Shown here one piece after another: positions 1 to 58,926 of a DNA stretch of 58,926 nt; position 1 is the first letter of the stretch; every line of letters begins with the position of its first letter. A model generated the notes under the pieces. The model searched no databases and was not told the DNA's origin. It was given only the letters and a program-made list of their open reading frames with translations. The stretch is taken from positions 1 through 58,926 of the forward strand of contig JAGRFZ010000046.1 of NCBI GenBank assembly GCA_020445785.1, given 5' to 3'. The DNA is from Rhodocyclaceae bacterium. Lineage in GTDB: Bacteria > Pseudomonadota > Gammaproteobacteria > Burkholderiales > Rhodocyclaceae. The translations under genes and the position numbers were made by a program.

Positions 1-54
1 ACTCGAGCAATCACTACAACAAACACCTTCCACGTCACTTTGGACAACAGTCAA

Positions 55-171
55 AGTCTGACGACCATAGCTGCCTGGCTCCACCCCTTCCCATCCCGAA
101 CAGGACCGTGAAACAGGTATGCGCCGATGATAGTGCCCAATACGGGTGTGAAAGTAGGTCATCGTCAGACT
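55..171 (+). rRNA. rrf: 5S ribosomal RNA
   Basis: 5S rRNA gene, the last structural RNA of an rRNA operon whose 23S gene must lie upstream of the window. The ends pair as the terminal helix (GTCTGACGA near 56-64 with TCGTCAGAC near 162-170). Between them are the conserved 5S blocks CCCATCCCGAACAGGACCGTG (about 90-111) and GCGCCGATGATAGTGC, then GTGTGAAAGTAGGTCATCG. Length, about 117 nt, is normal. Positions 1-54 hold no gene and would be the 23S-5S spacer. The exact ends are uncertain by one or two bases. Confidence 0.93.
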
Positions 172-181
172 AACCTCAAAG

Positions 182-218
182 CGAACGCCCACTCGATCTC
201 CGATCCAGTGGGCGTTCG
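182..218 (+). terminator. rRNA operon terminator
   Basis: A perfect 12-bp stem (CGAACGCCCACT at 182-193 with AGTGGGCGTTCG at 207-218) with a 13-nt loop starts 11 nt after the 5S gene. It is followed by a pyrimidine-rich TCCGTCT rather than a clean U run. The position and stem strength fit the end of an rrn transcript. Confidence 0.72.
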
Positions 219-221
219 TCC

Positions 222-634
222 GTCTACCGCCAGCAATAACCACCACAACCGAAGCCCCTTCCTACCGATCCGCGTCATAGCGCCGCGAAAGAGCCGACGC
301 TTCCGCACCCAGCGCGTACGCCAGACGCAGCCCCCACATCAGTACGATCGTACGGAACACGCCGTCGCTGTCAGTGAAGGCATGTTGCGTGTGAGGTCGA
401 GATCAGCGACCTCCTGGAGTCGGACTCTCGGCTTGCTTGGTGGGCCATGCAATGCGGTGTTGCGCTCGTGACCGTGACCAAGCGCTTGCGGTGCAGGTGG
501 GCGCTCGGTACCCGGAAAGAAGCGCCAGCCATGCATCCCACTGGGAAAGCCAGCAGAGGCGCGACGTATTGTTCTCCGCGCAGCTGCTGATGGCCCCGAT
601 GTCTGCTGCGGAGGACCGGGGCCATGGGTCGTTT
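222..634. other. Intergenic region, no convincing gene
   Basis: About 410 bp between the rrn terminator and the end of the CBS-domain gene. Small open frames exist on both strands, but none has a good start, a ribosome site or a recognisable product. On the minus strand a 46-codon frame ending in TAG at 262-264 reads like real protein (aromatic and hydrophobic run MWGLRLAYALG) but has no start, so it may be a gene remnant. A 12-bp palindrome GTACGATCGTAC lies at 342-353. An 8-bp inverted repeat (TGGCCCCG 591-598, CGGGGCCA 617-624) could be a weak terminator for the CBS gene. Confidence 0.5.
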
Positions 635-1078
635 CTAGGCGCCGAGATCGCCGGAGATATAGCTTTCCAGGTGCTCGATGGTGGCCTGTTGTTCGGCGAT
701 CACCGCTTTGACGGCATCGCCGATCGTGATCACACCGAGCATCGTGCCTTTCTCGACGACCGGCAGGTGGCGGACACGGTTTTCGGTCATCATCGCCATG
801 ACATCGTCGATGGTTTGTGACGGCGAGATCGTCAATACGTTGGCCGTCATGACCTCGGAGACCTTGACATCTTTGGAAGCTTTGCCCTGCAGGGTCACCT
901 TTCGCGCGTAGTCGCGTTCGGTGAAGATGCCACGAAGATGCTCTCCTTCGGTGACCAGTACGCCACCGATGTCATTGGCCTGCATGCACTGAAGGGCTTC
1001 GAGCACGGTTGCGTTGGGTGCCACCGAGAATACGGCGCCTCCCTTTCCGTCAAGAATCTGTCTGACCGTTGTTGTCAT
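635..1078 (-). CDS. CBS-domain protein (tandem CBS pair)
   Basis: A 147-residue cytoplasmic protein made almost entirely of two CBS repeats (about residues 8-60 and 73-130), which together form one Bateman module that usually binds adenine nucleotides. Visible family features are GVLVTEGEHLRGIFTERDYARK in the first repeat and VRHLPVVEKGTMLGVITIGD in the second, which is the usual stand-alone CBS protein of proteobacteria. There is no catalytic domain, so a sensory or regulatory role is inferred and the partner is unknown. The start is supported by a strong AGGGGGAGT ribosome site just upstream. It is transcribed alone, separated from panC by about 125 bp. Confidence 0.9.
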   Translation of the reverse strand: MTTTVRQILDGKGGAVFSVAPNATVLEALQCMQANDIGGVLVTEGEHLRGIFTERDYARKVTLQGKASKDVKVSEVMTANVLTISPSQTIDDVMAMMTENRVRHLPVVEKGTMLGVITIGDAVKAVIAEQQATIEHLESYISGDLGA

Positions 1079-1202
1079 CTACTCCCCCTGAGGTAAGTTG
1101 CCCAGCCGTTGTCTAGGCGCCTTCTGCGGCGCCGCTCCAGAAGCTTAGCGCAAAATGCTCGAAATTCGGATGCATGGCGTAGAGTCCGGATGCTGTGCCC
1201 CG

Positions 1203-2033
1203 TCAGATTTCGAGGTTGTCGATCAGTCGCGTTTTGCCGAGGCCGGCAGCGGCGAGTACGACGCGGGCTTCAATTGCACCGGGGTCCGCGGGCTGCAGGT
1301 CCGCGCGACGACAAATGCGGACGTATTCCGTCCGCCATCCAGTGGCATCGAGGCCGCTGGCGGCGGTTTGTTGGAGGGCGGCGAAATCCCGGTTCCCGTT
1401 CAGGACGCCGTGTCGCACGCGCTGAAGCTCGGCGTGGAGCTGCGGTGCGCGGCGCCGCTCTTCATCGCTGAGGTATCCATTGCGGGACGAAAGTGCGAGA
1501 CCGTCCGTGGCCCGGACCGTCTCGCAGCCGACGACTTCGATCGGCATCGCGAATTGGGAGACCATGTTGCGCAACACCATCAGTTGTTGGTAGTCCTTCT
1601 TGCCAAACAAGGCGACGTCGGGTTGGACGATCTGAAAGAGCTTCATGACGACCGTCGCGACGCCGCGGAAGTGACCGGCTCGAAACTCACCTTCGAGGAT
1701 TTCCACCTGCTCGGTGGGCGGCTCGACGTGGTAGGCCTGGGGTGCCGGGTACATCTCGCGCTCGTCCGGTGCAAAGAGGACCGAAACGCCGGCATCCTCG
1801 AGCTTGGCAGCGTCGTCGGCAAGCGTGCGCGGGTAGCGCTCGAAATCTTCCGACGGGCCGAATTGCAGACGGTTGACGAAGATGGAAGCGGCAACCTGCG
1901 CGCCATGCTCGTGGGCGGCACGGACCAAGGATACGTGCCCTTCGTGGAGATTGCCCATGGTCGGGACGAAGGCCACGCGACCGAGGCTTGGGCGCAGGGC
2001 CCGAAAATCTGAGACGCTATGTACAACGCGCAT
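1203..2033 (-). CDS. panC: Pantothenate synthetase
   Basis: Joins pantoate and beta-alanine, using ATP through a pantoyl-adenylate, to make pantothenate, the precursor of coenzyme A. The 276-residue protein has the family's ordered motifs: [10 protein letters not shown] near residue 25 (nucleotide-binding HxGH-type region), [18 protein letters not shown], the [17 protein letters not shown] pantoate/ATP segment, FGKKDYQQL, and SSRN near residue 180. It is the second gene of a panB-panC pair, starting 12 nt after the panB stop. There is no clear Shine-Dalgarno sequence before its ATG, so translation probably depends on coupling to panB. Confidence 0.97.
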
Positions 2034-2045
2034 GGGGGATCTGGT

Positions 2046-2867
2046 TCAGTAACAGTGCTCTGGAGCAGGAAAGGAGCCGTCCTTGACGGCTCGGACGTAT
2101 GCGGAGATCGCATCATCGATGTCGTCACGGCCTTCGAGGAAGTTCTTGACGAAGCGCGGCCGATAGCCCTTGAAGACGCCCAGCATGTCGTGCAAGACAA
2201 GCACTTGTCCGTCGCAGTGCGGGCCCGCACCGATGCCGATGGTGGCCATCGTGTCGAGATTCGTCGTGAGCTTGGCGGCCAGGTCGGACGGGAGCATCTC
2301 GAGCACGATCAGCGCGGCACCGGCCTGCTGAAGAGCCTGCGCATCTTCGCGCAAGGCGCTCGCCCCTTCTTCCGTTCGGCCCTGGACCCGGTAGCCGCCG
2401 AGTTGATGGACCGCTTGGGGCGTGAGTCCGATGTGCGCACACACGGGGATGCCGCGCTCGACCAGGAAAGCGACCGTCGGCGCCATGTGCCGGCCGCCCT
2501 CGATCTTGACCATGTGGGCGCCGGCGGCGAGCAGCCGGGCGGCGTTGTGCAAGGCCTGGGCAGGCGATTCCTGGTAGCTGCCGAAGGGCATGTCGGCGAC
2601 GATCATGGGCAGGGTGCATCCACGCGAGACGCACTCGGTATGGTAGATCACGTGCTCCATGGTGACCGGCAGTGTGGTTCGGTGGCCCTGCAGCACGTTG
2701 CCGAGCGAGTCCCCGATCAGCAGCAGGTCGACACCGCAACGCTCCAGTGCTGCCGCGAAGCTGGCGTCGTAGCAGGTCAACATCGCGAGCTTTTCGCCAT
2801 CTGCCCGCATTTTGGCGAGCGAGTGCAGAGTGGTCGGTTTGCGTGGCTGTTCGTTCAGATAGCTCAT
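2046..2867 (-). CDS. panB: 3-methyl-2-oxobutanoate hydroxymethyltransferase
   Basis: First committed step of pantothenate synthesis: transfers a hydroxymethyl group from 5,10-methylene-tetrahydrofolate to alpha-ketoisovalerate to give ketopantoate. At 273 residues it has normal family length and shows [42 protein letters not shown] and [20 protein letters not shown], which include the metal-binding Asp/Glu residues and the ketoisovalerate pocket. An AAGGGCG ribosome site precedes the ATG. It leads the panBC operon, 65 bp downstream of the deoxynucleoside kinase gene, and has a possible promoter of its own in that gap. Confidence 0.97.
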
Positions 2868-2890
2868 TCGTTCGCCCTTTTGCAGGCGGC

Positions 2891-2919
2891 AGTAGACTCT
2901 ATTGAAAGGTCCTCGGCAA
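2891..2919 (-). promoter_or_regulatory. Possible sigma-70 promoter for panBC
   Basis: On the minus strand a TTGCCG (2914-2919) and TCTACT (2891-2896) are separated by 17 bp and would start transcription about 17 nt before the panB ATG. The -35 box matches well, the -10 box at four of six positions. The gap is only 65 bp, so panBC may also be read from upstream genes. Confidence 0.35.
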
Positions 2920-2932
2920 GCTTTTCCGGTGG

Positions 2933-3568
2933 CTAGGCAGCGTAGCCGAAGAACTCGCGGTAGCCTCGCATGGCACCGAGCCGCTCGATCAGGAGTTCGA
3001 AATCCTCTTCACGATCGACTGGATTGAGCACATCGGTGTCGACGATGAATAGCGGTGCAGACTCGAAATCGTAGAAGTAGCGTGCGTAGCAGTCCGACAC
3101 CTTGCCGATGTAGTCCTCCGTGATCGATCGTTCGGCGTCGAGCCCGCGCTTGCGCACGCGGTCGATGAGGGTTTCACTGCGGGCTTGCAGATAGACCACG
3201 AGATCCACCGGCGGCGGCTCGATCGGGGTCATCGCTGCGAGGATTCGATGGTACAAGATCAACTCGTCGTGGCCGAGGTTCAGTTCGGCGAAGAGCGGGT
3301 CCTTGTCGAGCAGGAAGTCCGCCACGCAGTGCTGCTGGGCGCCGTGGCTGATCTCGGCGAGCAGGTCGATACGCTGGTATAGGAAGGACAGCTGAGTGGC
3401 CAAGCCCCAGCGTTCCATGTCCTGGTAGAAGCGGGCGAGGAACGGATTGTCCTCGGGGCGCTCGAGCAACAGACGCGCGCCGAGCCGGTCGCTCAGTCGC
3501 TTGGCGAGCGAGGTCTTGCCCGCGCCGATCGGTCCTTCTACCACGATGTGCCGTGCCCTTTCGAGCAT
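2933..3568 (-). CDS. Deoxynucleoside kinase (dNK family)
   Basis: Cytoplasmic P-loop kinase of 211 residues that phosphorylates deoxynucleosides (deoxyadenosine/deoxyguanosine kinase type) for nucleotide salvage. The P-loop GPIGAGKT is at residues 12-19. The substrate-site region [15 protein letters not shown] and the later [22 protein letters not shown] segment are typical of the family. Base preference cannot be read from the sequence. An AAGGATCG ribosome site precedes the ATG. In many betaproteobacteria folK sits between pcnB and this gene; here only about 100 bp of non-coding DNA remains there. Confidence 0.9.
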
Positions 3569-3668
3569 TTCGATCCTTACAAGGGGTTTCGATGCCGACG
3601 CGGCCTAGCATACACAAGGCAGTGGCACTCGGGTCGGCCAATCGCGGCGGTGGCTGCTCTCGGGCGGG

Positions 3669-5030
3669 TCAGGAAGAGGTCGGTGGTCCCACGTCGCCGG
3701 CGGTATGGTTCGATCCGGACGGCTTTCGCCGCCGCCGGCGTCGTTTCTTCGGCGCTGCGCCGCCCTGGTCTTGCAGCAGGGCGTCGCGGTCGGCCGGATT
3801 GGCATGGGCAAATCGACGCCACCACTCCGGCAATTCGGCGTCGAGTTCGCCGGCCTGGGCGCGCAGCCGCAGGAAATCCCAGGCGGCGCGATAGCGGGGT
3901 TGCTCGATCAGGCGGTATGGGCTCTTGCCGTTGCGACGATCGAACCGGGGCTGGAGCGCCCAGATATCCTTGATGTCGCCCGCGATTCGGCGCGTGATCG
4001 CGAGCTTCTCGGCCTGCTGCTCGAGTACTTCGTCCATGGCGGCGAACAGCGCTGGATAGACGTGCTCGCCGGCTGCCTTGCGGGCCTCCCAGTTCACCAG
4101 TACCTCGTGCCAGAGCAGCGTCGCGAAGAGAAAACCGGGGGACACGGGACGGCCGTCGCGGACCCGTTCGTCGGTATTCTCGAGCGAGAGCCAGACGAAG
4201 CGCTCGCCGAGGGGCTGCTCGAGAATGACGTCGAGCATCGGCAGCAGTCCATGGTGCAGGCCTTCCTCGCGCAGCTGCTTGAGACATTTCACGGCATGCC
4301 CAGAGAACAGCAGCTTGAGCATCTCGTCGAACAGCCTTGCCGGCGGTACGTTTTCGAGCAGGCTGGCCATCTCGCGGATCGGGCCCCGAGCGGCGGGGTC
4401 GATGCTCAAGCCGAGCTTGGCCGCCAGTCGCACCGCGCGCAACATGCGCACCGGGTCTTCCCGGTAGCGGGTGCGGACGTCGCCGATCATGCGCAACGTT
4501 TTCTGCCGAAGGTCCGCGACGCCGTGGTGGTAATCGACGATCGTTTCGCAGCCCGGATCGTAGTAGAGCGCATTGACCGTGAAGTCGCGGCGGGTGGCGT
4601 CTTCGGCCATGGAGCCGAAGACGTTGTCGCGCAGGATGCGGCCGTGGGCGTCGGTCTCCGCAGATTCAGCGTCCTGACTGGCCCGGAAAGTGGACACCTC
4701 GATCGTTTCGGGACCACTCATGACGTGGACGATCCGGAATCGACGGCCAATGATGCGCGAGCGCCGGAATGCCGCCTTGACCTGTTCGGGCGTTGCGCTC
4801 GTGGCGACATCGAAATCTTTTGGCGTCTGGCCCGCCAACAGGTCGCGCACGGCGCCGCCGACGACGTAGGCCTTGTGCCCCTGCTCCTGAAGAACGGTGC
4901 AGACCTTGCGGGCGGCGGGCGAAATCTGTCTGCCGGAGAGACCGTGCTGGTCGGCACCGAGGACAGCGGGCTCGGTCGAGGTTGGGGACGCAGCGCGCTT
5001 GAATACGCGGCGCAGCAACTTGCGGATCAT
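3669..5030 (-). CDS. pcnB: Poly(A) polymerase I
   Basis: Adds 3' poly(A) tails to RNA, which marks it for decay. The 453-residue protein has the class II nucleotidyltransferase head with GGAVRD at residues 58-63 and the catalytic pair D72 and D74 in KDFDVAT, then the RRDFTVNALYYD segment and the RNA-binding helical body. The N-terminal block with HGLSGRQISPAARKV before the nucleotidyltransferase domain is typical of PcnB rather than of the CCA-adding enzyme. The C-terminus ends in a strongly basic run (KKRRRRRRK), expected to contact RNA. It lies between the HAD phosphatase and the deoxynucleoside kinase, all on the minus strand. Confidence 0.94.
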   Translation of the reverse strand: MIRKLLRRVFKRAASPTSTEPAVLGADQHGLSGRQISPAARKVCTVLQEQGHKAYVVGGAVRDLLAGQTPKDFDVATSATPEQVKAAFRRSRIIGRRFRIVHVMSGPETIEVSTFRASQDAESAETDAHGRILRDNVFGSMAEDATRRDFTVNALYYDPGCETIVDYHHGVADLRQKTLRMIGDVRTRYREDPVRMLRAVRLAAKLGLSIDPAARGPIREMASLLENVPPARLFDEMLKLLFSGHAVKCLKQLREEGLHHGLLPMLDVILEQPLGERFVWLSLENTDERVRDGRPVSPGFLFATLLWHEVLVNWEARKAAGEHVYPALFAAMDEVLEQQAEKLAITRRIAGDIKDIWALQPRFDRRNGKSPYRLIEQPRYRAAWDFLRLRAQAGELDAELPEWWRRFAHANPADRDALLQDQGGAAPKKRRRRRRKPSGSNHTAGDVGPPTSS

Positions 5031-5099
5031 CGGAACATACTGCGATCGATTACGGAGTAAACCGCGTAATTCTATCCGATTGCACGTGGCGCCTGCGAT

Positions 5100-5771
5100 T
5101 CAGGGGCCGAATCGCAGCGAGATCGTCGGCCATCCGCGGCTGCGGGCAGTCTCGCCCAGGCTCGGATCCGGGTCCACCGCGACGGGCGAATTCACCTGAT
5201 CGAGCAGGGGCAGATCGTTGTGGGAATCGCTGTAGAACCAGCTTCGCTCGAAGCTGCCCATGAAGAGGCCCAGGGATTCCAGCCAAGCCTCGACGCGGAC
5301 GATCTTGCCTTCCTTGAAAGCCGGCAGGCCGCGCGGCTTGCCGGTGAATCGTCCGTTTTCCTGGGCCGGAACCGTCGCCACCAGGTGGGCAATGCCGAGT
5401 TCTCGGGCAATCGGGCCCGTGACGAAGCTGTTGGTGGCGGTGACGATCGCCATCAGCGCGCCGTCGTCGCGGTGGCGGGCGATCAGCTTGAGGGCGGGCG
5501 GGCCGATCATCGGCAGCACGCGCCTGCGCATGAACTCGGCATGCCAGCGGTCCAACGTCGCGCGGTCGTGACGGGCCAGCGGCGCCAACTGAAAATCGAG
5601 GAACTCGTGAATGTCGAGGGTGCCCGCCTTGTACTGGTCGAAGAAGGTCTGGTTGCGCGCTTCGTAGATTTCGCGGTCGAGGACGCCGAGCGAAATCAGA
5701 AATTGCGCCCATTCGAAGTCTGAGTCGCCCTGCAGCAGGGTATTGTCGAGGTCGAACAGGACGAGATCCAT
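5100..5771 (-). CDS. HAD-IB family phosphatase (SerB-like)
   Basis: A 223-residue haloacid-dehalogenase-type hydrolase that would remove phosphate from a small molecule. Motif I is FDLDNTLL with the nucleophile pair D7/D9; motif II is in IVTATNSF; motifs III and IV are a lysine in the FTGKPRGLPAFKEGK region and FYSDSHNDLPLL. The pattern fits the HAD-IB group near phosphoserine phosphatase, but the substrate cannot be told. The open frame extends well upstream; I chose the ATG at 5771 because it has a CGGAG ribosome site and puts motif I at the N-terminus as in relatives. It starts 20 nt after hda, so probably shares its operon. Confidence 0.88.
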   Translation of the reverse strand: MDLVLFDLDNTLLQGDSDFEWAQFLISLGVLDREIYEARNQTFFDQYKAGTLDIHEFLDFQLAPLARHDRATLDRWHAEFMRRRVLPMIGPPALKLIARHRDDGALMAIVTATNSFVTGPIARELGIAHLVATVPAQENGRFTGKPRGLPAFKEGKIVRVEAWLESLGLFMGSFERSWFYSDSHNDLPLLDQVNSPVAVDPDPSLGETARSRGWPTISLRFGP

Positions 5772-5791
5772 ATCGGGCTCCGGTGAGGCAG

Positions 5792-6466
5792 CTAGAATTC
5801 GAGGCCGGTCTGAACCAGGCCGCGCAGCAGCGGAAGGGTGATCGGGCGCTTGGTCTCGAGCGATGCCCGATCCAGCGCCTCGAACACGGCCAGCAGGCTC
5901 GGCAGGTCGCGATTGCCATGACGCAGGACGAAGTCGAGCACGTCCGGTGCGAGATCGACACCCCGGCGCCGCGCCAGGGAATCGATGATGGCGCGCCGCC
6001 CCGCGTCGTCCGGCGGCTGGATCTCGAACACCAGGGCTTGACCGATACGGGTGCGCAGATCTTCCCGCAGCGCAAGGTCGCGTGGTGCCGCAGGACCAGT
6101 CGCGATCAAGGTCAGGCGCCTTTCGCGCCTTTGATTGAAGGCATTGAACAGGTCGACTTGGTGTTCCGCCGCGAGCCGGTCGACGTCGTCGACCAGCAGC
6201 AGGGCCGGCGCCGGCGTGCCGGTGTCTTCGTCCGGAGCCGGCGGCAGCCGTGTCGCGACGCATCGACCGGCGACGCGCGCGAGGGCTGCGGTGGCCGCGA
6301 GCAAGTGGCTCTTGCCGCTGCCGGCGGGGCCCCAAAAGTAGATCGGATCCGTGCCCGCCAGTGCGGCCTCGTGCAAGGCCGCGAGCAAGGCCGCATTGCC
6401 ACCGGCGACGAAATGCTCGAAGCCCGCTGGCGTGCTGCAGTCGATGTCCAGGAGTAGCTGCTTCAA
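5792..6466 (-). CDS. hda: DnaA regulatory inactivator Hda
   Basis: DnaA-related AAA+ protein that, bound to the DNA-loaded sliding clamp, stimulates ATP hydrolysis by DnaA and so limits re-initiation of replication. The 224-residue protein starts with MKQLLLDI, which matches the short N-terminal clamp-binding motif of Hda. Walker A is GPAGSGKS (residues 46-53) and Walker B is LLLVDDVD, followed by the sensor region LTLIATG. It has no DnaA DNA-binding domain. Its ATG overlaps the end of the permease gene by 4 nt (ATGA), so the two are translationally coupled. Confidence 0.93.
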   Translation of the reverse strand: MKQLLLDIDCSTPAGFEHFVAGGNAALLAALHEAALAGTDPIYFWGPAGSGKSHLLAATAALARVAGRCVATRLPPAPDEDTGTPAPALLLVDDVDRLAAEHQVDLFNAFNQRRERRLTLIATGPAAPRDLALREDLRTRIGQALVFEIQPPDDAGRRAIIDSLARRRGVDLAPDVLDFVLRHGNRDLPSLLAVFEALDRASLETKRPITLPLLRGLVQTGLEF

Positions 6467-7548
6467 GCGTGTTCGTTCCCGTCGTCGTCACCGAGGTAAA
6501 GGTGGCTGCTGAGATAGCCGCCACGCAGTTCCCGCAGGCCGACCAACAGCGCTGCGCTGAGCGGCAGGGCGACCAACATGCCGACGAAGCCGAACAGGTG
6601 ACCGAAGGCCATCAACGCAAAGATCACCGCCAGCGGATGCAGACCGATGCGTTCGCCGACCAGGTAGGGCGTGAGTGCGAAGCTCTCGATCAGTTGGCCG
6701 ATGGTGAACACCACGACGACGCCGACGATCGGTTCCCAACCGGCTTGCAGTGCTGCCGTCATCAGCGCCAGCAGCAGCCCGGTGGTGAATCCGACGTAGG
6801 GGATGAACACCAGCAGTCCGGTGATGATGCCGACCGGCAGTGCGAAGCGCAGGCCGGCGAGCCACAGGCCGACGCTGTAGTACAGCGCCAGCAGGAACAT
6901 CACCGAGAGCTGTCCGCGCAGGAATTCGGAAAGCACCGAGTCGATCTCGGCCACCAGCGCCATGGTGCGGTCATGCATCGGACGAGGGATGCTCTCTTCC
7001 ACATACTCCAGAATTTTCGGCCATTCCTGAAGGAGATAGAACATCACGATCGGGATCAGGAAGAGGTTGCCGGCGATCGCCACTGCCGCCATGCCACTGG
7101 TCTTGGCCCGGGCCAGCACCAGCCCGAGTACGTCCTGGGCGGTATCCCAGTTGCCGGCGAGCCACTTACGGACCGCGCCGACATCGAGCTGCAGGACGAT
7201 GCCGAACTGTTCTTCGAGCCACGGCCGCACCCGCAGGTTGAGCAGATCCAGCAGGTCCGGCAGGCGTTGGGCGAGGGCGACCCCCTCCTTGTACACCATC
7301 GGTGCAAGGATCAGGACGAGCAGCAGCAGTGCCAACCCCATGGCCGAGATCACCATCAGTACCGCGGCGGCCCGCGGCACCCGGCGCGCGACCAGCCAGT
7401 TGACGCCGGGGTCGCAGACGTAGGCAAACACCGCCGCGACGGCGAACGGGGTCAGGATCGGCGCCAGCAGCCAAGTGATCCAGAGCAGGATCGCGGCGGC
7501 CGCCAGCCAGCCCAGGGTCTGCATTCGGTAGGCACGGGCGAGGGGCAT
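6463..7548 (-). CDS. AI-2E/PerM family membrane transporter
   Basis: An inner membrane protein of 361 residues with about seven or eight hydrophobic segments in the AI-2E exporter/PerM arrangement: an N-terminal pair, a long polar region (about residues 90-150), and a C-terminal block with LPVGIITGLLVFIPYVG and the motif GQLIESFALTPYLVGERIGLHPLAV. The substrate is unknown; relatives have been tied to autoinducer-2 export or ion/proton exchange. It heads the minus-strand run (permease, hda, HAD, pcnB). A TGTAAC element close to the start could be a -10 box. It is divergent from purM across a 152-bp gap. Confidence 0.9.
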   Translation of the reverse strand: MPLARAYRMQTLGWLAAAAILLWITWLLAPILTPFAVAAVFAYVCDPGVNWLVARRVPRAAAVLMVISAMGLALLLLVLILAPMVYKEGVALAQRLPDLLDLLNLRVRPWLEEQFGIVLQLDVGAVRKWLAGNWDTAQDVLGLVLARAKTSGMAAVAIAGNLFLIPIVMFYLLQEWPKILEYVEESIPRPMHDRTMALVAEIDSVLSEFLRGQLSVMFLLALYYSVGLWLAGLRFALPVGIITGLLVFIPYVGFTTGLLLALMTAALQAGWEPIVGVVVVFTIGQLIESFALTPYLVGERIGLHPLAVIFALMAFGHLFGFVGMLVALPLSAALLVGLRELRGGYLSSHLYLGDDDGNEHA

Positions 7549-7700
7549 TTCGGTTACACTCGAAGTCTGGCCGGCGCATCGGAGTGGCGCGGCAAAGGGC
7601 CGCCCCGCGCGCGGGTCGAGGGCGTCACTTTATCCGCTCGCGATAGCGCACTCAACCAGCGCCTCTGGGCCGCCCGTTTCGCAACCCCGAAGGATTCGTC

Positions 7701-8747
<1,047 letters not shown>

Positions 8748-8868
8748 GGACCAGCGCCGCCCGAGCCGGGGCGTGGGCTTGCGCGGTCCGCGTCGATGCG
8801 CGAGAACCGCGATGCGGCGCCCGTGGTCACAGTATGCGGGTGGCGGTACCCGCCGGATCGGGGTGGCA

Positions 8869-9978
8869 ATGTCGTCGAGCAAAGTCGTCGTAGGCTTGTG
8901 TCTGGTCGGGCTGGCCGCGCTGGCGGCCTATGCCTATCAATCGCAGCGCACACCGGCGATGCCCCGCTCGCCGGCGGCTCAGAACGCGCCGGCGGCAAAG
9001 CCCGCCCCACGAGCGACCGCGGTAGAGGTGGCCGAGGTGCGGCAGGTGGCAATGCCGGATGAACTGTCGGCGGTCGGCACCCTCGCTTCGAGCCAGTCGG
9101 TCATGGTGCGACCGGAGATCGCCGGCCGCATTGCCGCCATCGGATTTTCCGACGGCGCAGCGGTCGATCGCGGGTTGCTGATGTTTCGCTTGGACGACGC
9201 CACGCAGAAGGCCGAACTTGCCCAGGCGCTGGCCTCGCTCGAACTGGCGCGCAGTGACGCCGCCCGCACCGAGGATCTGTTCCGCCGCAAGTTTGTCAGC
9301 GGCAGTGCCCGCGACCAAGCCAACGCCAACCTGCAGGTGGCCAGAGCAGCCGTCGAACTGGCCCGCGCGCGGCTCGCCCGCAGCCGCATCCATGCGCCTT
9401 TTGCCGGCGTCGTGGGCATCCGCCGGGTCAGCGTCGGCGATTACGTCAAGGAAGGCGCGGATCTGGTCAATCTGGAGGACTTGTCGAGCCTGAAGGTGGA
9501 TTTTCGGGTGCCGGAGTCCAATCTCGGCCAGATCCGCACCGGGCAGTCCGTGGCGGTCAGTGTCGACGCGTGGCCTTCGCGCACTTTCGACGCGCTGGTC
9601 GAAGCGATCGATCCGCAGATCGATGCGCAGGGCCGGGCGGTGGTGCTGCGTGCGCGTATCGACAACCGCGAAAATCTGCTGCGCCCGGGGCTGTTCGCCC
9701 GCGTGCGGCTCTTGCTCGAGGCGCGTCCGGCAGTGGTTTCGGTGCCGGAGCAGGCCCTGATCCCGACCGCCGACGGACAGTACGTATTTGTCGTCGAAGG
9801 AGAGGGCGTACGCCGGGTCGTGGTCGAGACCGGGGTGCGGCGCGATACCCGGGTCGAGATTCGACGCGGACTCGAAGTCGGGATGCAGGTCGTCACCGCG
9901 GGCCAGATCAAGCTGCGCGACGGTGCCCGGGTGACGATCGCCGAGACGCCAGCGCCGCGCCCTTCGGCCGCCCGCTAG
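8869..9978 (+). CDS. RND efflux periplasmic adaptor (membrane fusion protein)
   Basis: Links an RND pump to an outer membrane channel. The 369-residue protein has an N-terminal membrane anchor (about residues 5-25, no lipobox), a low-complexity Ala/Pro linker, then the adaptor order: a biotinyl-lipoyl-like half-motif (VRPEIAGRIAAIGFSDGAAV), an alpha-helical hairpin (about 115-170), the second lipoyl half (IHAPFAGVVGIRRVSVGDYV), a beta-barrel and a membrane-proximal domain. The open frame starts upstream at 8773, but the ATG at 8869 is the first that puts the anchor at the N-terminus. The pump gene follows after 9 nt. Confidence 0.92.
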   Translation: MSSSKVVVGLCLVGLAALAAYAYQSQRTPAMPRSPAAQNAPAAKPAPRATAVEVAEVRQVAMPDELSAVGTLASSQSVMVRPEIAGRIAAIGFSDGAAVDRGLLMFRLDDATQKAELAQALASLELARSDAARTEDLFRRKFVSGSARDQANANLQVARAAVELARARLARSRIHAPFAGVVGIRRVSVGDYVKEGADLVNLEDLSSLKVDFRVPESNLGQIRTGQSVAVSVDAWPSRTFDALVEAIDPQIDAQGRAVVLRARIDNRENLLRPGLFARVRLLLEARPAVVSVPEQALIPTADGQYVFVVEGEGVRRVVVETGVRRDTRVEIRRGLEVGMQVVTAGQIKLRDGARVTIAETPAPRPSAAR

Positions 9979-9987
9979 GCATTCGCC

Positions 9988-13059
<3,072 letters not shown>

Positions 13060-13060
13060 G

Positions 13061-13915
13061 TCAGGCCTCTTCGTCGTCGTCCAGGTCGGGTTCGATCTCG
13101 CGCCAGTGATTGTCGCGCTGGCGGCAGAAATGGCGGCCGCTGACCCGGCGAAAACGCTCGGTGTCGGGCGTGCGTCGCCACGGCGAGAGAGTGATCGCGT
13201 CCTCGCCGAGGTCGACGCAGACAAAGGATTCGCCGCTGGTCTCGCAGCGCGGCGAGGTCGGTGTCGCGGCCACGCAGCCGACGACACAGCGCAGTCCTTC
13301 ATTGCGCAGGATGCCGATCCGCGTCTGGTGCAGGTGACCACACAGCAACAGGTCCACGAGGCCGTCCGCGCACAGGATCTCGAGGGCCCGTCGGGCACCG
13401 CGCATGCCTTCGCGGCCGTCTTCGCTGAGTTCGTCGAAGGGGTGGTGGGTCGCGACCACGCGGATCTGTGCCGCGCCGGCGCCGGAGAGGTAGCCGGCCG
13501 CCGCATTGGCCTGCTCGTCGCCGATACGGCCTGCGCGCCATGCCGACGGGTCGGTGCTGTCGAGAAACGCGAGGCGGAGCAGGTCGCCATCGACGCGCGG
13601 TTCGGTGTGGGGCGAAATGTAGCGCCGGTAGTCCCGCAGCGGGTCGATCAGGCGCCGCCACGGCAACACGGGGATGTCATGGTTGCCCGGCGTGGCCAGC
13701 CAAGGCACCTGGATGCTGTCGAGAAAATCGCGTGCCGCCCGCAACTGCTCGGGCTGGCCGCGCTGGGTGAGATCACCGGTGGCCACCACCAGGGCAGGAT
13801 CGAGCGCCCGCAGGGCCTCGCGCAGGGCGTCGAGGGCGCCGTCGGACTGGGCGCCGAAGTGCAGGTCGGAAATGTGGATCAGGCGCAGTGTCTGCGCGTG
13901 CGGTTCCTGCGCCAT
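13061..13915 (-). CDS. Calcineurin-like metallophosphoesterase
   Basis: A 284-residue cytoplasmic phosphoesterase with the two-metal motifs in order: HISDLHFG (D-x-H), VVATGDLTQRG (GD), ATPGNHDIP (GNHD), VVATHHPFDE (H) and LLLCGHLHQTR (GHxH). This places it with the cyclic-nucleotide phosphodiesterase/CpdA-like group, but whether cAMP is the substrate cannot be read from the sequence. I chose the ATG at 13915 (MAQEPHAQ) because CGGAG lies just upstream and motif I follows shortly; the longer open frame runs into the opposite gene's leader. It is convergent with the RND gene, whose stop is 1 nt away. Confidence 0.9.
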   Translation of the reverse strand: MAQEPHAQTLRLIHISDLHFGAQSDGALDALREALRALDPALVVATGDLTQRGQPEQLRAARDFLDSIQVPWLATPGNHDIPVLPWRRLIDPLRDYRRYISPHTEPRVDGDLLRLAFLDSTDPSAWRAGRIGDEQANAAAGYLSGAGAAQIRVVATHHPFDELSEDGREGMRGARRALEILCADGLVDLLLCGHLHQTRIGILRNEGLRCVVGCVAATPTSPRCETSGESFVCVDLGEDAITLSPWRRTPDTERFRRVSGRHFCRQRDNHWREIEPDLDDDEEA

Positions 13916-14024
13916 CGAATGCTCCGGATCGGAAAGTCGGCCGTCGGCGGCCAAACGACAATATTGGGGGCGGCACGGCGCATTTGCAACGGCGGGCAGG
14001 TCCGTCCGGCCTAAACTGGCGGTC

Positions 14025-15335
14025 ATGCAATCCCGGCTCGTCACTCGCTCTGCCACCCTGTTGCTGATCCTGATGGCGGCGCTGGCGGCCGCCCACGGCG
14101 CCGGCGCTCCGCTGCCGGCCTGGCCTGCCGGGCTGGCGGCCTGGGCGGCCGGCGTGCTGCTATGGCCGCGGCTCGACCCGCGGCAACGCCGCCAGGTGGC
14201 GTGGCTGATCGGCATCGGTGCGCTGTCCCTGGCGATCGGTGCAATGGCCGGCGCGACCCACGCCTGGCTCGGTATTCTGACCCAGAACAACGCCTTGCTC
14301 GGCATGCTGGTCGGCGTCAGCTTTCTGCAGCTGGTGGGGCTCGACGAGGACGGCGCGCGCCTGCCGCGCGGACGCGGTGCGCTGTGGCGGACCTTGTTCG
14401 GCGTACATCTCTTCGGCGCGGTGATCAATCTGTCGGCCGTGTTCATCATGGGCGATCGCATGGCCGCCGGCGCGCGCCTGTCGGCGACCCAGGCCGTGGT
14501 GCTGGTGCGTGCCTTCCTGGCGGCGGCGATGTGGTCGCCGTTCTTCGCGGCGGTGGCGGTTGCCCTGACCTATGCGCCGGGCAGCACGCTGCTGGGGGTC
14601 GTCGCGGTGGGGGTGCCGTTCGCGCTGGCGCTGCTGCTGCTCGCCGGTTACCGGCTGGAACGAGAGCTGGGCGCTGAAGTGGCCGGTTTCGTCGGCTATC
14701 CGATGCACCTCTCGGCGCTCTGGCTGCCCGTCTTGCTCGCGCTGGCGGTGGCCGCGGGACGTCAGTGGCTACATGGGTGGACGGCGCTGGCGGTGATCAC
14801 GGTGGCAGCACCGGCGATCGCGGTGCTCGCCTGCCTGGCACGCCATGGTCCGGTCGACACGGTGCGTCGGGTCGGCGACCAGGCCAGCACCCGCCTGCCG
14901 GCGATGTCGGGCGAGCTCGCCCTGTTCCTGGCAGCGGCGGTGTTCGCTTCGGGGCTGCGGGCGCTGCTCGCGGCCAGCGGCCATTGGCTGCCATTCGGCC
15001 ATTTCGGCGCGCTGCAGGCGGCACTGGTGCTCGGCGGCATGATCGGTGCCGCGCTGGTCGGCGTCCACGCGGTGATCTCAATCTCCCTGGTGTCGGCGTG
15101 GCTGGCGCCGATTTCGCCTGATCCGGTGCTGCTGGCGACGATCTTCACCCAGTCGTGGGCGATCGGGCTGGCGGTCGGCCCGCTGTCGGGAATCCATCTC
15201 GCGCTGCAGGGGCGCTACGGCCTGCCGGCAGCCGGGCTGGCGCGGGCCAACGCGGCCTATGGCGCGCGTGCCTACGGCCTGGCGGTGCTATGGCTGTTCG
15301 CGATCGCCGCCTGGCGCGATGTCGCGTTCTACTGA
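14025..15335 (+). CDS. Polytopic inner membrane protein of unknown function
   Basis: I do not recognise a named family for this 436-residue protein. It is strongly hydrophobic, with roughly ten to twelve predicted membrane spans. A paired layout is possible: spans 1-6 up to about residue 210, a more polar stretch with the only long charged loop (around residues 260-285, [18 protein letters not shown]), then further spans ending in a conserved-looking Ser/Gly region ([17 protein letters not shown] and [19 protein letters not shown]), suggestive of a transporter. The ATG at 14025 is the first start that removes the opposite gene's shadow. It is divergent from the phosphoesterase, and its last 48 nt overlap the 3' end of miaA. 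Confidence 0.75.
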
Positions 15336-16283
15336 TGCACAGGCATATCGGCACACCGAATCGATCAGATCCGGCGCCAGGCAATCGAACTGCCGCAGTT
15401 CGGGCCAGCCTTCCCGGAACTGACGCAGCCAGGTGAGCTGACGCTTGGCGAGCTGGCGGGTGGCGACGATGCCGCGTTCGCGCAGCTCGCGCCCATCGAG
15501 GCGCCCATCCAGGTGCGCCCAGGCCTGACGGTAGCCGACGCAGCGCATCGACGGCAGGTCGGCGCTCAGCCGGTATTGGCGTTGCAAGGACCGGACTTCC
15601 TCCACCAGTCCGCCTGCCAGCATCGCGTCGAATCGCTCGGCGATGCGCTGGTGGAGCAGGTCGCGGCGGGAGGGTGCCAAGGCGATGGTCACCGGCCGGA
15701 ACGGCAGGGCGGGCGTGTCGTGGCGGGCATAGGCCTCGGCCAGCGGCCGACCGGTCAGGTGGACGATCTCGAGGGCACGCTGGATGCGCTGCGCATCGGT
15801 CGGTTCCAGGCGGGCGGCGGCTTCGGCGTCGAGGCGGGCGAGTTCGGCGTGCAGTGCCGGCCATCCCCGCAGTCGGGCCCGCCGGTCGATGTCGTTGCGC
15901 AGATCGGCATCGGCCTGCGGCAGGTCCGACAAGCCTTCGCGCAGGGCCTTGAAGTAGAGCATCGTGCCGCCGGCGAGTACGGGCAGGCGTCCACGGCGGG
16001 TGATCGCCTCGATCAAGCCCAGGGCGTCCTCCGCGAAGCGTGCCGCCGAGTAGCTCCGTTCGGGGCTTATGATGTCGATCAGGTGGTGGGGGCAGGCGGT
16101 TTGCTCCGCCGGGCTCGGCTTGGCCGTGCCGATGTCCATGTCGCGATAGACCAGGGCCGAGTCGACGCTGACGATCTCCACCGGCAAGCGCTCGGCGATG
16201 GCCAGGGCGCAGGCGGTCTTGCCGCTCGCGGTGGGTCCGAGGACGAACAGCGCGACCGGTGTCGCAGACGGAGAAGCGGACAT
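15288..16283 (-). CDS. miaA: tRNA dimethylallyltransferase
   Basis: Adds a dimethylallyl group to A37 of tRNAs that read codons starting with U. The 331-residue protein has the P-loop GPTASGKT (residues 16-23), the [17 protein letters not shown] substrate block, the general region [19 protein letters not shown], and the tRNA-contacting [13 protein letters not shown] near the C-terminus. Its ATG at 16283-16281 shares the tetranucleotide CATG with the divergent TraB-type gene, and no Shine-Dalgarno sequence precedes it; an ATG three codons upstream (16292) is equally possible. The last 16 codons run antisense to the end of the neighbouring membrane protein gene. Confidence 0.95.
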
Positions 16284-17178
16284 GGGGACCATTGTATCGG
16301 CGAGACGGGGGCTGGTCGTGCTGGCGATCGTGCTGGCCTCGTGCCGCGCCGATGTGACGTCGGCAGATGGCCTTCTGTGGCAGGTCCGCGACCGTGCCGG
16401 GGCCGTCTGCGGGCACTTGTTCGGTACCCTGCATCTGTGCGATCGCAGTTGCTTTCCACTGCCGTCGAAGGCGGTGCAAGCCTTCGACGGCGCCGACATC
16501 CTGGTGCTCGAGCTCGATCCCCGAGCTGCTGGTGCGGCCGAAGCGCTCGATGCCGCAGGCCGGCTGCCTGGCGGGGAACGGCTCGATGCATTGCTGCCGC
16601 CCGCCGACGCCGGTCGCCTGGCACAGGCCTTCGAAAAAGTGGGCATCGAGCCGTCACGGATGCAGCGCATGCGGCCCTGGCTGGCCGGGACGGTGCTGGC
16701 CGTGGCCGCCGCCGCGCGCGCCGGCTTCGATGCCCGTTTCGGTGTCGAGCCATGGCTCGCCGCGCGGGCGCAGGGCCGCGGGATCGAACTGATGGCCCTG
16801 GAGACGGTGGATCGACAAGTCGCCGCCCTGTCCGCGGCCGGCATGGCGGCCCAACTCGAATCCCTGCGCCAGACCATCGACATGATCCTCGACGACGAAG
16901 TCCGGGACTACTTCGAGCAAATCCGGGACGCCTGGCGCGACGGCGACGGCGAAGCATTGCTGGCCTTGATGAACGAAGGCGCCGACCCGGCGCTGTTGGC
17001 GCCGATGACCGAGGCCGTGATCGACCAGCGCAATCGCGAAATGGCGCAGCGCATCGCTGGCCTGGGCTGTGGTGCGAGACGATACTTCGCTGCCGTCGGT
17101 GGCGCCCATTTCGGCGGCGAGCGTGGCCTTCTGCGGGAACTCGGGCGCGCCGGCCTCACCGTCGCGCCGGTACCCTGA
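16282..17178 (+). CDS. TraB/GumN-family lipoprotein
   Basis: A 298-residue TraB/GumN (PrgY-type) protein. The two family signatures are [11 protein letters not shown] near residue 45 and [19 protein letters not shown] near the C-terminus, the paired GxxH elements proposed to be a metalloprotease-like site. The N-terminus is a signal with RR, a hydrophobic run and the lipobox LASC (cysteine at residue 21), so it should be lipid-anchored in the envelope. The start is supported by GGAGAAG. The substrate is unknown. Its ribosome site lies inside miaA, and the two ATGs overlap on opposite strands. Confidence 0.85.
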
Positions 17179-17179
17179 G

Positions 17180-17209
17180 CATGCGCATGCGCATGCGCAT
17201 GCGCATGCG
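17180..17209. repeat. Hexanucleotide repeat (CATGCG)5
   Basis: Five perfect head-to-tail CATGCG units, one base after the TraB-type stop codon and nine bases before the mutL stop codon. The tract is strictly alternating purine-pyrimidine and each phase contains the palindrome GCATGC, so it could adopt a left-handed or cruciform form under supercoiling. It fills the junction between two convergent genes. It could equally be a product of replication slippage. Confidence 0.9.
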
Positions 17210-17218
17210 CGCCGGCGG

Positions 17219-18994
17219 CTACTGACCGCGGAGGAAGAAGCGGTCGAGTTCGTCGAGGGAAAAGCGGGTCCAGGTCGGCCGTCCATGGTTGCACTGGTCC
17301 GCCCGCTCGGTCTGTTCCATGTCGCGCAGCAGTGCATTCATCTCGGGAATCGTGAGCTGGCGGTTGGCCCGTACGGCACCGTGGCAGGCCATCGTCGCGA
17401 GCAGTTCGTTGCGCCGCGCGGTGATCACTTCGGAGGCCGGGTAGTCGTGCAACTCTTCGAGCAGCGAGTGCACTAGATCGCTGGTCGCCGCACGGGCCAG
17501 CAGGGCCGGTACGGTGCGCACCGCGAGTTCGCCGGGACCGGCGGCCGCGACCTCGAAGCCCATCGCCTGCAACGTATCCCGTTGCGCTTCGGCGGTCGCC
17601 ATTTCGCGCGCGCTGGCTGCGAACACGGCCGGGATCAGCAGGCGCTGAACGGCAGGCGTGCCGTCGAGCACGGCCTTCAGCTTCTCGTACAGGATGCGTT
17701 CGTGGGCGGCATGCATGTCCACCAGTACCAGTCCGTCCGCGTTCTGGGCCAGCACGTATACCCCGTGCAACTGGGCCAGGGCGAAGCCCAGGGGTGGCAC
17801 GGCCGCGTCTTCGCCGACGCTCGGTGCGTCGAGGTGCTGGGGTGGCCGGGCGGCCGGCATTGCAAAGTCGAAGTAGGAGCGGCTGGCCGAATCCATCGCC
17901 AGCCGGCCCTGGCCGGCCCCATCCGGTGGGTGGCCGGGCCAGCCTCCGCCGGCGGGCGGAGCCGGCTCGGCCGTGTTGACCGGTCGGGCGGCCGTGACGG
18001 CTACAGGCTCGGCAGCACCGCTGCCGCCGAGTACCCGCCGCAGCGCATGCAGCACGAACTGGTGTACGGCGCGGGACTCGCGGAAGCGCACTTCGACCTT
18101 GGCCGGGTGAACGTTGACGTCCACGGTGGCCGGATCGACGTCGAGAAACAACACGAAGGCCGGATGGCGGCTGCCGTGGAGGATGTCGGCGTAGGCCTCG
18201 CGCACGGCATGGGCGATCAACTTGTCGCGTACGAAACGGCCGTTGACGAAGAAGTACTGGGCGTCACGGCCGCTGCGGGAATAAGCCGGCAAGGAGGCCA
18301 TGCCGCCGAGCCGCAACAGGCCCGCGTCGGCCTCGAGGGTGCGTGCGTGCGCGACGAAGTCGTCGCCCATCAGTGCGCGGATGCGCCGTTGCGCGTCGGA
18401 GACCGGGAGCCGGTGGGTGATGCGGCCGTTGTGGGCGAGTTGCATGGCGAGGTCGGGCCGGGCCAGCGCCACGCGTCGAAACGCTTCGTCGCAGTGGGCG
18501 AATTCGGTGGCGTCGGTCTTCAGGAACTTGCGGCGCGCCGGCGTGTTGTAATACAGGTCCGCGACGTCCACCACGGTGCCTTCGGTCAGTGCCGCCGGCA
18601 CCGGTTCGCCGCGGCCGGCCTCGATCTTCCAGGCGTGGGATTCGCCGTGGGCGCGGCTGGTGATGGCAAGGCGTGTGACGCCGGCGATCGCAGCCAGGGC
18701 TTCGCCGCGAAAGCCCATCGTGCCGACCCGCTCCAGGTCGTCGAGGCAGGCGATCTTGGAGGTCGCGTGGCGCGCCAGCGCGAGGGTCAATTCTCCAGGC
18801 GCGATGCCGCAGCCGTCGTCGGCGACCCGGATGCGGCGAATGCCGCCCTGCTCGAGTTGCACCTCGATGCTACGCCCGCCGGCGTCGACGGCGTTCTCGA
18901 GCAGTTCTTTCAGGACCGAGGCGGGGCGCTCGACGACCTCGCCCGCGGCGATCTGGTTGATCAGGAGATCGGGCAGGAGCTGGATCGACGGCAT
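17219..18994 (-). CDS. mutL: DNA mismatch repair protein MutL (endonuclease type)
   Basis: Couples MutS mismatch recognition to strand nicking. The 591-residue protein has the GHKL ATPase head (NQIAAGEVVERPASVLKELLENAVDAG, DDGCGI, ARHATSKI, GFRGEAL) in the first 110 residues. After an Ala/Pro/Gly-rich linker comes a C-terminal dimerisation domain. That domain carries the nuclease motif DMHAAHERILYE starting at D426 (DQHA-x2-E-x4-E type), with ACHGAVR and CNHGRP, so this MutL should nick DNA itself and not need MutH. The start at 18994 has an AAGGATAA ribosome site. It is convergent with the TraB-type gene. Confidence 0.96.
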   Translation of the reverse strand: MPSIQLLPDLLINQIAAGEVVERPASVLKELLENAVDAGGRSIEVQLEQGGIRRIRVADDGCGIAPGELTLALARHATSKIACLDDLERVGTMGFRGEALAAIAGVTRLAITSRAHGESHAWKIEAGRGEPVPAALTEGTVVDVADLYYNTPARRKFLKTDATEFAHCDEAFRRVALARPDLAMQLAHNGRITHRLPVSDAQRRIRALMGDDFVAHARTLEADAGLLRLGGMASLPAYSRSGRDAQYFFVNGRFVRDKLIAHAVREAYADILHGSRHPAFVLFLDVDPATVDVNVHPAKVEVRFRESRAVHQFVLHALRRVLGGSGAAEPVAVTAARPVNTAEPAPPAGGGWPGHPPDGAGQGRLAMDSASRSYFDFAMPAARPPQHLDAPSVGEDAAVPPLGFALAQLHGVYVLAQNADGLVLVDMHAAHERILYEKLKAVLDGTPAVQRLLIPAVFAASAREMATAEAQRDTLQAMGFEVAAAGPGELAVRTVPALLARAATSDLVHSLLEELHDYPASEVITARRNELLATMACHGAVRANRQLTIPEMNALLRDMEQTERADQCNHGRPTWTRFSLDELDRFFLRGQ

Positions 18995-19317
18995 GACACG
19001 ATTATCCTTGATGCCGGGGTTCGGCACGTGGGTGAGCGGGCCTGGCAGGTCAGACGGCAAGGGGGAATGGCGCGGTAGGCGCAACCCGGGCGGCGGCGCC
19101 ATGCGCCTGGCCATCGGGCGCGCCGCGCGTGCGCGCCGACGACGTCACGAGGTGTTTTCGCGTCGACGCCCATGCCGTCAGCGCCGAACGACCGGCTGCA
19201 GCTACCGGGATTATATCTGCGCACATCGCCAGCGGCCGCTGCTGCGCTGCGCAATTCGCACGGCGGTGGTGCCGCTCTCGGGTAAAATGACGCGCTTGAC
19301 CCTACGGCTTGGCATGC
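18995..19317. promoter_or_regulatory. Divergent mutL / DedA intergenic region
   Basis: A 323-bp gap between two divergent genes with no convincing ORF. On the minus strand a perfect TATAAT (inside GATATAATCC, near 19211-19219) could be the -10 box for mutL, about 220 nt upstream; no good -35 is visible. On the plus strand GGTAAAATGACGC (near 19281-19293) offers a TAAAAT -10 about 30 nt before the DedA gene. The rest is GC-rich with no obvious repeat. Confidence 0.4.
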
Positions 19318-19977
19318 ATGGAGCTACTCGCCCAATTCATCGACATCGTGCTGCACCTCGACAAGTACCTCGAGGTGCTGCTGGCTCAGTACGGCACCTG
19401 GATCTATGCGATTCTGTTCCTCATCATCTTCTGCGAAACCGGACTGGTGGTCACGCCGTTCCTGCCGGGGGACTCGCTACTGTTCGTGTGCGGCGCGCTG
19501 GCGGCCACTGGCGGCATGGACATCAACGTCCTGTGTGCGGTCCTGCTGACCGCGGCAGTGCTCGGCGACAACACCAACTACTGGATCGGTCGTTACGTCG
19601 GACCGCGGGTATTTCGCTGGGAAGGCTCGCGCTTCTTCAACAAGGCGGCGTTCGATCGCACCCACCAGTTCTTCGAGACCCACGGTGGCAAGACCATCAT
19701 CATCGCCCGCTTCCTGCCGCTGGTGCGTACCTTTGCGCCCTTCGTGGCAGGTGTCGCGGCGATGACCTACCCGCGTTTCGTCACGCTGGATTTTCTCGGC
19801 GGATGCATCTGGATCTTCTCCTTGACCCTGGCCGGCTATTGGTTCGGCAATCTGCCGCTGGTCAAGGACAACCTGACCGCCGTGATCCTCGTCATCATCG
19901 CCCTGTCGTTGATGCCCCTTGCCTGGGCTTGGCTGCGCCAGCGCTGGGCGACCCGTATCGGCGTGGAGCGTGGCTGA
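19318..19977 (+). CDS. DedA family membrane protein
   Basis: An inner membrane protein of 219 residues in the DedA/VTT superfamily, whose members flip or recycle polyprenyl-phosphate or phospholipid carriers and depend on the proton gradient. Family features are FCETGLVVTPFLPGDSLLF near residue 45 (the acidic E and D with the PGDS motif), GDNTNYWIGRYVG, and the HGGKTIIIARFLPLVRTFAPFVAG block with its key arginines. I chose the ATG at 19318 (MELLAQFID) over a TTG three codons upstream. No strong ribosome site is visible. It is followed after 60 nt by purN on the same strand. Confidence 0.93.
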   Translation: MELLAQFIDIVLHLDKYLEVLLAQYGTWIYAILFLIIFCETGLVVTPFLPGDSLLFVCGALAATGGMDINVLCAVLLTAAVLGDNTNYWIGRYVGPRVFRWEGSRFFNKAAFDRTHQFFETHGGKTIIIARFLPLVRTFAPFVAGVAAMTYPRFVTLDFLGGCIWIFSLTLAGYWFGNLPLVKDNLTAVILVIIALSLMPLAWAWLRQRWATRIGVERG

Positions 19978-20037
19978 GATGTGGCGGGGAAGGGATCCTT
20001 TCGCCAGCGGCAGGCTTCTCCTCGCGGGGAAGGCGCG

Positions 20038-20685
20038 ATGAAGCGCATCGTCGTCCTGATCAGCGGGCGAGGCTCCAACATGCGCGCGATCGTCGATGCG
20101 CGCATCGCGGGCGCCGAGATTGCCGCGGTGATCAGCAATCGCGCCGATGCGGCGGGGTTGGCGTTTGCCCAGGGGCGTGGTATCGCGACGCGGGTCGTCG
20201 ATCACAGGCCGTTCGCGAGTCGTGCCGCCTTCGATACCGCACTGGCCGAGGAAATCGATGCCTTCGCCCCGGATCTGGTCGTCCTGGCCGGGTTCATGCG
20301 CGTCCTTACCGACGATTTCGTGCTGCGCTACCAGGGGCGCCTGCTCAATGTCCATCCTTCGTTGCTGCCTGCATTCAGTGGCCTCGACACCCACCGAAGG
20401 GCGATCGAAGCTGGCGTGCGCGTCCATGGCGCGACCGTGCACCTGGTGACGCCGCAACTCGACGCCGGGCCGATCGTCGCCCAGGCGGTGGTTCCGGTGC
20501 TGCCCGGTGACGACCCTGCGGCGTTGGCTGCACGCGTCCTGCGCGAGGAGCATCGCCTCTATCCGCAGGTCGTGCGCTGGTTCGTCGAAGACCGCGTCGA
20601 TGTCGACCGACAGGGCGGCGTCCGGGTGCACGGGGCCGGGCGCAGCGAACAGACCATGTGTGTGCCGCAACTCGATGCCGGGTGA
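20038..20685 (+). CDS. purN: Phosphoribosylglycinamide formyltransferase
   Basis: Transfers a formyl group from 10-formyl-tetrahydrofolate to GAR in purine synthesis. The 215-residue protein starts MKRIVVLISGRGSNMRAI (phosphate loop) and has LVVLAGFMRVL, the catalytic block LNVHPSLLPAFSG and GATVHLVTPQLDAGPIVAQ with the active-site Asp. The ATG at 20038 has GGGGAAGG upstream; a longer frame from 19981 adds nothing conserved. Its 3' end overlaps the next gene by 11 nt. Confidence 0.96.
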   Translation: MKRIVVLISGRGSNMRAIVDARIAGAEIAAVISNRADAAGLAFAQGRGIATRVVDHRPFASRAAFDTALAEEIDAFAPDLVVLAGFMRVLTDDFVLRYQGRLLNVHPSLLPAFSGLDTHRRAIEAGVRVHGATVHLVTPQLDAGPIVAQAVVPVLPGDDPAALAARVLREEHRLYPQVVRWFVEDRVDVDRQGGVRVHGAGRSEQTMCVPQLDAG

Positions 20686-21472
20686 TGCTATCGACCACCG
20701 TCGTAGAAGCCTGCTGGCGCTTGCCGGCGCCGGCCTGATGGTGCCGGCGCCGTTGCTGCGCGCGGTCGTCGTCAAGCAGGGCGGGCCGTTGGCGGCATCC
20801 GCCTCGGCCGTGCGCGCCTGGGCGAGTGCCGGACGGGTCGACTACGAGGTGCTCTACGGCCGCATGGCACTGCCGCTAGGACGCGCACGGCATCAGTGGT
20901 CGCACGACGGCGCACGATACCGGATGAGCTCCGAAGCCCGCGCCACTGGCCTATTGTCCGCCATCGACGGGCTGAGCTACGTGCAGCGCAGCGAAGGCCG
21001 GGTGCGCGAGTGGGGCCTGCAACCCGCGCGCTTCGAGGTCGAGCGCGGCGGCCGGCGCCGGGAGTGGTCGGAGTTCGACTGGGCCGCTGGCGACGTGGCG
21101 CTCTATCGCGACGGCGAGGCGCGCCACGCGATGTTGCGCAGTGGCGACCAGGACGTGCTCACCCTGTGGCATCAGATCGGCCTGGTCGAGCCGTGGGCGG
21201 GAGAAATCTCGCTTACTGTCGTGACAGGCAAGTCGGCAGCGCCGAGTCGGCTCGACTACCTGCCGGACGAGGCCGTCGAGGTCCCCGCGGGACGATTCGA
21301 TGCGCGCCACCTGCGGGCCGCCGCACTCGATGGCAGCCTCGTGCTCGAGCTATGGCTCGCCAAGGCGGACGCGAACGTTCCGGTTCGAATCCTGATGGTG
21401 GACAAGAAAGGCGAAACGCTCGACCAACGCGCGATGCGAATCCAGGTGGGTGGCGTGGGGCGGGGCCGGTGA
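20675..21472 (+). CDS. DUF3108 protein with Tat-like signal
   Basis: A 265-residue exported protein of the DUF3108 family, whose function is not known. The body has the family's pattern: VDYEVLYGRMALPLGRARHQW, YRMSSEARATGLLSAID, a G-x-V then WGLQPARFEVER, and a late VPAGRFDARHLR segment. The N-terminus (HRRRSLLALAGAGL) has a triple-arginine and hydrophobic stretch compatible with a Tat signal. The ATG lies inside the end of purN and has no clear ribosome site, so coupling to purN is likely. Its TGA overlaps the GTG start of the methyltransferase. Confidence 0.82.
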   Translation: MPGDAIDHRRRSLLALAGAGLMVPAPLLRAVVVKQGGPLAASASAVRAWASAGRVDYEVLYGRMALPLGRARHQWSHDGARYRMSSEARATGLLSAIDGLSYVQRSEGRVREWGLQPARFEVERGGRRREWSEFDWAAGDVALYRDGEARHAMLRSGDQDVLTLWHQIGLVEPWAGEISLTVVTGKSAAPSRLDYLPDEAVEVPAGRFDARHLRAAALDGSLVLELWLAKADANVPVRILMVDKKGETLDQRAMRIQVGGVGRGR

Positions 21473-22746
21473 GCGGGGTCGAGGCACCGTTGTCGCGGGC
21501 CGTGCTCGATCAGGCCGTGCAGGTACTGGGCAGTGTGCTCAGCTTCCGCCAGCCGGCCGACGGCGTCCTTTCCCGCCACTTCCGCGAGCATCGCCGTCTT
21601 GGCCAGCGCGACCGCGCGTTCATCGCCGAAGGCGTCTATGGGGTGGTCCGCCGCCTGCGCTGGCTGCGGCGCCTGGCCGGCCACCATGCGACGCCGCGGC
21701 AGTTGTTGCTGACTTGGCTGGTGCGCGGCGAGGGGATGTCGCTGCGTCGCCTCCACGAGGTGCTGAAGCCGCCGGAACGGGAGTGGCTGGCCGAAATCCG
21801 TAGCAGATTGATCACGGACGAGACCCTCGGCGAGCGCTGCGACATGCCGGACTGGCTGGTCGAGCGGTTGCTTCCGACGTTCGGCGAGGCGGGCCTCCTG
21901 TCGCTTGCGCGCAGCCTCAATCGTCCGGCGCCGCTGGACCTGCGGATCAACCCCTTGCGCGCCGATCGAACATCGGTACGCGAGGCGCTCGCGGCGGACG
22001 GTCTGCTGGCCGACGAGTGCCGGTATTCGCCGCTGGCACTGCGTCTCGGGCAGAAGCCGGCGCTGGCGCGTCATCCCTTGTTCGTCGAGGGCAAGATCGA
22101 AGTGCAGGACGAGGGCAGTCAGCTTCTGGCGATGCTGGTGGCACCGCGGCGCGGGGAACTGGTGGTGGACTTCTGCGCGGGGGCGGGGGGCAAGACACTC
22201 CACCTCGGCGCGCTGATGAAGAATACCGGGCGGCTCTACGCCTATGACGTATCCGAGCGCCGACTTGCGCGGCTGAAGCCACGGCTCTCGCGGGCCGGCC
22301 TGTCCAACGTCCACCCGGTGGTCATCGCCGGCGAGAACGACGCCCGCATCAAACGACTCGCCGGCAAGGCCGATCGGGTGCTGGTGGACGCGCCGTGCAG
22401 CGGCCTCGGAACGCTGCGCCGTAACCCGGATCTCAAATGGCGAAACACCCCACAGTCGATCGCCGAACTGGTCGACAAGCAGGCTGCGATCCTGGCCGCG
22501 GCCGCGCGCTTGCCGAAACCGGGCGGACGCCTGATCTATGCGACCTGCAGTCTGCTGCGAGAGGAGAACGACGCGATCGTCGACGCCTTCCTTGCGGAAA
22601 ATCCAGCCTACCGAGAGCGTTCCGCCGAAGATCTGCTGAAGGAACAGGGCGTGGCCATCGATTGCGACACGCGCTTGCGGCTGCAGCCGGACCGGCACGA
22701 GTGCGACGGCTTTTTCGCGGCGGTGCTGGAACGATGCATGGACTGA
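21469..22746 (+). CDS. RsmB/NOP2-family RNA m5C methyltransferase
   Basis: A 425-residue SAM-dependent RNA cytosine-5 methyltransferase. The N-terminal part (about 1-150) is an RNA-binding helical region. The catalytic domain has the SAM loop VVDFCAGAGGKTLHLG, the motif IV cysteine C310 in VDAPCSGLGTLRR and the motif VI cysteine C360 in YATCSLLREEND, the cysteine pair that adds to and releases the target base. Which rRNA position it modifies is unknown; there is no obvious NusB-like domain, so I do not call it rsmB. The start is a GTG within GTGA of the preceding stop. Confidence 0.88.
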   Translation: MSGVEAPLSRAVLDQAVQVLGSVLSFRQPADGVLSRHFREHRRLGQRDRAFIAEGVYGVVRRLRWLRRLAGHHATPRQLLLTWLVRGEGMSLRRLHEVLKPPEREWLAEIRSRLITDETLGERCDMPDWLVERLLPTFGEAGLLSLARSLNRPAPLDLRINPLRADRTSVREALAADGLLADECRYSPLALRLGQKPALARHPLFVEGKIEVQDEGSQLLAMLVAPRRGELVVDFCAGAGGKTLHLGALMKNTGRLYAYDVSERRLARLKPRLSRAGLSNVHPVVIAGENDARIKRLAGKADRVLVDAPCSGLGTLRRNPDLKWRNTPQSIAELVDKQAAILAAAARLPKPGGRLIYATCSLLREENDAIVDAFLAENPAYRERSAEDLLKEQGVAIDCDTRLRLQPDRHECDGFFAAVLERCMD

Positions 22747-23303
22747 TCGTTGCCCTGGTGTTGTCGATCGGCACCTTCGGACTTGCGCACGGCGGGGGGG
22801 CGATGCCGTCGCGCGGCACGATCGAGGTGGCCTTTGCGCCCCACGACGACGCGGAAGGTGCGATCGTCGATGTCATCGACGGGGCCCGAAGGGAGATCCT
22901 GGTGCAGATCTACATCTTCACCAGCCGCCCGATCGCCCGTGCGCTCCTGCGGGCGGCAGCCCGCGGCGTTGCGGTGCAGGTGCTGGCCGATGGAAATATG
23001 CACAAGCGCCCCAAACGTAATGTCCTGTCGATGTTGCTCGACGGCGGCATCCCGCTGGCGTTGGAGACCGAGTTCGCGGCGGCCCACAACAAGGTACTGG
23101 TAGTCGACGCGCAGGGTGCGCGACCGGTGGTGGTCACCGGTTCCTACAATTTCACCTGGTCGGCGCAGCGAAAGAATGCGGAAAATCTGCTGATTCTGCG
23201 CGACAACCCTGAACTGGCCCGTGCCTATGCCGATAACTGGCACAGGCACCGGCGTCTGGCACGCCCCGTGACCACTTTGGCGGACTTGCGGCGAGGCGGT
23301 TGA
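22734..23303 (+). CDS. Single-HKD phospholipase D-like protein, exported
   Basis: A small PLD-superfamily protein of 189 residues with one HKD motif, H118-x-K120-x4-D125 in HNKVLVVD, followed by GSYNFTWSAQRKNAENLLIL. Single-motif members act as dimers, as in the Nuc endonuclease, so this could be a nuclease or phosphodiesterase. The first 18 or so residues form a signal peptide (LIVALVLSIGTFGLAHG), which puts it in the periplasm. The ATG lies inside the end of the methyltransferase gene (13-nt overlap), so the two are co-translated. The substrate is not known. Confidence 0.83.
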   Translation: MHGLIVALVLSIGTFGLAHGGGAMPSRGTIEVAFAPHDDAEGAIVDVIDGARREILVQIYIFTSRPIARALLRAAARGVAVQVLADGNMHKRPKRNVLSMLLDGGIPLALETEFAAAHNKVLVVDAQGARPVVVTGSYNFTWSAQRKNAENLLILRDNPELARAYADNWHRHRRLARPVTTLADLRRGG

Positions 23304-23401
23304 TCCGGCGCCGGCGTCCGCTGGCGGCCCCTTCGGGATTCCCATACACTGCGACGACAACCAATAGAAGAACCGACCTCACACCTAGGATTCGCTGCAC
23401 C

Positions 23402-24562
23402 ATGAACGGAATTTTCGGAGACCTCCCCTGGTGGGGATTCGTACTCGCGGCGCTCGCGCTGACCCACGTCACGATCGCGTCGGTGACGATCTTCCTGCAT
23501 CGCCATCAGGCCCACCGCGCCCTTGATCTGCATTGGCTACCGAGCCATTTCTTCCGCTTCTGGCTGTGGCTGACCACGGGCATGGTGACGCGCGAGTGGG
23601 CAGCGATCCACCGCAAACACCACGCCAAGTGCGAAACCGAGGACGACCCCCACAGCCCGCAGGTGCTCGGCATCAATCGTGTGTTGTGGGGCGGCGTGTT
23701 GTTGTACTGGAAGGAGCGGCGCAACGGCGAAACGATCAAGCGCTACGGCCACGGCACGCCGGACGACTGGATCGAGCGCCACCTCTATTCCCGCCACAAC
23801 GAGTACGGTATAGCGTTGATGCTGGTGATCGACGTGCTCCTGTTCGGCTGGGTCGGTGCCCTGATCTGGGCGGTGCAGATGGCCTGGATTCCGTTCTGGG
23901 CGGCCGGCGTCATCAACGGACTCGGACACTTCTGGGGCTACCGAAATTTCGACTGCGACGATGCTTCCACCAACCTGGTGCCGTGGGGCATCCTGATCGG
24001 GGGCGAGGAACTGCACAACAACCACCATTCCTTCGCCACCTCGGCCAAGCTGTCCGCCCGCTGGTACGAGTTCGACATCGGCTGGATGTATATCCGCGTG
24101 CTCGAACTGATGGGGCTGGCGCAGGTGCGCAAGGTCATTCCCAAACCGCGCTTCGGTAACGTGCGCAAAGTGCCCGATGCGGAGATGCTGCAGGCGATCA
24201 TCACCCACCGCTACGATGTCATGCGGCGCTACATGGCGTCGCTGAGGCAAGTGCTGCGCGAGGAGGCCGGGCGTCTGCGTGGGCGCGGCATCGAACCGTC
24301 GGCGATGATGCGTTTCGTCACCCGGGGCGGCGAAACCCTCAGCGACGGGCAGAAACAGGCCTGCCTGAGCGCGGCCCAGGCGATTCCACGGATCGCCCTG
24401 CTATTGCGCCTACGGGACGAACTGACGGCACTGTGGGCGCGCTCCAGTGCGAGCAGCGAACAACTGCTCAAGGACCTGCACGATTGGCTGCAGCGCGCAG
24501 AGCAAAGCGGCATCGAGCAACTGCAGGAGTTCTCGCGGCGGCTTCGCAGCTACGCGCTGTGA
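23402..24562 (+). CDS. Membrane acyl-lipid/acyl-CoA delta-9-type desaturase
   Basis: Di-iron membrane desaturase that introduces a double bond into fatty acyl chains. The three histidine boxes are HRHQAH (residues 33-38), HRKHH (70-74) and HNNHH (205-209), with the expected paired membrane segments between them and a conserved GHFWGYRNFDCDDASTN before the third box. At 386 residues it has a C-terminal helical extension of about 130 residues (rich in Arg, Glu, Gln) beyond the catalytic core. AGGA about 11 nt upstream supports the ATG. It lies 98 bp after the PLD gene and is convergent with the cytochrome P460 gene. Confidence 0.9.
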   Translation: MNGIFGDLPWWGFVLAALALTHVTIASVTIFLHRHQAHRALDLHWLPSHFFRFWLWLTTGMVTREWAAIHRKHHAKCETEDDPHSPQVLGINRVLWGGVLLYWKERRNGETIKRYGHGTPDDWIERHLYSRHNEYGIALMLVIDVLLFGWVGALIWAVQMAWIPFWAAGVINGLGHFWGYRNFDCDDASTNLVPWGILIGGEELHNNHHSFATSAKLSARWYEFDIGWMYIRVLELMGLAQVRKVIPKPRFGNVRKVPDAEMLQAIITHRYDVMRRYMASLRQVLREEAGRLRGRGIEPSAMMRFVTRGGETLSDGQKQACLSAAQAIPRIALLLRLRDELTALWARSSASSEQLLKDLHDWLQRAEQSGIEQLQEFSRRLRSYAL

Positions 24563-24569
24563 GCGACAC

Positions 24570-25073
24570 TCAGGGCAGCTTTGCCGGATGGGTGAAGACG
24601 TAGTCGTTGTCCTTGACCGGCAGATGACAGCCGAAGCATTGCTGGACGAAACCGGCGTCTTCGCCATGGGGCGTCTGGCTCAGGCCCTTCCAACGGGCGA
24701 AGCCCCAGCCACCGGTCTCGGCATAGCGCTCGCTGTCCTTGATCATGAACTCGGCATGGACGAATTCGTCGGGCACGATGGCGGATTCCCAGGCGGCGTG
24801 GCGGCCGTCCTTCCACACCAGCTTGGCGAGAATGCTGCCGTCAGGCCAAGGGTTGGTGTTGCCGGCGCGGGCCGCTGCGATGGCGGCGTCATTGCCGAGG
24901 ATCACCCGCAGCGTCTTGTTGTCCTCGCGGTGGGACGACGCGATGACGCGCCAGTCGCGGTAGTCGGCCGGCAATTCGATGCCATTGGGTGCGGCGGCCA
25001 CCTCGGCGGCAGCCGACACCGTGGGCAGCAGGGCGGCGGACAGTGCCAGCGCGGCGAGGGCGGATTGGTTCAT
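24570..25073 (-). CDS. Cytochrome P460 family protein
   Basis: A periplasmic c-type heme protein of 167 residues. It has a signal peptide (about residues 1-22, ending near SAAAE) and a single heme-binding CFGCH at residues 146-150 close to the C-terminus, as in the cytochrome P460 family. The upstream body has LPADYRDWRVIASSHR and NTNPWPDGSILAKLVWK typical of that family. Members oxidise hydroxylamine or act in nitric oxide handling; the true role here is not known. A GGAGAA ribosome site precedes the ATG. The heme attachment itself would need the Ccm system from elsewhere. Confidence 0.88.
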   Translation of the reverse strand: MNQSALAALALSAALLPTVSAAAEVAAAPNGIELPADYRDWRVIASSHREDNKTLRVILGNDAAIAAARAGNTNPWPDGSILAKLVWKDGRHAAWESAIVPDEFVHAEFMIKDSERYAETGGWGFARWKGLSQTPHGEDAGFVQQCFGCHLPVKDNDYVFTHPAKLP

Positions 25074-25190
25074 GGTGTTCTCCAGGTTTCGGTACGGGTT
25101 GACGTCCGCGTGGGCGGTGCCGATGAAACAGTCGGCCGGTCGATGATATTCCATGCTGGCGTCCTGACGGATCCGCGTCGGAGGCATTGA

Positions 25191-25775
25191 GTGTCCCGGC
25201 TGATCCTGCTCAACAAGCCGTTCGACGTGCTTTGCCAGTTTTCCCGCGACGGCGATCGGCCCTGCCTGAAGGACTTTGTCGACGTCGCCTCGGTCTATCC
25301 GGCCGGGCGTCTCGATACCGACAGTGAAGGGCTCTTGTTGTTGACGGACGACGGGCGCCTGCAGCACCGCATCACCGATCCGCGACACAAACTGGGCAAG
25401 ACCTACCTGGTGCAGGTCGAGGGCGAAGCCGACGAGGCTGCGTGTACCGCCCTGGCGCGCGGCGTGTTGCTGCGGGATGGCATGACCCGGCCGTGCCGGG
25501 CGTCGATCGTGGCGCAACCCGAATGGCTGTGGCCGCGCATGCCGCCGGTGCGTTTTCGCCAGCGAATCCCGACCAGTTGGCTGCAGATCGAACTGCGCGA
25601 GGGCCGAAATCGCCAGATCCGCCGCATGACCGCCAAGGTCGGCCTGCCGACCCTGCGCCTGGTGCGCGTGGCGATCGGATCGTGGCGGCTCGGCGATCTG
25701 GCGCCCGGCCAATGGCGCGAGGTCGCGCCCCCACCCGCTCCCGGTGGGCGCACTCGTCGGCGGCGCGCCGCATGA
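25191..25775 (+). CDS. rluE: 23S rRNA pseudouridine synthase RluE-type
   Basis: Converts a uridine in 23S rRNA to pseudouridine (position 2457 for E. coli RluE). The 194-residue protein lacks an S4 domain and begins with ILLNKPFDVLCQFS, followed by the catalytic aspartate D42 in AGRLDTDSEGLLLLT and the late REGRNRQIRRMTAKVGLPTLRLVR block. The start is a GTG with GGAGG eight bases upstream. The basic C-terminus (GGRTRRRRAA) is probably unstructured. Confidence 0.92.
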   Translation: MSRLILLNKPFDVLCQFSRDGDRPCLKDFVDVASVYPAGRLDTDSEGLLLLTDDGRLQHRITDPRHKLGKTYLVQVEGEADEAACTALARGVLLRDGMTRPCRASIVAQPEWLWPRMPPVRFRQRIPTSWLQIELREGRNRQIRRMTAKVGLPTLRLVRVAIGSWRLGDLAPGQWREVAPPPAPGGRTRRRRAA

Positions 25776-25928
25776 TTACGGCCGGTACGGCGGGCGCGGG
25801 GCGTACTCGCGATGTGGCTCGCGTCGTTGCTCGGGGCGCCGGCTTGGTAGCGACCTGAGGCGCGCGCATTTGGACGCATCCGAGCACGGTTTCCGGGATA
25901 ATTGCGTTTTCGCCAGCGGGGCTGCGCC

Positions 25929-26378
25929 ATGAAATCCAGACGGTTGGCCGGGCTGATCGCGCTTGTCGTGGGCGGGATGGCCTGCGCCGAGTCTCCGAGG
26001 CTGGAACTGTCGGTCGGCATGCACAGGATCGATGCCGAATTCGCGGGCGATCTCTCGTCGCGCGCCCGCGGCCTGATGCAGCGCCGCCAGTTGGCACCGC
26101 AACAGGGCATGCTGTTCGCGTTTCCGCAGGACGGTCGCCACTGCATGTGGATGCGCAACACCCTGATTCCCCTGTCGGTCGCGTTTCTCGACGCCGAGGG
26201 GCGCATCATCAACGTCGAGCGGATGGCGCCGCGCACCGAGAACAGCCATTGCGCAATGGCGCCTGCGCGCTTCGCGCTGGAGATGAATCTGGGGTGGTTC
26301 GCCAGCCGTGGCTTGAAGACCGGCGACCGGATTCGCGGCGTCGCCGGCCTGCGCGCCGCCGATGCGGCCTACCGCTGA
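25929..26378 (+). CDS. DUF192 family exported protein
   Basis: A 149-residue small secreted protein of the DUF192 family. A signal peptide (MKSRRLAGLIALVVGGMACA) is followed by the family's core RARGLMQRRQLAPQQGMLFAF and HCMWMRNTLIPLSVAFLD, then a conserved late NLGWFASRGLKTGDRI. Function is not known. The ATG is the first to give a signal peptide; a GATAAT element at 25897-25902 could be its -10 box. The next gene, flhB, starts 91 bp later. Confidence 0.88.
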   Translation: MKSRRLAGLIALVVGGMACAESPRLELSVGMHRIDAEFAGDLSSRARGLMQRRQLAPQQGMLFAFPQDGRHCMWMRNTLIPLSVAFLDAEGRIINVERMAPRTENSHCAMAPARFALEMNLGWFASRGLKTGDRIRGVAGLRAADAAYR

Positions 26379-26434
26379 ACCCGAATTGGCGGCAATAGCT
26401 GCCGCTTTTCCCACGCTGGACAAGCCGCCGGGCC

Positions 26435-26447
26435 GCCGATAATCGGC
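26435..26447. promoter_or_regulatory. Inverted repeat upstream of flhB
   Basis: A perfect 6-1-6 inverted repeat, GCCGAT-A-ATCGGC, ends 22 nt before the flhB ATG. Its left arm plus two bases reads GCCGATAA, identical to the -10 element of flagellar sigma-28 promoters, but no TAAA -35 is found at the correct distance. It may be an operator or a partial promoter. Confidence 0.3.
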
Positions 26448-26469
26448 AGGGTCAGCGGAGTGCCGGCGG

Positions 26470-27633
26470 ATGGCCGAAGAAAGCGACCTCGAAAAGACCG
26501 AAGACCCTACCCCCAGGCGACTGAGCCAGGCCCGCGAAGAAGGGCAGGTGCCTCAGTCGCGCGAGCTGTCGACCTTTCTTGTGACGATGACCGGCGTGGC
26601 GTCGATCTGGGTGCTCGGCGAATGGTTGTCGGAGCGCATGTTCGGCATCGTGCGCCGCGCGTTCACGCTTACCCGCGACGAGGTCTTCGACACTTCCGAG
26701 ATGGCATCGATGCTCGGTCGCCTGGGCAGCGAGGCCGTATTGATGCTGATGCCGCTGTTTGCGGTACTGCTGCTGGCCTCGGTGGCCGGTCCGCTGATGC
26801 TCGGCGGTTTCGTCGTCGCGCCCAAGGTGCTGCGCCTGGACCCGACACGGATGGATCCGCTGAAGGGACTCGAGCGCATGTTCTCGGTGCACGGGCTGGC
26901 CGAACTGGTCAAGGCGATCCTCAAGGCCGGTCTGGTCGGCGGCGTCGGCAGCTGGGTGATGTGGCTGCAGAGCGACATGTTGTTCTCGCTGCTCAGCCAG
27001 CCGCTCACCACCGGCATGAACAGCTTTGCGCAACTGGTACTGGTGTCGGCGCTGCTGATTACCGCCAGCCTGGCGTTGCTGGCGCTGCTCGACGTGCCAT
27101 TCCAACTCTGGCAGTACCACCGCCGGTTGCGCATGAGCAAGGAAGAAGTGCGAAAGGAGGCCAAGGAGACCGAAGGCGACCCGCAGATCAAGGCGCGCAT
27201 CCGTGGCATGCAGCGCGAGATGGCGCGCCGACGGATGATGACGCAGGTGCCCGAAGCCGACGTCGTGATCACCAACCCGACCCACTTTTCGGTCGCCCTC
27301 CGGTACGACGCCGAGCAGCACGGCGCGCCGGTGGTGATCGCCAAGGGGCGCAACATGATTGCCCTGAAGATCCGCGAACTGGCCGCCGAGCACGGTGTGC
27401 CCCTGCTCGAGGCGCCACCGCTGGCACGTGCCCTCTACCACCACTGCGAATTGGAACAGACCGTGCCGACCACGCTCTACGCGGCGGTGGCCGAGGTCAT
27501 GGCCTACGTGTACCAACTCAACAGTTTCCAGGCAGGTGCCGCCGCGGCGCCGGATCTGCCGAGTGACATCCCGGTGCCGCCCGGCATGGATCCGGGCAGC
27601 CCTGACGATGCCGAAGACCGGAGTTCCACATGA
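26470..27633 (+). CDS. flhB: Flagellar export apparatus protein FlhB
   Basis: Membrane component of the flagellar type III export gate that switches substrate class by self-cleavage. The 387-residue protein has four membrane spans in its first half, then the cytoplasmic domain. N269-P270-T271-H272 (in ITNPTHFSVAL) is the self-cleavage site at the same number as in Salmonella FlhB. A proline-rich acidic tail follows (about 355-387). CGGAG upstream supports the ATG. It overlaps flhA by 4 nt (ATGA). Confidence 0.96.
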   Translation: MAEESDLEKTEDPTPRRLSQAREEGQVPQSRELSTFLVTMTGVASIWVLGEWLSERMFGIVRRAFTLTRDEVFDTSEMASMLGRLGSEAVLMLMPLFAVLLLASVAGPLMLGGFVVAPKVLRLDPTRMDPLKGLERMFSVHGLAELVKAILKAGLVGGVGSWVMWLQSDMLFSLLSQPLTTGMNSFAQLVLVSALLITASLALLALLDVPFQLWQYHRRLRMSKEEVRKEAKETEGDPQIKARIRGMQREMARRRMMTQVPEADVVITNPTHFSVALRYDAEQHGAPVVIAKGRNMIALKIRELAAEHGVPLLEAPPLARALYHHCELEQTVPTTLYAAVAEVMAYVYQLNSFQAGAAAAPDLPSDIPVPPGMDPGSPDDAEDRSST

Positions 27634-29723
27634 ACGACACCCTCGACCTGCGAAATCTGCTGGCGCCGGAGAACCTGCGCCAACTGGCGGCGCCGATGCT
27701 GATCATCATGGTGTTGTCGATGATGGTCCTGCCGCTGCCGGTGTTCCTGCTCGACCTGTTCTTCACGTTCAACATCGCAATGTCGGTGATGGTGATGCTG
27801 GTCGCGATGTACACCCGCAAGCCGTTGGATTTCTCGGTGTTCCCGACGGTGCTGCTGGTGACCACGCTGCTGCGCCTTTCGCTCAACGTCGCCTCGACCC
27901 GCATCGTGCTGCTCGAGGGCCATTCCGGGCCGGATGCCGCCGGCAAGGTGATCCAGGCCTTCGGACACTTCCTGGTCGGCGGCAATACCGCGGTCGGCAT
28001 CGTCGTGTTCGTGATCCTGACGGTGATCAACTTCGTCGTCATCACCAAGGGTGCCGGTCGCATCGCCGAGGTCGGGGCACGCTTCACGCTGGACGCGATG
28101 CCCGGCAAGCAGATGGCGATCGATGCCGACCTCAATGCGGGGCTGATCGACGACAAGGAGGCCAAGCGACGGCGCGCCGAAATCGCTTCCGAATCGGATT
28201 TCTACGGTGCCATGGACGGCGCCTCGAAGTTCGTCCGTGGTGATGCGGTCGCCGGCATCCTGATCCTCATCATCAACGTCATCGGTGGACTCGTGGTGGG
28301 TGTCGCCCAGCATGGCATGGACGTCGGCGAGGCGGGCCAGCGCTATACCTTGTTGACCATCGGTGACGGTCTGGTCGCCCAGATCCCGGCGCTGATCATC
28401 TCGGTGGCGGCGGGTCTGGTGGTCTCCCGCGTCGGTGACGAAGGTGACATCGGTGGTCAGGTGGCGGGGCAGGTGTTCAACAACCCGCAGGTAATCGTCC
28501 TGACGGCGGTGATCATCGGCATTCTCGGCCTGATCCCGGGGATGCCCAACCTGGTATTCCTGCTTCTGGCCGCGGCCCTCGGCTCGCTGGCCTGGTGGAA
28601 GCGCAAGCAGTTGCGGGCTTCCCCGGCGCCGGTGCCCGGTGAAAGCCCTGCCGCGGCGGCGCCGGAAGTCCCGCCGGAGATGCAAGAGGCGAGCTGGAAC
28701 GATGTCCAGCCAGTGGATGTGCTCGGGCTGGAGGTGGGCTATCGGCTGATTCCGATGGTGGACAAGGCCCAGGACGGCGAACTGCTCAAGCGTATTCGGG
28801 GCTTACGCAAGAAGTTCGCCCAGGAAGTCGGCTTCCTGGCCTCTCCGGTACATATCCGCGACAACCTCGAACTCAAGCCCAACGCCTACCGGATCACTCT
28901 CAAAGGTGTCGAGATCGGTTCCGGGGAAGCCTTCCCGGGACAATATCTGGCGATCAATCCGGGCCGTGTCGCCGGCCCACTGGGCGGGCGCGAAACCCTC
29001 GATCCCGCCTTCGGTCTGCAGGCCTTCTGGATCGACCCGGGCCAACGCGAACAGGCCCATGCGCTGGGCTACACGGTGGTGGACGCCAGTACCGTGGTGG
29101 CCACCCATCTCAATCAGCTCGTTCTCGACCATGCGGCGGAATTGCTGGGCCGGCAGGAAACCCAGGCATTGCTCGACCACATCGGGCGCGACCAGCCGAA
29201 GATGGTCGAGGAACTGGTGCCGAAGCTGCTGCCCCTCGGCACGCTGCAGCGCGTGCTGCAGAATCTGCTCGAAGAAGGCATCAACATTCGCGACATGCGC
29301 ACGGTCATCGAGGTGCTGGCCGATCACGCCGGTCGCGTCACCGACGCCAGCGAACTGACCGGGCTGGTGCGTACCGGGCTCGGCCGCTCGATCATGCAGA
29401 GCCTGTTCCCAGGTCAGGCCGAGGTCCAGGTCATGGCCCTCGACCCTCAGCTCGAGCGCATCCTCCTGCAGGCGGTGAGCGGTGGCGGTGACGGCAGCGC
29501 GATCGAGCCGGGACTGGCGGACGGTCTGCTGCGGAAGACCGCGGAACTGGCGCAGCGGCAGGAGGACATGGGCCTGCCAGCGGTACTGCTGGTGCCGGCC
29601 CAACTGCGCATGCTGCTGGCGCGCTTCCTGCGCCGGGCGGTGCCCAGCCTCAAGGTCGTGGCCAATTCCGAAGTGCCCGAAAACCGGACGATCCGCGTCA
29701 CGGGGCTGGTCGGCGCGAACTGA
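27630..29723 (+). CDS. flhA: Flagellar export apparatus protein FlhA
   Basis: Main membrane pump of the flagellar secretion gate. The 697-residue protein has about eight N-terminal membrane spans, with the FHIPEP-family cytoplasmic loop ARFTLDAMPGKQMAIDADLNAGLI between spans 4 and 5, and a large C-terminal docking domain (about 345-697) for export chaperones. It is translationally coupled to flhB. The usual followers flhF, fleN and fliA are absent; the next gene is glnS on the other strand after about 200 bp of non-coding DNA. Confidence 0.96.
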   Translation: MNDTLDLRNLLAPENLRQLAAPMLIIMVLSMMVLPLPVFLLDLFFTFNIAMSVMVMLVAMYTRKPLDFSVFPTVLLVTTLLRLSLNVASTRIVLLEGHSGPDAAGKVIQAFGHFLVGGNTAVGIVVFVILTVINFVVITKGAGRIAEVGARFTLDAMPGKQMAIDADLNAGLIDDKEAKRRRAEIASESDFYGAMDGASKFVRGDAVAGILILIINVIGGLVVGVAQHGMDVGEAGQRYTLLTIGDGLVAQIPALIISVAAGLVVSRVGDEGDIGGQVAGQVFNNPQVIVLTAVIIGILGLIPGMPNLVFLLLAAALGSLAWWKRKQLRASPAPVPGESPAAAAPEVPPEMQEASWNDVQPVDVLGLEVGYRLIPMVDKAQDGELLKRIRGLRKKFAQEVGFLASPVHIRDNLELKPNAYRITLKGVEIGSGEAFPGQYLAINPGRVAGPLGGRETLDPAFGLQAFWIDPGQREQAHALGYTVVDASTVVATHLNQLVLDHAAELLGRQETQALLDHIGRDQPKMVEELVPKLLPLGTLQRVLQNLLEEGINIRDMRTVIEVLADHAGRVTDASELTGLVRTGLGRSIMQSLFPGQAEVQVMALDPQLERILLQAVSGGGDGSAIEPGLADGLLRKTAELAQRQEDMGLPAVLLVPAQLRMLLARFLRRAVPSLKVVANSEVPENRTIRVTGLVGAN

Positions 29724-29922
29724 GGACCTTCGTCGGCGTTCGCTGCCATGGCCCGGTCGCGGCAGTCGGAGACCAGGGTCGCCACATCGGTACCGCCGCC
29801 GACTCGCAGGAGCCGGGGCAACGCACCGTGCCCCGGGCAAGTCGATGCGGTGAGCCGCTGACTTGCGTGCCGAGTGCGCCGGCAGCGCTAAGGCCAGCCC
29901 TCGCCGCCGAGGCGGTCGGCGC

Positions 29923-31662
29923 CTAACGATTGTGTCGGGACCAGGAGTCCTTGAGCGTGACCGTGCGATTGAAGATCGGGCGGCCTTCACTCGAATCGAC
30001 GCGGTCGGCGACGAAATAGCCGTGGCGCTCGAACTGGAAGCGGGCTTCCGCGGCGACATCCTTCAGCGCCGGCTCGAGTTGGGCCTGCACCACCACGCGC
30101 GACGCCGGGTTGAGGTCGTCGATAAAGCTGCGATCGCACTCGGGTGGATCGCCTTCCCGTCGAGCGCCGGGAGCCGGCACCGCAAACAGGCGGTCGAACA
30201 AGCGCACGTCGCAGCGGTAGGCGTGGGTCGCGCAGACCCAGTGCAGGTTGCCCTTGACCTTGTAGTTGTCGGCGCCGGGGGTGCCCGACTTGGAATCGGG
30301 CAGGTAGTCGCAGTGCACGGCGACCACCCGGCCATCCTCGTCCTTGTCGAAACCGGTGCAGCGGACGACGTAGCCGTAGCGCAGGCGGGCCATGTTGCCC
30401 GGGAAGAGGCGGTGGTACTTCTTGGGCGGGTCTTCCATGAAGTCCTCGCGTTCGATCCACAGCTCGCGGCCGAAGGGCATCGCGCGCTTGCCCAGTTCCG
30501 GTTTGAGCGGGTGGTTGGGGGCGAAGCACTCTTCGGTCTGGCCCTCGGGGTAGTTGTCGATGATCAGCCGCAGCGGATCGAGCACCGCGACCCGACGCTC
30601 GGCGCCTTCGTTCAGCACTTCCCGCATGCATTCCTCGAGTACCGAGTACTCGATGAGCGAATCGGCCTTGGATACGCCAATGCGTTCGGCGAACAAGCGA
30701 AAGCCCTCCGCCGGATAGCCTCGACGCCTGCCGCCGGCCAGGGTCGGCAGGCGTGGGTCGTCCCAGCCGTCGACGTGGCCATCGTCCACGAGCTGAATGA
30801 GCTTGCGCTTGGACAGCACGACGTAGCTCAGGTTGAGCCGCGAGAATTCGATCTGCTGAGGCGGCGGGGCGGGGAAGAAGCCACCCGCGTAGAGCGCTGC
30901 CAGCAGCCAGTCGTAAAAGGGGCGCTGGTCCTCGAATTCGAGCGTGCAGAACGAGTGGGTGATGTTCTCGAGCGCGTCTTCGATCGGGTGCGCATAGGTG
31001 TACATCGGATAGATGCACCAGTCGTCGCCCGTGCGATGGTGGTGGGCGTGGCGGATACGGTAGATTGCCGGGTCGCGCAGGTTGATGTTGGGCGAAGCCA
31101 TGTCGATCCGCGCCCGCAGAACATGACTGCCATCCGCGAACTCACCTGCCCGCATGCGGCGAAACAGGTCGAGATTCTCGTCGACGCTGCGGTCACGGTA
31201 CGGGCTGTTCTTGCCGGCTTCGGTCAAGGTTCCGCGGTAGGCCCGCATCTCATCGGCCGACAGCGAATCGACGTAGGCCTTGCCGGCGCCGATGAGGTAT
31301 TCGGCGAACTCGTACATGCGCCCGAAGTAGTCCGACGCGAAGAACTGGTCGTCGCCCCAGTCGTAGCCCAGCCAGCGGACGGCATCGATGATGGCGTCGA
31401 CGTACTCCTGCTCTTCCTTGGTCGGATTGGTGTCGTCGAAACGCAAGTGACAGGCGCCGCCGAATTCCTCGGCCAGGCCGAAATTCAGGCAGATCGACTT
31501 GGCGTGGCCGAAGTGCAGGTATCCGTTGGGCTCCGGCGGAAAGCGCGTGCGCACCGGTTGCGAATCGCCGCGTGCCCGATAGTGGCCGCTTTGGAGGTCC
31601 GATTCGATCGCGGCACGTAGAAAATTCGAGGCTGGCGCCGGCTCTTTGGGTGATTGGGTCAC
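29923..31662 (-). CDS. glnS: Glutamine--tRNA ligase
   Basis: Class I aminoacyl-tRNA synthetase charging tRNA-Gln. The 579-residue protein has the HIGH-type motif PPEPNGYLHFGHAKSI near residue 45, FDDTNPTKEEQEYVDAI, the tRNA-contact block and the KMSKS-type VLSKRKL around residue 270, then the C-terminal anticodon-binding beta-barrels. The N-terminal start at 31662 agrees with relatives (SNFLRAAIESDLQSG soon after). It is expressed alone, on the strand opposite to its neighbours. Confidence 0.97.
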   Translation of the reverse strand: MTQSPKEPAPASNFLRAAIESDLQSGHYRARGDSQPVRTRFPPEPNGYLHFGHAKSICLNFGLAEEFGGACHLRFDDTNPTKEEQEYVDAIIDAVRWLGYDWGDDQFFASDYFGRMYEFAEYLIGAGKAYVDSLSADEMRAYRGTLTEAGKNSPYRDRSVDENLDLFRRMRAGEFADGSHVLRARIDMASPNINLRDPAIYRIRHAHHHRTGDDWCIYPMYTYAHPIEDALENITHSFCTLEFEDQRPFYDWLLAALYAGGFFPAPPPQQIEFSRLNLSYVVLSKRKLIQLVDDGHVDGWDDPRLPTLAGGRRRGYPAEGFRLFAERIGVSKADSLIEYSVLEECMREVLNEGAERRVAVLDPLRLIIDNYPEGQTEECFAPNHPLKPELGKRAMPFGRELWIEREDFMEDPPKKYHRLFPGNMARLRYGYVVRCTGFDKDEDGRVVAVHCDYLPDSKSGTPGADNYKVKGNLHWVCATHAYRCDVRLFDRLFAVPAPGARREGDPPECDRSFIDDLNPASRVVVQAQLEPALKDVAAEARFQFERHGYFVADRVDSSEGRPIFNRTVTLKDSWSRHNR

Positions 31663-31703
31663 GATGCTTGAAGGTTCTGACGACCGCGGGCGGCCAAATC
31701 TGT

Positions 31704-31709
31704 AATTGT
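31704..31709 (-). promoter_or_regulatory. Possible -10 box for glnS
   Basis: TACAAT on the minus strand, about 42 bp upstream of the glnS ATG. No clear -35 element is seen at the usual distance. Confidence 0.35.
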
Positions 31710-31956
31710 ACCGTGTCGAGGCGGGTTTCGGCGCTGCAGCGTCGCATCCAGCCCCCCGTCGAGCGCGCCCTCGATTCGATGGCCTGGGACCGTGGCAGGT
31801 GTCGCACCGGCCGGCGGCAGCGGCTCAAGAAGGGCGCCGGCATGCCGATGAAAATACGCTGGAACGGCCGCTTCGGCCGGACACGGATCGGCGGCCGGAG
31901 GGGGCCTGCGGAGCGCCCGCCGTCGATCCGCAAATTGCATGAAAGACGGACGCACT

Positions 31957-33996
31957 ATGAGATTTCGATCACTCGGGACATTGTTGCTGGTATTCGTCGC
32001 AGGGCCAGCGCTGGCCGATGGCGATCTGACCAGCATGAGCCTCGAGGACCTCTCGCGAATGGAGGTGACGGCGGTATCGCGCAAGGTCCAGCGGCTGGCG
32101 GACACTGCGGCGGCGGTCACGGTGATCACCGCCGAGGACATTGCCCGGATGGGCGCGCGCTCGATTCCCGAGGCCTTGCGCCAAGTACCCGGCGTGCACG
32201 CAGCGCAGATCGCCCCGGGACAGTGGGCGTTGAGCATCCGCGGGTTCAATGGCCGATTCTCCAACAAACTGCTGGTGCAGATCGACGGCCGGTCGATCTA
32301 TACGCCGTTCTTTGCCGGCGTCTTCTGGGAAGCCCATCAGTTGATGCTGGAAGACATCGAACGCATCGAAGTGGTGCGCGGGCCGGGCGCCTCGCTGTGG
32401 GGCGCCAATGCGGTCAATGGCGTGGTCAACATCGTCACCCGCCGCGCGTCCACCACGGTCGGTTCCCTGGCCTGGCTGGAAGCGGACGACGATGGCCGGA
32501 TGCAGGTCGGGGCCCGCCACGGATTCGCCAACGAGCGCGGCCTCAGCGCACGGGTGTTTGCACGCTCGATCGGCTTCAGCGAGTTCGAAGATGCCGCTGG
32601 GGACGGGCTCGGGAATGCCCAGCATGGCTGGAATGCCGGCTTCCGCGCCGATCTTGCCACCGCAGCCGGCACCGACTGGAGTCTGCAGGGCGGGGCCTAC
32701 CGCCTGCGTGCCCCCGAGCAATTGCAGTTCCCCGGCATCGCACTCGGTTTCGACGTCGACGCGTCGTTGGGCTTCGAGTACGAGGGGGGGCACCTGATGG
32801 TGAGCAGCCAGTGGCCGATGGCTGGCGGCGAAGCGGAGTTGCGTTCCTACGTCGATCACCTGCATGTCTCGGTGGCCGGCACTGCAGGCGGCAACCTCGA
32901 CACCGTCGATGTCGACTTTCAACACCGGCTCGATCCGGTCGGCCGCCACGAATTCATCTGGGGCCTGGGTGCGCGCCACATCGCCTTCGAGTTCGAGCCG
33001 GCGGCTCCGGTACTGACTTTCACCAAGGACGACGGTCGCGAGCACATCGTCAGTGCCTTCGTGCAGGACGAAATCAGCTTGCAGCCGAAGCGCTGGCGGC
33101 TGACCCTCGGTGCCCGCCTCGAGAACAACTCGCTGGCGGGCGCGGAGTGGCAGCCGAATCTGCGCCTGTTGTGGACCCCGACCGACAAGGACAGCATCTG
33201 GACCCACGTCTCCCGAGCTTCGCGGACGCCGTCGCTGGGCGAGCAGTATGCGCGGCTGGTGTCCGGCCTGGTGCCGTTGCCGGAACAACCGCCCATGTGC
33301 GTTCAGTTCCAATTGACCTGTACCAGCGTGATCATTTCCCGTACCGCCCTCGACCGCGAGCTCGAAGCAGAAAAGCTCACGGCGTACGAACTCGGGTACC
33401 GCCGTCAAGTCGGCGCCGGCAGTATCGAGGCGGTCGCCTACCGCCACCAGTTCAAGGATCTGCTGGTCAATACGCTCGGCGACAGCGTCGTTCCCTCCTC
33501 GCTGCCATTCCCGGTGCTGGCCGACCAGTTCATCGATCGTCGCAACGGCGGCGACGCCCACGTCGTGGGCCTGGAGGCGAGTTTCGAGATGCCCGTGGGA
33601 CCGGCGATGCGGCTCTTCGGCTCCTATACGGTTCAAAACCTCGACGAATCCTCCGATGCCGGCGAGCGCGTCCGATCGACCAGCGGCTACGAGGAGGTCA
33701 TGCCGCACCAGTTGGCCAATCTGCGTGCGTCGTTCGACATCGGGCAGGACCATGAGCTGGATTTGATGTGGCGGCGGGTGGGTGCGCTCGGCCGCTCCCG
33801 CTTCGGCGTCGAACTGCCGGCCTATCAGGCGATGGACCTGCACCATCGATGGCGTGTTTCCCGCCAGTTCGAACTGGCGCTCTACGTCCAGAACCTGTTC
33901 GACGATGGCCATGCCGAGTTTGCGGCGGACTTCTTCCCGGCGCCGCTCGGGTATGCGCCTCGCCGCGCCTTCCTCAAAGGCACTGCTACCTTTTAG
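31957..33996 (+). CDS. TonB-dependent receptor-like outer membrane protein
   Basis: A 679-residue outer membrane beta-barrel of the TonB-dependent receptor family. It has a signal peptide (MRFRSLGTLLLVFVAG, ending at ALA-D), a short N-terminal stretch MSLEDLSRMEVTAVSRK, the plug domain (about 45-165, with SIRGFNGRFSNKLLVQIDGR and IEVVRGPGASLWGANAVNGVVNI) and a C-terminal barrel ending in F. This sub-group is often found with YfiR and kinase or GGDEF genes. I see no classical TonB box. Two cysteines (CVQFQLTC) sit in a likely loop. The start at 31957 is chosen for the signal peptide; an ATG at 31939 is possible. It is probably the first gene of the four-gene unit to 39524. Its 5' leader has a CGGCCG-CTT-CGGCCG hairpin at 31865-31879. 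Confidence 0.9.
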   Translation: MRFRSLGTLLLVFVAGPALADGDLTSMSLEDLSRMEVTAVSRKVQRLADTAAAVTVITAEDIARMGARSIPEALRQVPGVHAAQIAPGQWALSIRGFNGRFSNKLLVQIDGRSIYTPFFAGVFWEAHQLMLEDIERIEVVRGPGASLWGANAVNGVVNIVTRRASTTVGSLAWLEADDDGRMQVGARHGFANERGLSARVFARSIGFSEFEDAAGDGLGNAQHGWNAGFRADLATAAGTDWSLQGGAYRLRAPEQLQFPGIALGFDVDASLGFEYEGGHLMVSSQWPMAGGEAELRSYVDHLHVSVAGTAGGNLDTVDVDFQHRLDPVGRHEFIWGLGARHIAFEFEPAAPVLTFTKDDGREHIVSAFVQDEISLQPKRWRLTLGARLENNSLAGAEWQPNLRLLWTPTDKDSIWTHVSRASRTPSLGEQYARLVSGLVPLPEQPPMCVQFQLTCTSVIISRTALDRELEAEKLTAYELGYRRQVGAGSIEAVAYRHQFKDLLVNTLGDSVVPSSLPFPVLADQFIDRRNGGDAHVVGLEASFEMPVGPAMRLFGSYTVQNLDESSDAGERVRSTSGYEEVMPHQLANLRASFDIGQDHELDLMWRRVGALGRSRFGVELPAYQAMDLHHRWRVSRQFELALYVQNLFDDGHAEFAADFFPAPLGYAPRRAFLKGTATF

Positions 33997-34063
33997 GGCT
34001 TGGCTGCCATGACGAGCGCCGAATTCCCCCTGTGTTTCAGACGGTCGTGACCCGCGAACCCAA

Positions 34064-34612
34064 ATGAAAGGACGACTGCTCCGCTCCCTGTCGGCTTTCG
34101 TTCTCGCCCTGGCGATCGGGCAAGTCGCGCGTGCCGAGTTGACCGAATACCAGCTCAAGGCGGTGTTCCTGCTCAACTTCGCGCGCTATGTCGAGTGGCC
34201 TGCCGACAAGCTGCCGGTGGAGGACGCGATCGAGTTGTGCGTGCTGGGCCGCGACCCGTTCGGTGGCGCCCTCTCGACGATCGACGGCAAGCAGGCCCAG
34301 GGTCACGTCGTCCGTGTCCGATTGTTGTCCTTGCCGGAGCAGGCCGAAGCCTGTCATCTTCTGTTCCTGGCGGGGTCGGAGGAACGGCGACTCGGCGCCG
34401 CGCTCAGGGCGCTGGGCGAATTGCCCGTGCTCACGGTCAGTGATATCGACGGATTCGTCGAAGCCGGGGGCGGAATCGGCTTCGCAATGGTGGACGACCG
34501 GGTGCGTTTCGATATCAATGCCCGGGCGTTGGAGGGCGCGAACCTCAAGGCCAGCGCCCAGCTGATGAAAATCGCGCGCACGGTGATTGGGCTCGGGGGG
34601 AAAAGGCAGTGA
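34064..34612 (+). CDS. YfiR-family periplasmic protein (DUF4154)
   Basis: A 182-residue exported protein of the YfiR/DUF4154 family. A signal peptide (cleavage ARA-E, residue 24) is followed by the family core: [68 protein letters not shown] and LMKIARTV. In Pseudomonas, YfiR is the periplasmic repressor of the cyclase YfiN. C59 and C97 match the position of its first structural disulfide; the second pair is missing. There is no clear ribosome site. It overlaps the kinase start by 4 nt (GTGA), which argues that its partner is the kinase. Confidence 0.9.
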
Positions 34613-37374
34613 CGGACTCCGCGGGAATCGCGTTCAGACTCAGGCGCATTCTGATGATTTGCATCGGCATCGCGCTCCTCCTGGCGACGCTGATCATGCT
34701 CGGTGCCGAGTTGCGGGAGGAGGCAGCCCGTGTCGAGCACGAGGTCACTACGCTGGCCGAACTGGTGGTCGAAAATGCGGCCGCGTCCATCCGTTTCGAG
34801 GACGTGAACACCGCAACCCAGTTGCTGAAGTCCCTGCGCCACCTCGACAACGTCGCGCGGGCCACGCTGTTGCGGCCCGACCGTCAGGCCTTCGCGAGCT
34901 ACCGCGCCGAGCCGGAGGAGGAGACGGGCGTGCCGCCGGAATACCGGCTCGACGGCGACGGCAAGCCCCGCTGGGACGGTCTGCACGTGTATCTGGTCCG
35001 GTCCATTCGCGCCGACGGCGAACTGGTCGGCTACGTGGCCATCGCCCAGGACCTCTCGGAACGGGCATGGGACATCGCGGGTCGGGCGGCAGTGGCAGTG
35101 GCGGCGGTAATACTGGCCGCCCTGGTTGCCGTCGCCTTGCTGAAGCGTCTGGTGCGCTCGATCGTCGGACCGCTCCAGTCGCTGGCCGATACCGTCCGCC
35201 ACGTCGGCGCCAGTCGCCGCTACGACATGCGGGTGCCCGAGAACGGGCAGGGTGAAGTCGGTGAAGTGATCGCCGGGGTCAACACGATGCTCGGCGAGAT
35301 CGAGCAGCGGGATCGCGAACTCGAGCAGCATCGCGAGCGTCTCGAGCTGGAGGTCGCCGAAAGGACCGCGGAGTTGGTTTTCGCGAAGGATCAGGCGGAG
35401 AGCGCCAATCGGGCGAAGAGCTTGTTCCTGGCCAACATGAGCCACGAAATCCGTACGCCCCTCAACGGCATTCTCGGCATGACCGAATTGATGCGTGACA
35501 CCCAGCTCGACGGCCGCCAGCAGCGCCTGGTGAACATGCTGCAGGGCTCCGGCGAGTCCTTGTTGAGCATCATTTCGGACATCCTCGACTTCTCCAAGAT
35601 CGAGGCCGGCAAGCTGGACCTCGAAGAAGTGGAATTCTCGCCGGCCAAGGTCGTCGAGGATGTCGCCGCACTGTTCGCCGACCAGGCCGAGGCCAAGCGG
35701 CTCGAACTGGTGGCCGTGATCGACCCGCAGATCCCGGAGCGCGTGGTGGGCGACCCGCACCGCTTCCGCCAGGTGATCGGCAATCTGGTGTCCAATGCGG
35801 TGAAGTTCACGCCGTCGGGCGAGGTCCGGCTCGGCCTAGCGGTTGCCGGCAACACGACCGAACCGGGCCGTTGCGAGTTGCAGGCGGAAATTTCGGACAC
35901 CGGTATCGGTGTCCCGGCAGATGCCCGGACCAGCCTGTTCGATTCCTTTTCCCAGGCCGACAGTTCGATGGCCCGCCGATTCGGCGGCAGCGGCCTGGGC
36001 CTCGCGATCGCTCGTCAGTTGGCCCGGTGCATGGGTGGCGATCTCACCTTCCGGCCGGGCGATATCGCCGGATCGGTGTTCACCGCCAGCTTCGCCTTCG
36101 ACGTCGCCGAGGGGCCGACCGCGTGTCCTGCGGACGGTCCGGCGCCGACTGTCGCCGTGCTGTCGTCGAGCGCACTGGTGCGCGAGGCGATCTGCACCAT
36201 CGGCAGAAGCTTCGGATGGTGGATGCGGGAGTCGTCGCGCCTGGCAGATCTGCTTGCGGCGGGCGGTGCCGACGATTGCGACTGGATCGTGGTGGATCGC
36301 ACCGTCGACGACGCGGATCACATCGGAGCGGTTTCCGGGCTCACCCGGAGCGGGCGTCGGGTGGCTGCACTGACCCGGATCAACGGGTCGATCGATGCCG
36401 AGGAAGCAACCCGCGCCGGGGCCCTGCTGGCGCTGCCGAAGCCTGTCACGCGGCGCGATCTGCGCCGCCTGGCCGACGATTCCGGCCGATCCTGCGAGGC
36501 GCCGAGGGCGCCGCTCGAGCGTTTCGACGTGCGGGTCCTGCTGGCGGAAGATCACCTCGTGAACCTGGAGATCGCGAGCGCGATCCTGCGCTCCCTGGGC
36601 TGTCGCGTCACCGCCGCGGCAAATGGCCAGCAGGCGGCGCATTTTGCATCGATGGAGAGTTTCGACCTGATCCTCATGGATCTGCAGATGCCGGTCATGG
36701 ACGGGCTGACCGCCACCAGCATGATTCGTGAGGCCGAGCGGTCGGGCGGGCGTCCACGGGTGCCGATCGTGGCGCTGACCGCCAATGCACTGAAGGACGA
36801 TCGTGATGCCTGTGTCGCGGCAGGCATGGACGACTATCTGACCAAGCCGGTGAGTCGTGAACGCATTGCCGCCGCCCTGAAACGCTTGCTGCCGGACGCC
36901 GTCAGGATGGAGGCGGCGGCCCCGCCATCGTTGGCGGAGTCTCGCGCCTTGCCATCGGTCGAGCGCGTGGAGGCGCCCAGCGGACGGGTTCCGGCATTCT
37001 CCTGGGAGCCCCTGCTGACGCTGCCAGGGGTCAACGGCAATCGTGAGGCGCCGCTGTTGCCTCGGGTGACCAGGATGTTCATCGACGAGACCGGCCCATC
37101 GCTGCGCATCGCACGCCTGCGCGCCGATGCAGGCGATTGGGAAGAGGTTCGCAAGATTGCCCACAAGACCAAGTCGGCAGCGGCGTCGGTCGGTGCGCTA
37201 CGTTTGTCGGCGCTGGCCACCGAATTGGATGCAATGGTCAAGGCTGGACGCCTGGACGCTGCGGAAGGGCTGCCGACGCGCATGGAGGCAGCGTTCCGCG
37301 ACTACTTGCGGGCACTCTTGCGGGAGGGTCTGGTGGATGAGGCCAATCTCGCCGACTGGAGGTTCGAGAAATGA
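34609..37374 (+). CDS. Hybrid histidine kinase with CHASE8-like sensor, receivers and HPt
   Basis: An inner membrane BarA-type sensor of 921 residues: membrane span about 14-33; periplasmic domain about 34-150 with [21 protein letters not shown], similar to the CHASE8 region of YfiN; second span about 155-180; HAMP; HisKA with H279 ([11 protein letters not shown]); HATPase with DTGIGVP and GSGLGLAIA; a degenerate receiver about 505-630 that lacks the acidic pocket; a normal receiver with D691 ([11 protein letters not shown]); and HPt H852 in [14 protein letters not shown] phosphorelay to the downstream response regulator is inferred. GTG start in GTGA; the end overlaps the next gene by 4 nt. 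Confidence 0.92.
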
Positions 37375-39524
37375 CGGACGCCGTGCAGCCGCGGGTGCTC
37401 CTGGTGGACGATGATTCGACGACGCGGATGCTGACTGCGGCGGCGCTGGTGAACGCAGGGCTCGACGTGGTCGAAGCCGCGGGCGGCAAGGCAGCCTTGT
37501 CGGAATTCGAAAATTGGCTTCCGGACTTGGTGCTGCTCGACGTGATGATGCCGGATCTGGATGGCTTCTCGGTGTGTCGCACGATTCGTTCGAGCCGACG
37601 CGGAGCCTATGTGCCGGTAATCATGCTGACCGGACTCGAAGGCAGCGAGTCGATCGACGAGGCCTACGAGGCCGGTGCGACGGACTACATCTCGAAGCCG
37701 ATCAACTGGACGCTGCTGAGCCATCGGGTTCGCTACGTGCTGCGGGCGGCAGCCACCCGGCAGGCCCTGGCGGTGAGCGAGGAGCGCCTGCTCGAAGCGC
37801 AACGGGTCGCTCGCATGGGAAGTTGGAACTGGCACGCGGCGACGGCACGTCTGGATTACTCCCAGACCTACCCCGAGCTGTTCGGTGTGGACGAGGCGCG
37901 CTTCCCCCATCGCCTCGACGCGCCGTTGTCCCATGTCCATCCCGCCGACCGCGAAGTACTGGAAGATGCGCTGCTGCGCCTGCATCGCGGCGAGGCCTAC
38001 CAGCTCGACTACCGGGCGGTCTGGCCGGACGGCTCGGTCCGCACGCTGCGGGACATCGCCGTGCCCGACGTCGAGGCGGAGGGTGGCGTGGTCGGCGCCC
38101 ACGGCATCGTGCAGGACGTCACCGATCAGGTCGAAGCCGAGCGCCGCATCCGCTACCTGGCCTATTTCGATGCCCTCACCGGCCTACCCAATCGGCACGC
38201 CTTCAGCGAGGCGCTGGATGCGATGCTGGCGCGCGCGGAACGCCAGCAGGAACAGGTCGCCGTTCTGCTGCTCGACCTGCATCGCTTCGGATTGCTCAAC
38301 GACAGCCTCGGTCGGGATGCCGCCGATCATGTGTTGCAGGTGGTGGCATCGCGGGTGCGCGACTTCGCCAGCAAGGTGCTGGGCAGTGGCGACGTGAGTG
38401 ACGATACCGAGTTGGCCGTTGCCGCCCGCTACGGCTCGGATCAATTCGCGGTGATGCTGTGTGGCCCCCATGCCGCGGACGACCGGGCGATCATGGCCGG
38501 GGTGGATGGCCTGCGGGCGGTGGTCGGTGCGCCGATCGAGGTGCTGCGCCATTCGCTGGTCATGCAGATCAGCATCGGCATGGCGCGCTATCCGGTGCAC
38601 GCGCGAGACGCGGAGTCCTCCCTCAAGTGTGCCGAGACCGCGCTGCGCCAGGCCAAGCTCGATCCCGCCCGCGGCTCCGTGCTGGAATACTCGGCGAGCA
38701 TGCGGGAGAGCTCCGTGAGTCGGCTGCAGATCGAGAGCGCGTTGCGTTCGGCGCTTGACCTCGACGTCGGCCTGAGCATGCACTATCAGCCCAAGATCGA
38801 CTTGGCGAGCCGGCGCGTGATCGGCGCCGAGGCCTTGCTGCGGTGGCGGGATCCGACCCTCGGCGATATCTCGCCGGGCGACTTCGTGCCCCTGGCCGAG
38901 GAGATGGGGCTGATCATCCAACTCTCCGAATGGGTCATTGAAGCCGTCTGCCGCCAGGTGGCCGAATGGCGCGACCGGGGCCTGCCGCGCCAGAGCGTGG
39001 CGATCAACCTGTCGGCGGCGCATTTCCGTTTTGCGGGCCTGGTCGATACGGTCACCGGCATTCTCGACCGCTACGGCTTGGACGGACACGACATCGAATT
39101 CGAACTCACCGAAAGCGCGCTGCTCGGCGACCCGGAACTGGCCAGCCAGATCCTTGCGGACCTTCACCGGCGAGGACTGAAAGTCGCGGTGGACGATTTC
39201 GGTACCGGCTATTCGTCTCTCGCCTATCTCAAGCGCTTCCGCCTCAACACGCTGAAGATCGATCGCTCCTTCGTCCGCGACATGGAGGTCGATCGTTCCG
39301 ATGTGGCGATCATCTCGTCGATCGTGGCGATGGCGGAGACCCTCGGTCTCGGTCTGGTGGCGGAAGGGGTCGAGACCATCAACCAGGCGCGTCATCTGAT
39401 GAGCGTCGGCTGCCACGTGATGCAGGGCTACCTGTTTGCCCCGGCGCTGCCGGCCGAGGCCTATGCCGCCCTGCTCAGCGGTGCGCTCGAAACCCTGACC
39501 TCGTTGCCGCCGATCGAGGCCTGA
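37371..39524 (+). CDS. Response regulator with PAS, degenerate GGDEF and EAL domains
   Basis: A 717-residue cytoplasmic regulator with four modules: receiver (1-125, acid cluster D13-D15, phosphoacceptor D57, K at SKPI), PAS/PAC (about 135-265), GGDEF-like domain (about 265-430) and EAL domain (about 445-705). The cyclase signature reads GSDQF at 355-359, so cyclase activity is unlikely, although it may still bind GTP. EAL is intact: E487 in [43 protein letters not shown]. The likely output is phosphorylation-controlled hydrolysis of cyclic-di-GMP. Coupled to the kinase by ATGA. Ends on the same base pair border as the convergent anti-sigma gene. Confidence 0.94.
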
Positions 39525-40238
39525 TCAGATCTGCCAGGAAATCTGGCGCTGAAGAATCGTGTCGATGGCGTCGCGCGACTGGGCCGATTCGGTGACGATC
39601 GCATACCAGCCGCTGCCGGCCGGGCGGGCGGTGGCCGCGAGGCCCCGCAACTGTGCTTCGACGCTTCCTGCGGCGCGGTCCCGCCCCGGAATCAGCAACA
39701 GGGTCGCGGTGCCGTGCTCGGTATCCAGCACGATGTGCCAGCCGGTCCCGCCGGGAACCGGACAAAGCTTCATATAGCGTACGGTGCCGACCGGGGCCTG
39801 GAGCTCGCCGCCGAAGCGGGCCAGAATGGTTCCGAATTCGTTCGGGTCTGCGAGCCGATGGGTGCTCAGGGCCTCGGGTTCGTGCAGCACGTGTTCGATC
39901 GCGAAGCGTGCGTAGTCCTGCCTGCCGGCGGGCAGCCAGGTCGCCATGCCGAGGCCGATCGAAAGCACCACCGTCGCTGCCACGGCCATCAGTCGCCAGG
40001 CGGGTTGCCGGCGGCGCGCACGGATGCGCAGCAGCACACGGTCGGCAAGGCCTTCCGGCACCTGGGCCTCGAGGGCATGGGCGACCTTCTGGTCGTCGGT
40101 ATCGACCTGCTGCGCGAACGCCTGGCAGGCGCGGCAACCGGACTGGTGCATGCGCGCTTCGATCGGCAGTCGGGCCGGGTCGGCGAGCTTTGCACGGCGA
40201 AAGTCGAGGCAGTGGAATTCGGCCTTTGGTTCATCCAC
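39525..40238 (-). CDS. DUF3379-like zinc-motif anti-sigma factor
   Basis: A 237-residue membrane protein with an N-terminal cytoplasmic region containing CLDFRRAKLADP and a zinc-type H-x3-C-x2-C (HQSGCRAC), as in ZAS anti-sigma factors and the DUF3379 family. One membrane span (about 103-122, AVAATVVLSIGLGMATWLP) follows, then a periplasmic domain of about 115 residues with unknown fold. I place the start at a GTG (40238) with AAGGGGAA upstream; it overlaps the sigma factor gene by 8 nt. It is expected to bind and hold the adjacent sigma factor. Confidence 0.82.
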   Translation of the reverse strand: MDEPKAEFHCLDFRRAKLADPARLPIEARMHQSGCRACQAFAQQVDTDDQKVAHALEAQVPEGLADRVLLRIRARRRQPAWRLMAVAATVVLSIGLGMATWLPAGRQDYARFAIEHVLHEPEALSTHRLADPNEFGTILARFGGELQAPVGTVRYMKLCPVPGGTGWHIVLDTEHGTATLLLIPGRDRAAGSVEAQLRGLAATARPAGSGWYAIVTESAQSRDAIDTILQRQISWQI

Positions 40239-40758
40239 GGTCGTTTCCCCTTCGCTGCCGTGCCGGTGCGTCGCCGCCGGACACCAGACCACGCAGCGCT
40301 TGTCTGGCGCGGGTCAGTCGGACCATCGCCGCCCCTTCGCTGATTTCCAGCTGCTCCGCGATCTCGGCGCACGAGAAACCGCCCAGCGTCTGCAGCAGAA
40401 ACGGCTCGCGCAGGCTCATCGGCAGGGCGTCGATCAGTTGCCCGATCTCGTATTCTCCCGCCACGCTGCGGTTGTCCGAGATGGCCAGGTCGTCGAGTTC
40501 CTCGTCGCAATAGTCGAGCCGCTTGCGTTCGTACAGCCGGGCATGCTCGTTGCGCAGAATCCTCATCAGCCAGGGCTTGGGATTGCCCGGGTCACGCAGG
40601 CTCTCCCAGGCGCTCCAGGCCCGCGAAAAGGTTTCCTGCACCAGTTCTTCCGCGACGAAACGGTCGCGGCACAGCCACAGCGCGAAGCGAAACAGATCCG
40701 CACTGAAGGCGCGCACGGTGTGTTCGAACGTGCGTTGTTTTCCGATCGAAAGCAGCAA
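40231..40758 (-). CDS. ECF-type RNA polymerase sigma factor
   Basis: A 175-residue sigma-70 family protein with only regions 2 and 4. Region 2 reads DLFRFALWLCRDRFVAEELVQETFSRAW and PWLMRILRN; region 4 reads LPMSLREPFLLQTLGGFSCAEIAEQLEISEGAAMVRLTRARQALR. Start: the open frame runs much further upstream, but a TTG at 40758-40756 has a perfect AGGAGG eight bases before it and gives the right N-terminus. It is co-transcribed with the anti-sigma gene. Target promoters are not known. Confidence 0.9.
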   Translation of the reverse strand: MLLSIGKQRTFEHTVRAFSADLFRFALWLCRDRFVAEELVQETFSRAWSAWESLRDPGNPKPWLMRILRNEHARLYERKRLDYCDEELDDLAISDNRSVAGEYEIGQLIDALPMSLREPFLLQTLGGFSCAEIAEQLEISEGAAMVRLTRARQALRGLVSGGDAPARQRRGNDRG

Positions 40759-40850
40759 TTGCCGGTCCTCCTGTTGCTTCGACCGGCAGTGGCAGGCATT
40801 CCTTACGGGGTTCGCGGTGGCGCGCGGCGGGCGAGTTGCGGTGCAGCCGT

Positions 40851-40856
40851 TACAAT
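40851..40856 (+). promoter_or_regulatory. Possible -10 box for crcB-hrpA
   Basis: TACAAT ends 31 bp before the crcB ATG. The -35 position is not convincing. No fluoride riboswitch is recognisable in the leader. Confidence 0.35.
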
Positions 40857-40887
40857 CATGCGCTGATCGATATTCGAACCTCCGAAG

Positions 40888-41271
40888 ATGAACGCTGCTG
40901 CCTTCCTCGCCGTCGGCCTCGGCGCCGCCTGTGGTGCCTGGATCCGCTGGTGGCTGGGTACCCGCTTCAATCCGGTATTTGCCCATCTGCCGCTGGGCAC
41001 TCTGGCCGCCAACCTGACGGGTGGCTATCTGATCGGCGTGGCGCTCGCCCTGTTCACCGTCCATCACGGTCTACCGCACGAACTGCGGCTGTTCGTGATT
41101 ACCGGATTCCTCGGTGCATTGACGACTTTCTCGACCTTCTCGGCCGAGGTTGTGCAAATGTTCCAGGCGGCCCATTACGGGTGGGCGGTGTTGACCGCAG
41201 GCACGCACCTCGTCGGCTCGCTGACGATGACTGCCTTCGGATTCTGGACCATCGCCCGCCTGCAGTCCTGA
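40888..41271 (+). CDS. crcB: Fluoride ion channel CrcB/Fluc
   Basis: Exports fluoride through a dual-topology dimer. The 127-residue protein has four membrane spans and the family signatures GAACGAWIRWWLG at the start, LPLGTLAANLTGGYLIGV (N in the pore) and GFLGALTTFSTFSAEV (the Phe-box and TTFST track). It is divergent from the sigma factor. The stop overlaps the hrpA start by one base (TGATG). Confidence 0.95.
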   Translation: MNAAAFLAVGLGAACGAWIRWWLGTRFNPVFAHLPLGTLAANLTGGYLIGVALALFTVHHGLPHELRLFVITGFLGALTTFSTFSAEVVQMFQAAHYGWAVLTAGTHLVGSLTMTAFGFWTIARLQS

Positions 41272-44200
41272 TGTCACGAGCCCCGCTTGCGCTGCTCGAT
41301 TCCTGCCTGAGCGTCGACCGGGCCAAGCTCGCCAGGCGCCTGCGCGGATTGAAGCAGCGGGCGGCGACTCTGGCGGAGTTGCCGCCACCGTTGCGTGCGG
41401 ACGTGGAAGCCTCGATGGCGGCCTGCGCCAAGCGTCGGGCGCAATTGCCCGAACCGCTTTTTGCGGAGGAATTGCCGGTCAACCAGCGGCGGGGGGAAAT
41501 CGCCGCTGCCATCCGCGACCATCAGGTCGTGATCGTGTGTGGCGAGACGGGCTCCGGCAAGACCACCCAGTTGCCCAAGATCTGTCTCTCGATCGGTCGC
41601 GGCGCGGCCGGCCTGATCGGCCATACCCAGCCACGGCGCCTGGCCGCGAGGGCGACCGCCGGTCGCATTGCCGAGGAATTGGGCTGCGAACTCGGGCAGG
41701 CGGTCGGCTACAAGATCCGCTTCACCGACCGGCTGTCGCCCGCCAGCCACGTCAAGCTGATGACCGACGGCATCCTGCTTGCCGAGACGCAGGGCGACCC
41801 CTTGCTGTCCGCCTACGACACCCTGATCCTGGACGAAGCCCACGAGCGCAGCCTGAACATCGATTTCTTGCTGGGTTACCTCCGGACGCTGTTGCCGAAG
41901 CGGCCGGATCTCAAGGTGATCGTGACGTCCGCGACCCTCGATGCCGACCGCTTCGCCCGCCATTTCGCCGATCGGGCCGGCCGGAGCGCGCCGGTGCTCG
42001 AAGTCTCGGGTCGGCTCTATCCGATCGAGCTCCGCTATCGGCCACCGGCACTGGCAGCGGTGGAGGAGCGCGGTCGCGGCGCACGGCGCAAGGGTGAGGA
42101 TCTGTTTGATGCGGTGGTGGACGCGGTGGACGAGGCGCAGCGCTGCGGCCCCGGTGACGTCCTGGTCTTCCTGCCGGGGGAGCGCGAGATCCGTGACGCG
42201 GCCGAGGCCCTGCGCAAGTCGCAACATGCGTCCGGCACCGAGATCCTGCCCCTGTTCGCCCGCCAGTCCGCCAAGGAGCAGGCCCGCGTCTTCGCGCCGA
42301 GCCGCGGCCGGCGCGTGGTGCTGGCCACCAACGTCGCCGAGACCTCGCTGACCGTGCCGGGCATTCGCTACGTGGTGGACACAGGTCTGGCCCGGGTCAA
42401 GCGTTATTCGCATCGCAACAAGGTCGAACAGTTGCAGGTCGAGAAGATCGCCCGCTCGGCGGCCAGCCAGCGCGCCGGGCGCTGCGGTCGGGTGGCCGAC
42501 GGCGTCTGCCTGCGGCTCTACGCGGAGGAGGATTTCGAGGATCGGCCGGCCCACGCCGACCCCGAACTGCTGCGGTCCTCGCTGGCGGGCGTGATCCTGC
42601 GCATGAAATCGCTGCGTCTCGGTGAAGTCGCCGATTTCCCGTTCATCGACCGGCCGGCGGACAAGATGGTGAGCGACGGCTTCAACCTGCTGTCGGAGCT
42701 GGGTGCGGTCGATGACGACCCGTCGCGCTCGCTGACCACGATCGGCCGCGAACTCGCGCGATTGCCGCTCGACCCGAAGATCGGCCGCATGATCCTGGCC
42801 GCACGTGACTTCGGCTGTCTCGCCGAGGTGCTGGTCATCGCTGCCGCGCTGTCCGTCCAGGATTCCCGCGATCGGCCCCAGGAAGCGAGTGCGGCGGCGG
42901 ATCAGGCCCACGCCCGGTTTCGCGGCGGCGAACAGGACAGACGTTCGGAGTTCCTCTGGTACCTGCATGCCTGGAAGGCCTGGGGCGAGGTCCAGCGTCA
43001 CCAGACCGGCGCCAAGCAAAAGGCCTGGTGCCGGCAGCACTTCCTGTCGTGGCTGCGTCTGCGGGAATGGCGAGACGTGCACAACCAACTCCATGTCCTG
43101 TGCGCGGAGCACGGCTGGAAGGAAAACCGCCAGCCGGCGACCTACGAGCAGATCCACAAGGCCCTGCTGAGCGGCCTGCTGGGCAACGTCGGCTGCCGCA
43201 TCGAGGATGCCTCCGGGCCTCAGGCGGGCGCGTATCTCGGTGCGCGCGGGATCAAGTTCTGGCCGCATCCGGGCTCGAGCGTGGCACGCAAGGCAGGCAA
43301 ATGGATCCTGGCGGCGGAACTGGTGGAGACGTCGCGGCTGTTCGGTCGCTGCCTGGCACGAATCGAGCCGGAATGGCTCGAGGACGTCGGCGCGCATCTC
43401 GTCCGGCGGCACGTATTCGACCCCCATTGGGAAAAGTCGCAAGGGGCGACTCGCGCGTGGGAGCGCGGCACCATCCACGGTCTGGTGTTGTATCCGCGGC
43501 GGCCTGTCGGCTATGACCAGGTTGATCCGGCACTGTGTCGGGAACTGTTGATCCGCGACGGCCTGATCGGCGGTCAGATCCCCGGGGCGGTAGCGAAGGG
43601 CATGCCGTTTCTGCGCCACAATCGCAGGATGGTGGCCGAAGTCGAGCGGCTCGAGCACAAGGCGCGGCGGCCCGACGTGCTGGTGGACGAGGCGCTGATC
43701 TTCGCCTTCTACGATGCCAAGCTGTCACCGTCGGTGACCGACCTGCGCGGCTTCGAAGCCTGGCGCCGGGAGGCGGAACGGAGTGAGCGCACGCTGCTTC
43801 ACCTGTCGCGCGACCAATTGATGCGCCACGAAGCCGAGGGCATCACCACGGATCGGTTCCCGGCCCACATGGCGGTGCTCGGTCAGGCGCTGAAGCTCGT
43901 CTACCACCACGCGCCGGGCGAGCCCGATGACGGTGTGACCATGACCGTGCCGCTGGAAATGCTCAACCAAGTGCCGGCCGCACGCTGCGAGTGGCTGGTG
44001 CCGGGCCTGCTCGAGGAAAAGGTGACGGCGCTGCTGCGCACCGTGCCGCAGAAGCATCGCCACCGCTTGCAGCCGATCGCAGCCAGTACGGGCGCATTCA
44101 TCGCCCGCCTGGAGGTGGGCGAGGTGGCGGTCGACGAGCCGCTGTGCCGGGCCCTGCAGCAGTTCGTCGAAGCCCGCGTCGGCCTCGCGCTGCCGATCGA

Positions 44201-45299
44201 GAGCTTCCGCCCGGAGAACCTGAAGCCCCACTGCTTCATGAACTTCCGGGTGGTGGACGCCCATGGGCGGATTCTCGGTCAATCGCGCAATCTGTCTGAA
44301 TTGCGTGCCCGATTCCACGGCAGCATCGCCGCCGCGTTCCGCGATGCCAAGATCGATCCCGGTTCACTGCCGACGGCGGTCGATGGTCCGCCGTCGGCAG
44401 CGCCGTCGACGCAGGGGGCAAATCGCGAAGCCAAGGCGAATGCGTCGCTCTGCGGACTCAAGGCATGGACGTTCGGCGATCTGCCCGAACTCCTGGAAGT
44501 GCGGGTCGGGAACCGCGAGGTGATCGGATTCCCAGCCCTGCACGACGATCAGGATTCGGTCAGCCTGCGCCCCTGTGACACGCCGGAAGAGGCCGCAAGA
44601 ATCCATCGCCAGGGCCTGGTCCGGCTGTTCGCCCTGACCCTGAAAGATCAGGTCCGTGCGGTCGAACGCCTGCCCGGAATCCGCGAGCTGGGGCTGAAGT
44701 TCATGGCCTTCGGCTCCGAGGCCGAGCTGAAGTCCCAACTGGTCTCGGCGGCGATCACCCGTGCCTGCCTCGGCGAGACGCTGCCCCAGTCCGAAGCCGA
44801 ATTCGCGGCACGCTGCGGCGAGGCCAAGCCGCGCCTGAGTCTGATCGCCCAGGAATTCATGCGCCTGCTGGGGCAGGTGCTCGACCTGCACGCTACGCTG
44901 CGCAAGCGCCTGGCCCAATTGAAGGCTTTCCCCGAGGTCGCCGAGGACGTGCAGGCACAACTCGACGGCCTCTTGCCGAAGCGCTTTCTGCTCGACCAGC
45001 CGTGGCACCGACTCAGTCACTTTCCGCGCTATCTGAAGGCGGCGTCGGCCCGCATCGACAAGCTTCGCAACAACCCGCAGCGGGACGCCGAGTCGATGGC
45101 CGCGTGGCGACGGCTGGCTCAGCCCTGGCAACGCGAGATCCTCGACAAGCGGCGGGCGGGTGTCACGGATCCGGCGCTCGAGGAATTCCGTTGGCTGCTC
45201 GAGGAGTTGCGGGTCGGCCTGTTCGCGCAGGAGTTGAAGACACCGATGCCGGTCAGCGTCAAACGCCTATCGCGGATATGGGAGAGTCGGCCGCGTTGA
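41271..45299 (+). CDS. hrpA: ATP-dependent RNA helicase HrpA
   Basis: A DEAH-box helicase of 1342 residues involved in RNA and ribosome metabolism. Motif I is GETGSGKT (91-98), motif II DEAH (188-191), motif III SAT, motif VI QRAGRCGRV, followed by the winged-helix, ratchet and OB region and the long C-terminal DUF3418 domain that marks HrpA. The open frame extends upstream to 40836 but that part is the shadow of crcB; the ATG at 41271 is coupled to the crcB stop. A roughly 200-bp gap follows. Confidence 0.96.
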   Translation: MSRAPLALLDSCLSVDRAKLARRLRGLKQRAATLAELPPPLRADVEASMAACAKRRAQLPEPLFAEELPVNQRRGEIAAAIRDHQVVIVCGETGSGKTTQLPKICLSIGRGAAGLIGHTQPRRLAARATAGRIAEELGCELGQAVGYKIRFTDRLSPASHVKLMTDGILLAETQGDPLLSAYDTLILDEAHERSLNIDFLLGYLRTLLPKRPDLKVIVTSATLDADRFARHFADRAGRSAPVLEVSGRLYPIELRYRPPALAAVEERGRGARRKGEDLFDAVVDAVDEAQRCGPGDVLVFLPGEREIRDAAEALRKSQHASGTEILPLFARQSAKEQARVFAPSRGRRVVLATNVAETSLTVPGIRYVVDTGLARVKRYSHRNKVEQLQVEKIARSAASQRAGRCGRVADGVCLRLYAEEDFEDRPAHADPELLRSSLAGVILRMKSLRLGEVADFPFIDRPADKMVSDGFNLLSELGAVDDDPSRSLTTIGRELARLPLDPKIGRMILAARDFGCLAEVLVIAAALSVQDSRDRPQEASAAADQAHARFRGGEQDRRSEFLWYLHAWKAWGEVQRHQTGAKQKAWCRQHFLSWLRLREWRDVHNQLHVLCAEHGWKENRQPATYEQIHKALLSGLLGNVGCRIEDASGPQAGAYLGARGIKFWPHPGSSVARKAGKWILAAELVETSRLFGRCLARIEPEWLEDVGAHLVRRHVFDPHWEKSQGATRAWERGTIHGLVLYPRRPVGYDQVDPALCRELLIRDGLIGGQIPGAVAKGMPFLRHNRRMVAEVERLEHKARRPDVLVDEALIFAFYDAKLSPSVTDLRGFEAWRREAERSERTLLHLSRDQLMRHEAEGITTDRFPAHMAVLGQALKLVYHHAPGEPDDGVTMTVPLEMLNQVPAARCEWLVPGLLEEKVTALLRTVPQKHRHRLQPIAASTGAFIARLEVGEVAVDEPLCRALQQFVEARVGLALPIESFRPENLKPHCFMNFRVVDAHGRILGQSRNLSELRARFHGSIAAAFRDAKIDPGSLPTAVDGPPSAAPSTQGANREAKANASLCGLKAWTFGDLPELLEVRVGNREVIGFPALHDDQDSVSLRPCDTPEEAARIHRQGLVRLFALTLKDQVRAVERLPGIRELGLKFMAFGSEAELKSQLVSAAITRACLGETLPQSEAEFAARCGEAKPRLSLIAQEFMRLLGQVLDLHATLRKRLAQLKAFPEVAEDVQAQLDGLLPKRFLLDQPWHRLSHFPRYLKAASARIDKLRNNPQRDAESMAAWRRLAQPWQREILDKRRAGVTDPALEEFRWLLEELRVGLFAQELKTPMPVSVKRLSRIWESRPR

Positions 45300-45444
45300 C
45301 GCCGCCGCATTGTGGGTGCGGTGGGTGGCTCCGGCCGTTCTCCTGCACGGGCAGGAGCCATTCGCCGGAGCGTGGGGCCGGGCATTCCGGACGGCGCTGC
45401 GGGGCGCAACTCGGGGCGATGGCAAGAGCCCGACCGCGTTATGA

Positions 45445-45453
45445 TGTGATAAT
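45445..45453 (+). promoter_or_regulatory. Possible extended -10 promoter for the 45508 kinase
   Basis: TGTGATAAT is an extended -10 (TG-N-GATAAT) about 55 nt upstream of the kinase ATG. No -35 box is seen at the usual spacing, which extended -10 promoters can tolerate. The 208-bp gap after hrpA holds no ORF. Confidence 0.35.
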
Positions 45454-45507
45454 TTTCCAGTTTGGCGACTGCATTGGCGAAATTCTCGCTGCGCATCCAC
45501 GTTTCCG

Positions 45508-48153
45508 ATGACGATCACGGCAAGCGACGTGTCCGGGCAGGATCCACCGGTCCGGTCGGGTAGCGCCGACGCACCGGGAATGCTGCTGCCACACAAGGCG
45601 ATGATCTTCGTCGCCGCCGGCGTGTGCGTGTCGGTCCTGCTTGCGATCTTCGGCTACGACTATTACCTGACCCGGGGGCAACAGTTGGACGGTGGCCGTC
45701 GTCAGGCGGAAAACTACGGCCACATCTTCGCCGAGCATGCCGCGCGCAGCTTTTACGCGGTCGATGCGATCGCCAACGAGATGCGACTGGCCATCCAACG
45801 GGCCGGCGATTGGCGAACTTGGCCGGAGGCGCGGGGCCACGACCTGCTGTCCCGGCGCAAGACCGGCGCACTGCCGCAACTGCGCGATTTCGTCGTCTTC
45901 GACGACGGCGGCGCGCAACGCTTCCACTCCTCGATGTATCCGGCACCGACGTTGAACGTCGCATCGCGCCCGTATTTCCAGGCCTTGTCCGGCGGCATGC
46001 AGCGCATGCGCTGGGGCCCGTTCATCGGCGGCAACAGCGGTCATCTCACGTACGCCTTGACGCTGCGGATCAACCATCCGGACGGCACCTTCGCTGGCGT
46101 CATGTTCTCTGCCATAGAGCCGCGCTATTTCGACACGCTGTGCGACAAGGTGCAGCTCGCCGACGACTTCGAGATCGCCCTGGCCAACGACGAAGGCAAG
46201 ATCATCGCCGCCTGTAACCTGGCGCAGGAGGGAAGCGCGGCGCGCGTGCGCTACGTCGGCGAGTCGCTGGCCGGTGGGCGCTTCGATGCGAACTGGCAGG
46301 CGCGTGGCTGGCAGCACCGCGAAGGCTACTTCTTCGAACGCTTGCCGGTTCCGGGCTTCCCCGAACTGGCCGTGTTCTCCGCGGTGTCCGAACGGTCGCT
46401 GCTGACCGATTGGGAGGAGCGCCAGCAGCGCCTGACCATGATGATGGTCGCCTCGGTGGTCGTCATCCTGTGCTGCTTCTACTTCGTGTTCATCCAGTAC
46501 TCTCGGATCGAGGCCGTATCGCGCGAGCATCGCGAAACGCTCGAATCACGGGTCAGGCGCGCGACGTCGGCGCTGCAACAGAAAATTCGCGAGGCAGAGG
46601 CGGCCAACCAGGCCAAGACGGCTTTCCTCGCCAACATGAGCCATGAGATCCGCACGCCGATGAACAGTGTCCTGGGCATGGCCCACCTGGCGTTGAATAC
46701 GCCCCTGTCGCCAGCTCAGCGGGACTACCTCGAGAAGATCCGGATCTCGGGCGAGCATCTGCTCGGCATCATCGACGACATCCTGGATTTTTCCAAGATC
46801 GAGGCCGGCAAGCTGACGCTGGAGCAAACACCCTTCTCGATCAAGGAGCTCACCGACGGGCTGATGATCATGCTTGCGCCGCGCGCCGAGGCGAAGGGGC
46901 TTCGGTTCGAAGTGGACGTCGCCGAAAACGTGCCTCGTCGATTGCGCGGAGATCTGCTGCGGGTCAGCCAAGTGCTGCTGAACTACGCCAACAATGCCGT
47001 CAAGTTTACCGACCGTGGCACCGTCACGGTGTGCATTCTGCCGCTCTCCCGGAGGGGCAATCAGGTGCAGCTGAGGTTCGAGGTCATCGACACCGGCATC
47101 GGCATGCAGCGCGGCGACATTGCGCGCCTGTTCCAGCCCTTCCACCAGGCCGACACGTCGACCACGAGGCGATTCGGCGGCACCGGCCTCGGTCTGGCGA
47201 TCAGTAAGCAACTGGTCGAGTTGATGGATGGCGAGGTCGGCGTGGACAGCGTGCCCGGAAGCGGTTCGACCTTCTGGTTCAGTTGCTGGATGGAGGAGGA
47301 CATGAGCGGCGGCGGGCCGCCGGAGGTCGGCGCGAAGGTGGGCGATGTGGCGTCGACGTCACTGCGCGGCCGGCGCGTCCTGTTGGCCGAGGACAACGAA
47401 TTCAATCAGCAGGTGGCAGCCGAGATGCTCGAGCAGGCGGGCGTCGTCGTCTTTCTGGCGCGCAATGGTCGGGAAGCGCTCGAACTGTTGCAGCGAGAGA
47501 CGATGGACTGTGTGCTGATGGACGTGCAGATGCCCCAGATGGATGGCTACGAGGCGACTCGCGCGATCCGTGCGATCGGGCGGCTCGAAGGCCTGTGCGT
47601 GATCGCGATGACGGCGAATGCCAGCAATGAGGATCGGCAGGCCTGCCTGGACGCCGGGATGGACGATTTCCTGACCAAGCCGATCCGCCCCGAGCAACTC
47701 TATCGGATGCTCGGACGCTGGATCGGAATGACCGTAGGAACCCATGACCCTGCCACGCAAAGCGTCGAATTCGGGCGTAAGCCCGACACTGGCGACGGCG
47801 AGGTCGATCCGCGGGCATTCGAGCGCCTCGGCCAGGGCGATCCGCAAAAGACCAAGCGATTCGCCGACGCGTTCTTGAAGAGCGTCGGCGAGGCAATCGA
47901 GGAATGCGACCGGGGATTGGCAGAGGCGGACCTGGGCCTGTTGCGGGAGGTCGGCCACCGGATCAAGTCCACCGCGCGCTGGGTCGAGGCCGAGTCGCTC
48001 GCGCAAAGCTGCGAGGCGCTCGAGCGGTCCTGTGCGAGCGGGGCCCGTCCCGAGTCGCTGGAACGGGCCGCGGCGTTGCGGGAACGGCTGCTGCGGGCCG
48101 CGGATCGAATCCGGGCGAAGTTGCCGGCTGCAGACACCGTCGGCCGTAGCTGA
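45508..48153 (+). CDS. Hybrid histidine kinase with Cache-type sensor, receiver and HPt
   Basis: A second large membrane sensor, 881 residues: span about 30-50; a periplasmic region of about 250 residues with the PDC/Cache pattern ([12 protein letters not shown] and a following WGPFIGG); span about 312-332; HisKA with H379 ([14 protein letters not shown]); HATPase ([15 protein letters not shown]); receiver with D672 ([11 protein letters not shown]) and TKPI; and HPt H817 in [13 protein letters not shown]. All phosphotransfer residues are present. There is no response regulator gene beside it, so its output partner is elsewhere. The ligand is unknown. Confidence 0.92.
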
Positions 48154-48159
48154 GTGTGC

Positions 48160-48174
48160 GACCGGTATCCGGTC
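48160..48174. terminator. Short hairpin between convergent genes
   Basis: GACCGG-TAT-CCGGTC followed by AGCTTT on the plus strand, directly after the kinase stop and touching the pxpA stop. The stem is only 6 bp and there is no true U run, so it is a weak candidate. Confidence 0.3.
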
Positions 48175-48943
48175 AGCTTTCGACCAAGGCGCGCAGACCG
48201 ACCAGCCGGTGACCCCGATCGATCAGCCGCCGGCGCAACTGGGCCGCGGTGGCGACTGCCGACGCCCCGTCGCCATGGACGCAGACGCTGTGGATCGGGC
48301 TCGGGATGCGCTGACCGTCGTGGCTGACCAGGCCGCCGGCGTCGAGCATCGATTCGACATGGCGGATGCAGTCCTCCGGGTCGTGGATGACGGCGCCGTG
48401 TTCGCTGCGGGGCTGCAGGCGTCCGTTGCCGAGGTAGCGCCGGTCGGCGAACACCTCGAGGGCCACCGGCAATCCCTCGTCGCGGCCGGCGTCGGCCAGC
48501 AGCGAGGTGGCCGGCGCCAGCAGGATGAGCGCCGGGTCCACCGCGCGGATCGCACGTGCAACGGCGGTGGCCAGGGCGATGTCGGCACAGGCCTGGTTGC
48601 TGAGGGCGCCGTGGGGCTTGACGTGGGTCAGGGTGCCGCCCTCGGCCGCAGCAAATGCGGACAGGGCGCCGAGCTGGTAGATCACCAATGCTTCGACTTC
48701 GTGCAACTCGAAGCGCATGGTGCGTCGCCCGAAGCCCTGCAGATCCGGGTAGGCGGGGTGGGCGCCGGTTTCGACACCTGCCGCCAGCGCCTGGCGCAAC
48801 GTGTCGCGCATGACGCCGGGATCGCCGGCATGGAAGCCGCACGCGATGCTCGCCGAGTCGATCAGCGGCAGCAGCGCTTCGTCGTCGCCCATCTGCCAGG
48901 GACCGAAGGATTCGCCGAGATCGGCATTGAGATTGATCATCAT
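48173..48943 (-). CDS. pxpA: 5-oxoprolinase subunit A (LamB/YcsF family)
   Basis: With PxpB and PxpC forms the bacterial ATP-dependent 5-oxoprolinase that opens pyroglutamate to glutamate. The 256-residue protein has the family start INLNADLGESFGPW, SASIACGFHAGDP, the ETGAHPAYPDLQGFGRR block and LTHVKPHGAL, with EVFADRRY later. The chosen start is the ATG at 48943, sharing one base with the pxpC stop and lying 6 nt after GGAG; a GTG at 48946 or an ATG at 48940 is possible. Last gene of a pxpB-pxpC-pxpA unit. Confidence 0.95.
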   Translation of the reverse strand: MMINLNADLGESFGPWQMGDDEALLPLIDSASIACGFHAGDPGVMRDTLRQALAAGVETGAHPAYPDLQGFGRRTMRFELHEVEALVIYQLGALSAFAAAEGGTLTHVKPHGALSNQACADIALATAVARAIRAVDPALILLAPATSLLADAGRDEGLPVALEVFADRRYLGNGRLQPRSEHGAVIHDPEDCIRHVESMLDAGGLVSHDGQRIPSPIHSVCVHGDGASAVATAAQLRRRLIDRGHRLVGLRALVES

Positions 48944-49995
48944 CACGAACTCCAGGTACGGGGGTCGAGGGCATTGACGGCGTTACCGGCCAGATTGGCG
49001 CGGTAGAGGACGGCGGCGTCGGGTAGGGGCGCGCCGCTGCAGGCGATGACCGTGTCCAGCAGTGCGTGCAGGCGGCTGGCATTCGCGCGGGCGATGGATT
49101 GGGCCGTGCGCACGTCCACCCAGGAGAATCGTACCGCGCTGCCGGGCCTCAGGGTGGCGATCCGCGGCAGGTCGGCAGTGATTACCGTGGCAATCTTGGG
49201 ATAGCCGCCGGCGGTCTGTCCGTCGGCCAGCAGGACGATGGGCTGCCCGTTTCCGGGTACCTGAATGCTGCCGGGTACGGTGGCGTCCGAGACGATCTCG
49301 CGGCAGCGCGCATCGCGATGCGCCAGCGGCGGGCCGTTGAGGCGCATGCCCATCCGATCCGCCTCGATGGCGACCCGATATTCCGCTGAGCCCAGCTCGG
49401 TCAAGGCGCTCGGCGCAAAGTGATCGTCCTGAGGACCGGCGACGAGGCGGATGGGTCCGTCCGCGGCAGTGGGCGGAACCTGTGCCATGCGGTACTCCGA
49501 CCGGCCTCGGTCTGCGGGCGTCGCCGGAATCAGGTCACCGGTCGAGAGATTGCGGCCGTCGAGGCCGCCGAGTCCGGCGCGCACATAGGTTGCGGCGCTG
49601 CCGAGCTGGCGTGCAATGCGGATGCCGGCGACCGCGACGGTGGCGCAGCGCCGCTCACCGATGGCGCCCAGCACACGCAATTCCTCGCCTTCCGCCAGCA
49701 AGTGGCTGCGCCATGTCTCGAGCACCTCGGCGCCCTCCGAATGTCGGCGCTCGGCCACGAGTCCGCCCACCAGGGCGATGCGGATGTCGCCGCCTTCGGC
49801 CCGCAGGCACAGCCCGCCGTCGAAGGTCTCCAGCACCGGCGCATCGAGACGATTGCCGACCAGCCGATTGGCGACCTGCATCGCCTCCGGATCGAGCACG
49901 CCGGATGCCGGCACGCCGAGGTGGCGCCAGCCGTGGCGGCCGAGATCCTGCAGCGAGGACAACGCGCCCGCCGAGACCACCCGAAGGCCGCTCAC
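48943..49995 (-). CDS. pxpC: 5-oxoprolinase subunit C (biotin-dependent carboxyltransferase-like)
   Basis: A 350-residue protein of the AHS2/KipA family, known as the second allophanate-hydrolase-like half of 5-oxoprolinase. The body has SLQDLGRHGWRHLGVPASGVLDPEAM at the start, then GPQDDHF in the middle and RMGMRLNGPPL, SDATVPGSIQVPGNGQPIVLLADGQTAGGYPKIATV near the C-terminus. The start is a GTG at 49995 with GAGG upstream, 10 nt after pxpB; the longer frame up to 50055 overlaps pxpB and looks wrong. Confidence 0.93.
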   Translation of the reverse strand: MSGLRVVSAGALSSLQDLGRHGWRHLGVPASGVLDPEAMQVANRLVGNRLDAPVLETFDGGLCLRAEGGDIRIALVGGLVAERRHSEGAEVLETWRSHLLAEGEELRVLGAIGERRCATVAVAGIRIARQLGSAATYVRAGLGGLDGRNLSTGDLIPATPADRGRSEYRMAQVPPTAADGPIRLVAGPQDDHFAPSALTELGSAEYRVAIEADRMGMRLNGPPLAHRDARCREIVSDATVPGSIQVPGNGQPIVLLADGQTAGGYPKIATVITADLPRIATLRPGSAVRFSWVDVRTAQSIARANASRLHALLDTVIACSGAPLPDAAVLYRANLAGNAVNALDPRTWSS

Positions 49996-50005
49996 CGGAA
50001 CAGCC

Positions 50006-50764
50006 TCATGTCGCCCCCGGCAGCGGCTCGTCCACCCATTCCCCGGGATCCACACCGACGGCCCGACAACGGCGCGACAGTGCTTCGAAGTCGGCGGGCG
50101 TGATTGCCTCGAAACCTACCTGGTCGCCCGGTGCGAGCAACGCCGGCGGTGTGCGGCCGGGATCGAACAGGGGCAGCGGACAGCGGCCGAGCAGGTGCCA
50201 GCCGCCAGGGCTCTCCCATGGGTAGATCGCGGTGAGCTGACCGGCGATCGCCACGCTGCCGGGTGGCACGCGCAGGCGCGGTTCCTGGCGACGTGGCAGG
50301 TGCAGGGGGCGGGCGACCCCGTCCATGAAGGCGAAACCAGGCAGAAAACCGAGCATTGCCACCACGTACCGGCCCGATGAATGCGCTTTGCATACCTGGG
50401 CCGGTTGATATCCGGTCGCGTCGGCGACCGCGGACAGGTCCGGGCCGAATTCGCCGCCATAGCACACCGGAAGGCGCCATCGACGACCGCTTCGGCGGGT
50501 GCCCGTGGGCTGCTCGTCCAGCAGTCCGTCGATCGCGCCGGTGATCTCGTCGAAGGAAAGCGCCAGCGGATCGTAGCGCACGGTAACCGAGCGAAAGGTC
50601 TGCACCACGTCGATGATGCCCGGCAGCCGGTTGTGGCATCCGGCTTCGCGCAGAGCGCCGGCGAGCGCGTCTACGCGCGCCAGCAGCCGGGCGTCGATCG
50701 ACGCCCCGAGCTCGATCGTCAGCGCGGCGTCGCCACAGGGCAGCAAGCGCACGTCATCGGTCAT
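50006..50764 (-). CDS. pxpB: 5-oxoprolinase subunit B (AHS1/KipI family)
   Basis: A 252-residue protein of the KipI/AHS1 family, the third 5-oxoprolinase subunit. Family marks are LLPCGDAALTIELG at the start, VPVCYGGEFGPDL-like RLPVCYGGEFGPDLSAVA, MLGFLPGFAFMDG, RLRVPPGSVAIAGQLTAIYPWESPGGWHLLGRCP and the late LLAPGDQVGFEAI. It is the first gene of the operon, divergent from the EI24 gene over 185 bp. Confidence 0.95.
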   Translation of the reverse strand: MTDDVRLLPCGDAALTIELGASIDARLLARVDALAGALREAGCHNRLPGIIDVVQTFRSVTVRYDPLALSFDEITGAIDGLLDEQPTGTRRSGRRWRLPVCYGGEFGPDLSAVADATGYQPAQVCKAHSSGRYVVAMLGFLPGFAFMDGVARPLHLPRRQEPRLRVPPGSVAIAGQLTAIYPWESPGGWHLLGRCPLPLFDPGRTPPALLAPGDQVGFEAITPADFEALSRRCRAVGVDPGEWVDEPLPGAT

Positions 50765-50917
50765 GGCGCCTTGTTTCCCGGCTGGGGGCCGACGCCTTCG
50801 CTGCCCGCCGCCGGTCCCGGGCCCGCCCGTGTGGTTTTGGGCGTGGCGGATGCGAACCTCGGCGTCGGGCGCCTGTCAGCAGTGGGTCGGCAGCCGGGGC
50901 GTTCCGGCGGCTCGCGA

Positions 50918-50937
50918 TAGAATGTGTCGAAGGAGGT
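50918..50937 (+). promoter_or_regulatory. Possible -10 box and strong ribosome site for the EI24 gene
   Basis: TAGAAT (50918-50923) lies just before an AAGGAGGT ribosome site (about 50930-50936). The site is about 13 nt from the ATG at 50950, longer than usual. A transcript from this -10 would start almost at the ribosome site. Confidence 0.35.
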
Positions 50938-50949
50938 CATACACGTACC

Positions 50950-51702
50950 ATGTCATCAGTACTTCAAGCGCTCGTGCGCGCCTTTCGCAGCCTGACCCGC
51001 GGCGATGTCATCTGGCACCTGATCTGGCCCGGCCTGGCTTCCCTCGCAGTATGGGCGATCCTGGCGGCGATCTTCTGGGGCTCGCTGGTCGGCGGTGTCA
51101 TGGGTTGGCTCGACAATTGGGGATGGCTGGCATCGTGGATGGACGGTTCCGAGCTCGGTGGCGGATTCGTCATGGTGCTCGTACATATCGTCATCGGCCT
51201 GCTGTTGTTGCCGCTGGTCTACGTGACCGCGGCGCTGATCGTGGCAGCGGTGTCGCTGCCGATGATGCTCGAGAAGGTCGCGGCCACCGACTACGCGACG
51301 ATCGAGCGTCGCGCGGGCGGCACTCAGATCGGCAGCGTGACCAATGCCTTGAGTGCAGGTGCGCTGTTCGTCGTGGCGATGGTGCTGTCGCTGCCGTTGT
51401 GGCTGGTGCCGGGCCTGGGGATCGTGATTCCGCTGCTGCTGACTGCATGGCTGAACCGTCGGGCCTTCCGCTACGATGCGCTGATGATGCACGCAGACCG
51501 CGACGAAATGAAATTGATCCCGGAAAGAAACGCGAGCGGGCTGATGATGCTCGGTGTGGGCTGTGCATTACTTGCCTACGTGCCGATCCTGAACCTCGTC
51601 GCGCCGGCATTCTGTGGGCTGGCCTTCGTCCACTATCTGCTCGAGGCCCTTCAGCAGCACCGGCAGGCGAGCGGCTGGGTGGTGCTGGACAAGCCGTCCT
51701 GA
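50950..51702 (+). CDS. EI24/CysZ-like membrane protein
   Basis: An inner membrane protein of 250 residues in the EI24 domain family, which includes the sulfate transporter CysZ. It has several long hydrophobic runs (about 25-50, 75-105, 135-165, 195-230) and the family blocks SLPMMLEKVA and LTAWLNRRAFRYDALMMHADRDEM. The substrate is not clear. It is followed after 10 nt by the CinA-like gene; this pairing suggests a common transcript. Confidence 0.85.
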   Translation: MSSVLQALVRAFRSLTRGDVIWHLIWPGLASLAVWAILAAIFWGSLVGGVMGWLDNWGWLASWMDGSELGGGFVMVLVHIVIGLLLLPLVYVTAALIVAAVSLPMMLEKVAATDYATIERRAGGTQIGSVTNALSAGALFVVAMVLSLPLWLVPGLGIVIPLLLTAWLNRRAFRYDALMMHADRDEMKLIPERNASGLMMLGVGCALLAYVPILNLVAPAFCGLAFVHYLLEALQQHRQASGWVVLDKPS

Positions 51703-51712
51703 GGCCGCCGCT

Positions 51713-52462
51713 ATGGCCTTCGGTGCGCTGATCATCGGTGACGAGATCCTGTCGGGGCGGAGACAGGATCGCCACCTGACCCAGCTGATCGAGCTGCTTT
51801 CGGCGCGCGGTCTGCGGCTGGCCTGGGCCCGCTACGCCGGGGACGAACCGGCGCGGCTGACTGCTACCTTGCGGGAGACCTTCGCGACGGGCGACGTGGT
51901 GTTTTCGTTCGGCGGCATCGGCGCGACTCCGGACGACCATACCCGCCAGTGCGCGGCTGCGGCGCTCGGCCGAGAACTGGCGCTGCACCCCGAGGCCGAA
52001 CGCGAGATTCGCGCCCAGTTCGGCGCGGATACCACCGAGCACCGGTTGCGCATGGGGGTGTTCCCCCGGGGCAGCGAGATCATTCCCAATCCCTACAACC
52101 GCATTCCGGGGTTCTCGCTGCAGGATCATTTCTTCGTGCCGGGCTTTCCGGTGATGGCCTGGCCGATGGTCGAATGGGTGCTGGATGGGCACTTCGCCAG
52201 CCTGCACAACCGGGACGATTACACCGAACAGGCGATCGTCGTGTGGGAAGCGATGGAAGGGCGTCTGGTCGACCTGATGGAGCGCATCACCGCGGATTTT
52301 CCCGCGCTGACCCTGTTCAGCCTGCCGAGCTTTGCCGAGGCGGGGCGCCGCCGATCGCTCGAACTCGGCGTAAAAGGCAGGCGCGCCGACGTTGCGGTCG
52401 CGATGGATGCAATACGCATGGAGATCGCGCGGCGCGGATACGAATGGCAGGACAAACCCTGA
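51713..52462 (+). CDS. MoaB/CinA-type molybdopterin-binding-domain protein
   Basis: A 249-residue protein with the MoCF (molybdopterin-binding-like) fold of the CinA N-terminal family. Marks are LIIGDEILSGRRQDRH at the start, FSFGGIGATPDDHTRQC (GGxGATPDD) near residue 70, and GSEIIPNPYNRIPGFSL then FFVPGFPVMAWPM. It has no deamidase domain, so competence or nicotinamide roles cannot be assumed. The ATG is at 51713, ten nt after the EI24 stop. The region after it holds only the 81-bp repeats. Confidence 0.87.
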   Translation: MAFGALIIGDEILSGRRQDRHLTQLIELLSARGLRLAWARYAGDEPARLTATLRETFATGDVVFSFGGIGATPDDHTRQCAAAALGRELALHPEAEREIRAQFGADTTEHRLRMGVFPRGSEIIPNPYNRIPGFSLQDHFFVPGFPVMAWPMVEWVLDGHFASLHNRDDYTEQAIVVWEAMEGRLVDLMERITADFPALTLFSLPSFAEAGRRRSLELGVKGRRADVAVAMDAIRMEIARRGYEWQDKP

Positions 52463-52485
52463 GCGCCGATTCCCAAGACGCCTCG

Positions 52486-52774
52486 ACCCGCTCGCGGGGC
52501 AGGCCGGGCAATGCCCGGGCCCAGGGGCGGTCACAAGGAAACGCCGGGCCGCCCCAAGTTTCCTTGGCCCCCTCGGGGGGCGGGTCGGGCATTGTCCGGC
52601 CCTGGGGGCGGTCACAAGGAAACGCCGGGCCGCCCCAAGTTTCCTTGACCCCCTCGGGGGGCGGGTCGGGCATTGTCCGGCCCTGGGGGCGGTCACAAGG
52701 AAACGCCGGGCCGCCCCAAGTTTCCTTGACCCCCTCGGGGGGCGGGTCGGGCATTGTCCGGCCCTGGGGGCGGT
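52486..52774. repeat. Tandem 81-bp GC-rich repeat, three copies plus partials
   Basis: Three full 81-bp units at 52526-52606, 52607-52687 and 52688-52768. Units 2 and 3 are identical and unit 1 differs at one base (TTGGCC against TTGACC). A diverged half-unit (52486-52525) precedes them and the first 6 nt of a unit (52769-52774) follow. Each unit holds a hairpin, AAGGAAAC...GTTTCCTT, and a C5/G6 stretch, so the array can form strong structure in RNA of either strand. The unit is 27 codons long, so frames stay open on both strands, but there are no starts or ribosome sites. It fills almost the whole 311-bp gap between two convergent genes, and the stop of the next gene begins in its last base. 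Confidence 0.9.
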
Positions 52775-53160
52775 TATTCCTCTTCGCGCAAGAGGCCGAG
52801 CGCGGCCCGTTCCTCCGGCGACAGACGCGACAAGGCCTGGGCACGCAGCTCGTCCTTGCGCATCTTTTGCTGGAAATCCACATCGACGGCGATCAGCGGA
52901 TCGGACGGGTCTCCCAAGCGATAGGCCTCTCGCGCGTCGAGATTGACCAGAACGCGGATGCGGCGGACTTCCGCCAGGTTCTGGGTGCCGGCAGCCTGTC
53001 GCGCAAACGCGCGGGCGTCCGCCTCCCGGGTGAAGACGCCCTTGAGGTGATCCCGGTTGAGCAGGCGTACCCAGACGCCCCAGACGGTGGTGATGCGGGC
53101 ACGAAACGGCGTGTCGTCTGCCTGGGTCGCGCGGTGGGTGGCGGTTTCGATGTGGCTCAT
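52774..53160 (-). CDS. Small conserved-type protein of unknown function
   Basis: A 128-residue soluble protein that I do not recognise. It begins with MSHIETATHRATQADD, has a beta-rich centre (ARITTVWGVWVRLLNRDHLKGVFTREADARAFARQ, which resembles an AP2-like or small repeat-fold segment), and ends in an acidic and Leu/Ala-rich helix (SRLSPEERAALGLLREEE). It has no signal or membrane segment. The TAA stop begins inside the last repeat base. No clear ribosome site is visible before the ATG, but codon use and the open frame fit a real gene. It is divergent from the metallopeptidase. Confidence 0.6.
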   Translation of the reverse strand: MSHIETATHRATQADDTPFRARITTVWGVWVRLLNRDHLKGVFTREADARAFARQAAGTQNLAEVRRIRVLVNLDAREAYRLGDPSDPLIAVDVDFQQKMRKDELRAQALSRLSPEERAALGLLREEE

Positions 53161-53210
53161 CGCTGTCGTGTCGATATGCGGATGGCAGAATTATCGTCCC
53201 GGACGGGAGC

Positions 53211-53987
53211 ATGTTGAAAGTGAGGCGTTCGGCCGAGCGCGATTCCGAACATCAACTCGTTCCGATTGCCGGTTGCGACCTTGCGGTACAACTGCGGCGG
53301 TCCGTGCGCAGGACGCTCAGTCTCCGTGTCGACGAGCAGGGACTGCAGGTGCGGGCCCCCCACGAGGTCGACCTCGGCACGGTTGCGGCTTTCGTCCGCG
53401 CCCACGCGGAATGGATCGGGCGCCAGCAGGTGCGTCTCGAACGAGCGCAGAGAGAGGCGCGCATCGTCGTCGGTGACGGGCTCGGGCTGCGCTTGTTCGA
53501 CGAGGCTTGTCGCGTACGCCTGGTCGAGGCGCGACAGCGCCCGGGCTGGCGGCAAACTGCGGACGGAGAAGAACTGCTGCTGCCGCAGGATTGCCCTTTG
53601 CCGGCGTTGGAGCGGGCGGTCCGGCAGCGGGCCCATGCGTGGTTCTCGCGGCGTGTGTCGGTGTATTGTGCGCGCATCGGTGCGCCCGTGCCGCCGGTTG
53701 CCCTCAGTTCGGCGCGACGGCGCTGGGGAAGCTGCAGCCAGCGCAGCGGAATCCGTCTGCACTGGAAGTTGGCGCTGCTGCCCGCCGCGCTTGCCGACTA
53801 CGTGGTCGCGCACGAGGTCGCCCACTTGAAGGAAATGAACCATTCGACTCGTTTCTGGGCGTTGGTCGAATCACTGTACCCGGCGTGGCGCGAGGCCCGC
53901 ACGGCGCTTCGCGCCCGCTCCGCCTGGCTGCCGGAATTCATCACCGCCGCGGCATGCGGCGACATGGTTGGAGAGGATTCACGATGA
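53211..53987 (+). CDS. YgjP-like (DUF45) zinc metallopeptidase
   Basis: A 258-residue protein of the YgjP/DUF45 family of zinc peptidases. The active site is H201-E-V-A-H205 with a third ligand H211 ([11 protein letters not shown]), preceded by the family block [19 protein letters not shown]. The N-terminal half is a beta-rich region with the conserved [21 protein letters not shown]. The start at 53211 is preceded closely by GGGAG; an internal GTG at 53220 is an alternative. Its stop overlaps the glyoxalase start (ATGA). Confidence 0.87.
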
Positions 53988-54370
53988 GGCTGTTGCACAC
54001 GATGTTGCGGGTCGGCGATCTGGATCGATCGATCGCCTTTTACACGGACATCCTCGGCATGCGTCTGCTCAGGCGCAAGGATTACCCCGACGGCCGCTTC
54101 ACGCTGGCATTCGTCGGCTATGCGCCCGAGAGCGAAGCGGCGGCGATCGAACTGACGCACAACTGGGATACGCCCGGCTACGCGCTGGGCGACGGCTTCG
54201 GCCATATCGCCGTGGAGGTGCCGGACGCCTATCGTGCCTGTGACGAGATCCGTGCCCGGGGCGGAAAGGTCGTCCGCGAGGCGGGGCCGATGAAGCATGG
54301 CAGTACGGTGATCGCCTTCGTCGAGGACCCCGACGGCTACAAGGTCGAGCTGATCCAGCGTCAGGCCTGA
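53984..54370 (+). CDS. gloA: Lactoylglutathione lyase (glyoxalase I)
   Basis: Converts the methylglyoxal-glutathione hemithioacetal to S-lactoylglutathione. The 128-residue protein has all four metal ligands at the same numbers as E. coli GloA: H5, E56, H74 and E122, in [25 protein letters not shown] and YKVELI. The repeated beta-alpha-beta-beta-beta fold is full length. It is co-translated with the metallopeptidase and its last 10 nt overlap the 3' end of the convergent kinase gene. Confidence 0.96.
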
Positions 54371-57300
54371 GCTGCGCTGCCGCTGGTGGTCTTCTCGTGC
54401 AGGCGCTTGCCGAGCGTGGCGGCGAGCGTGTCCATTTCCGACCACAGTGTCTTGAGATCCTCTTCCATGCCTTTGGCGGTACCCGCGCGGCACCGCTTTT
54501 CGATGCGTGATACCGCGGCCAGGGTGGCTTCCGCCATGAAGCTGCCGACCGAACCGCCGATCGCGTGAACGGCAGAATGGGCGGCCTGCAGGTCGCCTAG
54601 CGCGGCGGCTTCGCGCAGGCGCATGCGCAGCGCCAGATCGCTGTCGAGATAGACGTGGATCAACTGATCCAGCAGTTCCTCGTCGTGGTCCAGATACTCC
54701 AGCGCCTTGGCTTCGTCGAATATCTTCAGCGTCGAGCCGCTCGTACTGCCCGGTCGCGTCGTGGCCTCCTCACGGCGTGAGCCGGCCTGCGAAAACTGGC
54801 CGAGGGCGCCGACCAGGGCTGCCGTGTTGAGCGGCGCGTCCAGCGTCAGGGTGGCGCCTGCCGATTCGAGCGACATGGCCATTTCGGTATGGCCGGAAGG
54901 CACCAGGGCGATGATCGGGAGATCGCCACCGGTGGCGCTGTCCGAGGCTCGCAGCCGCACCAGCACGGTGACCGCATCGGGTGAGCCGAGCAGTGCGTCG
55001 ATGATGATCAGGTCGAAGTGGGCTGCATGGCAGGACTCGACCGCCTCGACGCCGTTGCCGACCCAGTGCACCACGTGTCCGAGGGCTTCGAGTGGGGCCA
55101 CGACATCGTTTCCGCTGTCGTGGGTAGCGACCAGGATCTGCAGGCTGCGCCGTTTTTCCCGCAGGCTGTGGCGGGTGATCAGGTTGTCGCTCCGCTTGCT
55201 GCCGCCGAGTGCGAGCATGATGGCGTCGAGCAGATCGAGCGACTTGAACGGTCTGGTGAGGTAGGCGTTGATGCCGATCTGGCGACACTGGGCGGCATCG
55301 CCGCGCTGCCCGGATGCGGCGGCGAGCACGATGATCGGCTGCTGGATGGTGGGGTCGCCGCGCAGCTTGCGGGCGAGTTCGAAGGCATCCACGTCCTTGA
55401 GGCGGTCACTGAGCAGGACGACGTGGAAGGGCGATCCGTTGCTCGAACTCTGCCGCAGTCGGGCGAGCACCCGCAGGCCCATTTCCTCGACGTCGGGTTT
55501 GAGTTGCCACTCGGCGAGGGCGTCGGTGAGGTGGGTGGTCTCGTAGCCGGACTCCCCGGCCACCATGATGCGCAGGGAATCGAGCGGAACTTCCGAAACG
55601 TCTTCGGCGTGGTCGGGTTGGCGCGGTAGTCGCACCGTGAAGGAAAAGGTGCTGCCGCTGCCCGGTTCGCTGGTGAGCTCCAGTTGGCCGCCCATGCGGT
55701 CCACCAGCCGGCTCGCGATGGCGAGACCGAGGCCGGTGCCGCCGAAACGACGGGTCGCGGATTCGTCGGCCTGGGTGAAGGCCTCGAAGATCCGTTCCTG
55801 CTGATCGGGCGGAACGCCGATGCCGGTGTCTTCGATCGCGAAGCACAGCGTACATTCGGCGTCGTCGACCTGGTCGGCCGTGATGCGGGCCACGACGTGG
55901 CCGGAATCGGTGAATTTGATTGCGTTGTCCACCAGGTTGTGGAGGACTTGACGCAACCGGTGGGGATCGCCCTCGAGATTATCGGGTACCGTCGGATCGA
56001 TTCGGTACTCGAGCAGGAGGTTCTTGTCTGCGGCTTCGGCGCGCTGGCCGGCAAAGGATTGTTCCACGCAGTCGCGCAGGCCGAAGGGAATGCGTTCGAA
56101 GTCGAGCCTGCCGGACTCGATCTTGGAGAAATCCAGGATCTCGTTGATGATCGCGAGCAGCCGCTCTGCCGCGGTCCGCACCTGGTCCATGAAGCCCGAC
56201 TGCTCTTCGTTGAGGCCGGACTCGAGGGCGAGGTCGGTCATGCCGATGATGGCGTTCATCGGCGTGCGCAACTCGTGGCTCATGTTGGCGAGGAAGGAGC
56301 TCTTCGTACGGTTCGCCTCCTCGGCCATTTCCTTGCCTTCCACCAGGCCCAGCTCGTTCTGCTTCTGGGCCGTGATGTCGGCGGCCGAACCCGAGTAGCC
56401 GAGCAAGGTGCCGGCCTCGACCCGCGGGCGCAGCCTGAGGTTGTACCAGTGGGGCCGACCGTCTTCGTCTTCGATGCGGATCTCGAGGGCCTCGTCCGCG
56501 TTGCCGCGCTCGGCGAGGCTGTGCAGGTCGTGCTCCAGTTTCTCCAACTCGGTGTTGGAACTGCACAGGAGGCTGGCAAGCGGCTGCCCGACCATCTGGT
56601 CGGTGCCCCGGCTGACGAAGCGCTCCCATGCCGGATTCAGGTACTCGATCTGGAAGCCGGCGTCGACTTCGAAGGCCAGCTCGCGCAGGTTGTCGAGCAT
56701 CTGCCGGAAGCGGCGCTCGCTCTTGCCGAGCGATTCGCGGTCGCGCCTCAGCCGGTGGGCGGTTTCGTTCAGCACCCGCTCGAGGCGAACCAGTTCGGCC
56801 GAGCGGTCGTCGATCCGGAGGTCATTCTCGGTGTCTTCCAGGTTCTCAGCGAAGGCCGCGATACGTGACAGCGAGCGCATCGGCCTTGCCAGCGCCAGCA
56901 CGGCGCAGGATATGCCGATGACCAGCAGCAGCGCGCCGGCGATGGCCGAATCCTGCAGCAGGTGTTCCCGCGCCTGCCGAGCCGGGAGGTTGTCCACTTC
57001 GACGCGCAGCCACTCGCTGGAGACGAAGCCCGGCGCCAGTGGAATCCAGGCGGCGACATGGTGATCTGCGCTGGTGGTCGTGGGTGACGGGGATTGGGGC
57101 ACGGCGTGGCGTGGCGAGGCTGTCGCGTCGAGGGGAGGCCCCAGCAGACGTGCGCGGACGCTGCCGTCCGGCCGCACCACTTCCACCCCGATGAGGCCGC
57201 CGGTTCGGGCGTGCCGACCCAGGCGTGAAAGCAGGGCACCGGGGCTTTCTCCGAACTGGGCACGGCCGTTTCGGGGCGATAGGTCGTCAGCGACCAGGCG

Positions 57301-57459
57301 GGCCACCATGGTGGCGTGGGCTCGAATGACTTCTTCGACGAATTCGGCCTGCTCATGGGCCGTGTACCAGCTGTAGGCGCCCAGCACGCCGATCAGCAGG
57401 CCACAGATCAGGACTGCGAGTCGAAAGCGAAAGGTCTTCACGAGGTTCGGCACGGGCAT
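54361..57459 (-). CDS. Hybrid histidine kinase with PAS, two degraded receivers and HPt
   Basis: A 1032-residue membrane sensor: span about 12-30; periplasmic domain about 35-165; span about 170-190; HAMP-like stretch; PAS/PAC (about 250-375); HisKA with H395 ([11 protein letters not shown]); HATPase ([16 protein letters not shown]); two receiver-like domains (about 640-765 and 785-900); HPt with H965 ([10 protein letters not shown]). Receiver 1 has [10 protein letters not shown] where LLD...MDG is expected (Ser at the phosphate site) and receiver 2 keeps an Asp (LIIIDALLG) but not the acid pair or lysine. Only the kinase core looks intact. It is the second gene after the HD-GYP regulator, with a one-base start/stop overlap (TGATG). 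Confidence 0.92.
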
Positions 57460-58493
57460 CAGTCCTCGCCGAAGCGATCACGGATCGCGAGTACCTGTGG
57501 CCAGACACCGAGAAACGCGTCGATGCAGGCCGGGTCGAAGTGGCTGCCACTGCCGGACTCGAGATGCGCACGCGCGTCCTCGAGGCTCCATGCCTTCTTG
57601 TACGGGCGGCTGGAGGTCAGCGCGTCGAAAACGTCTGCCACCGCCACGATGCGGCCCTCGAGCGGAATGGCTTCTCCGCGCAGCGCACGAGGATAGCCTG
57701 CGCCGTCGAATCTCTCGTGGTGGGAGAGCGCGATGCTGGCGGCCAACTGGATGACCGGTGAGGACGATTCGTTGAGAATGTCGAAACCGTGCTTGGGGTG
57801 CCCTTTCATGATTTCGAATTCTTCGGCCGTAAGGCGCCCGGGCTTGAGCAAAATGCTGTCGGGAATACCGAGCTTGCCGACGTCGTGCATCGGTGCGGCG
57901 AGCAGGATGGCCTGCTGGTACTCTTTGTCGACCCCGAGCTTCCTGGCGATCAGTTCGGAATAGTGCGACATGCGCTGAATGTGCGCGCCGGTCTCCGGAT
58001 CGCGAAACTCGGCGGCGCGCGCCAGGCGGGTGACCATTTCGCGTTCCCGGGCGAGAATCTCGCGGGTCGCGTGCGCGACTTCGTCGGCCAGCACGCGGGC
58101 GCGCTCACGCGTTGCCAGATGGGCGCGACGAAGGGCCAGCATGTTGCGCACCCGCGGCAGGAACTCGTGGCGGTCGATGGGTTTGTTCAGAAAATCGGTG
58201 GCGCCGCCCTGCAGGGCGTCGTATCGCGTCTGCTTTTCGTGGTCAGCGGTAACCATCAGGATCGGGACGTCTTCGTGCGCCGCGTCCGACTTGAATCGCT
58301 TGATGAACTCGATTCCGTCGATGATCGGCATCATGTAGTCCACGATCAGCAGATCCAGTTGGTTGTTCTTACACCATTCGATCGCTTCACGCGGATCCGA
58401 AAAGGTCACCGGCTCGCAGTCGGCGAGCTTGCCGATCAATGTCTGCATCAGCGCGAGGTTGAGCGGCGTGTCGTCGACGATGAGTACCTTCAT
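57459..58493 (-). CDS. HD-GYP response regulator (cyclic-di-GMP phosphodiesterase)
   Basis: A 344-residue RpfG-type protein: receiver 1-120 with D7-D8, phosphoacceptor D52 (LIVDYMMP) and NKPI; a coiled linker about 125-155; HD-GYP domain with HDVGKLGIPD, HHERFDGAGYP and VADVFDALTS. All metal ligands of the HD-GYP core are present, so it should hydrolyse cyclic-di-GMP when controlled by its receiver. The following hybrid kinase starts on its last base, so the two form a sensor and output pair. Confidence 0.95.
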   Translation of the reverse strand: MKVLIVDDTPLNLALMQTLIGKLADCEPVTFSDPREAIEWCKNNQLDLLIVDYMMPIIDGIEFIKRFKSDAAHEDVPILMVTADHEKQTRYDALQGGATDFLNKPIDRHEFLPRVRNMLALRRAHLATRERARVLADEVAHATREILAREREMVTRLARAAEFRDPETGAHIQRMSHYSELIARKLGVDKEYQQAILLAAPMHDVGKLGIPDSILLKPGRLTAEEFEIMKGHPKHGFDILNESSSPVIQLAASIALSHHERFDGAGYPRALRGEAIPLEGRIVAVADVFDALTSSRPYKKAWSLEDARAHLESGSGSHFDPACIDAFLGVWPQVLAIRDRFGED

Positions 58494-58698
58494 GGACCGT
58501 TTCGGTGTTACGACTTTGGTGATGGTCTCTTAACGGCAGGAATCATCGGGAATTGATGGCGTGGCCGGGCGTGAAGTGCCGCGCTTGGCCTCGGCCGTGC
58601 AATATTCCCGCTCACGACCATCCCGGTCGCCCCGGGATGCGGTCGGCGCTGCAGCCCGGCGTGGGCGGATGGGGCTCGTTGCGTGCCGTAAACGGCAA

Positions 58699-58726
58699 AG
58701 ACCGCGGCCGGTGGCGGCCGCGGTCT
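58699..58726 (-). terminator. Terminator of the rpoD-tRNA transcript
   Basis: A perfect 12-bp stem (AGACCGCGGCCG with CGGCCGCGGTCT) and a 4-nt loop, followed on the minus strand by TTTGCCGTTT. It lies 9 nt after the end of the tRNA gene, which is read on the minus strand. The 240-bp stretch 58494-58735 otherwise holds no gene. Confidence 0.75.
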
Positions 58727-58735
58727 GGCGATGCA

Positions 58736-58812
<77 letters not shown>

Positions 58813-58847
58813 GGGGGGCCGCAGGGCGGCCGGGATCGGGCGGTGGT

Positions 58848-58926
58848 TCAGGGCTCGCTGTCGAGGAAGCTGCGCAGCTTTTCCGAGCGGCTCGGGTGGC
58901 GCAGCTTGCGCAGGGCCTTGGCTTCG
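58848..58926 (-). CDS. rpoD: RNA polymerase sigma factor RpoD, 3' end only
   Basis: The last 25 codons of a gene that continues outside the window. The readable end is EAKALRKLRHPSRSEKLRSF then LDSEP and stop, which is the C-terminal end of region 4 of the major sigma-70 factor. It precedes the tRNA-Ile gene in the direction of transcription. Confidence 0.95.
   Translation of the reverse strand, partial: EAKALRKLRHPSRSEKLRSFLDSEP

Follow-up and report, generated by a model that had tools for sequence, protein, structure and literature searches.

A conserved four-gene locus in a Rhodocyclaceae bacterium that may encode a Yfi-type relay from an outer-membrane receptor to an EAL regulator

A locus of four genes on the + strand of Rhodocyclaceae contig JAGRFZ010000046.1 probably encodes a Yfi-type four-part relay, which would run from an outer-membrane receptor through YfiR and a kinase to an EAL regulator. 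The DNA analysed is a stretch of 58,926 nt, referred to here as the window. The gene order is TonB-dependent receptor, YfiR/DUF4154 protein, CHASE8 hybrid kinase with an Hpt domain, and REC-PAS-GGDEF-EAL regulator. The initial annotation described four same-strand genes with 4-nt overlaps among the last three, and this is confirmed by the open reading frames and Pfam domains. The 4-nt overlaps are at 34609 (YfiR/kinase) and 37371 (kinase/regulator), a gap of 67 bp separates the receptor gene from the YfiR gene, and every domain listed for the four proteins is above the curated Pfam cut-offs. The four-gene set is a conserved module. Conserved co-occurrence, which the initial annotation had named as a check, is found, with the full order present at 14 of 153 YfiR loci. 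An identical order is also seen in a Rhodocyclaceae metagenome-assembled genome that was found with the receptor as query and lies outside these 153; the identity is 78–93% per matched piece. The receptor of this relative is present as two open reading frames.

The first gene (31957..33996, +) encodes a TonB-dependent receptor with Plug (Pfam, 1.4e-24) and TonB barrel (6.3e-30) domains, and is proposed to stand in for YfiB as the outer-membrane sensor. The census of YfiR neighbourhoods consists of 153 YfiR genes, i.e., 152 of 162 distinct listed places plus one other, and "directly upstream" denotes the same strand with less than 1 kb between domains. A TonB receptor is directly upstream of 98 of the 153 YfiR genes, and directly up- or downstream of 105. 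For comparison, among 1105 other ORF-called genes in the first 122 stretches scanned, 30 have a receptor directly upstream. The receptor-YfiR arrangement occurs far more often than chance would allow. The sensor at the top of the circuit had been considered unusual, but because it is directly upstream in 98/153 it is ordinary for the YfiR family. The gene after YfiR encodes a CHASE8 kinase in 80 cases, a CHASE8-GGDEF-EAL protein in 22 and a CHASE8-GGDEF cyclase in six; 20 of the 80 YfiR-adjacent kinases are without a receptor directly up- or downstream. An OmpA-type, YfiB-like gene adjoins all six CHASE8-GGDEF cyclase loci, and a motif scan found none beside the other 147 YfiR genes. The receptor and YfiB were never observed together in the surveyed loci. 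As the motif scan places YfiB only beside the CHASE8-GGDEF cyclases, the receptor seems to take its place. At the window locus, neither the four proteins nor the four neighbours scanned have an OmpA match, and the motif scan for YfiB is negative.

The second gene (34064..34612, +) encodes a YfiR-like periplasmic protein (Pfam DUF4154, 3.1e-42) that has a signal-peptide-like start and two cysteines. It scores 133.5 bits against NCBIfam NF053591, above the cut-off of 125, and 34.8 bits against NF053586, the NCBI equivalog of YfiR proper, below the cut-off of 85. The AF2 model has a pLDDT of 92.5 and its top PDB matches are YfiR entries (TM 0.74). Alignment shows that the docking patch mapped on P. 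aeruginosa YfiR is kept in the window protein (V147/F149/I170). The YfiR fold also resembles a lobe of substrate-binding proteins, which lends something to an alternative that we consider unlikely. The receptor would be a transporter that hands a small molecule over to the periplasm, and YfiR would bind it, act as the true sensor and, when loaded, switch the kinase. After the YfiR entries, the model matches 8wgl, titled a substrate-binding protein of Rhodothermus marinus (TM 0.54); other matches are 3lkv (TM 0.63), presumably a binding protein, and 3lft, an ABC domain with L-Trp (TM 0.53). Ligand hand-over is also consistent with the Cycloclasticus pahS-pahP-pahK genes, given in the available text of PMC8547461 as receptor, periplasmic substrate-binding protein and kinase, and with a sevenfold increase of TOL_0244, the namesake of receptor model NF053590, on n-C28 alkane, as stated in the available text of PMC6304351. 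However, 3lkv and 3lft are approximately twice as long as the window YfiR, and the patch that it keeps is a protein-docking patch in P. aeruginosa.

Cysteine-based redox sensing has been proposed for HmsC and YfiR. By extension, the window YfiR might sense redox or envelope state through its two cysteines, the receptor being a co-regulated uptake protein that carries no signal; this has a lower probability still. Both cysteines are present in 126 of 153 aligned YfiR domains, the window protein included, but 23 of 153 have neither (the 153 aligned domains are not exactly the 153 of the census). Redox sensing also leaves unexplained the receptor directly upstream in 98/153 and its separation from YfiB.

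The third gene (34609..37374, +) encodes a hybrid kinase with the Pfam domain order CHASE8 (4.9e-11)-HAMP-HisKA(H279)-HATPase-REC(D691)-Hpt(H852). The Hpt domain at the C-terminal end was not in the initial annotation. Phe63 of the kinase (34795..34797, +) aligns with F70 in the published YfiR-docking motif AAVVF of YfiN, and a predicted helix (residues 7–62) ends just before it. The initial annotation proposed that YfiR acts on the CHASE8 kinase, and this is supported by gene order, by the interface residue and by natural YfiR-kinase fusions at two loci (L187 and L188).

The docking Phe is present in 107 of 108 CHASE8 domains that adjoin YfiR, and in 79 of 79 when kinases are counted alone. 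It is found in six of ten CHASE8 proteins whose genome encodes YfiR only at another place, in one of ten (L197) from genomes without YfiR, and in three of ten strictly CHASE8 kinases that do not adjoin YfiR. The Phe column is the most conserved among the 145 columns scored. Fisher tests of Phe against YfiR adjacency give 5e-12, and 1.7e-8 for kinases alone, with a strict set that was drawn up after the first count. Before strict filtering there were 32 CHASE8-like proteins without adjacent YfiR, eight of them with the Phe. The filter removed 12 of the 32: L229, which is cut by a contig end, and 11 on CHASE8 match quality, i.e., those below the Pfam CHASE8 cut-off, those without a CHASE8 match, and one (L233) that fits another sensor family better. 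Six "near" CHASE8 proteins, all with the Phe, are excluded from both tests, and in the first loci CHASE8 matches of less than 70 residues are excluded from the survey. DUF4154 is absent in all 16 genomes that were classed as YfiR-free and searched for it, one of which (G435) is only 68% complete. A comparison of independent pairs on supported branches gives four pairs in favor of the association and none opposed (median p 0.125, strict set of 128 rows); with all 140 rows the median p is 0.25, and neither row set is significant. The association of the Phe with YfiR adjacency is largely clade-based.

The fourth gene (37371..39524, +) encodes a response regulator with Pfam REC(D57), PAS_3, GGDEF and EAL domains. 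The PAS domain and the degenerate state of GGDEF are additional to the initial annotation. The GGDEF motif, from residue 355, reads GSDQF, and all catalytic motif residues of EAL are present by motif alignment; we take the aligned EAL motifs to be the catalytic residues. With an intact EAL and GSDQF in place of GGDEF, the regulator is predicted to be a phosphorylation-controlled c-di-GMP phosphodiesterase, and c-di-GMP breakdown is the likely output of the relay. In the census, a GGDEF/EAL regulator is beside (19) or fused to (1) the CHASE8 kinase in 20 of 80 cases. A separate receiver gene adjoins 28 kinases, nine of which are next to a receiver without GGDEF/EAL; 48 of 80 have no adjoining regulator at all and three further ones are at a contig end. 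The relay output varies, since 48/80 kinases lack a regulator and 9/28 receivers lack GGDEF/EAL. That the kinase feeds the EAL regulator, as the initial annotation had it, is borne out by gene order, one kinase-regulator fusion (L180) and the intact EAL. The least probable reading, in which the kinase acts mainly on a different regulator and the EAL protein answers mostly to its own PAS or to other kinases, can draw on the 60 of 80 YfiR-adjacent CHASE8 kinases without an adjoining or fused GGDEF/EAL regulator (three of them at a contig end), but it is opposed by the 4-nt overlap in the window and by the 20/80 adjoining or fused regulators, one of them a single protein with its kinase.

In the Yfi-type relay that we favor, the receptor, on binding a ligand outside the cell, would alter the amount of free periplasmic YfiR, which is the task of YfiB in P. 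aeruginosa. Free YfiR would then dock at the membrane-distal tip of CHASE8 around Phe63, a well-supported step, and would lock the kinase in one signalling state, taken by analogy to be the off state. On removal of YfiR, phosphate would pass from H279 to D691, H852 and D57 of the regulator. Because the kinase ends in Hpt, the sequence can be read as such a phosphorelay; the four positions we take to be phosphorelay residues. The EAL domain would be switched on and c-di-GMP would fall, a sign opposite to that of YfiBNR. Repression by YfiR and its relief by the receptor are assigned by analogy, and it is the ligand, the receptor-YfiR contact and the sign of the relay that we infer.

The window locus shares with YfiBNR of P. 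aeruginosa and with HmsCDE the YfiR fold and patch, a CHASE8 domain with the docking Phe, and envelope control of c-di-GMP. It differs from YfiBNR in that a TonB receptor is present instead of the OmpA lipoprotein YfiB, a CHASE8 hybrid kinase and separate EAL regulator replace the GGDEF on the CHASE8 sensor, and predicted breakdown replaces c-di-GMP synthesis. The initial annotation knew of no description of the circuit as a unit. It is partly described already, because YfiN homologues with kinase output are reported in PMC3375315 and NCBIfam holds models for receptor, YfiR and kinase. The 2012 paper reports YfiN homologues that carry GGDEF-EAL, Hpt or sensor kinases instead of GGDEF, and a divergent yfi operon of Thauera (MZ1T) with a hybrid kinase as the YfiN homologue. 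These divergent operons, mostly without YfiB, resemble the window in having YfiR and a hybrid-kinase relative of YfiN, but section 12 of the paper mentions neither a receptor gene nor an EAL response regulator, and the term "TonB-dependent receptor" has 0 occurrences in PMC3375315. The NCBIfam models TOL_0244 receptor, TOL_0243 YfiR-like and HK_near_YfiR_like (NF053590–NF053592) name a set as in the window. The window YfiR is above its cut-off, whereas the receptor (518.7 bits, cut-off 645) and the kinase (141.6 bits, cut-off 194) are below theirs, and the set has no model for an EAL regulator such as the window has. According to the available text of PMC8547461, pahS-pahP-pahK have consecutive locus tags and all came from a transposon screen for PAH utilisation. 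As in the window, an outer-membrane receptor, a periplasmic protein and a histidine kinase are in one run, with a genetic link to hydrocarbon use; PahP, however, carries the annotation of a 318-aa substrate-binding protein and is likened to the window YfiR by description and not by sequence.

The inner part of the relay is already known as modular, while the topmost receptor has been explored less in the open-licence literature. To our knowledge, it is mostly unknown how c-di-GMP networks take in signals from outside the cell. We tentatively suggest, as somewhat short of an even chance, that TonB-type receptors without STN or an anti-sigma partner catch or free soluble YfiR, which steers CHASE8 kinases and cyclases, so that the receptor-YfiR pair is a portable sensor with a swapped inner-membrane output. 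The effect of one receptor class could then be an increase in c-di-GMP, a decrease, or activation of a phosphorelay. Should the receptor act through YfiR, outer-membrane receptors of a widespread class could be interpreted as inputs to kinases and c-di-GMP enzymes, and Phe63 with the YfiR patch would be the defined point of contact. Published ties between related receptors and the use of alkanes or PAHs, as far as the available texts describe them, point to candidate ligands.

FecA-type signalling resembles the proposed relay in that a TonB receptor signals across the envelope. However, FecA-type receptors have an STN domain and a FecR partner, whereas for the window receptor no STN is listed (Pfam, E 0.01; Plug and barrel only) and the neighbours at 39525–41067, a DUF3379 protein and a sigma-70 protein, gave no FecR match. 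A FecA-like sigma-factor reading of the locus was dropped on these two grounds. A SLEDL motif precedes the plug in the window receptor. Among receptors directly upstream of YfiR the SLEEL pattern is matched by 73 of 91, and among those directly downstream by four of nine, but it is non-discriminating in these loci because 12 of 16 other receptors match too, and it was dropped as an N-terminal marker of signalling receptors. The receptor reading frame has an alternative start at 31939, and the nearby sigma factor gene is convergent and adjoins the DUF3379 gene.

By ORF calls and a domain scan, four genes on one strand (positions 31957–39524) encode a TonB-dependent receptor, YfiR (DUF4154), a hybrid kinase and a REC-PAS-GGDEF-EAL regulator, as the initial annotation had proposed; the 4-nt overlaps are present at both the YfiR-kinase and the kinase-regulator junctions. 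One flank carries flhA and a glutamyl/glutaminyl-tRNA synthetase gene. On the other flank, DUF3379 and sigma-70 genes on the opposite strand (39525–41067, minus strand) run convergent to the relay and are possibly a sigma/anti-sigma pair; the DUF3379 gene begins 1 base past the regulator stop codon. The one named relative found, a Rhodocyclaceae MAG, has the same four genes. In the closest relative (locus L063, 7941–9980) the receptor is broken into two ORFs, which is either an assembly error or a genuine break.

NCBIfam models exist for the receptor (NF053590), YfiR (NF053591) and the kinase (NF053592, "YfiR-like protein-associated"); the window YfiR is over its model's cut-off and the window receptor and kinase are under theirs. 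Among genomes of the class NF053591 matches 40 of 274, and among those of the order 61 of 300, at 162 distinct places by hand count. The census consists of 152 places fetched with wide flanks and one found separately (153 YfiR genes, 148 loci); the 10 places outside it are mostly short contigs, contig ends or weak matches. Of the 153, 98 have a same-strand receptor immediately upstream and 12 have a receptor immediately downstream; 105 have one in either position and 116 have one within 3.5 kb. As background, among 1105 other ORF-called genes in the 122 stretches first scanned, 30 have a receptor immediately upstream. The gene after YfiR encodes a CHASE8 kinase in 80 cases, CHASE8-GGDEF-EAL in 22, CHASE8-GGDEF in 6, CHASE8 with no detected output in 5, a receptor in 12 and another receiver protein in 2; YfiR is itself fused to a kinase in 2, has no recognised partner in 22 and is at a contig end in 2. 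After the 80 kinases, a REC regulator carrying GGDEF, EAL or both is next in 19 (fused in 1 more), another receiver protein in 9, neither in 48 and a contig end in 3. The proposed four-gene order recurs around DUF4154 in other genomes, being complete in 14 of 153, the window counted. Seen from the kinase, NF053592 is over cut-off at 22 places in the order, and comparison by eye shows that 18 adjoin a YfiR place co-directionally, 1 divergently and 3 not at all. Loci L083 and L106 (genome G485, contig C43) have four YfiR genes behind receptors and a single CHASE8 kinase plus its regulator, as though several receptors had one output in common. Very long CHASE8 kinases (~1760–1790 aa) with several Hpt-like domains immediately follow YfiR at loci L152 and L153.

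The YfiN docking site for YfiR has been mapped to AAVVF with exposed Phe70, and the YfiR face of the contact to Val160, Phe162 and Leu183 (PMC3375315). The predicted window counterparts, set by alignment and our own numbering of the YfiR chain, are kinase Phe63 and YfiR V147, F149 and I170. Among the 145 columns of YfiR-adjacent CHASE8 domains, conservation is highest at this Phe. By strict count it is present in 107/108 domains adjoining YfiR, 6/10 where the genome encodes YfiR only at another place and 1/10 where the genome is without DUF4154 (PF13689 has no matches in the 16 genomes checked for this absence); for kinases alone it is 79/79 beside YfiR vs 3/10 otherwise. The Fisher values are 5e-12 (all) and 1.7e-8 (kinases alone), but relatedness may underlie the association, since supported branches yield just 4 independent pairs (median p 0.125). 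A model of kinase residues 1–240 (pLDDT 91.4, pTM 0.77) places Phe63 right after helix 7–62, the early part of which is the first hydrophobic segment, so Phe63 should be at the far tip. The window YfiR model (pLDDT 92.5) matches YfiR entries at TM up to 0.74. At loci L184, L185 and L186, CHASE8 kinases with the docking Phe are followed by REC-GGDEF-EAL-REC; the fetched 16–17 kb contain no YfiR or receptor, and YfiR is elsewhere in those genomes.

Natural fusions join the same components. DUF4154 is fused to HisKA-HATPase-REC in L187 (906 aa) and L188 (864 aa). L180 (1664 aa) joins CHASE8-HK-REC-REC-Hpt to REC-PAS-GGDEF-EAL, i.e., window genes 3 and 4 as a single protein, and is preceded by its own receptor and YfiR. 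Gene order, fusion and the interface residue support putative YfiR-CHASE8 and kinase-regulator steps.

For the candidate receptor step the evidence is gene order and non-occurrence with YfiB. An OmpA-type gene is downstream at all six CHASE8-GGDEF loci, none of which has a receptor within 3.5 kb. A motif scan finds no OmpA-type gene beside the other 147 YfiR genes; it overlooks one of the six cases confirmed by Pfam and is therefore non-exhaustive. The receptor and YfiB seem to be alternatives to each other as outer-membrane partner. In distant yfi operons yfiB is reported missing from almost all, and the YfiN GGDEF is in many cases swapped for GGDEF-EAL, Hpt or sensor kinases; Thauera has a hybrid kinase and two YfiR (PMC3375315). 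A literature search by title (YfiR with TonB and related terms) returned no title on a receptor-YfiR link. The strongest rival reading is ligand hand-over through YfiR, because structure-model matches liken YfiR to one lobe of substrate-binding proteins and because pahS-pahP-pahK, from a PAH-utilisation screen, is a parallel set of receptor, periplasmic binding protein and kinase (PMC8547461). NF053590 and NF053591 are named from TOL_0244 and TOL_0243, respectively; the Thalassolituus receptor TOL_0244 is up sevenfold on n-C28 alkane and is 40.3% similar to OmpS, a receptor required for alkane detection (PMC6304351).

In the window regulator the EAL residues are intact and the GGDEF motif is GSDQF. 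Within the census loci, GGDEF is clearly degenerate in 8/23 GGDEF-EAL proteins linked to a receiver or kinase (10/23 if only GGDEF/GGEEF count as intact) vs 0/22 carried directly on CHASE8 (10/23 vs 0/22, Fisher 0.0006, kinship ignored). Output sign differs among relatives, since some have REC-GGDEF in place of the EAL-type regulator, including L065 in the same genome. On a poorly resolved tree of 126 YfiR domains the GGDEF-EAL label needs at least 10 changes, at least 2 of them forced by supported branches, and a supported clade (L080, L081, L113) has both outputs under related YfiR.

The window is a contig of 58,926 bases in an assembly of 4.58 Mb and 231 contigs, which has two further YfiR systems: receptor-YfiR-CHASE8 hybrid kinase (L064, contig C212) and receptor-unknown-YfiR-kinase-REC-GGDEF (L065, contig C1). 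More of its receptors may be tied to c-di-GMP, since at L249 (contig C207) a further TonB receptor adjoins a same-strand REC-GGDEF-like ORF.
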